This document shows, piece after piece, positions 1 to 64,000 of a stretch of 64,000 nucleotides of DNA. The notes below the pieces were generated by a model that did no database searches, was not told the DNA's origin, and worked only from the letters and a program-made list of their open reading frames with translations. A program made the translations under genes and the position numbers. Within the stretch, counting starts at the first letter, position 1. Each line of letters starts with the position of its first letter. The stretch is from Sipunculus nudus (lineage: Eukaryota > Annelida > Sipuncula > Golfingiida > Sipunculidae): NCBI GenBank assembly GCA_026874595.1, contig CM049315.1, positions 9,275,664 through 9,339,663 of the forward strand. The letters are read 5' to 3'.

Positions 1-1120
1 CATTTTATGGAGATGATATGCCCCAAAGCTAAAGAAAGGATACACAACCATCCAGACCTTACAGAATATTGTTATTATGGGGGACCGCCGGCAAATATCC
101 CACTCTGCTCCGTCATAGATCAGTGTATTGTTAATGTCCGTTATTAATACCTTAAGTCCACGAACAGCTGATGGTGTGCACTATCATGGCATGGAAAATC
201 AATCAGCATTTGTGTCTGGAACTTAAGTTTCACCCATACAAATCATCTAGCCTCCTACCAAAACAGGGCCTGTTAACTATATATAAAAGGCTCATCTCAG
301 CAGATATAGTGGTGCAGGAACTGTTATTACAGGCAACAGGTAACCCACACACTGTAAAATCATTCTATAATCATTCTGTGAGCCCCAGCCATGATAGCTT
401 CAGAAGTTGGCACAGGAGACTCCGAGACAACCAGTATAAAAATCAATACACTTCAGCATACCACCGTGAGCTCTCTCATGATCCAAGGTCCACACAAACT
501 AACCCAAACAATATGGTTTCCAGGAATGGCTGTGGTTATATTATTTGACCTTCAGGTTTCATTTTATGTCATATTTAGAACTGACATAAAAATACAGTCT
601 CCTATGAATTCAATGACTGGTGTTTGAGCTTTTGACAAAGGCCTGACTGAATCCACTTAAACCTACTGCATGGTAACACTACTGAGTGTCAATCTGAGAC
701 TAAATTAGTGCATCCACTTCAGATAGTATTAATACTGTATTCTTGGATTTCATCAACCTTTTGCAAATTTGGAAAGCCAGTTATTGCAATAATCTACACT
801 TTCAGTAAAACTACTGGACAAGGCAGTCTCTCCAATATATGACAACATAATTATGCTATGCATCAAAACCAAAACTGCTTAGATGAGAAAATAATAGATA
901 TGCTTGTTAAATGGGTCAACTGATTTTAGTTGAACTGAAAACAAACTGAGGCTTAAAACTTAATAAAAAAAAACCTTAAATAGTTACAGAAATCAATTTC
1001 ACAGTGACCCAATGCAATATAAAATCCAATTTTAAAGTACAAGAAATTATACACTTGTATTCCATTGTGTGTAATATAAGATATCTTATCCATTTGCTGG
1101 TATAAGATATGTGTTAATTT

Positions 1121-1144
1121 TGTGTGTGTGTGTGGGGGGGGGGG
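1121..1144. repeat. Simple repeat (TG)n followed by a G run
   Basis: Seven TG dinucleotides followed by an eleven-base G run. Confidence 0.9.
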
Positions 1145-1905
1145 TATTTTAATGCCAGCATTACTATAGTAGGATAAATATGAGAATTTGTAAACAGCAG
1201 TGAAAAAAATGATTTGACACAATCGGCAGGAGGGCCCTTGACAATAGAAGGGTCAAGGATTTCTCATATTTTCTGTCATATTCAGACTTCAAACATTTTA
1301 ATGAACTCTGGTGTAAAAATACAACAGTATCATTCTTATCATCATCTTTGAATACACAGCTCCCCCTAAAGGTCATGAACCAGTCCTTAAAGAACTCATT
1401 TGATTTAAATATACTTTGTTTCCACTGCTGTGCAGCAAAGGATGAGGGAAATCACATCAAACAAAACGGTTAACTGATAATTATTATGGTGATGACAGTG
1501 GTTTCAGGCTAAATCTGCTGTAGGCTAGATATTTACCAAAAGACAGATATGAACATTTTTTATTCTATTATATTGCATAATGAAACTTGAGAGGATGAAA
1601 AAACATCCTTCAGTGTAATATAAGCTGCCAAAATACAATATCTGTGGCTAACAAGACCTGTAATCTTCTCACTTGAGCAGGATATAAGCTGCCAGTCACA
1701 ATATCCTGAATTATATGCTGCTTGAGGAATGAATCAATATAAACTTGTCAAGGCCATGTTGTGGTGAACATAAAGATAATGCCCTCTGTGATGACTGCAC
1801 TCAGCTTTTGTGAAGACCGACAGCCTTGTTACTTGCACCAGGGCTTTGAACTTTCTTAAATCCTGGACAAGTGTGACTAGAGCACAACTGATATCTATAT
1901 ATATA

Positions 1906-1942
1906 TAACAAGTGACCCAGGGGTCATGACGCTCAGCTGTCC
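1906..1942 (-). repeat. Family D terminal fragment
   Basis: On the minus strand this reads CAGCTGAGCGTCATGACCC followed by a GGTC-like ACTTGTT end. It matches the ends at 41478-41512 and 53578-53613. Only the terminal 35 bp or so are recognisable. Confidence 0.5.
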
Positions 1943-2039
1943 AGGAAGACATTGACAAAAGTAATTTTATCATCTGAATGTCAAATTTGAATGAAATACT
2001 TTTTCCAAACTTGACCTTTTGTATAAAATCATCCAATAT

Positions 2040-3106
2040 TCATTGGGGTACTATGGAGCTCTGTAGCAAGAAGGATATGGGTAACAGACACCTATTTTCA
2101 AGGTTTACAAGATGACTTTTCAGGGGTCTCCCAGCATGTCAAAAAATAAAATTCTAGGTCCAGTTATTATGATTTGTGCCCTGTTAACAGATGACCAAAT
2201 GTTTATTCTGGGGGGTATTTCAAAGCCGCATAGAATGAAGGATATGGGTAACAGAGATGTAATTTCAGGTGCACAAGGAGACTTTTCAGGGGCCTCCCAG
2301 CATATCAAGAAAGGAGATTCTAGGTCAAGTCATTATAATTTGTGCTCTGTTAACAGATGACCAAATCTTTATTCTGGGGAGTACTTCGGAGCCCCAGAGC
2401 ATGAAGGATATGGGTAACAGAGACCTAATTTCAGGTTTCCAAGATGTTTCATGGACCTCCCTGCATGTTAAGAAAGAAGATTCTAGGTCAAGTCATTATG
2501 ATTTGTGGCCTGTTAACAGATGACCAAATCTTTATTCTGGGGGGTACTTCAGAGCCCCATAGCTCACAGAATATGGGTAACAGGGACCTTATTTCAGGTT
2601 TCCATGTAGACCTTTTATGGGCTTCCCTGGAGGTGAGGACAGAAGATTCTAGGTCCAGTCATTATGATTTGTGCCCTGTTTACAGATGACCAAATGTTTA
2701 AAGATCACAAAAGTAGAGAAAAAAATCGTAAAAAATAAAAAAAATATAGGTGGCGCCACCAATCTCCAGAAATTGATGAAACACTCCATGATCAATATCC
2801 ATGCAAAGAATCATGGTGATTAATGCATTAGTTGTTCAGATACTTGAGCTTTTGTATTAAATTTTGCATTATTCTGGGGGGTACTTCAGAACCCCATAGC
2901 TCGAAGAATATAGGTCACAGTGACCTAATTTCAGGTTTACAAGGAGAATTTTCATAGACCTCCCAGGATGTCAAGTAAGAAGATTCCAGGTCTAGCGGTT
3001 ACGATTTGTGCCCTGTTAACAGACAGACACCTGGATGGCCGGACGGACAACGGACAAAAGGTGATCCCTATAGCTCAGATGACTTTCAGTCAGCTGAGCT
3101 AAAAAT
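2040..3106 (-). repeat. Family A repeat, copy 1
   Basis: Ends on its right with a terminal inverted-looking motif (AGTCAGCTGAGCTAAAAA) shared by six sites in the window. The interior is itself tandem: units of about 164 bp recur with the landmark TGTTAACAGATGACC (near 2183, 2349, 2512 and 2674), each followed by a GGGGGGTACTTC..GAGCCCCATAGCTC segment. A longer unit adds the palindrome GGTGGCGCCACC at 2749-2760. No coding capacity. Probably a non-autonomous DNA element; class not determined. Confidence 0.75.
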
Positions 3107-4150
3107 TGAAAAAATACAGGTGGCGCCACCAGAATGCAGAAACTGATGAAACATTTCATGATCAATATCCATGCAAAGAATCATGGTGATCAATATAATA
3201 ATTGTTCAGATACTTGAGCTTTTGTATCAAATTTTCCATTATTCTGGGGGGTACTTCGGAGCCCCATAGCTCAGAGGTTATGGGTAACAGAGACCTAATT
3301 TCAAGTTTTTAAGGAGACTTTTCATGGGCCTCTCAGCATGTCAAGAGAGAAGATTCTAGGTCCAGTTGTTACGATTTGTGCCATGTTAACAGATGACCGC
3401 ATCTTATGAGGTCTCAAAAATAGAGAAAAAAATTCGTAAAAATAAAAAAAAAAACAGGTGGCGCCACCATACTGCAGAAACTGATGACACATTCCATGAT
3501 CAATATCCATGCAAAGAATCATGGTGATCACTGCAATAGTTGTTTAGATACTTGAGCTTTTGTATCAAATTTTCCATTATTCTGGGGGGTACTTCGGAGC
3601 CCCATAGCTCAAAGGTTATGGGTAACAGAGACCTAACTTCAGGTTTCCAAAGAGACTTTTTATGGGCCTCCCTGCATGTCAAGAGAGAAGATTCTAGGTG
3701 TAGTCCTCAGATTTGTGCCCTGTTAACAGATGGCCGCATCTTAAGAAGTCTCAAAAATAGAGAAAAATATTGGTAAAAATCGAAGAAATACAGGTGGCGC
3801 CACCAGTCTGCAGAAACTGATGAAACACTCCATGATCAATATCCATGCAAAAAATCATGATGATCAATGCATTAGTTGTTCAGATACTTGAGCTTTTGTA
3901 TCAAATTTTCCATTATTCTGGGGGGTACTTCGGAACCCCATAGCTCGAAGAATATAGGTCACAGTGACCTAATTTCAGGTTTACAAGGAGAATTTCCATA
4001 GACCTCCCAGGATGTCAAGTAAGAAGATTCCAGTTCTAGCGGTTACGATTTGTGCCCTGTTAACGGACAGACGCCCGGACGGCTGGACGGCCGACGGACA
4101 AAAGGTGATCCCTATAGCTCAGATGACTTACAGTCAGCTGAGCTAAAAAC
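3107..4150 (-). repeat. Family A repeat, copy 2
   Basis: Long (about 340-370 bp) version of the family A unit, repeated, with the palindrome GGTGGCGCCACC at 3119-3130, 3457-3468 and 3793-3804. It ends at 4150 with the same AGTCAGCTGAGCTAAAAA terminus as copy 1, preceded by a GGACGGCTGGACGG-type stretch. Confidence 0.75.
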
Positions 4151-5240
4151 AGATTCCCTCAGGAGCTACAGGAAAACCAACAGGTTAGAATAAAGGCTTG
4201 AATTTGTCTTTACTAGCTGTCTAAAAGTTGTGTGGCTATGTGAATTTTGCATCTTTAGGACTACCTGTTCACAATTATAATTTCTGCAACATAGCTATAT
4301 AAAGTGCTTAGCTTTTATGTTTATGAAAGTTTTTAAATTTGTGGTTTTTGGGAAAGAGTTTTTTTGTGAAAAATGTGGATGTAACACCAAATCAAACCAG
4401 CAGAAGCTGTTTACACAGTGGCTTCATCGGCAGCTCACAAGTGCTGTCCAGATCTGGCATAGGAAGTTTAAAATCTTTGTATTGCATGACAAGACCTTCC
4501 ACTGATCTGATGTTTCTTTGAGTTCTAAAACTCTTATGGTTTTCATTCTAAAATCATGAAGAACTATCCTCTCTTGCCCTACACATAAAAAAAATAATTC
4601 AAATACAGCAGAGTGTCTTTTATTGGAATACTGTTATCTGAAAAAAATTGATCCAAAATTGAAAATTCTGAACCAAAAGTGTGACTATTTATTTGAAATC
4701 CGAAAATTGTAAAAACAAGAAAATTATTCCAAATACAATGAGATTTTAATACAGGAGTAAATAATGCTTATTTTCTCATTTTTAATGTATACAATATGAA
4801 ATCTTATTTAAATTTATGGAAAACATAATAAAGATCTTGTTACTAATGTTTATTTTGGGCTAAGTAGCTAGCTTAATGAATTTGTGTCTATCAGTACCTG
4901 ATAACATCCAGCATTCAGCAGCAGTGAATTGTTGCGCAAACTCATGCTAAATCATTTATCTGAATGATCATTCATCTGAACAAAATGTTGTTCCTAAAGC
5001 TGTTCAAATAAATGACACTCCACTTTAATTAATATTCCATGTAGGTTCCTGTATTGTGAAACCACAACAAATTGAATTTTTTCAAAACAGTGTAAGGGAG
5101 GAAACTGAACCTCATGAACAGGGAGCCAATGGTAGACCAGCATCACTAACATGGTGTCATATCATACATATTTGTATGAATATAGTAGAGACTCTTCTGG
5201 ATATCAGGGATAAGAACTTGAGATTCTTTTGGCCCACATT

Positions 5241-6904
5241 GTGAGACCATTAACAGTCTTTGATAACATGTAATCTGGCAGACCCTGAGTCCCTGGATTA
5301 CAATCTGAGGCCCTTAACAGTCCTTTGATTACATGTAATCTGACAGACCTTGGGTCCCTGGATTACAATCTGAGACCCTTAACAGTCCTTTGATTACATG
5401 TAATCTGACAGACCCTGGGTCCCTGGATGACAATCTGAGACCCTTAACAGTCCTTTGATTACATGTAATCTGGCAGACCCTGGGTCCCTGGATTACAATC
5501 TGAGACCCTTAACAGTCCTTTGATTACATGTAATCTGACAGACCCTGGGTCCCTGGATTACAATCTGAGACCCTTAACAGTCCTTTGATTACATGTAATC
5601 TGGCAGACCCTGGGTCCCTGGATTACAATCTGAGACCCTTAACAGTCCTTTGATTACATGTAATCTGACAGACCCTGGGTCCCTGGATTACAATCTGAGA
5701 CCCTTAACAGTCCTTTGATTACATGTAATCTGGCAGACCCTGGGTCCCTGGATTACAATCTGAGACTCCTTAACAGTCCTTTGATTACATGTTATCTGGC
5801 AGACCCTGGGTCCCTGGATTACAATCTGAGACTCCTTAACAGTCCCTTGATTACATGTAATCTGGCAGACCCTGGGTCCCTGGATTACAATCTGAGACTC
5901 CTTAACAGTCCTTTGATTACATGTTATCTGGCAGACCTTGGGTCCCTGGATTACAATCTGAGACTCCCCAACAGTCCCTTGATTACATGTAATCTGGCAG
6001 ACCCTGGGTCCCTGGATTACAATCTGAGACTCCTTAACAGTCCTTTGATTACATGTTATCTGGCAGACCCTGGGTCCCTGAATTACAATCTGAGACCCTT
6101 AACAGTCCTTTGATTACATGTAATCTGGCAAACCTTGGGTTCCTGAATTACAATCTGAGACCCTTAACAGTCCTTTGATTACATGTAATCTGGCAGACCC
6201 TGGGTCCCTGAATTACAATCTGAGACCCTTAACAGTGCTTTGATTACATGTAATCTGGCAGACCTTGGGTCCCTGGATGACAATCTGAGACCCTTAACAG
6301 TCCTTTGATTACATGTTATCTGGCAGACCCTGGGTCCCTGAATTACAATCTGAGACCCTTAACAGTCCTTTGATTACATGTAATCTGGCAAACCTTGGGT
6401 TCCTGAATTACAATCTGAGACCCTTAACAGTCCTTTGATTACATGTAATCTGGCAGACCCTGGGTCCCGGAATTACAATCTGAGACCCTTAAGAGTCCTT
6501 TGATTACATGTAATCTGGCAGACCTTGGGTCCCTGGATGACAATCTGAGACCCTTAACAGTCCTTTGATTACATGTAATCTGGCAGACCCTGGGTCCCTG
6601 GATTACAATCTGAGGCCCTTAACAGTCCTTTGATTACATGTAATTTTGCAGACCCTGGGTCCCTGAATTACAATCTGAGACTCCTTAACAGTCCCTTAAT
6701 TACATGTAATCTGGCAGACCCTGGGTCCCTGAATTACAATCTGAGACCCTTAACAGTCCTTTGATTACATGTAATCTGGCAGACCTTGGGTTCCTGGATG
6801 ACAATCTGAGACCCTTAACAGTCCTTTGATTACATGTAATCTTGCAGATCCTGGGTCCCTGGATTACAGTCTGAGACTCCATCAGTCCTTGGAATACAAC
6901 CTGA
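5241..6904. repeat. 65-bp minisatellite with a palindromic core
   Basis: About 25 tandem units, mostly 65 bp (for example CTTAACAG at 5313 and 5378). Some are 66 bp through an extra C in GAGACTCC. Each unit contains the perfect 14-bp palindrome GATTACATGTAATC (GATTACATGTTATC in a few) and a second block, CCCTGGGTCCCTGGATTACA. Where several 66-bp units follow one another the frame stays open by chance (5715-6113), which I do not regard as a gene. The edge units are diverged. Confidence 0.95.
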
Positions 6905-9719
6905 GGTTATTTCAGCATCTCAATTAAAACAGGACTATGTGATTCTATTAGCACAGTGATTACAAAACTGTGACACCTATAATCAAGGAATTGAAAACTG
7001 AAAGGTTTAAAATCAAGTGGTATGACCATTAGTTGATTACATCAATGATTGGTTGTTTTCTTTCAAAAATGTAACTCCAACTGGTAGCATTTTTGCATAA
7101 TCCACCACAAATGATATGTGTCATCATGGAAAGAAGTCATAATATCCAGAGAGAAATTGTCTAATCTTGCCATAGATATAAGACAGATGGGACACACAGT
7201 AGCAATCATTAAAACAGGACCTTGTAAAGTGAACAAGTTTATAAAATCTGGCCATTGCCTTGACTGTTCAACATTATGTACTGGTCAGACTGAAATTACT
7301 TGGTCAATATTTTAGGTATAATTCTGTACAGCCAATTTCATATAAAAGGTTATATAAAAGGTACAAAAATAAACTGATTAATAACCGATCAGTTTTTTTT
7401 TTAATTTTCAAACATGATTTTAAAATAAATTCCTATCACTAATATTTAATAATGTTCACAAAATTACAAATGCAAGTATTTTTACTTCTTATTTAATTCA
7501 GCAGCCCAGCCATACTTACACTTAATGAATCTGAATAACAGCCATTACATCATTTCCTTATTTACTGTAATAAACAATGCTTGAATAATAGTTAATGAAA
7601 ATGTTACTCCCAAGATGGAAGCTTTGAGATCCATTTCAAAGAACGCCATGCTTATAAATTGGATTTCATCCAGACTGGTGGAGCTTGCCCGAAAGGCAAG
7701 AAACATTACAGCCACAGTTGGGTCGGTGATATAAATTCATCATCTACCCTGAGTTTAATCCATAATCGTTGTAAATGGGACTGTTTTTTTTCTTTATGCC
7801 CCATCTGTCTGCTTCGTATCATTCTTCATCTGTTCTATTCAACTCGTTTTGGTCTCTCTGTGGTCCCATGGATCCACCAGACCATTCACGTCCACCTGCA
7901 GACTGCATTGTCAGCAATATTCTTGTTCTAAATAGCCCTGGCTGCCTATTTAATCAGTCTGTACTCTGGTAGATTCGTGATATGTATTCTGCCAGTGTAT
8001 ACCAGGAAATCAGTTTTCTTACATCTTCAATTTGTTCATTACAATTATGGGTTAACAGGAAAGACTCAGCTAATCAGGCTCTACCCTGTGTATTACCTGT
8101 ATACTTTAATTGTACCAGTGTATATGATGAAACAGGTTGTCCTCACACGTCTAAATTGTCTGTCAAAACTGTCACATCAAAATTTGCTGATTTTTACCCT
8201 TAATGTCAGTTTAATGCCAGGGTGGCCAACAATGATTTTTTATTTCAAAAAGAATTCAATAGTCATCCATCTGTATTTCTCTGTCTTCCAAGCAAAAAAT
8301 TCTATGAAAAATTGTTAGAGGTCAATTAATTTTCCACATATTTCATTGGAACCCTTCAGAAAACCATCTATGGAAATTTCCAAAGATTTTTGTTGGAAGT
8401 TTTCCAAGAACCTCATTTGTCATTCAAATCACAATACGTACTGTTTCAGGCAATATGGACCAATCTTGGATCAGGGCTTGTAAATTCAAATGTCTTAAAT
8501 CAGACCTAATTCTAATGACACATTCATATAACAACTGCTATAGACTCCAAGAGAATAGAAGTTTAAGAAGAGTGTAAACAATTATATGTTTCCATCAAAT
8601 CTGAACGTTTGAATGAAGGAATAGCAATTAATAGACATCTTGTTGAACAAGCCAGTTATCTGTAGTCTACACATGTCAGTGCTACTCATTCACTTATACA
8701 AAAATTGCATGATCATAGAAAATTTTAATTTTTCCTCTTATTTAATTTGCTATAGGACTGCTTGGAAATGCATATGGTTTGATGCACAAGAAACTGGGGT
8801 CATTTATTACATGACAGTGGACAAAAGGAATGTAGTAACACTAGTATGGACCAGTTCTGTCAAGCTTTGACAATATTCTGTATTTGAGTAGAATGTGCAC
8901 AACTAGAAGCTCTTGTATTACCACTTGGCCTCTTGATGAGGTAGCCCTTTTGCTTCAAGAGCTTGTACAACTAATTAGGTCTGCAAAAGTGGCATTACTA
9001 TTCTTACTAGGTGTGTAACAATGTATCGAAGAATCCATACACTGAGTTGCAAGCCCTCATTTAATTTGTAATAGATCATTAACTTCTGAATCGATTCATT
9101 TTGATTATTATTAACTAGCATATACCATCCCGAAGTCCTCTTTGAACTCTCAAATCTGACAGAGCAGTTTGCAGTGACAAAGTTCTTTACTGTTTATGTG
9201 CCCTTATTCTAATTTAAATGTTTGCTGATGGACCACTTCACTTGCATAGAAACATATATGGTGGGGACAGAGGAAGAGGTACATTTTTTCTTGTATTCAT
9301 TGAAATTTACAAACATCCTTTTTGCCGGAACTGCTTTTATTTTTTAATGTCTGAAATTTACTACTTTAATTGAATTGAGAATTAAATTGAAGGTAAAGTT
9401 TTAAGCGATAATTGAAATAAATTTTTTTAACGGCCCTTACAATTCACAGGTCATATTCTTACTGCAGTGTTCCTTCACACACCTTCACATTACATACAAT
9501 TATATAACACAAGCAAATTCAAGGAATTTATGTCCCCCCGCTTCAGTCTTCAAGTCAGGGAGGATTTTAAAGTCTATGGTAACTAAGTGCAAATAGTTTA
9601 AACCACGTCCAACAGATTGCAGTACCTGGTAGTCACTGCAAAAAATTCAAGTATTTATGTCCACCACTAGCAACACCTGTTGGTTATTAGTTAAACTAAA
9701 TGTGCTGATTCATCATATC

Positions 9720-9936
9720 AAAAATGAAATATCATACTGTAATATTATCTTGTGAGACAGACACTACAAAACCAATCCCAACCAAGGTAAGCATGAGAGC
9801 AATCACTGACCCAAATTTGAATGAATCTGATAATATTTGGGAAAGTTATCTCATGGAAACGAAAACCTGACAGACAGACAGACAGACAAACCCAAATCAA
9901 TGTCCCGTTCCGGGAGGTGGGGAACAAAAAAATCAA
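9720..9936. repeat. Dispersed repeat fragment with a (GACA)n tail
   Basis: A run of CAGA/GACA repeats at about 9868-9890 is followed by CAAACCCAAATCAATGTCCC and a CCGGGAGGTGGGG block. This arrangement looks like the end of a dispersed invertebrate element; I could not find a second copy here, so its limits are approximate. Confidence 0.4.
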
Positions 9937-10550
9937 TAGAAATACGGAGGCAATACAAAGGTATGCTTAAAGTAGAAAATAACTGACAAATATCTGAATA
10001 AATTATAAAAGAATATTTTAGCGAAAGAAAAATGCTTGCACATACTAACTGACCCACTTCACTCTGTGTTCACTGATAATGATAAATAAAAGCAGAATGG
10101 ACTGGTCAAGCACAAAATTGTACCAGTATGGGCCATCAATGGTACAACATGGTCCAAATAGGGGCCAGATAACTTAGACCATTCTTTATCAATTAGCACA
10201 GCTAATGCCACTTGGTGACAGGAAACTGTCAACCTAATTCTTCCCAAAGGGACTATAAATTAATCAATGTACATCCAATGATCTGCTGGATTATTGATCA
10301 AGCCATATCATATTATGACTGCCAGAACATCTTCATGACATCACGTGAAAATCAGCTGGTGACAGAGCTACTGGGGTTTGAAAGGCAAAAACACAGTAAA
10401 AGAATAATGTTATTATTAATATTAAGAATACTGGCTTTAAGGTGAACATGCACGTGACTATGAAAAACTAAAAGTCACTGGAAGTCAACAGGGTACTGGA
10501 GTGCATCCATGAGGTTCTACAGAGATAAATTTATGCAGTTTGCCTTTATA

Positions 10551-10790
10551 ATATAAACTTATTTATTTTACATGGATTGTACAAATAGTTATTATAACTA
10601 ATCGAGGCACTCTCCATGGCTACGGTGATGGCGGTTGGTAGTCTGCAGGGGTGGAGGAAACCAGAGTACCTGGAGAAAACCACCGGCCTTGGACGGGCAA
10701 CTACAACCCACTCTCATAGCCATGCCAGGGATTGAACCAGGGACGCCAGCGGAGAGAGCCAAGCATTTTACTACTCAGCTGTCCAGCCCC
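10551..10790 (-). mobile_element. tRNA-derived SINE
   Basis: On the minus strand the element begins GGGGCTGGACAGCTGAGTAG, which resembles a tRNA 5' end with an A box. The B box GGTTCAATCCC follows (plus coordinates 10728-10738), then a conserved-looking central block (GGTTTTCTCCAGGTACTC, TGGTTTCCTCC) and an AT-rich tail. The head-core-tail order and Pol III boxes are typical of SINEs. A truncated relative of the tail lies at 29105-29215, sharing GGCACTCTCCATGGCT. The short plus-strand open frame here (10635-10826) is incidental. Confidence 0.8.
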
Positions 10791-13700
10791 TGGCACAGGG
10801 GCTTCTGCTACAGTCTAATATCTTAACTGCTGGAAACATTCTTCCCTAAATTTAATGAGATTTAGCTTTCAGTGTTTTACCTTAAACTTGCAGATGCTTA
10901 AGTGGCAGTGATAATTGTATTGAAAACTGTACAATGAAGATCAGAAGGAATCTCACAGCTCTCAAAGATTTCTCATAATTCACATCCACAACAGGACAAG
11001 TGCCTTTATTCATGTACAAACCAATGATTCATTAAGGCAAAGATCTTGATTCTTGACTCTTTATGTTGTTTTGAAGTTTGCAAAAATTCTCCTGTCTGTT
11101 AGCTTGATTGATGCAGCATCCATTCTTAACTCACTTAAATAAATAATTGTAGCCCTACAATTTAAATAAAATGTAGCCCTACCTGATAGAAAGAAATGTC
11201 AAGGCATATCTGAAAGTCAATCCATGCAGCCTCAGCTTGTCATATCATTATGAAAAAAAAAAAAAAGAAATATGCCTGCTCAGGCATGACGTCTTCAACC
11301 TATTGGAACAAAGGAAATAGCTCAGAGAGTTTTACAATATAAACTAGAGATTTGCTCATCTTATAACCTGTCCCTCAAGGTGCAGTTATCTATAAGACAT
11401 CAAAATTACTACGAAAATGTCACCAGAAATTAGAGAGACATGTTTAACCAAGAATATAACAAATTGCACAGAATATGAGAGAAGTAGGCACGGTGGCAGG
11501 AATAACACACATGTAGTAATGCAGGGACTGACAATTACATAAATCATATAGCCAATGGCTGATAAATCTTCAATATGGGTGGCTTGTCTCTGCTTAATTT
11601 TTTTTTTCTTATTGCAGAAGGCAAATAATTATAAGGCATACTATTAAGTACAACAGGGGAAATTTGAAATGAAATTTACTTTCAGTTACGAATGGAGCCA
11701 GAGTATTACTGCATTCAGTAAACCCTCTATAATTGATCCAAGATCACTTTTGATGATGAAACAGTGCCACTCTTTGCCAGTGATTTCTTAGCAATGTAAG
11801 CCAAGCTCGGAATCTTGTAATCACAAGTTTGTACAACAAGGACATAAAACACAAGGAGTTAAGAAGTAATGATGTGGCACCTTGAGAAATCTCCAGTCTT
11901 CATGACCCACACCAGTAAACCTGTGAGAGGGCATGAACCTGTAAAAATGATGGACAACCCCACATCCTGCACGGACAAGAACAAAGAACCGTGTCAGGTG
12001 ACAGCCTCGGGAAACCATTTAGGAGAGATGTATCACTGTATAAAGATACAACCAGGGTCAGCTCGTAAGAGAAACAGCAAGAATGACCTGATCACACAAC
12101 AGTGAATAAGCAACCTTGTATTGGCGAAACCGCCGCATTGCAAGTTTTGGTGGAAAGCAAAGCTATTAATCTCCGATACCCCATCAGGGAAGGTGTAATT
12201 ATTTCAGTGGTCGTTAGCCCTGTCCTCTCGTCCTTCAAACAACCTCGCCTATCAGCCCTATGGCAGACAATCACTCCTTCGGGGAATGGCAGACGGAATT
12301 CTACATGCTCGTTTTTGATCAACAAATCCCAAATGTCACACCATCGTCCCCGAAGGATGCAGTTTCCAACACTGTCTGGTTACCAAAAAATACCTTTCAC
12401 TTAAATTTCTTTAAATAAACATCATCATTATTGCTCTGAGAGACACCAGCCAATTATGTCTGGTTGTCATTCTGACACCTCCAAAACAGATATCAGCTGA
12501 AAAAGCATTCTTTTTTCTGTATGCTATAATGCTTCTGTTTAGTTTGAAAAACAAAGACACCCAAAATACTGAGAATAGTTGTTCACTTGAAATAATTATA
12601 TCGCTGACTATAATACTTAGATAATTGTTTCACTTGCATTATTTATAGACAAATGAAAAAATGTTCAATGTATTTTTTTAATAACCATATGTTAAAAATT
12701 TTACTTTTCTTTAATAGGCATAAAAGTATTTTCTTGATTTTATCTCTATCAAATACAAGGATACCATTTGCTTCCTTCACACAAATCATTATTTTTCTCT
12801 TTATTCATAATTCAAAGGTTAAAATTGAATATAAATGAATCTTTAGCTTACCAGTAACTGAATACACTTCATAACATTATGCAGAGGGGTATAAATCAGA
12901 ATTTGCATTAACAAATGTGTCACATAATTATGTCCAAACAATAATTATTTTCCAGCTGGAGACAGCCATATGTATGATGTATGAAGCCCACATAATTAAA
13001 CTAGAAAGTTCTCACAGACATCAAATATACCAGCTCAGCCTTCAAGCAGTGGCAGATTCCATAAGAAGACAGACCATTTATTACATAAATGTCAAATATG
13101 ATTCCAAGTATGACAATGTATATATTCTCCCGATGGAAGTTACCATCTCTTGTTACACTTTTTTGAACATGTTTCTTAATGTTTGGCCATGGCAAGGTTT
13201 TGTCTTTGCTGCATATCTTCTGTTATAACTTTTTCACTACAATTCATGAGTGATCACACACTTGACTGGTACACCCATCATCGTAAAACCACCTATTACA
13301 TCACTGTCAGTGCCCAGCAGTTTACAGAGATGAGTAAAATATGAGACTGGCAAATATCTGCCAGGAAATGCATCCTCAATCTGTCTTACTGTGAAATGAC
13401 TACCTCCATATCGGCTTAAAAGTTTGTTTGAGCCGCAGGGTTAAACCTGCCATTCCATCATTCAGTTTCATTGTCTACAAAACTGTCGCTACAGGCCTTG
13501 ACACAATGCTCTAGTCCTGATCCTTTAAATCAATATATAATGGTTTTGGTGACACACAAAAAGGGATCGCATGCATTGCTTGAACAACATGAAAATTGGA
13601 GCAGGATATATTGAGTGTGTAGATGAAGACAGAGCTACCTGTCCTGTATCAATACCTACACCTGCCACAGTGATACTACAATGATTACAACTATATAAGA

Positions 13701-14141
13701 TGTAGCCTTCCTATATACATACCCCTTTGGGTTTGGTTAGAATACATGTGGCACTGTGTAAAACTTTTCTAGCTTTTGTAGCATTTTTTTTTATCAAACT
13801 CGGACATAAATGTACCATTACTGCTTTGAATGTGGCTTATACAAATACTGTGTCCTTCTTCAATAAAAAAAACACAAGAGACACTTATACTGCAGGATAA
13901 AATGTAGGATACACATGTGTTGTTGTGTCTACATTTATTTATTTCAAATAAAATGCTTTTTAAATTAAATTTGCCTGGTAACCCTTAATTAGTGGAAACA
14001 TTAGTAATGATCCTAAAACTAATAAAAGATTATGCATAATTTTATTAACAGAAAGTTACAGTTCTTGTAAAAAACAGCATTGGACCAGTTTTGCATTTGG
14101 TTTTATAAAGCAGCTTTTTTATACCTTCTTTGAATAAAAAT

Positions 14142-14479
14142 AGGCTAAAATAAAAAAAGGTAAGGTTCTCAGGCATCTTTTTTCAGAAATCAATGCGGGC
14201 AGGCATTTTTTATTTTTTATTTTCAGGTATGTTTCGATAAAAATGTCAAATTATAAGGGAAAAGCGTGATAATAACAGATTTATTTTGCTAAACAAGTAA
14301 AAGCACTGCATAATAAAGGAAATTGTATGATTGTATCTCCTTGAAAAAAATGTCCGACCGGCTGAAGCTCAAAATTGATAAGTTTCTATTGAAAATAAAA
14401 ATAAAAATTTTTAATGCGGGGGTTTAAAATTTATGCAGGCGGTGCCTGAGATCCATACCTTTTATTTTTTTCGGCCCTA
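14142..14479. mobile_element. Small inverted-repeat element (MITE-like)
   Basis: The left end (TAGGCTAAAATAAA..GGTAAGGTTCTCAGGCA) and the right end read in reverse (TAGGGCCGAAAAAA..GGTATGGATCTCAGGCA) form imperfect inverted repeats of about 35 bp around a 270-bp AT-rich interior. Two internal AATGCGGG motifs are present. A target duplication could not be fixed because both flanks are A/T-rich. No coding capacity. Confidence 0.6.
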
Positions 14480-15822
14480 TACTTCTTTCTTATTCAAAGT
14501 AATTTCTTCATTATTACCTTTAATTCATGATCCTATGAATCCCCATTTAACATTTTCATAAATTAGCAGTATACCCTTTTGATATCTGACTTGTGGCATC
14601 CAGAATTTAGTCTGTACTGACATCCTACTTGTGACCTGCAGGTTTTAGTCCATACAAGAAAAGCAATGACAGCTACAGGGAGCTGTTAAAAACTTGCGAG
14701 AAATGAAGACAGCATTTGATAAAGGCAGGGAAACACTTTGAAATGGTTCATGACATTTAATTAATCTGATGTATCTTAATATAAAGGAGACAGAATAAGA
14801 GCCATCTAGATCAATACTGTTATGACTGGTAGGCATACTGGAGGTTGTTAACCTGTAGCTGGCCTAGCAGGTGCACGCTAGTTAAGAATAACAGTCACTG
14901 GTGTGGCAACCTAAAAAATACTGAATTCACTCCGAAATGGTATATCATTTCATAAAATACTACTTCTGTTTCATTTGATTCTATTTCGAGGAAACTTTTT
15001 CAAGTAAATATCTAAAAACAAGAAACATTTATTCTCCAGTTCTTTTATCTGTGAAAATGACACAAGGAAATATGAAATAAATGATAATATATATTGTGCT
15101 TCACTTTGAGTATATACTTAACACATGGGCCAACCAATGCCAAGATACACAAGAGGATGGGGGGGGGGGGAATATTAACGTTTTAAGTGACTACTGGTGA
15201 TAGACTGATACTGTGATAGTATAAGTCTGGGGATAGCTGGAGGCATCCTCTTTGGAATTCAGGGGTTATTTAGGCAGTAACCTGTTAACAACTTACATAC
15301 AATCTGCATTTCTCCATAAATGGTCTGTTACTGTTCATGTGTTACATATAGACCCACAGACAGCACACATATATACATGCACAAAGCTGTTAACAGGTGA
15401 TTCTGGAGAGCAGAGAGCAGCTGATGTACAATATAAATGTAGGGGGAAGAATTAGGATCTTGCAGAATCTTTACAGGAAGAATGAGAATCAAGAGATGAT
15501 ATGAAATGATTCCTGTTCTCCCAAGGAAAACTGAAACTACTAATTTTACTCGTTGATTCTATTCTATTCTGGGAATTATCATTATTTCCAGGGAGAGCTT
15601 GGAATTTTAAAATACAAACCTGGGGAAACCCTAGAATTTTCATTAGCTGTTTGTTGTTATTTTACAAACCTTCCATACCTATAAAAGGATATCATGTCCA
15701 ATTTGGCCCGGTTTAATTCCTGTTGTTCCTGGGAGAACCAAGAATTCTCTTTTGTCCAGGGAAAATGAAAATCAAGAGATAGTATAAATAATAGATTTTA
15801 CCAGAAAGAACGAGACTCATCA

Positions 15823-17470
15823 TTGAACAACATTATCTGGGTCATGGATCACACAGTTTGTGTCTATTTATATAAAGTGGACAACAACTTACCTGTAGTG
15901 TGATGGAACAGTTATCCAGTAGATTCAGCATGTGAACAACATTATCCAGGTCATGGATCACAAAGTTTGTGTCTAATTTTATAAAGTGGACAACTTACCT
16001 GTAGTGTGATGGAACAGTTATCCAGTAGATTCAGCATGTGAACAACATTATCCAGGTCATGGATCTAACAGTTTGTGTCTAATTTTATAAAGTGGACAAC
16101 TTACCTGTAGTGTGATGGAACAGTTATCCAGTAGATTCAGCATGTGAACAACATTATCCAGGTCATGGATCACACAGTTTGTGTCTAATTTTATAAAGTG
16201 GACAACTTACCTGTTGTGTGATGAAACAGTTATCCAGCAGATTCAGCATGTGAATAACATTATCCAGGTCATGGATCATACAGTTTGTGTCTAATTTTAT
16301 AAAGTGGACAACTTACCTGTAGTGTGATGGAACAGTTATCCAGTAGATTCAGCATGTGAACAACATTATCCAGGTCATGGATCACACAGTTTGTGTGATG
16401 GAACAGTTATCCAGTAGATTCAGCATGTGAACAACATTATCCAGGTCATGGATCAAACAGGTTGTGTCTAATTTTATAAAGTGGACAACTTACCTGTAGT
16501 GTGATGGAACAGTTATCCAGTAGATTCAGCATGTGAACAACATTATCCAGGTCATGGATCACACAGTTTGTGTGATGGAACAGTTATCCAGTAGATTCAA
16601 CATGTGAACAACATTATCCAGGTCATGGATCAAACAGGTTGTGCCTAATTTTATAAAGTGGACAACTTACCTGTAGTGTGATGGAACAGTTATCCAGTAG
16701 ATTCAGCATGTGAACATTATCCAGGACATGGATCACACAGTTTGTGTCTAATTATATAAAGTGAACAACTTACCTGTAGTGTGATGGAACAGTTATCCAG
16801 TAGATTCAGCATGTGAACAACATTATCCAGGTCATGGATCTAACAGTTTGTGTCTAATTTTATAAAGTGGACAACTTACCTGTAGTGTGATGGAACAGTT
16901 ATCCAGTAGATTCAGCATGTGAACAACATTATCCAGGTCATGGATCACACAGTTTGTGTCTAATTTTATAAAGTGGACAACTTACCTGTTGTGTGATGAA
17001 ACAGTTATCCAGCAGATTCAGCATGTGAATAACATTATCCAGGTCATGGATCACACAGTTTGTGTCTAATTTTATAAAGTGGACAACTTACCTGTAGTGT
17101 GATGGAACAGTTATCCAGTAGATTCAGCATGTGAACAACATTATCCAGGTCATGGATCACACAGTTTGTGTGATGGAACAGTTATCCAGTAGATTCAACA
17201 TGTGAACAACATTATCCAGGTCATGGATCAAACAGGTTGTGCCTAATTTTATAAAGTGGACAACTTACCTGTAGTGTGATGGAACAGTTATCCAGTAGAT
17301 TCAGCATGTGAACATTATCCAGGACATGGATCACACAGTTTGTGTCTAATTATATAAAGTGAACAACTTACCTGTAGTGTGATGGAACAGTTATCCAGTA
17401 GATTCAGCATGTGAACAACATTATCCAGGTCATGGATCTAACAGTTTGTGTCTAATTATATAAAGTGAAC
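15823..17470 (-). repeat. Exon-derived minisatellite: 106-bp units of exon 2 plus its 5' splice site
   Basis: Tandem array whose unit is 78 bp of exon 2 (codons 10-35) joined to the first 28 bp of intron 2. The plus-strand motif CTTACCTG (minus-strand CAG|GTAAG) begins at 15888, 15994, 16100, 16206, 16312, 16489, 16666, 16769, 16875, 16981, 17087, 17264 and 17367, with the true exon's at 17473. Spacings are mostly 106 bp. Three 177-bp spacings are a 106-bp unit plus a 71-bp unit that has lost a 35-bp stretch spanning the donor, apparently between short CAC-containing repeats. Two spacings of 103 bp have lost three bases. A truncated unit opens the array at 15823. All 14 donors read CAG|GTAAGT. 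The array copies differ from the true exon by shared substitutions, so they were amplified or homogenised after the first duplication. Confidence 0.93.
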
Positions 17471-17477
17471 AACTTAC

Positions 17478-17582
17478 CTGTAGTGTGATGGAACAGTTAT
17501 CCAGCAGATTCAGCATGTGAACAACATTATCCGGGTCATGGATCACAAAGTTTGTTTCCAATTCAAACTCTCCACCAACCAG
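17478..17582 (-). CDS. Neurobeachin-family exon 2 (35 codons)
   Basis: A 105-bp exon in phase 0 on both sides, read on the minus strand. It starts [14 protein letters not shown] and ends [10 protein letters not shown], matching the LVGGEFDLEMNFII...LLEHCDVTCQ segment that follows exon 1 in vertebrate neurobeachin. The acceptor is ATTCCAG| and the donor is CTACAG|GTAAGTT, identical to the U1 consensus over CAG|GTAAGT. The oddity is downstream: the last 78 bp of this exon (26 codons) plus 28 bp of intron are repeated in tandem for 1.65 kb into intron 2. This copy is taken as the real exon because only it has the acceptor and the first nine codons, and because it joins exon 1 in frame. Reading through its donor meets a TGA 16 codons later. 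Confidence 0.9.
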
Positions 17583-19679
17583 CTGGAATTAATACACAAA
17601 GAGTACAGAATTAGTATTAATTAATTTATAGCATGATACGACATAATTTAACTAAATATCATAGAAACATTTAATGGGAAGCAGAAGAAAGCAACAGGTA
17701 ATTGTATATATCTGGTTTTTCCCAGGGTCTGCTTATTTACAGTAAGGGAAACAGTTAAAAGATCCAATAAAAAAAGTCATGATGGTCCAGTGTCCACAGA
17801 TATATATAGTTAAGACTTAAGACTTTATAAATGTCCGGTGAGTAAAATTTGTAGCATCAGTGTGAAAATGTAATATTCTAATAAACAATCAAATGTATAC
17901 TATTTATAGAAAAAAACCTGAATTTAGTCAATAAGTGATGTCAGTTCTAAACTAGTTTAGAACTGTTTCAATTACAGTATACTTGTATATGGAATTCATC
18001 AAATTCCATGGTATACGTTTTCTCTTTTGAATGGTTAATGCACATAAAAAGTATTATATACCCTTTCATGTGTAACTTGTGCTTGCTGTTGCTAACTCAC
18101 ACTGAGGATAAAGTCATCAATTTTCCCACAACCTCCAACTGAACTGGATGGAATAAAATTCTCATCAGTTTGATTCTGTATCACCTGTTTGTTTCTGCCT
18201 CAACCGTCTCACCTGTAAATTCTGTCTGTTTGCCTCTGTCGATATTTAAAAGTACTTATAAGTTTGTTGAGTATTCTCAACATTTTATCTGAGCTACTTG
18301 GTGCTTGCAATCGTTAATGGTTTAATACTGTCACTGATTGTAACTGAAGACATAATTTTAGTATTTAAAAAATGTGTAAATGTAATTATTAATTTATGCT
18401 ATCTGTTCACTATATTATATGGAAAGCCATTCAGTATAATTTCAAAAGGGAAATTTGTATAAATGTGTGTTCATTAGGTGCCAAAAATGTATCCTAGATC
18501 TCACAAATAGTCCCTATAATTTGCTGTGATAATTAATGTGTTCACCTAGCCTAAAATGTTTGGTACCTTGATCACTTCTCTTAATTAATTAACATCTGGT
18601 TGCCAGAAGTTGTTTCTATAACAGGAATGGACAGTCAAGCACATCATGATGTGTAAATACCTTGGGCAATCAAGATTCAATCTTTGTGTGATACATGTTA
18701 CACTTTAATAACATTGGTCATCTTAATTTGTTAGCTGTTATTAGTGTTCATTTCCATATTGTTTAGTGAATGTATATGACATAGCAAAGTGAGACAGTGA
18801 CCTGCACCCACTTGATTAGGCAACATAAGCGTGTATATTTGTGAGAAATAAAGAATGTCATATCATCCAGAAGTAGTTGTTGACTATATCCTAAAGTGAA
18901 CCCCAACCCTAAGTGCTGACCATGCGACAACCCAAAAACTTGGTTAGAATAATAAAGATGTTTCCATTCGGAGCAGAGGCAGAGGATGAACAGATGGAAG
19001 GAAAGATAGTTAAAAGAAATAATAATAATGTGTAGGTTCTTATATCTAATTAGTGGTCCATAACTAGCCATGATGCTCAGCTGATGCCATATTACTAGAT
19101 GCCATAGCACATAAATATACATTGTGAATGAGTCACAGCCGGGTGTCCAAGAAAATTTTACCACAGCCCATGACGTCTGAAATTCCTATTTCTATTACTT
19201 ATAATAATGCCCTGCTGTTCTTCAGACTTCTAAGCTTCATCTGCATCTTTACACCATGTCTATTCAGTTCTCCTGAGAAATCCCATCATGTCTTGATGTG
19301 GAGCCAGAACTGTGTGTCTAACAGTTAAGATCTGAACACTTTTTAAACCACTGTCATTCTAAAAATACATGTAAAAATGCATAAAAATAGATAATATGTT
19401 GGTTGTGCTTACAGTCTTCAAAAGCTGTTAAAATTCTTATTGTAAGATAAGCAACCTTGACAGTAATCCAGCAGTTCCTGAGTTATCTGGTCTTTTGCAT
19501 GTTTTTCTACTTTAAAGTGCTGAAACCTTTGTTGTCAGCCTGTATTTCAGGGAATACAGTAACCTAATTTTGATATTACACAGGACCCATTAGCATTCCA
19601 AATCTGACGAGAATCCATCCAGCTATCCCTAGGAAAAATCTGGCTTTCTGAACGATTTTTACTCTCTTAAACACTTTGC

Positions 19680-20165
19680 TTCCGGGTATTATCCTCTATT
19701 TAATTCACAGTGACCTACTTTTCAGTTTAAACAGAAGACACATCTGGACCTGTCAGCATGTGAAGTTTAAACTGTCTGGGTCTTACCATTTACCTTTACA
19801 ATTCATGCCCTGTTAACAGACAGACAATGTTTCTGAGGTTTTCACTCCATAACTATAGGAATGTAAGTAACAAGGTAACAGATTTACTTTTAGTTCCCAC
19901 TGAGGACGTGTCAGCATGTGAAGTTTTAAACTCCTGGATTTTACAACGACAATTTGTGTCCTGTAAAAGGAGAGGTGTTTCAGAGGATTTCCCTCAATAA
20001 ATTGAGGAATGTAGATCACAGTGAAATACTTTTCAGTTTCCACAGAGGAGGTGTCACAAATTGTCAGCAAGTTGGAACTTCCTGGTTTTCCCAGTTGTGA
20101 TTTGTGCCCTGTAAACAGATTTTGTTTTCACTCCCATAACTAAGAGAACTTCATATTTCATTTCA
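19680..20165. repeat. Diverged family A relative
   Basis: Three degenerate units carry the family landmarks TTCAGTTT, TCAGCATGTGAAG, and GTGCCCTGTTAACAGA or GTCCTGTAAAAGGAG. Too decayed to show termini. Confidence 0.5.
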
Positions 20166-20792
20166 GTGACCTACTTTTTTTTAGGTAATTTATATCACTA
20201 CTGTTATTTATATTTAATACCACTGTAAGACAAGTTTATTGCCACTGCTGGCCACAACCACTCACTGGTGGCACAAGGCGCCACCATTAGACCTAACCTG
20301 TAATCAAACTGACCAGCTGGTAAACCATCATTCATATTTTTCTGCAAAGCACATGAAAAGTTTAACTTAGGTCCTGGTGGCAGTATATGAGGGATCTGGC
20401 TACTTTTCTACGTATTCCATAAAGCAATGTTGAATATAACTTAATATAAGCAATATGGTAAGTCTCTGCTGAATGGGTACACTAACAGAAAAGCAGATTT
20501 TGATTTTGAGGGCTACCAGGCTGTCCTTCAAAGGCAGCCTGTCCATCAGTCAAGATTTTATTACTGACACAGAGCTGTACAATTATGAAGCCTGTCAATC
20601 AAGCAGGGTTGCAGACCAGACTATTTGGTAACTTTTCACATTAACCAGTTTCTTTAGGTTAAAATGAAAGAAACTGCTACATGGAATGACAGTAGCAATT
20701 TTAAAAACATTTAATTATTTTTAATACTAGCAAGCACAGTTTTGGGCAAGCATTTAGTTCTGATGTCAAATAGTCTGTCATAGTTTCATGTC

Positions 20793-22905
20793 TTGGGTGT
20801 ACAATGTTACTGTCTCTTTGAATCCGACATTTGGTATAAGTGTTCTGTCTCCGAGTTAACCTTGTGTCGGAGTCTGAATGACCTGGACGAATACCTTCTT
20901 ATCCGAATGGTGGAATGTCTTCGGAGCATATGTATGTCAAAAATCACGGCAAACCGTAGTGTCAGAGGAGACATGAAATTCACACAAATTGCGTTACGCC
21001 ATAAATATATAGATCAATTATATGCATGGTGTTATGCATAAAACTCTAATTGAAGCCGAGAGGTTGACCGGAGAATTTTCGAAGAATTTGATATTAAATA
21101 AAATCATTTTTATATGAAAATATGTATTGTGCTGAACATCACCATTTAAAGTTGCCCTCCGCGCCCGTGAATCCGCCAGTACAGGAACCTGTTATCTTGC
21201 ATGGTAGTAAAGTACAGCGCTGAGACGTGATCTCGATAATTGCATTCCGGTTATAACGCACAAAAACTGAGCACTCACATGGTCGGGCAATCCCGCTGCG
21301 CAAAAGTTTGTGGTAGCATTATATTATGTGGTACATTTAATGGCTGTATATATTTTTAAATATCATGCACTCCTTTCTGTTTGAAAGCTGTGCCAGTATT
21401 TTCCAGTGAGACAGTCACTGCGTTCAGGCAGTGTGTTAAACCCAGATCCCACTCTGGATCCCGGAACCCAAGAAAAATTTGTAATTCTTAAACCCTCATG
21501 GTAATTTGTCCAGATATTTTAGCATAATCGTATCTAAATACATATTTTATATTATGTTTGGTTAAAACATAAAAAAATAGTCTGTTTTGCAACAAAATCT
21601 GATAAAAAAACACGGACCCTGGGGCACGGACCTCACGGATTACACGGACCCGTTTTCTCGTTATTTTACCATTTCTTTAGTACATACATGTATTTGACAT
21701 CACGTTTAGGCATGACACATTTGTGATTTATTATTGTGTTTGTATCTGTATTTTTACATTTCTGTCTCAGTTTTTATTCATAATTTTATATTTGGTATTT
21801 ATTTCATTTGTGTAGCGTCTTAAAAAGTATTATAATTTAAAATATTTACAAAATCGTTATTTTGGAACCTGTAGTTGCTTGAAATGCAAGTAATCAACAA
21901 TTACTTTTGGTATTCATATTATTGCCAACTTTAAAATTGCATGGTTGTTATGAACGGAGCACGAAACCTGTTGTTATGTGGAAGTGCTCTGATATATCAG
22001 TCTCAGGTCCGCTCAACTGTTAGTGCACTTCAAATTAAATCTCCCCCACTGTGTCCGCACTATTATATTTTCATTTAAAATAACAAATATTATATTAAGT
22101 GTGTGACATGAGTGCTATTTTTGTCCTCTTTTAGTCATAAATAAAACATATGAGCGGTGGTGACTGGGGTCCGTCAAAATTGAACAGTCGGCAAATTCAA
22201 TTAAATGTGGTTCGTCTTCATCGAAATATTTTTGTAATTATAAATCTTTCAGTGAATCGGTCATTTACAAATGTGCAACATTTAGGGACTTTGCTCTGTC
22301 CTTACATCAACAATAGTGGTGTTTTTAATCGGTATAAATAATGGAAAATGAGGAAATAGGTTTATGGGGTCCGGGGACCGTGGGGTTTGGGTTTTACACA
22401 CTACCCTGCAATCACTACCGCTCGGAAAATTTTCATTCTTTGAAAGATCCCCCTTTTGAGCATTTTCCTCACGCAAGATCTCCTTGTGCACAATAGACCT
22501 TTTCGCTGTGCGGAGGTTGCCTTTCGAGAAGGGATCTACAATGGGGATCATTTCGGGCCGGTCACCGCAAATTTAAGAAAAGCCCAGATAGGGCCCCCGG
22601 AGAAAACTCTGTCCCGCCATCAAACACTCTGTGGCCATTGTGTTACCAGGCCAGAAGACACAAAGAAAAGAGGTGCCCGCGGTGGAGCAAATATTAAAAT
22701 TATTAATAATGCACGTAATACGCAAATATTGCAAATAAAGGGGGCGGAATCTCTTCGGACAAACCCAGAGCATATGTATGTCAAAAATCACGGCAATCCG
22801 TACGGCGGTATCAGAGGAGATACGGAAAATCACAAAAATCGCCTTACGCTATTAATATATAGATTCTGCCTGATCATTATCTGCCTTAAAATAGTAAAGA
22901 ATTGA
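20793..22905. repeat. Unidentified region bounded by two related direct repeats
   Basis: A block of about 115 bp near 20918-21035 recurs at about 22755-22875, sharing GAGCATATGTATGTCAAAAA, TCACGGCAA, CAGAGGAGA, TTACGC and AATATATAGAT. The copies are diverged by many substitutions and small indels. The 1.7 kb between is CpG-richer than the surrounding intron. It includes the longest open frame of the window (22456-22905, 149 codons), which resembles no family I know and overlaps the second repeat copy. It could be an old element with terminal or subterminal direct repeats. Confidence 0.4.
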
Positions 22906-25900
22906 AATGTTTGATAAAGGTTTAAAATATTTAAAATTCCTGTTTCCTACTTAGATGTACTATCATAAAAGTTTACACAAATCTATATAAAATTAGCCTC
23001 AACCATAGAATTTTTGACAGGTTAGTTCATTAATGGGACAGGCAAGGTAATACCCAACTTGTTTCAAGGGTAAAAAGTTAATGTCCCGCCTTAGCAAGAC
23101 AGTTTTCAAACCATCAGCACTGAGATGTGTTAAGTAAAACTAGATGGTACCAGTGCCATTTGGCATCAGTTCCAGGAGCACCATCCTCAGTGAGTCCAAT
23201 AACCAGTAAACCCATGTGGCCAATGGACATGCAAGAGGGGACATCCCCTTGACTTCTACAGCACTGTAAGCCCTACTGGAATGATGCTGGGACAAGAATG
23301 AGATTCCAGGCACAGCTAAGCAGCCTAAGAATGAAGGTGGAAGGCCCAGGAACTGGTCCATTTGATGGATGGCCTGGCTCTGTCCTGGTCACATGATTAG
23401 CCCCTTGTATTGTATCCCAACACTGCTCTCTGTGTAGGCAAGTCCAACCTAGACACCTCTCTATTACATGTGGCACACAGCTCATACAGATTTCTTACGT
23501 GGATCAAATTTTGGAAGATTCATTGGGACACAGCACAAAAGCCAGTTCCCTTAAGTATATCATTTATTCGCCCATGCCATGAATGCAATTTAGGATCCAG
23601 GCGTACCTCTGCTATTCCATAAAGATTTAATGCTGCCCACCCCTTTGTTAAATGAGATAATGTCACAATGAACTTGGTGGACTTGATGTGGTTATTATCT
23701 TACACAAAGCTGAACTGCCTTGATTCAACTGAAATCACGATAAATGTATCAATCAGCATTTATGATCCTTAAACATTACAGGAATATCTCAGTCTACAGT
23801 CTCTTTTTGGTCTTATCTTTTCTATAATATTGCTCTACATTATATATCTACAGCCCTTATATACTGTTAGAATAAGTAAATTTATGCATTAGAACTTTGA
23901 TAGAAATTTATATATTAAGATACTTAACCAAAAATGCATATTAAAACTTTTAATAACCAGCTAGCCAGACAACTGAAGTAAAATTATGATTATTAACATA
24001 CACCAGCTTACAAAATTAATATTTTACAGGAATATGATTATAAATGTGTCCTTCAGAAATGATCCAGAACTAATCAATAATTAAATTAAAACTGTCTCAG
24101 CATATTATATGCTTACATGTGCATAGTTTTCAAGCCTCCAGAGACCATGATTTGAATTAAAATTACCTATGTAAACATCCTTTTAAGCTAGTGACACACA
24201 AAACAAAACTACATAAATTTATAGGTGCAGTGAAACTGTGTCACTTGTAATGGCCTATTTTCTCATACTTAAATACCTCTTAGGATACATTTCCATAACT
24301 TAATTAGAATAGCATATAACCAAACATGAAAAAAAATGATTCTATGGTACTATCACTAAAGCATTTCCATATATATGTGTAGAGGAACTCAAATGCAGTC
24401 AATTATGCAAACGAGATTTTCTGAGTAGCAATTCAGTTGCCTGTCACGCAGCATTCATGGGCAAATTCCTTAAAACTAGATTTCTGCTTCCTGGTGAAAG
24501 CAAGCCTCTGATATTCACTCATTTGGCCCATATGTGCATAAGTGACTGTACATTTGTGAATATTCCTTGATGACATTTCTGGATCTGGACCATGTGCCAC
24601 AGCCACACCAAAATATTATTTATTCCTCATTGGCCAATTCTCATAATGCCCTGAAAATGCCATGGGATTCTGTTATGATTACATCAGCTATGTTTTGAAC
24701 AAACACGTACATGTACACACATGAATGAGAATTAAAACATACCCTAATGGCAGAGGCAATGACACTGCAAGGGGCTTTCATCCCTGTGTGTACACTGTAC
24801 AGCCCATGCATAAGGCAAAGCCCATATGGAGAAGGCAAAGACACTGTTCAGTGATGGTGATGTGGCTCTTAAGATATTGTGATAATTAATAAAGAAGCAC
24901 AACATTTTATAAGATGACTTGTCTCCTTATCGCAAGGATGCTAAAATGATTACTCCAATGTGTGACAATTAAAGCATCACCATATCAAAGGAAATGCAGG
25001 AGGCAGATGGAAAGTAATTTTAAATACAACTAGCAACATATTGTTTATTTCCAGGTAATTAATGATCAAACATGCCCATAACTCTAGAATACCAATCTTG
25101 GTGAATTCTTCAAAAGTCACAAAATGAAACCAATATTTCTAAAATGTAACAGTGCAGAAATGGACAGAAATTTTGTGTCACTTATATGGAAACACACACC
25201 ACACAATGTTTGTTAGTCATGTTTGTGGTTGAGTCACAATCTTGAGGAAACGTACGTAGCTTAAGAATACAACAGGGTTGTTAATTTAAAAAGAACCTCC
25301 CCACACACAGCAGGTGGATTGGGAAATTTATTTGTAAATACAGGTAGGGAAAGAATAATGATTTTCACCAAATTATGTTTTTAATTAAAACAATTTAATT
25401 CAGGAAATCCAATATTAATACTGTATGAAATCATTTATTAAGGACAAAAACAGATTCATTCCTTTGTAGCTCAGAAGGACAAATTTATCCTGTTTGAATA
25501 CTGATGAAATTCAGTATTGGCATTCATCCAAAAGATCATTAACAATCTCCAAGAAGTCTGAGGCATAATCAGCTAATTGTGAATTGTTGGTAGACTTCAG
25601 TTTTTGTAACTGCTCAACAGCTCAATAAAGTCAATACTGACAGCATAAACAACAAGAGATAAGGCACAACAACAGTTGGGGTACAGTTCTCAAGTTCTAC
25701 TTCATGTAGTTTCATCATTAGGTCTGTAAAGATACAGTGGTGCACCAGCAGATTGTAATCACAATGTACTAAATATTGTATTGTTCAGTATTGTCAGTTG
25801 CCCCTGTATTGACACAGGAGCAACATTGGATCAAGTGATAGAAACCCAGGTCTGAAATTTCACAATTATTTAATTTAACCCTTCTCAATTATGATGAAAG

Positions 25901-28314
25901 CAAACAATTATAAAACACACAACAAGGATGCAGAATATGAAAGAAAATAAACAGCTAATCACAATATGCAGGGAGATATGATCAACAATAAAATCTGAAC
26001 AGGCTGGAAATCTGTGGTGGCGTTGTGATTGGTTTGCCGAGGTTTATGTGCAGGGTTTTTCATGTGTACAATCAGGTGTACTTTGGTGAGAGCCTGTGCT
26101 TCTCGCCACCCAGCACATCTCTCGCTAACGAGATCAATAAACTCAGGGCTTCAAGAATGAAACCAGGCTGGATCAGATCACACAGACCCACATGTTACAC
26201 ATTCACTATCTATTTGGCCTATTTGTTAATTCACTGTTATTTATCATGAGTAAAAATCAATGTATGTGTATATGCAACTAGAAGACAACAACTGCCTCGC
26301 CTCTTAATCAGACAAAGCACATCAGCATGCAACCACATGAGTGACTTGCTCTATTTTAATAATCATCAAAAGTGTAATCAGATCTGCCTAAAAAATCTCC
26401 TGTCTGTTATGATGAAATGGTTTAATTTAAAGCAGGTGCTGAAATTCTCATGAAACAATGGAACAGGAACCAAAGTTATTAGTTTCAAATGACCAAGGTG
26501 TATTTTTTATGATGCAAACCTGTTATATCTTACTGTGAAAGGTCCTGGTGGTTGAAGTAAATTTCACTGGTCACACAGGTAGTTAATTTCATGACATTGT
26601 GAATTACTGCAAATGAATTAGGTACCTGTAAAACAGCGTTACTTTGGCCATGGAAGGGTAACTTTGGCCCACCTAAAAAAAGTGTTTTCAACCCACTCTT
26701 TATAGGTTTAGATTGTATTTAACTGATTTAATGTTTTTCCTTCAACAAGAGCAAAGTCTATTCTATCATTCATACCTTACATGGTCTACATGGTCCATTT
26801 CGTCTTTGTGTAATATTTAGCATCTGTTGGAATATAAATGTTATCGTAAAGAAATATAACTTAGCATTCCAAGAATTCTAACATTTGGTATCCTTCTGTC
26901 TGTTTGCAAAATTTCAAATATTTTGTCTCCATAAGAAAACTCTTCAACCTCCCCAAAAAATTGCCCTTATGCTCAATAATTTTTGGTCCCAGAGTCCATA
27001 AAATAAATTACTCTTTGGTGTGGCCATAAGGTTTTATTGCAAATGTCAATACAACCATGTGACCTGAAATCATGCCTAGAGGCAAAGAATAGTATAGGTC
27101 AAATTAGTGCTTCTTTACCCTGGCTGAATCAACATGAGGATCATTATAAAACCACTATGGGAAAAAATGTCAATATAACTGTACATAGAAGTTCAGACAA
27201 CCTCACACCAAAGGCAGCCACAAAGCAGACTCCTCTTTAAACTAAATCCCCTGTTACAACTTACAGAGACCCAGCCTAAAGTACAATCTAGCTTCAGCTT
27301 GAGGGCTTCTTTGTAGGTATTTACACATTGGGATCACTCACCTGCTAAAGGCTAGACTTTTATACTTCTGCAAGGTGGCCAGAGGTATTATGTTTTATCC
27401 TTGGTTTGTCTGTACGCAATTTTATGAAAAAGTTCTGAGCAAGATTTAGTTCAAATTTTGTTGTGGATCAGGATATCACCCAAGGAACATTCCATTAAAT
27501 GTTTGAGGTTATCTGGATCTGACACCATCTTATATTCTTGTCCTCTCAAAGGCTTCCCTTCCACTGTGAAATATGGCTATTTTTTTTTTTTTATCTTAGT
27601 CGAAGATTGGAGCCATTGTTTCAGAGCTAACCAGTAAATGGAGATGTTGAACCATGACAAACATTCCTTGTGTTGATGTGTTGTTTGATAAGGATCATAG
27701 TATTAGCGAGGTTTTTTTTAAATGCTCATGTTTAAACTGGTGAGTGCCAGGTTGCTTTTACTGATGGCCACTTTTAAAGTCGTACTGGACCCACCCTGCA
27801 GGTTGTTTTCTTTAAAAGGACATGTTCTAAAACAAAAAAATTGTCAACAGGCAAGTAAAATTAATCTTTAATTTTTTTCTCATTAATGGAATTTGACATT
27901 TAATGGTTTGTGAACCAAAAATATTATATATGTGGTCTGAATGGAATACTGTCAATCATGAACGTGACCGCAACATGTGTCAAAACATTTCAGGCTGAGA
28001 CATGTCTTAGGGTGGATCAAGTAAATTCTACTCAAGTACTCCCAAAGTTTGCATTTTAAGGATCGGCCCTGCTTGTTATATCATGTACACAATTATGCTA
28101 TTTTATCTCTTAATTTATAAAACAAAGTTTTATCATTTCCATTCAAGTGACCTGCTTGTTTATGAAAGTTAACCATTGTAATGATAATAAACATTCAAAG
28201 TTGTTAATGTTATGAGTCAATCCAATTTACCTCCTTCTACCTCTGGCATGGGGACAATAAATAATTAAGCATAATTAAGTTGGATTAAGTCTAAACATAT
28301 GTCAAGGTAGAGAT

Positions 28315-28735
28315 TGCAATCTTGTAGAATCAGAGTTTCTACCAGTAGAAACTACGATTGGAGTCTCTGCTGGTAGAAACCATGATCAGAGTTTCTACAG
28401 GTAGAAACTCAGATCCTACTGGTAGAGATTTCGATCATGGTTTCTACCAGTAGGAACTCCAATCCTACTGGTAGGATCTTCAATACTACTGATACTATAC
28501 TGGTAGAGACTCCAATCACAGTTCCTACCTGAAGAAACCGCGATCCTACCTGTAGGAACTTCGATTCTACTGATGGGCCAACCAGTAGAAAATGCGATCC
28601 TACCAGGCCAGTAGAAACTGCGATCTTACTGGTAGGAAACGCAATTAATGATAAGCCAACCAGTAGAAACTGCGATCCTACTGGTAGGAACTTCAGTTCT
28701 ACAGATAGGAACTCTGCTGGTGCAAATCCTAAAAT
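28315..28735. repeat. Array of degenerate palindromes (CTACCAGTAG/CTACTGGTAG)
   Basis: About 16 units spaced roughly 20-30 bp apart. Each is centred on a palindrome such as TTTCTACCAGTAGAAA or TCCTACTGGTAGGA, separated by short linkers like CTGCGATC or CTCCAATC. Arms and centre alternate between TACCAGTA and TACTGGTA, consistent with the same unit present in both orientations. No coding capacity. Confidence 0.88.
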
Positions 28736-29104
28736 AAGTTTCTTTAATAATATTATATATTTATTTAAATATTGAATATGTGAATTTTCTTTAAAAATTG
28801 TGACTTTATTTCTTATGCCTTTTCCCCTTTAAAAACCTGTGAATTTATTTCCTATTTATTTTAAGTATGTCACAGGCAAAGAACCATTATGTTGTAAAAT
28901 TATTACCCTTGATGTTTGTTCTTCTAACAAAATAATTCCCTAAGTGGGAAAGATAACAGGCAAGTATTGATCATGTGAAATGTTTACCTTCAATGTTTTA
29001 CCTTTAATGTATGTTCTTGTAACCAATGTATGATTCTATCAAGAAACTTCAAGATATAACTTGACATCACTACAGTTGAAAAATGTGACCTTTTGTGGGC
29101 TTCA

Positions 29105-29215
29105 GAACTACATTTTTTTAAAACTTTACTTATTTTTCGTGAATTGCACAAATAGTAATTTTAAGTGATCAAGGCACTCTCCATGGCTCAGGTGGTGGCA
29201 GGCATACATGTAGTA
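29105..29215 (-). mobile_element. SINE fragment (3' part)
   Basis: Shares the tail region of the SINE at 10551-10790 (AATTGCACAAATAGT..GGCACTCTCCATGGCT). The tRNA-like head is absent. Confidence 0.6.
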
Positions 29216-31590
29216 GTGTCTCAGTTCTTCTTTTACTGCTGAACTAAGTTGTCACTGCTGCTGGCACTGGTTATTCTTACACAGTTTATGAACTCCTTTT
29301 TTAGCAATTATTTATTTTTTGCATTGTTTCTTGTTGATGATCAATATAACTATTTCTCTAACCATTAAGCCCTGTACTGATATATAAAAGAGTATGATCA
29401 ATATTCAGTCAAATAACCTGCACTAATAACTGATTGGGCTTTTGAAACCTAAATTCTTCTAGCTTTAGTGTGAAATAATAAGATTCATTGTGTGTTACAT
29501 TACAATAATACAGACAATCACAGAGAAAACAAGCCATATATACAATGTATTACCAAGCTTACCACAAATGACTTCTGAATAAATATAACATACTGCAGTC
29601 TAGAGCTATCATACATGTTGTCTAGTATGGGTTTAAATTTAATATATTCCATTTGCTTAATCAGCAAAACATATTCTTATAGGTTCATTAAGAATCACAT
29701 GTGCATAAATGTATAATAGATAACAGAATAATGCTATTTAGGGATGCTGAGAAAACCTTATTATTTCAATGTATTATATTTAACATTGGTTCAGTCTTCT
29801 AGAATACATGTATAGTAAAATTAGTTATTATTATTTCTTGAAAGGAGAAATTTATGTTCAGTAGAATGACTTTGCATAGAAAAAAAAATCTTTTTGCGTA
29901 GGAAGTTTGTGTCTGTGTGCAATATTTACTACAAAAATTAATGATTTATGCAGGTAGATGTTGCAAACTAAAGTAAACCATTGTCACTGTAAATTTTGTC
30001 AGTATGCCACAGTCTCACAAACAGGTCTAGGAGCTAAAATTTCTTCCTGTCTTTGGATTTATTCAGGGTTGGAACCAGGCACATGGGTATGAAGGACCCC
30101 AGTGAAGATCAAGAAAAAGTGGTAAAAGAATTGCTTTTTGCCATGTATATATATGTGCTCTCCTTCATATGATACTAATTTCCAAAGTCTTAACTTCGAA
30201 AAGACAAATGATTATTGACAATGAGAATGATATTATATAATCAGTTCATTTTTATGTAAATTTCTCTGGATTCCATACCCTCACATCAAGGAAATAACAT
30301 GTCATCACAGTGAGTTAATTATAAGATCTTTGAGTCTGGACTTTGGCTCCAGACATCAGCTAATGTTACTGATTAATGAATAAGACATAAAAAGGGGTTC
30401 TGGCACTCACATTGGATCACAACAAGGGCTGCTGATTAATGCTGATCTTAACAAATTGTGTGTAGTTCTGAAAGGCTGTTGAAGGACTTGAAGGCAGCCG
30501 GGACAGGGAGGAGTAAGGCATTACATTAATGTAACCCCATCAGATGTCTGATGTGTGCCATCCCACAGAGTGTAAATTACCAGGTTAGGGTCACCTTTAT
30601 TTTGAGCCATGTCCCCCTGCTGACCTCCACAGGGAGTATAGTTCATTTTCCTTTTGGTGAGTTATGCTAATGTCATCTTTGTAATGTGCCCCCCCAGTAC
30701 TGTCCTAATTACCAACTGCTTGCAAAGTCCTGCCAGGGTGCAGGTACTGAGAATAAAGTTCTTACCAAAGAAAGCAAGGTCTGATAGATTTACAGCAAGT
30801 TTCTTCTCATTCAAACCAATATGGCAACCAGTAACTAGATATTGTGAGAGAGCCAGAGGTAAAAATGTCAGGGGTATTAATGCCAGATTTACGGTGTTAT
30901 GTTTTTCTATGATGGTAATGACTGATTTTTGTTCATAGAATGATTAAATGAATGTAAATTCAAACAAACAGTGATGTGCTTATGGTTGTATGGCAACAAG
31001 TGACCAGGGCTAATTGGTGCCTTTTGAATGTTGTATCATTACAATATTCTTTCCCACTTTCGAACATTTTTTTCCTTTGATTATGGAATAATTTCTGTAA
31101 TATTTGTAATATTAATATTTCATATTCTCATTTAGGTGACTTAAATATGTAAATGTTTTAAAAATTAAGGTAGGTGGGGTGCTATGGTCTGTACCCTGAG
31201 TGATACAAAGTTCTGTCTATCTGGCCATTGTGTATTGTGTACACATATTGCTAATTAAGATGTACCTCACAAACACTGAGGACGTCAATAAACATCACAC
31301 AGTGACATTAGATGTTGGGTCATTATTCTTGTACCCAGTTTTAATGCCTATAGACAAACCTGATTTATTTCACAAGCAGAATAATGTACACATATATCAT
31401 TGCAGAATCATAAACTTGTACTAAAAACAATGCTAGTGTCTCCCCTGCTGCTAAAACAAATGCTTGCATTACAAAATTACTAAATTCAAATATTTACCAG
31501 TATTTATCAATACATGAGTTTCATATTAAGAGAGACCGGCATATTTTGATCAAACAATAAAATTGTGTGTTTATTACAAACCATTTTTAA

Positions 31591-32753
31591 CTAGATCTTT
31601 CTTGGCACGGCAGGTGCCAAAGTATCCCCAGACAATTAACCCCCCCCCCTCCCTCAGCCCTTGATAAGATTTATCTAACCTGTAAGTTTGGTGACTGTAC
31701 CAACAATTTTTTTTTAGTTATTGGCGTAGTTTCATTTTAACATTATCGCTGCTGTGACCTTGAAATCAAGGTCATCCATGTTCAAATCTGACCTAGCCGT
31801 TGATAAGATGCATTAAACTTGTGGGTTTGGTGACTGTACCTCAAATTCTTACAAAGTTATTCCGTTAAAACATCATTTTAGCAAGAAAACAACATAAGGT
31901 GGCACCACCTGTCTTCTGCAGAAAACAATGCTATCAAAGATCTGTCAATATCAAAAATGTCAATTTGATTTTTGGACCAATCCATGCATCCCTCAGTTAG
32001 ATATTAAAGTTAAACATCATTTCAGCGTTATCGCTGCTGTGACCTTGAAAAATGCATCAACCATCAACCATATTTGAACTTGGCCTAGCCCTTGATAAGA
32101 TGCATCAAACCTGTGGGTTTGGTGACTGTACCTCAAATTCTCACAAAGTTATTGCGTTAACATCATTTTAACAAGAAAACGACGCAGGATTTTGTGTGAA
32201 TTTCACCAAATATGGGAATATTCATGGTCAAGGCCAATCTCATAGGAAAGTCATGACCCCAATTTAAATACACATCATCTCATAACCCATATCTATGTAT
32301 AAGCATAATATTTATAAAAGAAATCTGTCCATTAGTTTTTGACTTATAATGCTCACAGTACTGTAAAGTGGCAATTTTGGGGTATTAAAAGGCACAAAAA
32401 CAAGTAAAGAATAATAGGTGGCACCACCAGTTTCTGGAACATGACAACCCTATCCATGATCTTCGATCAACTTGATTTTGGGATCAATCCATGCAAGATT
32501 TCTTGAGATATTTAAGAATTTGTGTGATTTCCCCAAAATTGGACCTATTCAAGGTCAAGGACACTCCTAGTAAAGGTCATGACCTCATTTTATATAGGCG
32601 TTGCCTCTCACCCATATCTATACATATACCAAGTTTGGTAAAGATCCGTGAATTATTTTTTTGAGTTATCGCGCAAACAAGATTTATATGGGGCGGCGGC
32701 AGGACTGGTATGAAAACAAAGTATCCCCCAACTTTGTCTTGGGGATACAATAA
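31591..32753 (-). mobile_element. Helitron-like non-autonomous element, copy 3
   Basis: Read on the minus strand it starts TTGTATCCCCAAGACAAAGT, with a hairpin GTATCCCC..GGGGATAC, and ends with a GGCACC..GTGCC hairpin, about 10 bases and CTAG (plus 31591-31594). This matches the ends of the elements at 43766 and 58252. A hairpin shortly before a CTAG 3' end is the Helitron hallmark. The interior has GCGTTATCGCTGCTGTGACC-type repeats and the palindrome variant GGTGGCACCACC at 32417-32428. No helicase or Rep coding sequence. Confidence 0.7.
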
Positions 32754-33030
32754 CATTTATACATATTTAACATATAGGTCTTAAAGATTACTTTAAGTGA
32801 ACATTTAATGCCAATAAAAAGTTGTTTTCATTAACAACAATTACATTATTTTTATCCCATAAGTATAATTTAATATTGTTACCTCAGGCAAGGTGGATTG
32901 TGCAAGGCTTAAGGGTAAAGCGCTTGCCCAGGGAAAGGAAAGGTTCCAGAAAATTGTGGTAGGGCAACCAAAAGTGGGTCCCCACTTGCCTGTCTTGGCA
33001 AGAGAGTCCAACATAAACCTTTACCCAAAG

Positions 33031-33150
33031 CAGGGTAGGGGTAATTGTAATGTGTAATTGTAATTACCTGTAATTAAAAACTTTCAAGTAACTGAATGTA
33101 ATTTGTAATTGAACAAAATTTAATTACAAGTAATTGTGATGGCAATGATT
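33031..33150. repeat. TAATTG-rich tract
   Basis: Dense repeats of GTAATTGTAATT-like sequence following CAGGGTAGGGG. It could be one end of a decayed hAT-type element; no matching end or target duplication was found. Confidence 0.35.
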
Positions 33151-33582
33151 ACAAGGGTAAATATAAATGTAATTTCAAATATTTTCCAAATTCATTACAG
33201 AGCACTGTACCTTTTACCTATTGCCTTTGCACTGTTTATCAAAACACTCTTGGGTAAGGATTGTAAGCTATGATTATTGAATAATATAATTGAATAATAA
33301 AATCATTTTGTAATACCTCTATGTTAAATTATCTGTATGTTTATATGTGTTTACAAATGCTAAAGAGAATTATTATCACCAATAAAAAAACTGAACCTGA
33401 TTATTGTTGCAAAATATTCTTGTGAAATACACTATTTGTGTTGGTGGCTGTGATCCCTGATTTTTGTAGGACAAGAAAAAACTGATGCAGGGCAAGTACT
33501 TTGTAAAAGTAAATGTCAAACTCCCATTGTTGCAATATTATTGGTGAAGTGATATGGGTGGCACACAGAAATATGCTGCAAT

Positions 33583-34700
33583 CAGGGTTGGGCAAAACCC
33601 GGATTTTAAGCATTAAGCCCAGCCTAGTGGGGTTTTCTGGGTAAACCCGGGTTTTATGGGCAATATAGTGTCAATACAAAATTGAATATGATTATATACA
33701 GTGGTAAATATGATTTTGTGCTTTTATATTTTGTCAATATAATGCTGTTTTAAGGGCTATAATATTTAACATATAAGGAAATTTATTATGATTCACTTAC
33801 CCTCCTCCCCCCCCAAAAGAGAGAAAATAGTCATAAATCTTTACATGCAGTAACAACCTACAGTACTCATACCCCAGTGTATTGTTTCACTTTTGTTTCA
33901 GTGAAAATGGATTACTTTGTGGTTTTTTTTTTACAAATTGATATATAAGTGGCCACTGGCTGTCATAAATTGGCCATTGGCTATCACTTCATTTTAGATT
34001 TGTTCATGAATTCAGTAATGATCTGCATCAAAGGGGTATCATAATCCCACCCTGATGATAATGATCATCCAACACTGGCAGGTTGATATCCAATTTTACA
34101 TTACCTGCTGATTTAGCCACCTAGCTAGTGCTGTGCACACCACCTCATATTGTTACCAGTATTTATGGCCAGGCTAAAGGAGGGCTTGTACACTTTTAAT
34201 TGTTAGCAAATGACCAGATGCAGATACCAGGGAGTTAAGTAGTGGATGTGAAGGAGATTCTTCAGTAATCCTGATTCAATTGAAATATCTCCTGTCAGGC
34301 TGTCATGACTGGCTAGCCCTTATGTAACTACTAATGCACCTTATCTAGTTATCCGTGTTGAATGGGAAAACAATGCACATTACAGTAAAACACTGACTGG
34401 GTCAAAGAAGGCTTCCAAGCTGATGTTTTAGATAGCCATAGAGTTCTGATAAGGAGCTCTGACACTGAGAATTAATGACTTTGTTTATTCAGTTATTAAG
34501 TTATATTAATATGTAAATATATGACAGGATATAGTCTATACACTACCTAATAATTTGGAATTTAGATATAAACACAACCAGTTTCAAGAACAGTCCATAT
34601 CATATTGCAAATAAAACCCAAATGTATGTGGGTCTTAAGACTTATTGCCCAATCGGGTAATAAGTGGTATTACCCGCCTGGGTATTACCTGCCCAACCTG
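33583..34700. mobile_element. hAT-type non-autonomous transposon with perfect 8-bp target duplication
   Basis: The left end reads CAGGGTTGGGCAAAACCC. The right end, reversed, reads CAGGTTGGGCAGGTAATACC. The element is flanked by GCTGCAAT at 33575-33582 and again at 34701-34708. An 8-bp target duplication and CAGGG-type ends are features of the hAT superfamily. The interior (1,118 bp in all) has no transposase frame, so it must have been mobilised by another element's enzyme. It lies in intron 1 of the neurobeachin-family gene. Confidence 0.85.
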
Positions 34701-35616
34701 GCTGCAATGGACTGATCATTCAGCAATAAATTATAATTATAATACCACTCTCTCTCCTGGTTTATATGCCCAGCTGCTGTCTAAGTCTGCTGTGCTTCTG
34801 CTTAAATACTTACCAAGTAAACATTACATCACTCATGCGTAATTAAATCATTGGCCTTACCAGTGGGCATGAATCAGAATTACACTGCATGCATGATTGC
34901 ATATACATGTTTAGTTGAGAGATAAACACTATTGTATATCCACTTAGATCAATTATCGAAGAAAATCAGTTATTGCTAATTGTATTTACCCATAAAGTAC
35001 ATTCACATTAATATTAGAAAATACTTTGCCCATTCACTTAAAATGAAGAACTGAGCCTTTGTGGTAATTTAATTACATTATAAAACAGTTTAACACCCAC
35101 ATTATTAAATTTGTAAAAAATAAAGATTTTATTAAAAATTTTATAAAGCAGAACTAGATTCATATTCAGTAAATCAGGAGGACATTTAAAAGTTGTGTCA
35201 TATTTTCTTTTTTTCATTTTAATTAGATATATTATGAAATGAAATGTTATATAAATTAAATAATTATAAATTAAGTTTTAGACCTTGAGACAAATTCGAC
35301 TATATCTGTCAAACTGCAGAATATGACCACAGACCAAATTATGTAATTTATTTATATTTTTCCTTTTATTATTATGAGGTAATTAGACCTCTAAATATTT
35401 AGTAATCCACCCAGCCACCTGTTATCACAGGTACTGAGGTAGCCAGGTGTTAATATAATCTGTCATCTGGATTTGCTAAGTGGGCGTTGCTCTGATGCCA
35501 TGAAAAATCACCAAGGAGGGCTCATAGATCACCAACCGACATTCTCATAATTAAAACAATCCAATCAATACCTGATTTAAAAGAATGTATAATCAAAGGC
35601 CAACCTAGCCACTTAC

Positions 35617-35775
35617 CAAATTGAGAACGGTGTTGACAACATCCTTGTTAGACACCTGTCCAACTTTGATCAAACCGATCAGGACGCCGAATTTCACTTC
35701 ATCATTTCCAGGCATTTTCAACACCTCCTCCGCTGTCTTGGCGTCACTTCCTGTACTAGTTGCCTCCTCGGCCAT
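35617..35775 (-). CDS. Neurobeachin-family exon 1 (coding, 53 codons)
   Basis: On the minus strand an ATG at 35775-35773 opens 53 codons. The first 26 residues are acidic and Ala/Ser/Thr-rich (start MAEEATSTGS), a variable leader in this family. Then comes KFGVLIGLIKVGQVSN and a VVNTVLNL end, which correspond closely to the conserved MKFAVLIGLIQVGEVSN...VLNL segment of vertebrate neurobeachin. The exon ends in phase 0 at a good donor (TTG|GTAAGT). The ATG is the first one in the open frame and is preceded by ACA, an acceptable context. The reading continues directly into exon 2 (NL | LVGG), as in the vertebrate proteins. The segment is thought to begin an alpha-helical/armadillo-like region; it carries no catalytic residues. 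Neurobeachin versus LRBA cannot be settled from 53 residues. Confidence 0.88.
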
Positions 35776-36218
35776 TGTGGTATACTCCCTGTGGTATTCC
35801 TATTATATACTAATTAGCACGGTATATCCAGCATCCCTCGAAAAGCATAGCTCAGGTAACGCGAGCTGCCTGCGGTGACAGCCCAAACCGGAAGTACCGG
35901 CGTAAATTTACCTGTCTTCCGGTGTGAAAATGTAGACTCGCACAGAATATTAGCTTTGTTTTCATTGGGTATTAAATATTTATGGAGCCTCGAGAATTTC
36001 AGACAAGGTTTATAAACAAATAAATTCAAATGTCACACACTCTTCAAGAAATAATTGGTAATCCCAAAATGCATTTCCGGTAGTTGTGCGAATTTTTATT
36101 TTTAACCATGACAGACTTGTTAGTCATTTCCGTTCCACTTCCGCCTTTGTTTGACAGTTGCACTTCACTGAGCACTTGGCCGGAATACGTCCTGGAGTTT
36201 CATTTATTTCTGTAAACA
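35776..36218. promoter_or_regulatory. Shared bidirectional promoter region with ETS-like motifs
   Basis: Only 443 bp separate the two divergent start codons, so both 5' UTRs and core promoters must lie here unless there are upstream non-coding exons. The segment is richer in CpG than the flanking introns. ETS/GABP-type motifs are visible: CCGGAAGT at 35888-35895, CTTCCGGT (opposite strand) at 35916-35923, and TTTCCGGT at 36074-36081. Further CTTCCG and TTCCG motifs lie near 36128-36145. No convincing TATA box sits at a sensible distance from either ATG. Paired ETS sites without TATA are typical of bidirectional housekeeping promoters. Start sites cannot be fixed from sequence alone. Confidence 0.6.
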
Positions 36219-36275
36219 ATGGCAGCCCCCGATGTTCAAAAACCAACACTGCCTAAACCAATGCCAAAAGATAAG
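36219..36275 (+). CDS. Septin exon 1 (19 codons)
   Basis: ATG at 36219-36221, with AACA before it, opens 19 codons (start MAAPDVQKPT, end MPKDK) that stop in phase 0 at AAG|GTGAGT. The residues are Pro/Lys-rich and low in complexity, as expected for the variable N-terminus of SEPT6-group septins before the conserved polybasic/G-domain start. I chose this start because it is the only ATG in this short open frame, is followed at once by a strong donor, and joins exon 2 in frame. Sequence conservation here is weak, so the assignment rests on position, splice phase and composition. An alternative first exon cannot be excluded. Confidence 0.75.
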
Positions 36276-39200
36276 GTGAGTGATATCACCAAATGTCTGC
36301 TGACGTGTCGCAAAAAGACGAACTCTTGTTCTGAATAGGGCACCGAATCTCTGAATGATTTGCAAGAAACCAACACCCCACCCCATAAATTCAGTGACTA
36401 GCACTGGTTTCATTGAAAAATACTAATTTATTGAATCCTTTTCAGGAGAACATATCACAACAATACTCAAACTGTTTTAATATTATTATATTCAAATGCA
36501 GTAAATAGGACTGTTTCATGATCTTTCAAATGGTTGATGATCAGTTGTACAACTTGGATTATTGCCAGTGGCAATGGTTATTCACTCGCTGGCTGGTCCA
36601 GTCATCTACAGACAGTATATAGTCTATGATTAATATGATGTGCATAAAACAGAGATTCTGTAATGTAGCTTGTAGTTACTGACTCAGCATCCTATCATTA
36701 TCAGTTCAAGGAATTTTGATTTTTATTATTTGTAGCAGATTCAAGACATAATCTGGTGAGAGTACAATATTTATATAGCATTTCCAGGTTTGTTAAGTTT
36801 TCTCCAAGTGTGGTAATACCATGTGACACATACTGATACATACAACCCTTGGAAAAAACTCAGAATATATGAAAAACTAGGAAAAACCTTTTCATGTTAT
36901 CAAACGGAATGACCAAGATGGACCTTAATAAATCTTTAGGTGAAAATTTAACTTATTTAAATACCAACTTAAGAGAACCATATGTATTCAGACATACATA
37001 GTAAATAAGTAATAGGCCAAAGGACACCAGCTTCACATATATATGAATTTTATATATCTTGATATCCATAACCTTATGCAGTATTATGCTTGCAACAGTA
37101 CACATTCACACCTTTGTTATGTCATCAAAGAGGTGCTTGGGCGGCACCTGTTGTATACATCTGGTAACTGGTTTAGGCTAATTGGGTCATGGGGACTAAG
37201 AGACCTTTTTGGGGTTTGTTATAAGAATGGCCTCTCAAACAGTGCCTATGAGGTTACAGAGATTATGTATAATCCATTATTATACTTTTCATAGACTGCC
37301 AAGATCAGTGATGTAGTACTCTAGTCTGGACTCAAGTCTTGTCTCAAGCCATCAGTTTAGGGACTCAAGACTTTGACTTGATCATTTGATGGTCCTGTAC
37401 TTGGAGGTCAGAACTCAAGAAATCAGGCTGAGTTAATCCTGGGTCTAGTAATATAAAAACTATCATCAACTATAAAGACTTATGTACACATGTGTGGACT
37501 ATAATCAGAATATTACCAAAAAGAAGACCATGACACCCAAGCTTTAGCTTTGCATTTTGAGCTAAATGTATTTAAAAATTTGAGTAAAAGCATGAGTAGA
37601 CAAAATTAAAAACACATTTGATTATCTCAAGTTTCCATTTCAATTTTTTTTTCATTGGGAGATTTGTATTCAGTTTTGCACAGTTTTTTAAATACATTTA
37701 TTAAAAAAAAAGAATCAGTGTTTTTGCATTTATTTTATCCATTCAAGGTTCTTCCAGTATTTACTAATTTTCAGCCGATATTCCCAAGTTTTTTTTCAAT
37801 ATCCAGGAAAAATTAGTAAATCAATGGAAAACCTGCAGCACCAAACAATGCAGGTGCAACTGACATGCTTAAATGTTAATGGCCAATGAAAAATTATGCC
37901 CTATGAATTTTAACAAGTTATGATTCAGTGAAATGTGTTGCAACTATTGAAACTGTATCAAAATCAGTATTATTTTACAATAATTTAGATCTATGAACTT
38001 TCTATCACATCTGTAGTCAGTCTGATTCATATAGGATAAGACCTTATAATTAAGACAAATATTTTAACAGAAAAATATTTTAGGTCTCAAAGGTAAAAGG
38101 AAAGCACAGAGGGCCACAGATGGGTTCTCCCCAATTATCAGAGGCCTCTGTATCTTTTCCATACCATCCCCCCCTCCCCCCACCAATCTTCCTGTACACC
38201 ACCAATAACTCTGAGATTAATGGTAGGCACTACTTTGGTAATATTCAAGAATCCCATTTACCCCCTGTTGTGGTAAATCACACTCGGGTGAATCTTTCTG
38301 TGATCAAAGCAAAATATGAAAACTCTGTATCACAGGTTTGAATATTCTTGCCCCTCTACCTGAACAGATTACATTTAATGAAACAGTCTGTCATACATGC
38401 GTGGGCTCAGCTTGTAATGTCTATCCTGAAAGGAGGGCCAAACCTGGTTACATAGCACAGATAGTGACAATGTTAGAATTTACAGTGGTATGGTCAGAAT
38501 CTAATTTAACACTAACATCAGCAAATATTGGGTCAGTTTATGAATTTGAATTAAATGAATTTGAATTCTGAAAGCAAATAATAAAAATTAGAATAAAAAA
38601 AATAATGAATTGGGATTAAAGTCCACAAGCTCAGATGAATGGAGTTTAACTGATGATTTATGTTATGAATTGCTCATTAAAAGCTATTGCCTTGGAATAA
38701 TGGATGCTTCTATACAGTGAAACAAAAATTGAAAAAAATTTGAACAAAATGACTGCTGTTTGATAGTGTTTAAAGTGAAGCCTGAGGTAACTTCCCTGAT
38801 GTGTGATGTCTATTTCCATCATTAATCTCTCTGACTGAATCTTGTGTATCGACATAGTTTCCAAATAATTCTTGTGCTTTAGAGATCACACCTCTTTCTC
38901 TTTTTAAGCAGGAATTGATTTGAATTTGAACTGATGTTTTTTCCTAATACACTTAATTGAATTGGAATTAAAGTTATATGAAAAAATTATTAATAAATGA
39001 ATGGTTTGAAAAAAATGCAGATTTTATCTTATGAATGTTTTAATTTATCTTTAATGTGATCTATACTTTACAAACATATGCACATAGATATGGTCAGGTA
39101 CAACACAAGACAAAAAAGAGGTTATTCCTGCAGAGTCTAAAATGTTTTTGCAAAAATAAAATCAAGCTTGAGGATTAAGAACTAGCATCAGATCAGCAGG

Positions 39201-39348
39201 CATCAAATTGGATGACCAGCTACCACTAGCAGCAAATGCCAGATAAAATTGGCTGGCTGCCATCAGCCACGATCCTAACTGGCGGAAACCAATTTTCTCA
39301 ATGCGCACTTGCTGTCTGTGAACAGTCATAATTGCAGCCACTCCACGC

Positions 39349-39625
39349 TTTTTTAGCGAACCTGTGAGCTTATGCGATGGTGTCGTCTGTACGTTAACCC
39401 ATACTATCTTGAAAACGGCAAGAGTTAGCATCAGGAAATTTAATGCAAAAAATTAGTCATCTAAAAAACTTTTCTACGTTTTAGAGCTAATTATAGAAAA
39501 ACACTAAGAAGCTTATATCTCAGGAACTGTTGGGTGGATTTTTACAAAACTTACTATTGTTATTCAGACTGATGGTCTGTACCTGTGCAACAGGTTTGGT
39601 GGCGCCACCTACAATTTCTGATTTT
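39349..39625 (+). repeat. Family B repeat fragment
   Basis: Starts TTTTTTAGCGAACCTGTGAG and continues CTTATGCGATGGTGT, a CGTCTGTACGTTAACCC block and ATACTATCTTGAAAACGGCA, matching the copy at 41980. It carries GGTGGCGCCACC at 39598-39609 and abuts a family A element. Confidence 0.7.
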
Positions 39626-40335
39626 TAGCTCAGCTGACTATAAGTCATCTGAGCTATAGTCGTGGTCCATTGTCCGTCGTCCGTCCGTCTGTCCGTCCGT
39701 CCGTAGATGTGGCACGTTTTGAAACCGTAAGACTTAGGAATCCAAAATTCAGCATAATGTTAGATGTCCCCAAGATCTCCTACCAAGCTGAAAACTGGGT
39801 CTTTGCGACTTCTTTCCTTTGAGAAATTAAGGAAAAACCTCAAATTTTTATTAAAAACCTATTTTCACTCTTCAGGACTGCCTAATATCAAAACCACTCA
39901 ACTGTTTTTCCTCATATTTACCATAAATATTCTTCTATATAGTTCCTATGTACATGCCAGAAATTAAGTCTGTTAAGTATAAATTCTTTAAGTTATGGGC
40001 CTGAACATAATAGACTTTGTAAAAAATCAGGAAAAATATTTACTCACTTAACATGAAAAATTTTGAAACTAGAGTCTATTTTTCCAAGTATATAACTATG
40101 TTTAATTAAGATTTAATTGTTTACCCAAAATTAGATCTGAATTTTGTAAATTTTTTAAGTTATTAGCATAAAAATAAAATCAGTACCTTAAATTTAGCCC
40201 AACTTTGACCATGGCACGTTTTTCTCCTGTATGTACCATTGATTTAATTTTCACAGCATGTAAACATAAATATTTAATTTGTTTAAATCTGAAATTTGAA
40301 AATAAAAGCTTGAAAATTAAGCTAGTTATTGATTT
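39626..40335 (+). repeat. Family A-type element, copy 3
   Basis: Begins TTTTTAGCTCAGCTGAC, then TATAAGTCATCTGAGCTATA and a (GTCC)n-rich block, GTGGCACGTTTTGAAACC and a long AT-rich interior. Nearly the same sequence lies at 51898-52740 and, more diverged, at 63045-63310. The terminus is the reverse complement of the right ends at 3106, 4150 and 55334. The right end is approximate. Confidence 0.75.
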
Positions 40336-41477
40336 TTTTTTCTTGAGGCTCTACTGTAGTCATTTGCTTTGATAACAGATTACAGATGCAAGGTCCAACT
40401 CCAGGTCACTGGAAGTCGGGCTATGCCAAGGTTTCTGATTTGTTACAGTCACTGGGGGAGACCCCCTGCTGTGACAGGTGTACAGTTATTCTAATATCAC
40501 CACCCCAATCCCCCCCCCCCCCCTCCCCGGCAAACCAACCCACTAAGTGTAATGCAGTAATTGTTATTTCCTTAATTGTAACACTGTTTCCACTCCAATA
40601 TCCAAAACTTTCCTTAAAAAAGTAATTCAAGTGTAATCCAGAAGATGCCATGTTGTGTTAATGTAGCATTTTTAAAGAAATTAATTTTCTTTTAAATGAT
40701 TTTAACAGATATAATTGAACCCATCAGTATGCTTAAATTTATAAAATATGAAGCACATTATGGATAAATAAAGACACAATTGAAAATTGTGAAATCTAAA
40801 TCAAGTATAATTTTTAGATATTTATTGTTTTGCAGATTTAAAAGATATATTTTTGTGGTAAAAAATAAATAAACATTTGTATGCATGGTGTGGTGTTATA
40901 TGACAAGATTGAGATTTATGATGATGCAATTGAGAATTATGAATCAACTTTTATATTCAGATGTATCTGTTTTATTGGAAATGTATAGAAATATAAACTT
41001 AAATTAAAAAAAAATTGATGTGATGAAAAAATTAGGATTTAATACAAACATTTGTTCATTATTTTCCTGCCACAGCAGAATTTGAGATCAGGCTTTGTTT
41101 GCCCTGTTTTATGTTGTTAATTAGTTATATTTCATCTGTATACATTTCATTAAAAAATACATATAATTAATAATATATATTATACAAAAAAAATATTCAA
41201 TTAAACAAATTTGTAAACTACTGAAATGTCAACAGTTAATCAAAAAGCCAACTGATGATCATGGTAATAGTACAGATCATTTGTTCACAAACTGCTCACA
41301 TGCTTCAGTTTCAACATTAGGAAACACATGGTCAGGTCACAAAATATTATTTGCAACAATTTCTTGCTCATCAATACAAACCAATCATATAAACCAACCA
41401 TGGCCTTTATTACCTCTTCCTCTTACACTTGATCTCCACTTGATATTATTTTAGATTTTTACCTTCAAGGTCAACTT

Positions 41478-41512
41478 CAGCTGAGCACAGTGACCCATAG
41501 GTCCCTTGTTTA
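41478..41512 (+). repeat. Family D terminal fragment
   Basis: CAGCTGAGCACAGTGACCCA followed by TAGGTCCCTTGTTT; shared with 53578-53613 and, reversed, 1906-1942. Confidence 0.55.
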
Positions 41513-41579
41513 CGAATTTTTATAAATCAGCTTTTTCATTTTTGGGCTTGTGAGCGGGATATCTCTAAATAGATTCACC

Positions 41580-41850
41580 GTAGGAATTTTATTTCTCAGG
41601 AAGCATTTGGTGGATTGTTATGAAACATGGTATACACCTCTCCAGTTTAAATTTATAACTCGGACATGTACAGATATATATCCAAATGACAATTATTTTG
41701 CACTTGTTACTGTAACCACCTAGAAACACTGTACTTTTGGCTGAGGGCTTTTATCAGCTTTTGCTGATATTCTAGTTATTTTTGGGTCATGAGGTCAAAG
41801 GTCAAGGTCACAGGGGTCATCTGTCTATGTATTTCAGGCCTGACAAATCA
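41580..41850 (+). repeat. Single repeat monomer with a DR1-like motif
   Basis: Contains GGGTCATGAGGTCAAAGGTC and AAGGTCACAGG at about 41785-41815, as in the monomers of the Helitron-like elements, and TCTCAGGAAGCATTTGGTGG-type text seen in other repeats. Limits uncertain. Confidence 0.45.
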
Positions 41851-41979
41851 CTCTTTTTCACTCTTTTTTTTCAGCAGCCCTTTTTTACCTCATTTTTTTT
41901 TTCATGAGAGAATTCTGATATATACTAATTCTCTCATGCTTAAACAGTTTAGTTAGAACAGGAATAGGACATTTCGCAA

Positions 41980-42834
41980 TTTTTAGCGAACCTGTGAGCT
42001 TATGCGATGATGTGGCTTCATCCGTCGTCTGTACGTTAATCCATACTATCTTGAAAACGGCAAACGTTAGCATCACGAAATTTTATGCAAAAAATTAGCC
42101 ATCTAAAAAACTCTATCTGATTTTGTTTATTTTTGGTTAACTGCATTTTCTTAGATTTTATAGGGAAAAAGCTAAAAAAGCTTTAAAAATCTTCTTCTCT
42201 GAAACTGTTCAGCCAATTTTTCCAATATTTCACAGAAATGATTCCTGGAACAATCTCTCTCAAGTTTGTTCGAATGGTTTAAGTTTGGTGATTTTTGGCT
42301 GAGTTACAGGGGGTTGAACTTAGTCATCTATCCAAAAAAGCATACTAAAATTACAATCTCAGAAATGGCTGAAGCTATCATCACCAAATTTTATGCCAAA
42401 GTTGGTCACATGAGTCATATCTGAAATTCAGGTATTGGTGGCGCCACCTGCATCAGCCTTTTTTGTACGGGGGTCATCAGTGCCCGTATCATGCTGACGG
42501 CTACATAAAACTTCTTCTCTGAAACCATATGGCCAAATTGTTTAATATTGCACAGAAATGATCCTAGGATAGTGCTTCCTGAAGTTCGTTCAAATGGTCT
42601 CAGTTCAGTGACTTTTGGCTGAGTTACGGGAAGCTGAATTTAGTCATATGCCATAACAGCCCATTTCAGCTCAGTGGCTACAAAGATCTTCTTCTCAAAA
42701 ACCACTGGGCCAAATTCTCAAATCTCACATATTAATTATCCTTAGATGTTGATAATTCAGGTTTGTTCAAATGGTTTTGTTTCAGTGATTTTTTGGCTGA
42801 GTTATGGGAAGCTTAACTTAGCCATTTTGCTGTA
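41980..42834 (+). repeat. Family B repeat, left part (interrupted)
   Basis: Starts TTTTTAGCGAACCTGTGAGC. The interior repeats a CTTCTTCTCTGAAAC..CCAATT..TTTGTTC.AATGGTTT..GGCTGAGTTA module three times and carries GGTGGCGCCACC at 42437-42448. It is interrupted at the TA at 42833-42834 by a 5.6-kb inverted-repeat element, after which module-like text resumes at 48446. Confidence 0.7.
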
Positions 42835-43944
42835 CCGTAAAATCTCCACTTAAAACCGCACTTCCGATTAAAACCGCACCCAGACTTCGCCGAAAATCCA
42901 GGCGAGACATCGCGAGGGGCTCAAATACTAAGAACCCCCCTTTAAAACCGCACCAACTTTCGCTACGGAATGATTTGACAAAAGACACAATCAAGCTATC
43001 ATCTAGAAATGAACACGCGTAGGTTGCGACTCGGCCATTCCTGTCCACTTTTAAATTCCTTGGGCATTTTATTTAAACACATCATAACACTTTTTTTGCA
43101 GGGTCACTCAAGCATGAAGTTTGGGAAGACGCAAGGGCCGGTGAACCTCTGCCTGTTTATACAGATTTTATATTCCGTGCCGTATTCTTGTTTGCTACTG
43201 ATTTGTCATTATATTTTGGAAAAAATATTCTGCTGATCTATTTCAAGTCACTGTATATTTTAATTCTAAAATTTTTGATGAAAATACCATTTTCTGGAAT
43301 TACTCGAAGATTCAAATCATTTTCATACCGGTTACTTCGGTATTATCATCGTCACATCGTACGTTGACATCGCTCCATGTCACAATTTGCTGGCGCGTTT
43401 GAAAACATCGCTGGTCAGCTTAACTAAAAATCAAAGTAATTGAAGTTACCTTGTCGAGATACGCACGTATAGGAAACATGACGCTTGATAACGAGTGATT
43501 TTAAGGTAAAATTAAAGTGGCCAGTTGGGGTAAGCAAGTTTTTTTTCCTGAAGAAAGTTTCCGTGTGGGGAGCCTTTTTGTCAAGGCAGTGTTCACGCAA
43601 GGCACGCTGGGACGAAATAGGTGGCTGTTCTGTTTACCACCCACCGCGTACAGCCGTTCAAAATATTCTTATCAGAATACCGGGGGTTTCAGCACAAGGC
43701 GGCACTCAAACTTGATTTTAAAACGATCGTCTGCCATTGTGTGACTCCTTATGAGGTCAGCTTTTTATTGTATCCCCAGACAAAGTCGGGGGATACTATG
43801 TTTTCATACCGGTCCCGCCGCCGCCGCCGCATATAAATCTTGTTGGCGCGATAACCCAAAAAATATTTCACGGAACTTTACCAAACTTGGTATATGTATA
43901 GATATGGGTAAGAGGACGATGCCTATTTAAAATGAGGTCATGAC

Positions 43945-45472
43945 CAGGGTTGGCAAGTTTTAGGCATGAAGGTTTTAACCATAGGTTATAACCTGGTTAA
44001 AACCGCCCCGCCTAAAACAGGTTTTAGGCAGGTTTTAGGCACCAAAAGTGCCCAAAACCTATATTTGTTTACATTTTTTACTTAAAGATCTGTAAAACTA
44101 CCATACTGGCTGGGATGAAGCAGTCACAAGGCTTTGCTGGGCTTCTGGAAGCTATCAAGTATTAGAAATGCATGATTTCCTGTTGGCTGGTACCATGCAG
44201 TCTTCAAAGAGCCTGTATAGGTGTCTGAACATGAGACCATGTTTGTGTGGCACATAGTTTTATTGGCCAAGGTAATGACATTATCAGGACCTTTTGGGTT
44301 TCCTGATGAGTGCCCAGCTACCTTGAATGATGTAATACAGCTTCCAGTTTGCCCTTGTAAGACAGGGTATCACTATCAGAGGGGAGGACTACTTGATTAG
44401 ACAAGTTAATTACAATTTATCAGGGTGATGGGGTCATAAGACCCAATGGTCATAAGTCCTACTACTGTGTCCTAGTAGATGTTCATGTCAACTTTCATAC
44501 ATGACTAGGAGGATGCAATCAAAGCCCTTGCCCTGAAGACTGTTCTTGAGCAAACATTTTACTGAGTGATGCAGTCAGTGCCCCTCAGGCCTTCAGGTTT
44601 AACACAGCCCCTGAGTAATTATGAATATTCTGTGGTTTGCAACATATTCATTGCAAAATATTTTCACATTTTCAGTTTTATACTAATTATAGTGTTTAAT
44701 GAGGGTTCCATTTTTACAATTTCATCATACAATAAACAGAGTATATCCATCATTATATAGAAGATAAGTATGTGCACAAAATCTTAAAATTTGACAAGGG
44801 ATGACCTAGCTAAGGGAATAAACAAATAGTGGAAATTCTTGTTCATTATCAGATATTATCATATTTTTAGTTTTATGGCTAGCATAAAAGATATGTAATA
44901 ATTTATAAATCCAATCCAATGCTTTTTGCCATTGAAGCTACAGGCATACAAAATAAACATGTTATGTTAGTGAAGCTACAGTATAAAGAACTATTCATCA
45001 GTGTAAATGGAACAACATTTTAAATCCAGGAAAACTTCTTTTCCATTTATCACAAAATTTAATCCCTTGTGATCAAAAAGCCAATAAAAGTATCTGGTTA
45101 TAAGCTTAAAGTAAGAGCATTTTTTTATAAATTGGCAGTAATGGAGGTAGGAGAGTCGGAGAACTGTGTTCATAAGGAAATCCCTGAAGTAGTGTTGAAT
45201 TCATTTGTTGCTTTTTTTTGTGTCATGGTTTAATTTGTTTAGTTTGAATAAAATGATCCTCAATTATAATTTGTTGAGCATATTTCTTTAATGCATTTAG
45301 ATGTTTAACAATAAAACATAGTTAAACTAAAAGTCATAGGTAAGGGTAAATAAAGTTTTAGGCAGTTAAAGGCAGTTTTAGGCAGGTTATAACCTATTTT
45401 AGGCAGTTAAAGGCATGTTTTAGGCTCTGCCCTGCCGAAAACAGGTTTTGGGCAGCCTAAAACCCAACCCTG
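43945..45472. mobile_element. hAT-type non-autonomous transposon nested in a Helitron-like element
   Basis: Ends CAGGGTTGGCAAGTTTTAGG and, reversed from the right, CAGGGTTGGGTTTTAGGCTG. The 8-bp target duplication GTCATGAC is perfect (43937-43944 and 45473-45480). Multiple GTTTTAGGC motifs lie near both ends, as expected for subterminal transposase-binding repeats. 1,528 bp with no transposase frame. The same locus in the related element (58416-58425) has a single GTCATGACC, that is, an empty site. Confidence 0.92.
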
Positions 45473-45965
45473 GTCATGACCTTTACTAGGAGAGTGTCCT
45501 TGACCTTGAATAGGTCCAATTTTGGGGAAAATCACACAAATTCTTTAATATCTCAAGAAATCTTGCATGGATTTATCCCAAAATCAAGTTGATGGAAGAT
45601 CATGGATAGGGTTGTCATGTTCCAGAAACTGGTGGCGCCACCTATTATTCTTTACTTGTTTTCATGCCGTTTAATACCCCCAAAATTGCCACCTTACAGT
45701 ACTGTGAGCATTATAAGTCAAAAACTAATGGACAGATTTCTTTTATATTATGCATATACATAGGTATGGGTTATGGGATGATGTTTATTTAAATTGGGGT
45801 CATGACCTTTCCTATGATAGTGGCCTTGACCTTGAATATTGCCATATATGGTGAAAATCACACACCTTTTATGATATCTCCAGTGTTGATAGCCATATGG
45901 ATTTCAAACATGACTTATGTATGGCCCACCACTAAAGTAAGAACCCTATAGGTTCTAGGGTCATT

Positions 45966-47140
45966 AGGTCAAAGGTCAAGGTCACTGGACTGGCATTTTA
46001 AAAGATACTGTGGATGCATTTAAAGCCAAACTTTCATCCCAGGTCTTCCATCTTGAATATATAGCTCACTTGCCAATAGTGGATGATCCATATGAATTTT
46101 GGGGTCACAAGGTCAAAGGTCAAGGCCACAGGAACTATCTGTCCAAAAATTAGTTTCTGGATGATAATTCCTGCTTTTATTGATGTATTGATTTCAAATT
46201 TGACTTATATATGTCCCATTGAAAAAGAAAAACTCCAATTGATTTTGGGGTCATGAGGTCAAAGGTCAAGGTCACAGGACACATCTTTAAAAAGATTGTG
46301 GATGCATTTTCAGCCAAACATTTCATCTCAGACCTTTCATCTTGCACATATAAGTCATCTGTCAATAGAGGAAGACCCCTATCAGTTTTGAGGTCACAAG
46401 GTCAAAGGTGAAGGTCACAGGAGCCATCTGTCCAAAAATTAGTTTCTGATGATAATTCCTGCTTTTATTGATGTATGGATTTCAAACTTGACTTGTATAT
46501 GTCCCATTGGAAAAGCAAGACCCAAATTGATTTTGGGGTCATAAGGTCAAAGGTCAAGGTCACAGGACACATCTTTAAAAAGATGTGGATGCATTTTAAG
46601 CCAAACTTTCATCCCCGGTCTTCCATCTTGAATATATAGCTCACTTGCCAATAGTGGATAATCCATATAAATTTTGGGGTCACAAGGTCAAAGGTCAAGG
46701 CCACAGGAGCTATCTGTCCAAAACTTAGTTTCTGGATGATAATTCCTTCTTTTATTGATGTATGGATTTCAAACTTGACTTGTATTTGACCCATTGGAAA
46801 AGCAAGACCCGAATTGATTTTGGGGTCATGAGGTCAAAGGTCAAGGTCACAGGAAACCTCTTTAAAAAGGTTGTGGATGCAATTTCACCCAAATAATTCA
46901 TCTCAGATCTTTCATCTTGCACATATAGTTCACCTGCTAAGAGTGGAAGACCCCTATCAATTTTGAGATCACAAGGTCAAAGGTGAAGGTCACAGGAGCC
47001 ATCTGTCCAAAAATTAGTTTCTGGATGATAATTCCTGCTTTTATTGATGTATGGATTTCAAACTTGACTTGTATATGTCCCATTGGAAAAGCAAGACCTG
47101 AATTGATTTTGGGGTCCTGAGGTCAAAGGTCAAGGTCACA
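45966..47140 (+). repeat. Internal array of about 144-bp monomers with DR1-like motifs
   Basis: Nine monomers, each with AGGTCAAAGGTCAAGGTCAC or a close variant (starts near 45966, 46109, 46256, 46396, 46545, 46686, 46830, 46973 and 47118). Two alternating types (GGGGTCATGAGG..ACAGGACAC and GAGGTCACAAGG..GGAGCCATCTGTCC) make a dimer of about 288 bp. Confidence 0.88.
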
Positions 47141-47334
47141 GGACACATCTTTAAAAAGATCAAGGTCACAGGACCAACATCTTCAACAAGATTGTGGATT
47201 GTTAGATGGAAGAAACAATAAATATGCCAAGTTTCAGTATATGCTGCTAAAAATGGGGGTCTGTTCTTAAAGGGGGGGGGGGGGCTACTATGTCTGGGGA
47301 TACTCTGGCACCTGCGGTGCCAAGAAATGTCTAG

Positions 47335-47986
47335 TTCTTTATACACTCGTAAATTGAGATGTATAATGGTATACCATAATGGTATGTCAGTCCATCTGTC
47401 CATCCATTAACTTTCAGTATTACTGTGATAACTCACCATAACTACTTACCAATGGATTATCCAACTGGAGTTCAATTATAGGCAAAATCCATGCATTTAA
47501 ATAGGTCAGATGTCACCAGGCTATTTTGTGGTGTTGCCAAGATAACTTACCAGGAGCATAATGCATTTTGATGAAATTGAACAGAAATGTCAACCAATAC
47601 AAAATCTCACGTCAGTTTGATTCCTGGCAAAATATATAATGAGGTCCAATGTCACCAGAATTTGGTAGGGTAGTCATGGCTAACTAAAAGTCTGATGGAT
47701 TTAAATGAAACTCACTTTAAATATTTACCAAAATGGTTAATCAAATTTAATTCTTGGCAAAACACACATATTTAATGAGGTGAGAGGTCACAAGACATTA
47801 ATGATCAACATGCATCCATGGAAGCCATTAGTATGACAATCTATAAAATGATTTTAGGGCAATAACTCAAAAGAATTTGTGGTAGTCACCAAACCTACAG
47901 TTTAGATGCGTCTTATCAAGGGCTGGGGGGGGGGGGGTAATTGTCTGGGGATACTATGGCACATGGCGGTGCCAAGAAATATCTAG
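47335..47986 (+). mobile_element. Second Helitron-like 3' end with a degenerate interior
   Basis: Ends GTCTGGGGATAC, a GGCAC..GTGCC hairpin and CTAG at 47983-47986, followed by TT. The preceding 130 bp (ACCAAAC..CTTATCAAGGGCT) match the reverse of the copy at 31591. No 5' end is seen next to it, so it is either a truncated older copy or the true end of a composite element that includes copy 1. Confidence 0.55.
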
Positions 47987-48445
47987 TTCATTTTACGTTT
48001 TAAACAAATAATCATTGCTAAATAATGCCGCAAATGGGTTTAAAGTAGGCTTTTATTTCAATTTTGCTTGACCGTGCCCAACGAAGTGGGCCGCTGTGTG
48101 TTACAGCAGGGTTGTTGTAAACGTATTATTTGGTGACAATTACCAAAATTTTATAACAAGTTATATATCACACGAAAACTAATCAGCAATATTTAATTTA
48201 TAAATAACAAATAATCGTAAATAATACATTTAGACGGCTCCCATGCATGCTAGACTGCTGCTAAGAACGGCCTTCGAAAGTTGCAATATTATCGCCCACT
48301 CCCCGGCCCCAAAACGATGTCTGTCAAGAAGATATTCAGGAAACCCTTCTAGTATAAACCGCACAGTGCTTTCAGGAAATCAACCTGATTTCAAGATTTT
48401 GAATTTCTTGATTAAACCGCGGTTTTAAGTGGAGATTTTACGGTA

Positions 48446-48640
48446 TTTTCCCATATATGTTATAAACCTGCAAAACGTTTTTTGACTGATGCGACTGAGG
48501 CCAGTTTGTTTATATTTTACAAGAATAATCCTTTGAATAATTCTTATAATAATCATCCTTTATGGTTCCAAAGAATGAATTTTGGCTGAATTATAAAGAT
48601 TGAATTGATTCATTTTACCATACATGTTAGCTGTGTAAAG
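48446..48640 (+). repeat. Probable right part of the interrupted family B repeat
   Basis: After the TA flank, module-like text returns (AATTTTGGCTGAATTATAAA, ACAAGAATAATCCTTTG). Similarity to 42140-42830 is moderate. Confidence 0.45.
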
Positions 48641-48964
48641 CAGATTCATCTAGCCTGGCACCAGTTTATCACCATCTGTTACATCATGCCTTTAGACATT
48701 TAGATATCAGGTTATCTATGGTTAATATTGACAAGAATGTTTTTTAAAAGCTTTTAAAAAATGTAGATTAAGATTTTAGATATTCTTCATGCCAGGCAAT
48801 GTTAACAATCACAGGTATACATCTCTCTTTGGGTGTATAAAGACGGCTATACATGGATAATAAATAATTGGTATCCATACTCAACTTAATTCAAGATTTT
48901 GCCATCAGTGAGATGTATCTGTTTTATAATTTTGCATTCAATATGCATCTATAGTAATATTTCA

Positions 48965-50165
48965 TGAACCTGTGAGCTAGTTCAACATGTGGCGGCGTCC
49001 GTAGTCCATCGTCTGTACGTTTACCCATACTATTCGAAAAAGACGGGAGCTAGCATCATGGAATTTAATGGAAAATATTAGCTATCTGAAAAACTCTGCA
49101 TTTTCTTAGATTTTATAAAGAAAAAAGCTGAAAAACCTTTAAAAATCTTCTCCTCTGAAATGGTCAAGCCAAATTGTTCAATATTTCACAGAAATAATCT
49201 TTTATATCATCTCTCTCAAGTTTGTTCGAATGGTTCAAATTCTGTGAATTTTGGTCGAATTACAGGAAGTTCAACTTAGTCATCTGTCCAAATAAGCATA
49301 AGTGTTGGTCACATTAGTCATATCTGAAATTCAGGTATTGGTGGTGCCACCTGCATTAACCTTTTTTTGTATGGGGGTCATTGGTCATCTGTACATTAAC
49401 CCATAATTTCTCAGGAAAAGCAGGAGCTACCATTCCCAGATTTTATGCAATAATCTGTCACATATCAAATGTTGTGAGATTCAGCTTATTTTTTTTTTTG
49501 CTTTCTGCATATACTTAGTTTTTATTGGGAAAAAGCTGAAAAACCTTTAAAAGTCTTCTTCTTGTAAACGGTCCAGCCAAATTGTTCAATATTTTACAGA
49601 AATGATCCCAGAGGCAAGCCCTCTCAAGTTTGTTCAAAATGGTTTGCATTTGATGAATTTTAGTGGAGTTACAAGAATTTGAACTTAGTCACCTGGCCAA
49701 GTAAGCTTACTGACATAGTAATCTCAGAAATGACAGAAGCTAGCATTACCAGGTATGTGCAAATGTTGGTCACATGACTCATATTTGAAGTCGCAGATTT
49801 CGTGGTGCCATTTACATTGACCTGTTTTTATGGCCAAAAAATCTCATAATTTTAGACTCTTTCAGCTTAAATGTTAATGATGACACTGTAAAGTTGAATT
49901 GTTCAATTTTTCAAAAGAATTATCCTAGGACATGGTTCTTTCAATCATATCAGAATAGATGGAGTTGGTTGATTTTTGGTTGAGTTGTGAAAAGCTTAAG
50001 TTGGTCTTATGGCCATTATTATGTCTTTTTCAAACTGAGGACTGCAATAGTGTTCTTCTACAAAATTATTGTTTCAATTATATCTTCTGTAACATTGCAC
50101 AAAAATTATTCTTAGGTGGCCTTTGTTCAAGTTTACTAGAATGATTTTTGGCAGAACTATTGGAC
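48965..50165 (+). repeat. Family B repeat, second copy
   Basis: Starts GAACCTGTGAGCTAG..CATCGTCTGTACGTTTACCC and repeats the family module several times (TCTTC..CTCTGAAA..CAAATTGTTCAATATTT..CTCAAGTTTGTTC). It carries a one-base variant of the palindrome (GGTGGTGCCACC) at 49340-49351. Confidence 0.65.
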
Positions 50166-50360
50166 CTTTAACAATGAAAGTATTGCATCTTTATTATTCT
50201 AGATATTTTGATGAAAAGTTTATGAATAAGGTGGCTTGAAAAAAAAAGCATTTTAGCCAAAGTCTTTCAGTATGTGTAAACAGATATACCAACAGGCCAA
50301 GATTGAATCTGTATCTTTAAATAGGTTGAGAAACTGCCAACTGTTTTAGATTTGGCAACA

Positions 50361-50780
50361 GATCAAGAGTTCATTCAGTGCAGCCAGATATAGGTCAAGA
50401 GTTCAATCAGTGCAGCCAAGCACAAGGCAAGTGATCACCTCATGGGTGACATGTGAACACCTCGTGGGCACCATGTGATCACCTCATAGGTAGGATGTGA
50501 TCACCTCATGAGTATCATGTGATCACCTCATGTGTGTCATGATGCCCCTCAGGGCTGCATGTGGAGCCAATCTGAGAGCTTATGCAATGGTGTGGCTACT
50601 ATTTCAGATTTGGCAACAGGCCAGAGGTCAGTCTGGGTCTATTTATAGCTTTGCAGACTGCCAACTGTATCAGATTAGGCAACAGGTCAAGAGTTCACTC
50701 AGTGCAGCCAGGTACAGGTCAAAAGTTCACTCAGTCTAGCCAGGTGCAGGTCATGAGTTCACTCAGTGCAGTAGACTAAG
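50361..50780. repeat. 32-bp repeats flanking a 22-bp tandem array
   Basis: Five perfect-period 22-bp units (GTGATCAC or GTGAACAC at 50431, 50453, 50475, 50497 and 50519) centre on the palindrome GTGATCAC followed by CTCATG. On both sides lie 32-bp units with GGTCAAGAGTTCACTCAGTG (near 50361 and 50393; 50685, 50717 and 50749). No coding capacity. Confidence 0.8.
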
Positions 50781-51897
50781 CAAGCAATTTGTCACAGTTC
50801 ACTTGGGGCAACTGCCTTTCTCGCCTAAGCCTGGTCAGCCCCATGCATCAGACTCAAGGTAAGTTTGATGTATTGGCCTAATATTTTGACCTGTCTATGT
50901 GTCTTTGATGGCTTTCTCGCTCACAAGACAGGTGTCGCCACCTATAATGACTTTTGCACAGTGTGTGTCCCTGTGTTTTTCTTAGGAGGGGTTTGATATA
51001 TCAGTCTGAAATTGGGCATATGTATATATCTCTGATAGCTTCGTTGTATACAAGACTGGTGTGCCAGCTACAATCTTTTTTTAGTGTTGTGTGCACCCAT
51101 GCCAGAATTTCAGCAGTGATGTTTGTGTAATTGTTTCTTATTCAAAATGTTTAGTACTTGCATTGTTCATATACATGAAAAGTATTGGTCCAGCAATGAA
51201 GCATTATACCTGGTGTATTTCCCAATGCACAGGTTCGCATAAGGCCTGTAGGCTTTGTTACTTTAAAAAAATATGTTACTGGTACCCCGTTCACGAGCGA
51301 AACTGGCCCAGGTAACTAGCAAATGAGCCAGTAGTGTCTTACAGTGACACACGATGGCGCTCAGCTAGCCACCATTCGGATCTCCTCAGGAACACTCCGG
51401 GAACACTTTGCTCTCCGTCGGCCAATCAGAGGAACGATTATGTTCAGACTGGCACCCACGCTTCTCTGGCCTGCAGCTATCGGCAAATCATAGCTGAATA
51501 TAGAGGTTACTGTAGCGTGGGCTACCTGTCTAAATTATGTTAAGTCCTTTTGGATTGGTCTGCTCGATAAGGATATTTGTAATACAGTTTCATGGGAAAC
51601 AACATTACATGTATGCTGTGTACAGTTGTTAAAAACGAATCACTAGTGTTAAACTTACAGTATATAAAAGGAATACCTGGAACACCATTAATGTTTCCAT
51701 TATATCATCATCCAAATTGGGGCTACTAATACAATATGACCTGGTAAATAAATTCCTGTCTCCCAACCCCTGTCCGTGTCTCTATAATAAAGTTTTTAAG
51801 TGAAACGAAGATGACTGCATTAGGGAAAATGAGCACCATTAAGAAAAGGCAAAAACCAGTACAAGATTGATGAATAAAATATACTGTTATACGAGTT

Positions 51898-52740
51898 TTT
51901 AGCTCAGCTGACTATAAGTCATCTGAGCTATAGTCGTGGTCCATTGTCCGTCGTCCGTCCGTCTGTCCGTCCGTCCGTCCGTAGATGTGGCACGTTTTGA
52001 AACCGTAAGACCTAGGAATCCAAAATTCAGCATAATGTTAGATGTCCCCAAGATCTCCTACCAAGCCGAAAACTGGGTCTTTGCGACTTCATTCCTTTGA
52101 GAAATTAAGGAAAAACCTCAACTTTTTATTAAAAACCTATTTTCACACTTTAGGACTGCCTAATATCAAAACCACTCATCTGTTTTTCCTCATATTTCCT
52201 ATAAATAATCCTCTATATAATTCCTATGTACATGCCAGAAATTAGGTCTGTATTATTTAATTTAAAAAAGTTATGGGCCCAAACATAATGCATTTTGTAA
52301 ATAATCAGGAAAGAAATTTTATCACTTAACACAAAACTTGTTAAAGCTAAGCACTTTTTTTCCAGTAATATTACTTTTATTAATCAAAATTAAATTTTAT
52401 ACCCAAAATTAGATCAAAATCTTTTAAATTTTTATTATTTATTTTTTTTTATTTTAATATTTTTTTTTTTTGTCAGGGATGTAACATTATTTAATCAAGA
52501 TTCAATTGAATACCCAAAATTAGTTCTGAATTTTTCAAATTTTATAAGTTATAAGTATAAATATAAAATTAGTACCTTAAATTTTGCCCAACTGTGACCA
52601 AGGCACGTTTGTTTCCCGTGAGCACTGTTGATATAATTTTCATATCATGCACACATAAGGATTTCAGCTTTTTAGTTTAGAAAGCTGAAAGAAATTTGCC
52701 AAATATTGTAGCTTTTATTAATGTTTTTTATGAGACCCTG
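51898..52740 (+). repeat. Family A-type element, copy 4
   Basis: Nearly identical over several hundred bases to 39626-40335, from TTTTTAGCTCAGCTGAC through GATGTCCCCAAGATCTCCTA. The interior later carries long T runs. The right end is approximate. Confidence 0.8.
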
Positions 52741-53577
52741 TCAGACTTTGGCTCTCTCCAGCCCCTCTTGAGTCACCTGTATGTTGACCTTGTTGACCTT
52801 TCATCAAATTATGCACGCTTGAGGGGAGAATCCAGGCAGCTTATGGCCAGCCACAGTTGATCCAGGTGTTCAACCCAACTCATCTAGTAGTTTTAACCAA
52901 CAACATAACAATAAACATGAATTTTTTACAGTTATTTTTTAATATAAATAAAAGCCATAAAACCAGGTACTTATGATCATTATTTAAATGTGTGAAATTT
53001 GTATATTCTGGATTCTCAACATCATTGTTTGGTGAAAACTGAATAAATACCAGACATGGTGCGAATACTTTGTAATTGTATTTAAATACGAATATGATTA
53101 TGTACTCCATTATAAAATTTCTTGCATAAAGAATGGAAATTCAGGTAAAAATGAAAGTATATGAATACTCGTGCAAATACTTTCAAAATGTATTCATGAA
53201 TGCATTCATGAATATATTCTTTAATATTATTTTAATAATCATATCAGTTATATTTCATTTTAAAAAATCATATGATTCTCTTATTATTTTTAATAAAAAT
53301 TATATTTGGGACAATATTTGTAATTTTTTTAATAAATAGTTAAACTCTTATATTATATGTTCTGCTTATAAGTTATATGGCCAAGTCAAAATCTGTGTGA
53401 CAGTAGTACTCCATTTGTTAATAAAATAAATGAAATCAATCCTCTTCCCTGTCTCCAAAGGTACTATCAAAATCAAACATAAGCTAAACAACAACAACTC
53501 ATAATACAGCTTATATTTATTACCACACAAAACCAGCATGTGCCTCATTTCTAAATAATATTTTTTTATCATATATA

Positions 53578-53613
53578 ACAGCTGAGCGTCGTGACCCATA
53601 GGTCCCTTGTTTC
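53578..53613 (+). repeat. Family D terminal fragment
   Basis: ACAGCTGAGCGTCGTGACCC followed by ATAGGTCCCTTGTTT. Confidence 0.55.
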
Positions 53614-54769
53614 CTTATTTGAAGGCTTTATTCTTAAATAAAATAATGCAAACAAATGAATAAAAAAGAAAACTGCTTGTCAAATTTTTTTGCTGCCTGT
53701 CAAGTTAAAATTCCAGGCCTGAGATCAGTAAAAAACTATGTCAGACAAAACTGCTATTTTGACATGAGAGACTTTCATGAAAATGGGCTTCTTTAAAAAT
53801 AACAAAAGAATGTTAATAAATAGAGGCTGAAACAAAGGATTGGTAAATACATTGGGATCATTTAAATTGGTACACCATCACACAGTTGAGGAATGATGCA
53901 TCATAAGTGCAAGGCAATAAAAGAATTAAATGAGTAAATTAAAAAAAAAACAGATGTGACCATAAAGCTTCTAAAATTGATGTGTGTTTTTATTAGCATA
54001 TTTCTATAAATTATCAGGTTTTTAAGTTTTTAATTTAATATACTGAAAGCTTTGAAGGCTTCAATCTTTACTTAACATTTAAAATTAATACTATGAATGT
54101 GTAGGAAATTATTTAATTATTATATTCCCCATCTTTACCTGGTTATTTTACTGTTTTGCTTTATATTAAGATATTATTAAGTCTTGATATCTTTTAAGAT
54201 AATATTAAGTCATGATATATATTCATATATTTAATGGAATGAATTAAAAGAGGCCTGTGGAATATATTTTCTTGTGGAGAACCTTTGTCCTACATAATCT
54301 GTCTAAATGTATTTTGGTACCTGCTGGTGAAATGCTAGCATTTATTAGATGTTAGTTCCAAGTGGTTAATTAGGAGAAGGCCTATTCATTTGATGACAAA
54401 TCAAAAGTTCTATTTAGCCTGTATCACATTGGTACATGTGGGCTGCAGTACTGCCAATGCTTATGTATTATTTTATCAGTGGTTATACAATTTAGTGTGA
54501 ATAAATACCCTGATTATCCAAGCTTTATATGTGTAATAGAACCTTGAATTTTTAGCAGGTTTGTATGAGTTTTCACCTAATCTGACAGATTAAGGGAGAT
54601 CATCCATCCATTCAAATAACATATCATGTCATCCAGCAGTCTGTTGTCTGTTTTGCAGGGTAGATTTGATACTGACAGCCATTAGGGCTATACACAATTT
54701 TGTAATTCACTTTTCAGGTTCCTCTGAACAAGATCATCAACCAAATATTAAACTAAGTTGGTGTGACCC

Positions 54770-55334
54770 TGTGTTTGCTCACTATTAATGAAACACACAC
54801 TTGCTTATCTTACTATGTCATGACCTAATGTCAGGTTTCCAAGCAGATTGGCTTAGGACCTCCATGGATATACAGTTGGAAGTTTTTAGGTCTTACTGTT
54901 AGGATTTGTGCCCTGTTAACAGATGGATTGCTTCATCTGAAGGTCTCAAAAACAGAGAAAAAAATTCATAAAATTAGAAAAAATTCAGGTGGCACCACCA
55001 ACTTTAAGGAAATGATGAAACACTCCATGATCAATTTGCTTGGAAAGATTCATGGCAATCAATGCATTAGTTATTCAAATACTGGAGCTTTTGTATCAAA
55101 TTTTCAGTTATTCTGGAGGTACTTTCGAGCCCCCTAGCTCAGAGGATATAAGTCACAGTGGACTTATTTCTTGTTTCCAAGGAAATTTTTGTGAACTTCC
55201 TTGGGTTTTCAGTTAGAAGTTTCTAGGTCCAACGGTTACGATTTGTGCCCTGTTAATTGACAGACAGACGGTTGGATAATGGACAAAGAGTGATTGCTAC
55301 AGTCAGATGACTTTCAGTCAGCTGAGCTAAAAAT
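54770..55334 (-). repeat. Family A repeat, copy 5
   Basis: Contains the family landmarks GTGCCCTGTTAACAGATGGA, GGTGGCACCACC (54988-54999), AACACTCCATGATCAAT and GAGCTTTTGTATCAAATTTT. It ends with AGTCAGCTGAGCTAAAAA at 55334. Confidence 0.75.
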
Positions 55335-55479
55335 CTTTTAACAGTAGTATGCATATACCTCTATTTAAAAGCTGCTAGTGAAAAAGGAAACATGTTGCTG
55401 GAGTGTTAAGCAGTTAAATATTCATTCTCTGTTATCAGATATGTTATTGCTAACAGTTAAATAATGTCTGTTGTTTCAG

Positions 55480-55600
55480 CCTGGAAATTTAGGAGCCAGG
55501 ACACCTTCGCTTAGTGGCCATGTTGGATTTGACAGTCTGCCTGATCAGCTCGTCAACAAGTCTGTTTCCCAAGGATTTTGTTTTAATATCCTGTGTGTGG
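55480..55600 (+). CDS. Septin exon 2 (start of the GTPase domain)
   Basis: 121 bp, entering in phase 0 after TTTCAG| and leaving after one base of a Gly codon at G|GTGAGT. It encodes residues 20-59: a short [13 protein letters not shown] linker, then [20 protein letters not shown] and [17 protein letters not shown] followed by a beta strand ending at the P-loop is diagnostic of the SEPT6/8/10/11 group and forms the alpha-0/N-terminal part of the septin G domain used in the NC filament interface. The match to vertebrate proteins is close to residue for residue. The downstream P-loop is split from this exon by intron 2 within its first Gly codon. Confidence 0.95.
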
Positions 55601-57117
55601 GTGAGTAACTTGTTCTGATCATCAGTTTCAGTGAGTAGTGTTTCAGATTGTTCCTTGTTTAGATGGTTATATATCCTGGTGGTATGTATATTAAATGTGG
55701 GTTCCACACAAAGTGAATTACTAGGAAGATAAATTAAGGGGAGAAAAACTATTTGTATACAATTTGTGCACTAATAAGACCCAGACATACTGTTCTAAAC
55801 CATGAAATGCCTTGAAATGTGCTGTGCATGTCATTCTTTGATTTATATTTTGTATGACCCCAGTGATGCCACATTTATTAAACATTTTTCCTCCTTTTTA
55901 TGTAGCTTAGCCTTAGAGGCTTTTTTGAGTCTGACAAAAATCAGTCATGGCTTGAGCTTAATGACCTTTATTGAGCTCGTTTCTCTTTACACTTACAGAA
56001 GCATATAGCTCCATATGGTGTACATAAACATGTAAATACAAAAGTGGTCCAGTTACTCAAAAGAATGTAGCACCATCTAGTGTACTGTCTTGTCATCCTG
56101 TTGTCTCAGCAGTCAGTAATTTCGCCCTGGACTGTCAAACATTCATGTTCTCCTGCAAAGTTTACACAAAAGTGGCAATCAGATTGTGAAAAAAACTGAA
56201 CTTTGTGAATGTTAGACCTCATTTACCTGGTAATCAATTTGTCTGTTGTCAGATGTTTGTAATCATCTGCTCACTTGACATGTATATGTGTGTGATGATA
56301 ATAGTCTTTATTTTCTTCCATAAAATGAAGATATTAATATCAGATCATATTAAAAACAAAATGCAAGAAAATACAAAAGGTTTATTTTATTATAACAAGA
56401 TGAAATGATACAAATTTAGCAAAGACCATGAATTATATGATTGGCATCTTTCTACATAATGTGGTACATTGATCACCATGTTCTTCCTAATATTATATAT
56501 AACTTATAAGACAATAAAAGTTGTAGTCTTTATTCATGTTACCCATACAACAGTAATCCATTACACATTAGTAAAGCATAAGTTTAAGTGACATTTGGAA
56601 ATGTAGAAGACCATTGATCAGAGTGACTGTGATTAACCCTAGTGTTATTGTAGGTGATGCCATATGATAAGGTCAATTAAAAAGATGGATTTTGTAGTGT
56701 ATGTTGAACAATATGCATAAATCATTGATCTATATTATGGTCTATGATCAGTATATTGACCACTCGAGAAAAAGTGACCCTTGTGCATGAATTTTAAGTT
56801 TTGTATTTTGCAATTTTTGTATTTCACAAGTTTTTCAGTTCAGTGTGGTTTTGTGATGTTTTTGTCAATTTCTTGATTTTCTTGTGATTCGCACTAATAG
56901 CAGATATATTTGCTAATTTTCTGTGGAAAATTTGTAGAGAATATATTTTTCTAACACTACATTTCTGTAGGGCTTCTGTTCTATTTATGAAGTAGAATGG
57001 GTGTAAATGCATTGCTGTGGTATGTGAAGGCTGCATTGAGTTATGTATTTGCAACTGGAGTACTGGATAAATGGGTCCAGATGGAGACATAATTGCCTGA
57101 CACTATGACCAAACACT

Positions 57118-58251
57118 ATTTTTAGTCCCATGCTGTAGAAGGGAGGACTACTTAAACAGTCTGCATGTGTTTGTTAATCCATCTGTCCGCCCCCTTCTTT
57201 TACCTAATATCACTAAAACCTCCTGTATCATCACTAAATTTTGCAGACATGATTGACATGTGATTATAACTTGCAAGTGGCACCTCCTCTGAACTACTTT
57301 CTGTGGTCAAAAATGGTCTTTTCCATTTCATAAGGTTTTCTCAGATAAATCAGTAAATAAGAACAATTTCAAATCATATACCAGAATTCCTTATAGCAAA
57401 TGGAATTAGATGGATACTGCTGTGAATGGAATTATTTTCAAAATGTTTCCACAGGACATTCAATTTTATTGATCACAGCATTTTATGATTTCACATGTAA
57501 CTTGCACATGTTGTGCAGTCTGTTACATATATCTCATGAACCACTCCACCAGTCATTATCAGATTTGGCAGACTCATTGCCCACTTGGCTGACCTATTAT
57601 TGTATCCACCAAAACAGAGTTTTGCGGGTACTGTGTTTAGCGCGGGTTCTGCTGCCGCCTCGTTGGTTTCCGGAGAACTCCTCTTAGACCCTTGGACTGA
57701 TCTTTCTGAAACCCAGCAAAGTTGTTTTATCACCATTGTAGTTGTGTTTAACAAAGACAGGTGGTACCAATTGAATTTCTTTCTGTGCAGTACGAATCTG
57801 GGTGTCTTTTAATAAGAGCCCATATCTCAGGAAAGGTTCAATGTATTGAGCTGAAATTTTGCATGTTAATAGATCTTGGATCTCTTCAGCTCATTATGGA
57901 GACTGGTGGCATCACCTACAATACTTTTTAAGTAGCGTCCATCCTTACATTTGCTTTGGGTGAAAATTGCTCATATCTCAGTAGTGGTTCAAGGTGTTGG
58001 TCTAAAATTTGGCATGTCTATCCATCTTGGAAAGTTTTCTCATAAATCAAACAGGTATCTTCACCTACCTTCCCATTTTGGTAGAATAAATTAATGCCCT
58101 TCTCTCAGGAGTGATTTGCTGTATTGGCCTGAAATTGTGTATATCCATAAATCTTGGGCCCCTCCATCTTTAACTGAAGAATGGTGGTGCCATCTCCAAT
58201 CATTTTCCCATGGCCTCCATCCATAAATTTGCTTTGGATGCCATCTCCAAT
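57118..58251 (+). repeat. Family C repeat, left part (interrupted by a Helitron-like element)
   Basis: Starts TTTTTAGTCCCATGCTGTAG. From about 57930 it has a 300-bp module (GCGTCCATCC..TTGCTTTGGGTGAAAATTGC..TCTCAGGAGTGATTTGCTGT..CATCTCCAATCATTTTCCC) that recurs at 60558-60870 on the other side of the inserted element. Confidence 0.65.
57597..57830 (+). mobile_element. Diverged Helitron-like 5' end
   Basis: TATTGTATCCACCAAAACAG..GTTTTGCGGGTAC resembles the TATTGTATCCCC..GGGGATAC starts of the other copies. It is followed by a GCTGCCGCC block at the position of their CCGCCG block. No matching 3' end found. Confidence 0.4.
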
Positions 58252-60557
58252 TATTGTATCCCCAGACAAAGTCGGGGGATACTATGTTTTCATACCGGTC
58301 CCGCCGCCGCATATAAATCTTGTTGGCGCGATAACCCAAAAAATATTTCACGGAACTTTACCAAACTTGGTATATGTATTGATATGGGTAAGAGGACGAC
58401 GCCTATTTAAAATGAGGTCATGACCTATACAAGGAGAGTGTCCTTGACCTTGAATAGGTCCAATTTTGGGGAAAATCACACAAATTCTTCAATATCTCAA
58501 GAAATCTTGCATGGATTTATCCAAAAATCAAGTTGATGGAAGATCATGGATAGGGTTGTCATGTTCCAGAAACTGGTGGCGCCACCTATTATTCTTTACT
58601 TGTTTTCGTGCCGTTTAATACCCCAAAATTGCCACCTTACAGTACTGTGAGCATTATAAGTCAAAAACTAATAGACAGATTTCTTTTATATTATGCATAT
58701 ACATAGGTATAGGTTATGGGATGATGCTTATTTAAATTGGGGTCATGAACTTTCCTATGATAGTGGCCTTGACCTTGAATATTGCCATATATGGTGAAAA
58801 TCACACACCTCTTATGATATCTCCAGTGTTGATAGCCATATGGATTTCAAACATGACTTATGCATGGCCCACCACTAAAGTAAGAACCCTATAGGTTCTA
58901 GGGTCATGAGGTCAAAGGTCAAGGTCACTGGACTGGCATTTTAAAAGATACTGTGGATGCATTTTAAGCCAAACTTTCACCCCAGGTCTTCCATCTTGAA
59001 TATATAGCTCACTCGCCGATCGTGGATGATCCATATAAATTTTGGGGTCACAAGGTCAAAGGTCAAGGCCACAGGAGCTATCTGTCCAAAAATTAGTTTC
59101 TGGATGATAATTCCTGCTTTTATTGATGTAATGATTTCAAACTTGACTTGTATATGGCCCATTGAAAAAGCAAGACCCAAATTGATTTTGGGGTCATGAG
59201 GTCAAAGGTCAAGGTCACAGGACATCTTTAAAAAGATGTGGATGCATTTTCAGCTTAACATTTCATCTCAGATCTTTCATCTTGGACATATAGTTCACCT
59301 GCCAAGAGAGTAAGACCCCTATCAATTTTGAGGTCACAAGGTCAAAGGTGAAGGTCACAGGAGCCATCTGTCCAAAAATTAGTTTCTGGATGATAATTCC
59401 TTCTTTTATTGATGTAATGATTTCAAACTTGACTTGTGATATGTCCCATTGAAAAAGCAAGACCCAAATTGATTTTGGGGTCATGAGGTCAAAGGTCAAG
59501 GTCACAGGACATCTTTAAAAAGATGTGGATGCATTTTCAGCCAAACATTTCATCTCAGATCTTTCATCTTGCACATATAGTTCACCTGCCAAGAGAGGAA
59601 GAACCCTATCAATTTTGAGGTCACAAGGTCAAAGGTGAAGGTCACAGGAGCCATCTGTCCAAAAATTAGTTTCTGAAGATAATTCCTTCTTTTATTGATG
59701 TATGGATTTCAAACTTTGCTTTGTTATTGACCCATTAGAAAAACAAGACCGCAATTTGATTTTGGGGTCATGAGGTCAAAGGTCAAGGTCACAGGCAACC
59801 TCTTAAAAAAGATTGTGGATGCATTTTCAGCCAAACAATTAATCTCAGATCTTTCATCTTTCACATGTAGTTCACCTGCCAAGAGTGGGAGACCCCTATC
59901 AGTTTTGAGGTCACAAGGTCAAAGGTGAAGGTCACAGGAGCCATATGTCCAAAAATTAGTTTCTGGATGATAATTCCTGCTTTTATTGATGTATGGATTT
60001 CAAACTTGTCTTGTATATGTCCCATTGGAAAAGTAAGACCAAAATTGATTGTGGGGTCATGGGGTCAAATGTCAAGGTCACAGGACACATCTTTAAAAAG
60101 ATTTGGATGCATTTTCAGCCAAACATTTAATCTCAGATCTTTCATCTTGCACATATAGTTCTCCTGCCAGAGAGGAAGAACACTTTCAATTTTGAGGTCA
60201 CAAGGTCAAAGGTGAAGGTCACAGGAGCCATCTGTCCAAAAATAAGTTTCTGGATGATAATTCCTGCTTTATTGATGTATAGATTTCAAACTTGACTTGC
60301 ATATTTCCCATTGGAAAAGCAAGACCCAAATTGATTTTGGGGTTATGAGGTCAAAGGTCAAGGTCACAGGACACATCTTTAAAAAGATCAAGGTCACAGG
60401 ACCAACATCTTCAACAAGATTGTGGATTGTTAGATTGAAGAAACAATAAATATGCCAAGTGTCAGTATATGCTGCTAAAAGTGGGGGTCTGTTCTTGTAG
60501 GGGGGGCCTACTATGTCTGGGGATACTCTGGCACCTGCGGTGCCAAGAAATGTCTAG
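58252..60557 (+). mobile_element. Helitron-like non-autonomous element, copy 2
   Basis: Same ends as copy 1 (TATTGTATCCCCAGACAAAG; GGCACC-TGC-GGTGCC hairpin, nine bases, CTAG at 60554-60557, then TT). It is not interrupted by the hAT element and has eleven internal monomers with the AGGTCAAAGGTCA motif between about 58908 and 60365. One monomer (near 60064) is degenerate. GGTGGCGCCACC at 58575-58586. Confidence 0.78.
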
Positions 60558-60870
60558 TTTTACTGTGGCGTCCATCCATAAATTTGCTTTGGGTGAAAAT
60601 TGCTCATATCTCAATAGTGGTTCAAGGTGTTGGTCTAAAATTTGGCATGTCTGTCCATCTTGGAAAGTATATCATAAACCAAACAGGTGGCACCACCTAC
60701 CATCATGTTTTTGTTGAATAAATTAATGCCCTTCTCTCAGGAGTGATTTGCTGTATTGGCCTGAAATTGTGCATATCCATAGATCTTGGGCTTCTCCATC
60801 TTTGACTGAAGAATGGTGGTGCCATCTCCAATCATTTTCCCATGGCCTCCATCCATAAATTTGCTTTGGA
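60558..60870 (+). repeat. Family C repeat, right part
   Basis: Second copy of the 300-bp module seen at 57930-58251, with GGTGGCACCACC at 60686-60697 where the first copy has a degenerate version. Confidence 0.65.
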
Positions 60871-61207
60871 TGCAAAATTTAGAAATGTTATTCCAAAGGT
60901 CAGTGGTTTTGCAGTTGTATACCTGGCAATGGAGAGAAATCCTGTTGCAGGCCCCAGAGTAAAACCTTTACCACATGGATATTCCCTCTGGACTTGGTGG
61001 GGGGGGGGGGGTATGATAAGGTGAAGGGGGGCGGGGGAATGGGTACTGGATACAGGAGTTTTGCTATTTTAGAATGGTTAATCTTTCAGTGCTTTGATTG
61101 AATGCTCTGTCTGCATTCTGATCAAACAATTCATTAATAAACAGATATAAATGACCATCATTGCAGTACACTGGTTTTCTTATGTTGATCTCTTTTTATA
61201 TTTACAG

Positions 61208-61321
61208 GAGAGACTGGGCTTGGGAAGTCCACCTTAATGGACACCTTATTCAACACAAATTTTGATTCAACTCAAAGTACACATGACCTGCCAGGAGTCA
61301 AGCTCAAGTCTCACACTTATG
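61208..61321 (+). CDS. Septin exon 3 (P-loop and switch I)
   Basis: 114 bp, phase 1 in and phase 1 out (TATG|GTAAGA). Residues 60-97. The P-loop GETGLGKST (residues 60-68) matches GxxxxGKS/T and binds the GTP phosphates. [10 protein letters not shown] follows, then the switch I segment ending GVKLKSHTY. By hand alignment the position of the catalytic switch I threonine of SEPT2 (Thr78) is occupied by Gly in the PGVKLK stretch, as in the other group 6 septins, so this subunit is probably not a GTPase. The last 19 bp of the exon (from 61303) and its donor are the first unit of a tandem array in intron 3. Reading through the donor meets a TAA at the second array copy. Confidence 0.95.
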
Positions 61322-61602
61322 GTAAGATTACTCTAACTCAAGTCTCACACTTATGGTAAGATTACTGTAACTTAGTCTCACACTTATGGTAATATTACTC
61401 TAACTCAAGTCTCACACTAATGGTAAGATTACTGTAACTCATTCTCACACTTATGGTAATATTACTCTAACTCAAGTCTCACACTTATTGTAAGATTACT
61501 GTAACTCAGTCTCACACTTATGGTAATATTATCCTAACTCAAGTCTCACACTTATGGTAAGATTACTCTTTACTCAAGTCTCACACTTATGGTAAGATTA
61601 CT
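61303..61602 (+). repeat. Exon-derived minisatellite: about 34-bp units of septin exon 3 end plus its 5' splice site
   Basis: Nine tandem copies of a 33-36-bp unit, the first being the real exon end and donor. Each unit carries the exon motif TCTCACACTTATG, then GTAAGATTACT or GTAATATTACT. Copies 1, 2, 4, 8 and 9 keep ATG|GTAAGA (copy 4 has AATG); copies 3, 5 and 7 read ATG|GTAATA; copy 6 reads ATT|GTAAGA. The alternation of GTAAGA and GTAATA forms in copies 2-7 indicates amplification of a two-unit (about 67-bp) block. The array stops at about 61602, after which intron 3 looks unique. Confidence 0.93.
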
Positions 61603-62133
61603 GAAAAGTAGAACTCTTAAATTTACGATTCTATGTAGACCTTCCTCTGTAAATATTACAATTCTCTTTCACCTCCACCAAGGATTTATGTCAATTATGA
61701 TTTGTTAATTAAAAGTCATAAATGTATTTCTTAGAAAATACTGTTAAACTAATTCCATGGATACGAAAAAGCAAGGTATATATTTGGATTTGATGCCGGT
61801 AAAGAAATAGAGCCATTTTGGTTCTGTTTTGCAGATCACACCTCCTGAATCCTTTTTATCACTACTCATTCATATGAAGCTGTAATCATATTGATGAAAA
61901 TTAATAGGGTCATACTTGTACCTGTAGTGTTTGTTGGTATCAGGTATTTAAGGTGCGTTGTAAGGTTGTTACTGGTAGTTGTTATCAGTTTGGCACACAT
62001 AATCGTGACATGACACCTTTGTGTCATATTAATCAGAATATTATTGTCCATAGAATGTTTGATACAATTTCATAAAATCTTAAGGTATACTCATACACAC
62101 TCACTTCAGGGATTTGTATATTATTTTTTGCAG
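61322..62133 (+). other. Septin intron 3 (0.81 kb)
   Basis: Begins with the exon-derived array and continues with about 530 bp of unique AT-rich sequence. The acceptor is TTTTTTGCAG|. No other feature seen. Confidence 0.9.
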
Positions 62134-62215
62134 AGCTGCAGGAAAGCAATGTGCGCTTAAAGCTGACTATCGTTGACACTGTTGGCTTCGGAGACCAGAT
62201 TGATAAAACAGATAG
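62134..62215 (+). CDS. Septin exon 4 (G3 motif)
   Basis: 82 bp, entering in phase 1 and leaving after two bases of a Ser codon at AG|GTATGA. Residues 98-124: [14 protein letters not shown], then [17 protein letters not shown] (residues 112-115) is the G3 (DxxG) motif that contacts the gamma-phosphate and Mg2+. [23 protein letters not shown] is nearly invariant in vertebrate SEPT6-group proteins, which makes this the firmest family assignment in the window. The Asp is present, whereas some group members have Ser here. Confidence 0.96.
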
Positions 62216-62729
62216 GTATGAAACCTTTGTTTAGTTCTCTGTGCTTTAGTATTAATTTATTTAGCTTTAATTTATATTTACCTTCTACAAGACCAAAGGT
62301 AAATTTTCACAAAATGTGGTTGTATAAAGGAGCTGACCAAGTTTTTTTTAAAGGTGATTACAACATTTTTTCAGATAGATGGTGTAGCTTGATTCCTGAA
62401 ATGAAATAATGGCATGTATTTCATGAAATGTGAATCCAAAGGCCTGTGCAAAGGTACACTCTAATGCATAGTTAACTACAATGACCTGCATATAATTTAT
62501 AGAAACTTGAAATCCAGAAGCATTTGTAATAACACATTAACTGTCAACAGAAATCCTGAGGTAAAGAAAAGATGGATTTTGGCTCATTTATCATCATTAT
62601 TTTTTATTTAAAATGACTGAATAAGCGTTTAGTACTTTAGAACTTGGAAGTTTCTTTATGCTCATGATATCTTTATTCCCTTGTAATCAATAGTTATGAA
62701 GTCTCCATATTTATTGGTTTTGTGTGCAG
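62216..62729 (+). other. Septin intron 4 (0.51 kb)
   Basis: GTATGA to GTGTGCAG. Unique AT-rich sequence; nothing else seen. Confidence 0.9.
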
Positions 62730-62870
62730 TGCCAAGCCCATTGTTGACTACATTGATGCTCAGTTTGAGAGCTACCTCCAGGAAGAACTCAAGGTCAAGA
62801 GGTCAATCCACAACTACCATGACACCAGGGTGCATGCCTGCCTCTATTTCGTTGCCCCCACCGGTCACTC
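62730..62870 (+). CDS. Septin exon 5
   Basis: 141 bp; its first base completes Ser125, and it ends after two bases of a Ser codon at TC|GTATGT. Residues 126-171: [26 protein letters not shown], then [20 protein letters not shown]. This is the alpha-2/beta-4 part of the septin G domain, where YLQEEL..KRS, DTR(V/I)H and CLYF(V/I)APTGH are family signatures. The Ser completed at its 3' border corresponds to GHS before LKSLDL in vertebrate proteins. The following exon, which should encode the AKAD guanine-specificity motif, was not found before the right edge. Confidence 0.95.
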
Positions 62871-64000
62871 GTATGTACTTCAATACTGCCATTTTCAGTG
62901 CAACACTATCTTTAATGTGGCTGCATGTTTATCTTCATATTTATTAATGAGAGCATTAATGAATTAATCCATGAAAGATTTATTCTAGAAAATAGAGTAC
63001 ATAAGAATTACACACATATTTGCACTATTTTAAGGAATGGATTTTAGCTCAGTTGACTGTAAGTCTATCTGAGCTATTGTGAATGTCCTTTGTCTGTCGT
63101 CCAGCCGGCCTTCCGTCTGTTAACAGGGCACATTTTGGAACCGTTGGACCTTAGGAAATTCAACAAGTTTTCCTACCAAACCAAAACTGGGTCACAGTGA
63201 CTTCATTTCTTTGAGAAATTAAGGAAGAAGCTCCATTTTCCATAAAAATCCTGATATTAACCTAACTGGTGTTGTGTTGTTCCTATTTGGCATTACTATT
63301 CCTCTATATGTTTCCTGTGTAAATCAGGGCTCGCCCTGCATCCCAAAAATTGTTAGCCAAAAGTTAAGCCTAAAGGAGCTTTCTTTAGCCATTTCAGAAA
63401 CACTTTAGCCAGTACTTAATCTCTGAATAATGGGAAATATTGATATTTAGCACTGAGCAAAATTCAAAATATCATGAATTGATCATATCATAACAATATA
63501 CATATGAATATTAAAAGATGGTTGGACAGTGCAATTCATGATTATTCTGTGTGACTCTGCATTGAACATTAAGTTATATATATAATCACTATAATTAAAT
63601 CAACTGAAGACCAGTCTTTCTAAAAAAAACTTTTATTTCACAATATTATAATCTCTTGTTTTGTTCATTCAGTAAGGCCTAAAAAATGTTCTTTGTTTCC
63701 AGTATCCAGACTAACTCCAAGAAAACCTAGCCATTCTAAAATTAAAATTAAAATTAAATAAAAGCCTTTGGCCATTGGGCACAAAAAGGTCGCTTCATAA
63801 ATCTTGTACAAGTCACAAATAATTGAAATTACAGCTAATTATATCACAGTAATGATTAAGTTACACATTCTATGATCTTAGGCATACATTATGTATAAAT
63901 GTGTAAGAGATACAGTGTGCATATTTATGCAGGAGATCATTTGATTACCATGTACCAGCCTTCTTTAGTCAGGGTGGTGGTAATATTGCAACCTGGTTTC
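62871..64000 (+). other. Septin intron 5 (partial)
   Basis: Starts GTATGTACTT. It contains a family A repeat at 63045-63310 and AT-rich sequence. No exon with a LKSLDL-type sequence was seen. Confidence 0.75.
63045..63310 (+). repeat. Family A-type element, copy 6 (partial)
   Basis: TTTTAGCTCAGTTGACTGTA start, GTCTGTCGTCC block, TTTTGGAACCGTTGGACC and CTACCAAACCAAAACTGGGT as in copies 3 and 4, diverged. The right end fades by about 63310. Confidence 0.65.

Follow-up and report, generated by a model that had tools for sequence, protein, structure and literature searches.

Donor-anchored minisatellites in a septin gene and at other 5' splice sites of the Sipunculus nudus genome

A minisatellite providing multiple splice donor sites was reportedly described in the human IFI6 gene (6-16, G1P3) by Turri, Cuin and Porter in 1995. 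According to the portion of PMC4526556 available, two downstream repeat units of IFI6 serve as donor sites. Human segmental-duplication genes also have variable internal tandem repeats at their exon-intron boundaries, with units of about 30 bp in about four copies that alter introns, as described in the accessible part of PMC2812944. Tandem duplication of an AGGT segment is a further route by which splice signals are copied, in that case leading to intron gain (Rogers; Hellsten; potato RdRp), and the part of PMC4974935 at hand cites a fission-yeast case with several 24-bp copies. Minisatellites occur in introns of earthworm metallothionein genes (PMC12783039), and a 150-bp repeat in one or two copies lies at the 5' end of an intron in sea bream (PMC3045353); exon-derived donor copies are not described in the available portions of these two sources. 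No report of donor-anchored arrays as a genome-wide class was recognised from titles and the first lines of abstracts among the open-licence papers listed in searches on donor or intron repeats.

The window analysed here is a stretch of 64,000 nucleotides from Sipunculus nudus (assembly GCA_026874595.1, contig CM049315.1, positions 9,275,664 to 9,339,663 of the forward strand). De novo exon finding, with a training set of 1,024 codons, did not separate exons (the septin exon scored 0.47), and the exons of the window were instead placed by tblastn, using a SEPT6 sequence as query. The features are as follows, in window coordinates.

61208 to 61321, plus strand: septin exon (exon 3 of the original prediction), the last 19 bp of which are repeated; tblastn with the SEPT6 query and gapless junction alignment to septin structures.
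61303 to 61602, plus strand: minisatellite of nine units of 33-35 bp, each made of exon tail, 5' splice site and intron start; TRF and unit map.
61322 to 61327, plus strand: putative authentic donor GTAAGA, first of nine; the sole donor that keeps the frame into the next exon without a stop.
61356 to 61597, plus strand: eight extra donors, five GTAAGA (one with T before GT) and three GTAATA; unit map and donor scoring.
62134 to 62216, plus strand: next septin exon, predicted to be joined to donor 1; frame test, alignment and tblastn.
55492 to 55605, plus strand: earlier septin exon, no array at either end; tblastn, no TRF row.
62728 to 62871, plus strand: later septin exon, no array at either end; tblastn, no TRF row.
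17478 to 17582, minus strand: neurobeachin exon, the end of which seeds an array; tblastn and Pfam Neurobeachin (E 0.016).
15813 to 17563, minus strand: donor-anchored minisatellite of the neurobeachin gene, 106-bp units and shorter ones; TRF, CAGGTAAGT in 13 copies.

TRF detected the septin repeat with a period of 34, 8.9 copies and a score of 479, which places it within the definition of a minisatellite (several copies of a unit of roughly 10-100 bp), and gave an alternative reading as 67-bp dimers with a score of 504. The unit map resolved nine units, each consisting of the last 19 bp of the exon and a GT donor, with the donor G at 61322, 61356, 61389, 61423, 61456, 61490, 61523, 61557 and 61592. 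Since the resulting spacings (34, 33, 34, 33, 34, 33, 34 and 35) alternate between 34 and 33 and end in 34, 35, the array is likely to have grown partly in dimers, and the differences among the copies follow an ordered dimer pattern. Because conserved residues of septins are encoded there, the exon end was probably the source from which the copies were derived. Two tandem arrays with units of 287-289 bp and a similar consensus were also detected by TRF elsewhere in the window, at 45896-47160 and 58901-60388.

When donor 1 was spliced to the exon at 62134, the resulting peptide aligned gaplessly to septin 2/6/11-type structures (best E 4.9e-30), and the first unit is the genuine end of the exon. 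No other donor yielded a septin, as splicing from each of donors 2-9 led to a premature stop in the frame test, and read-through from the exon met a TAA at the donor of the second copy. The nine repeats of about 34 bp, the identity of the first unit with the real exon end and the read-through stop had all been proposed from the letters of the DNA, and each was borne out. Frame and homology point to donor 1 as the donor that is probably used.

Like the IFI6 repeat, which has a short unit, the septin repeat starts at an exon's donor end, and each of its units carries a donor. The downstream donors of IFI6, however, are used and give isoforms, as far as the available part of PMC4526556 goes, whereas septin donors 2-9 all lead to a stop; moreover, IFI6 is one gene, whereas many genes are affected in the S. 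nudus genome. IFI6 is the nearest precedent, in a single gene, and we do not file the septin array as a member of the IFI6-type multi-donor class, as its downstream donors are not predicted to give in-frame isoforms. The repeats of PMC2812944 resemble the septin array in placing minisatellite-sized units at exon-intron boundaries, but they belong to recent primate paralogs and are tied to intron formation and isoforms, and that paper, in its accessible part, does not claim donor arrays derived from the exons of ordinary conserved genes. AGGT-based intron gain likewise starts from a short tandem duplication in which splice signals are copied; as described in the part of PMC4974935 at hand it creates a new intron inside an exon, whereas the septin copies sit in an existing intron and no new one was made, the septin exon junction being collinear with septins of other animals.

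A second array of like plan had been proposed for the neurobeachin gene as an independent case, and TRF and unit reading confirmed both arrays, which are independent of each other. The neurobeachin array consists of 106-bp units mixed with shorter units that do not have the donor part, and all 13 further donor-bearing copies counted carry a perfect CAGGTAAGT. A search of the neurobeachin exon against the PDB gave no match at E up to 1.

The septin and neurobeachin arrays are not the only two cases, as further donor-anchored arrays were confirmed in other genes. The genome (1.43 Gb) was searched for triple occurrences of a donor word at spacings of 30-60 bp, and in each array sampled the sequence beside the first copy was read. 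Among the matches listed, CAGGTAAGT gave 15 arrays, AAGGTAAGT nine and CAGGTGAGT 20, of which 18 were taken into the sample of 42; C5:16203712 and C6:21869540 were left out, being of the same dispersed family as L067 and L068. Twenty of the 42 arrays among the matches listed begin at an apparent coding exon end (L006-L010, L016-L019, L025-L027, L059, L061, L062, L064, L066 and L070-L072), these exon calls being for the most part visual and unblinded. In 18 of the 20 a TRF row covers the first donor; the exceptions, L070 and L072, were counted as exonic by eye. Five arrays whose start was not reached or resolved (L021, L022, L028, L063 and L073) were scored as not exonic, L118 and L143, which extend L028, remaining within the array; so were L060 and L069, where an exon lies nearby but away from the array start, and the doubtful L065. 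The very start of L073 (1-140), where there is little upstream sequence, may hold a further exon-anchored donor array. The dispersed family is itself a 30-bp minisatellite in which an acceptor-like TTACAG is joined straight to GTGAGT, like a zero-length exon, and it was seen at four sites, L067, L068 and the two left out.

Exon identity has database support in nine of the 42 donor-word arrays among the matches listed. The Pfam scan, which took in 30 of the 42 flanks, matched ABC_membrane in L008 (4.5e-6), 3HCDH_N in L010 (9e-6), thioredoxin in L019 (5.3e-11), ASXH in L027 (1.3e-3), LRR in L061 (5e-12), Kunitz in L062 (9.5e-20), M1 peptidase in L064 (4e-11) and Tfb2 in L071 (1.3e-10), and XPD was matched in L016 (3e-8). 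L007 (PH, 0.023), L018 (DNA-PKcs, 0.13) and L006, which had no match in the PDB, were counted by eye only, and a Uteroglobin match of L072 (E 0.008) was not taken as support. By comparison, none of ten arrays of the reversed word TGAATGGAC lay at a coding exon end as judged by eye, and the Pfam scan of the seven flanks long enough gave no match at E up to 0.1. The exon-end share thus differs between donor-word and reversed-word arrays (20/42 vs 0/10, p 0.008), while the database-supported cases alone do not reach significance (9/42 vs 0/10, p 0.18). Over the whole genome, triple matches of the donor word and its reverse numbered 407 and 164 for CAGGTAAGT, 374 and 70 for AAGGTAAGT and 562 and 117 for CAGGTGAGT. 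Because a few large arrays sway such triple counts, distinct arrays were compared instead, and in C1-C4 these numbered 14 for CAGGTAAGT vs five for the reversed word (p 0.07).

Exons chosen by homology are freer of bias than arrays chosen by a word. A septin family search outside the window gave 21 septin exons, some of which could be terminal exons and so lack a donor; ten more rows, long open frames on C9, were left out. TRF placed donor arrays starting within the exon end at two of the 21, namely L140 (...SHRLKKTVQ followed by GTAAGT, at least 12 copies with a period of 45 bp, Pfam Septin 1.3e-5) and L142 (...RPVSSK followed by GTAAGT, 37-bp period, 6.4 copies, Pfam Septin 1.1e-14). Around the same exons TRF found no array overlapping an exon start (0/21), a difference between donors and acceptors that is not significant (2/21 vs 0/21, p 0.49). 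Two of the six exons found within the window carry donor arrays, though it was for these that the window had been chosen.

The word CAGGTAAGT was also read along C1, with 40 isolated words and three cluster 5' flanks in 0-6.56 Mb and the next 20 isolated words up to 8.17 Mb. By eye, 11 of the 60 isolated words were clear coding donors. Four exon-anchored arrays with this word lie in C1:0-6.56 Mb, at exons of a TPR protein (L115, 5e-9, where the repeat reaches just 3 bp into the exon), an SRPK-like kinase (L116, 7.8e-13), an ARF-like GTPase of the Arf family (L129, 1.6e-12) and L128, an exon that we take to be cullin-like and that had no PDB match at E up to 1. The third cluster (L117) lies, by eye, away from any coding exon, and TRF at the 20 later isolated words found no array at a donor. 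The 53-bp unit of L128 recurs at C1:1784198 and C1:1777139, 9 and 16 kb further on, so that a unit from one exon end (L085, L086, L087 and L128) is found at three sites over 16.5 kb, with donors mostly weakened in the copies read.

Acceptors were surveyed with words of their own. The broad acceptor pattern TTTTNCAG was unusable, with 2,810 matches vs 3,521 for its reverse and the matches listed covering the first 8.5 Mb. For TTTTACAGG, none of the eight arrays among the matches listed was exonic on its 3' side, L042, the 3' end of which was not reached, being scored as not exonic. TTTTGCAGG gave 11 arrays genome-wide, of which ten were taken, the eleventh being the L025 array read on its opposite strand, and three were exonic: L047 (USP39, 8.1e-16), L051 (guanylyl cyclase receptor, 1.4e-6) and, weakly, L049 (C2-like, 0.54). 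Their plan is the mirror image of that of the donor arrays, with the real exon start in the last unit, so that splicing has to pass over several AG copies upstream of it in each. The Pfam scan took in ten of the 18 acceptor-word flanks and gave a single, chance-level match (L043, E 0.084). At L055 a 36-bp array adjoins the apparent acceptor of a last coding exon without exon sequence. Among the matches listed, exonic arrays made up 3/18 for acceptor words vs 20/42 for donor words (p 0.04), the words not being equally informative, and whole-genome triple matches of word and reverse were 373 and 68 for TTTTACAGG and 33 and 34 for TTTTGCAGG. Acceptor arrays thus look rarer than donor arrays, and donors look favoured without being the exclusive site.

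The observed donor arrays were set against uniform seeding, with the density of background arrays taken from about 135 kb of the window and other loci. With units of up to 150 bp, and 133 kb in the first count, about 0.3% of sites would be spanned by a seed unit. For the 21 septin donors 0.06 arrays were expected and two seen (P 0.002, with L128 and L129 outside the background); with L128 and L129 in the background the expectation was 0.07 (P 0.0025), and with units of up to 500 bp included it was 0.28 (P 0.03). The count used 13 exact-word donors, 34 donors in all, and a recount gave 12 clear ones. By the word route, eight exonic arrays for about 1,086 real donor words in C1-C4 were compared with 11 arrays for about 6,900 other words, a ratio of 4.6 (p 0.002), where 25% of 15,332 words were taken as real and scaled to 28% of the genome; assuming 20-40% real donor words, the ratio ran from 6.0 to 2.6 (p 0.0005-0.036). 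Donors thus seem enriched over uniform seeding, with small numbers and most exon calls made by eye.

The reading that we regard as probable is that of a donor-anchored minisatellite, in which a stretch of about 34 bp across the exon-intron boundary (19 bp of exon, 15 bp of intron) would have been tandemly duplicated. Slippage or unequal exchange would then have expanded the copies into the intron, in part as dimers of 67 bp. The spliceosome would take the 5'-most donor, so that the further copies would leave with the intron and the protein would be unchanged, while leakage to any later septin donor would lead to a premature stop and presumably to decay of the transcript. The same process may have acted at many other 5' splice sites of the genome. 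An assembly artefact or chance repeat is scarcely credible in view of the TRF scores (479-504), the ordered dimer pattern and the similar arrays at independent loci. It is also very unlikely that the extra donors are decoys or poison sites that tune septin output via nonsense-mediated decay, or added U1 sites. Such a function would suit the stop behind each of the eight later septin donors, and four septin copies and all 13 neurobeachin copies match the first donor's score. However, among seven arrays not found by the triple-word search, donor positions were less variable than their flanks in three and more variable in four, and are thus no more conserved (in eight reversed-word arrays the word was less variable in six, as expected from the mode of finding). 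In addition, the true donor of the cullin-like array is GTAAGT, whereas ten of the 11 copies read have the weaker GTTAGT, the genes and unit lengths are unrelated, and the RNA fold of the septin array was no better than shuffles (z 0.67). A looser conservation count (0.072 vs 0.107 mismatches) was set aside, as indels had misaligned the flanks. To judge from the letters of the copies, their pattern fits neutral drift and lends no support to a decoy function.

Why donors should carry such arrays is a separate matter, on which the original prediction offered a duplication-favouring process or a general tolerance, and both options stay alive. Under bare tolerance, arrays would arise everywhere at an equal rate and those at donors would merely be harmless, an explanation that is plausible yet to which we give somewhat less than even weight. 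Arrays are indeed common in the non-coding DNA of this genome, and the 11 other-word arrays in C1-C4 comprise six of non-donor CAGGTAAGT and five of the reversed word, similar counts at similar word numbers. The exon share of the unit also varies widely, from 0.05 to 0.94 with a median of 0.68 (in the 25 of 28 arrays with a TRF row spanning the first donor), a spread that speaks against a cut fixed at the splice site. Because donors seem enriched over uniform seeding in both small tests, however, plain tolerance may not suffice, and since tolerance by itself cannot lift donors above the rate of neutral DNA, an additional factor is suggested, be it local mutability, exon-like composition or genic location. 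Donor-specific mutability, by which splice-site DNA would be duplicated more often, for instance through co-transcriptional R-loops or a stalled polymerase, would account for this excess and for the scarcity of acceptor arrays. It is nevertheless rather unlikely, as exon composition or genic location could give an equal excess, TTTTACAGG exceeds its reverse in triple matches, and acceptor-anchored arrays exist at the USP39 and guanylyl cyclase receptor exons. The donor excess favours more than bare tolerance, but a process of the kind originally envisaged is not exclusive to 5' splice sites because acceptors too anchor arrays, in mirror image (L047 and L051, and L049 weakly).

A bolder extension of the donor-anchored reading, which we hold to be doubtful, is that the 5' splice sites of this genome act as hotspots for tandem duplication and that perhaps several percent of introns start with an exon-end minisatellite, with up to dozens of near-identical donors of which the 5'-most is still used. 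Choice among identical neighbouring donors is usually studied with artificial constructs. If the hotspot reading were true, the genome would put the rule of the winning first donor to the test in a natural experiment on a mass scale, and arrays at several percent of introns would supply numerous natural cases in which to examine how the spliceosome selects one of several identical adjacent donors. At that frequency they would also illustrate how exon sequence feeds into introns and a possible purging of acceptor arrays. In such genomes, donor-anchored arrays would, furthermore, mislead the prediction of genes and the analysis of splicing from short reads.
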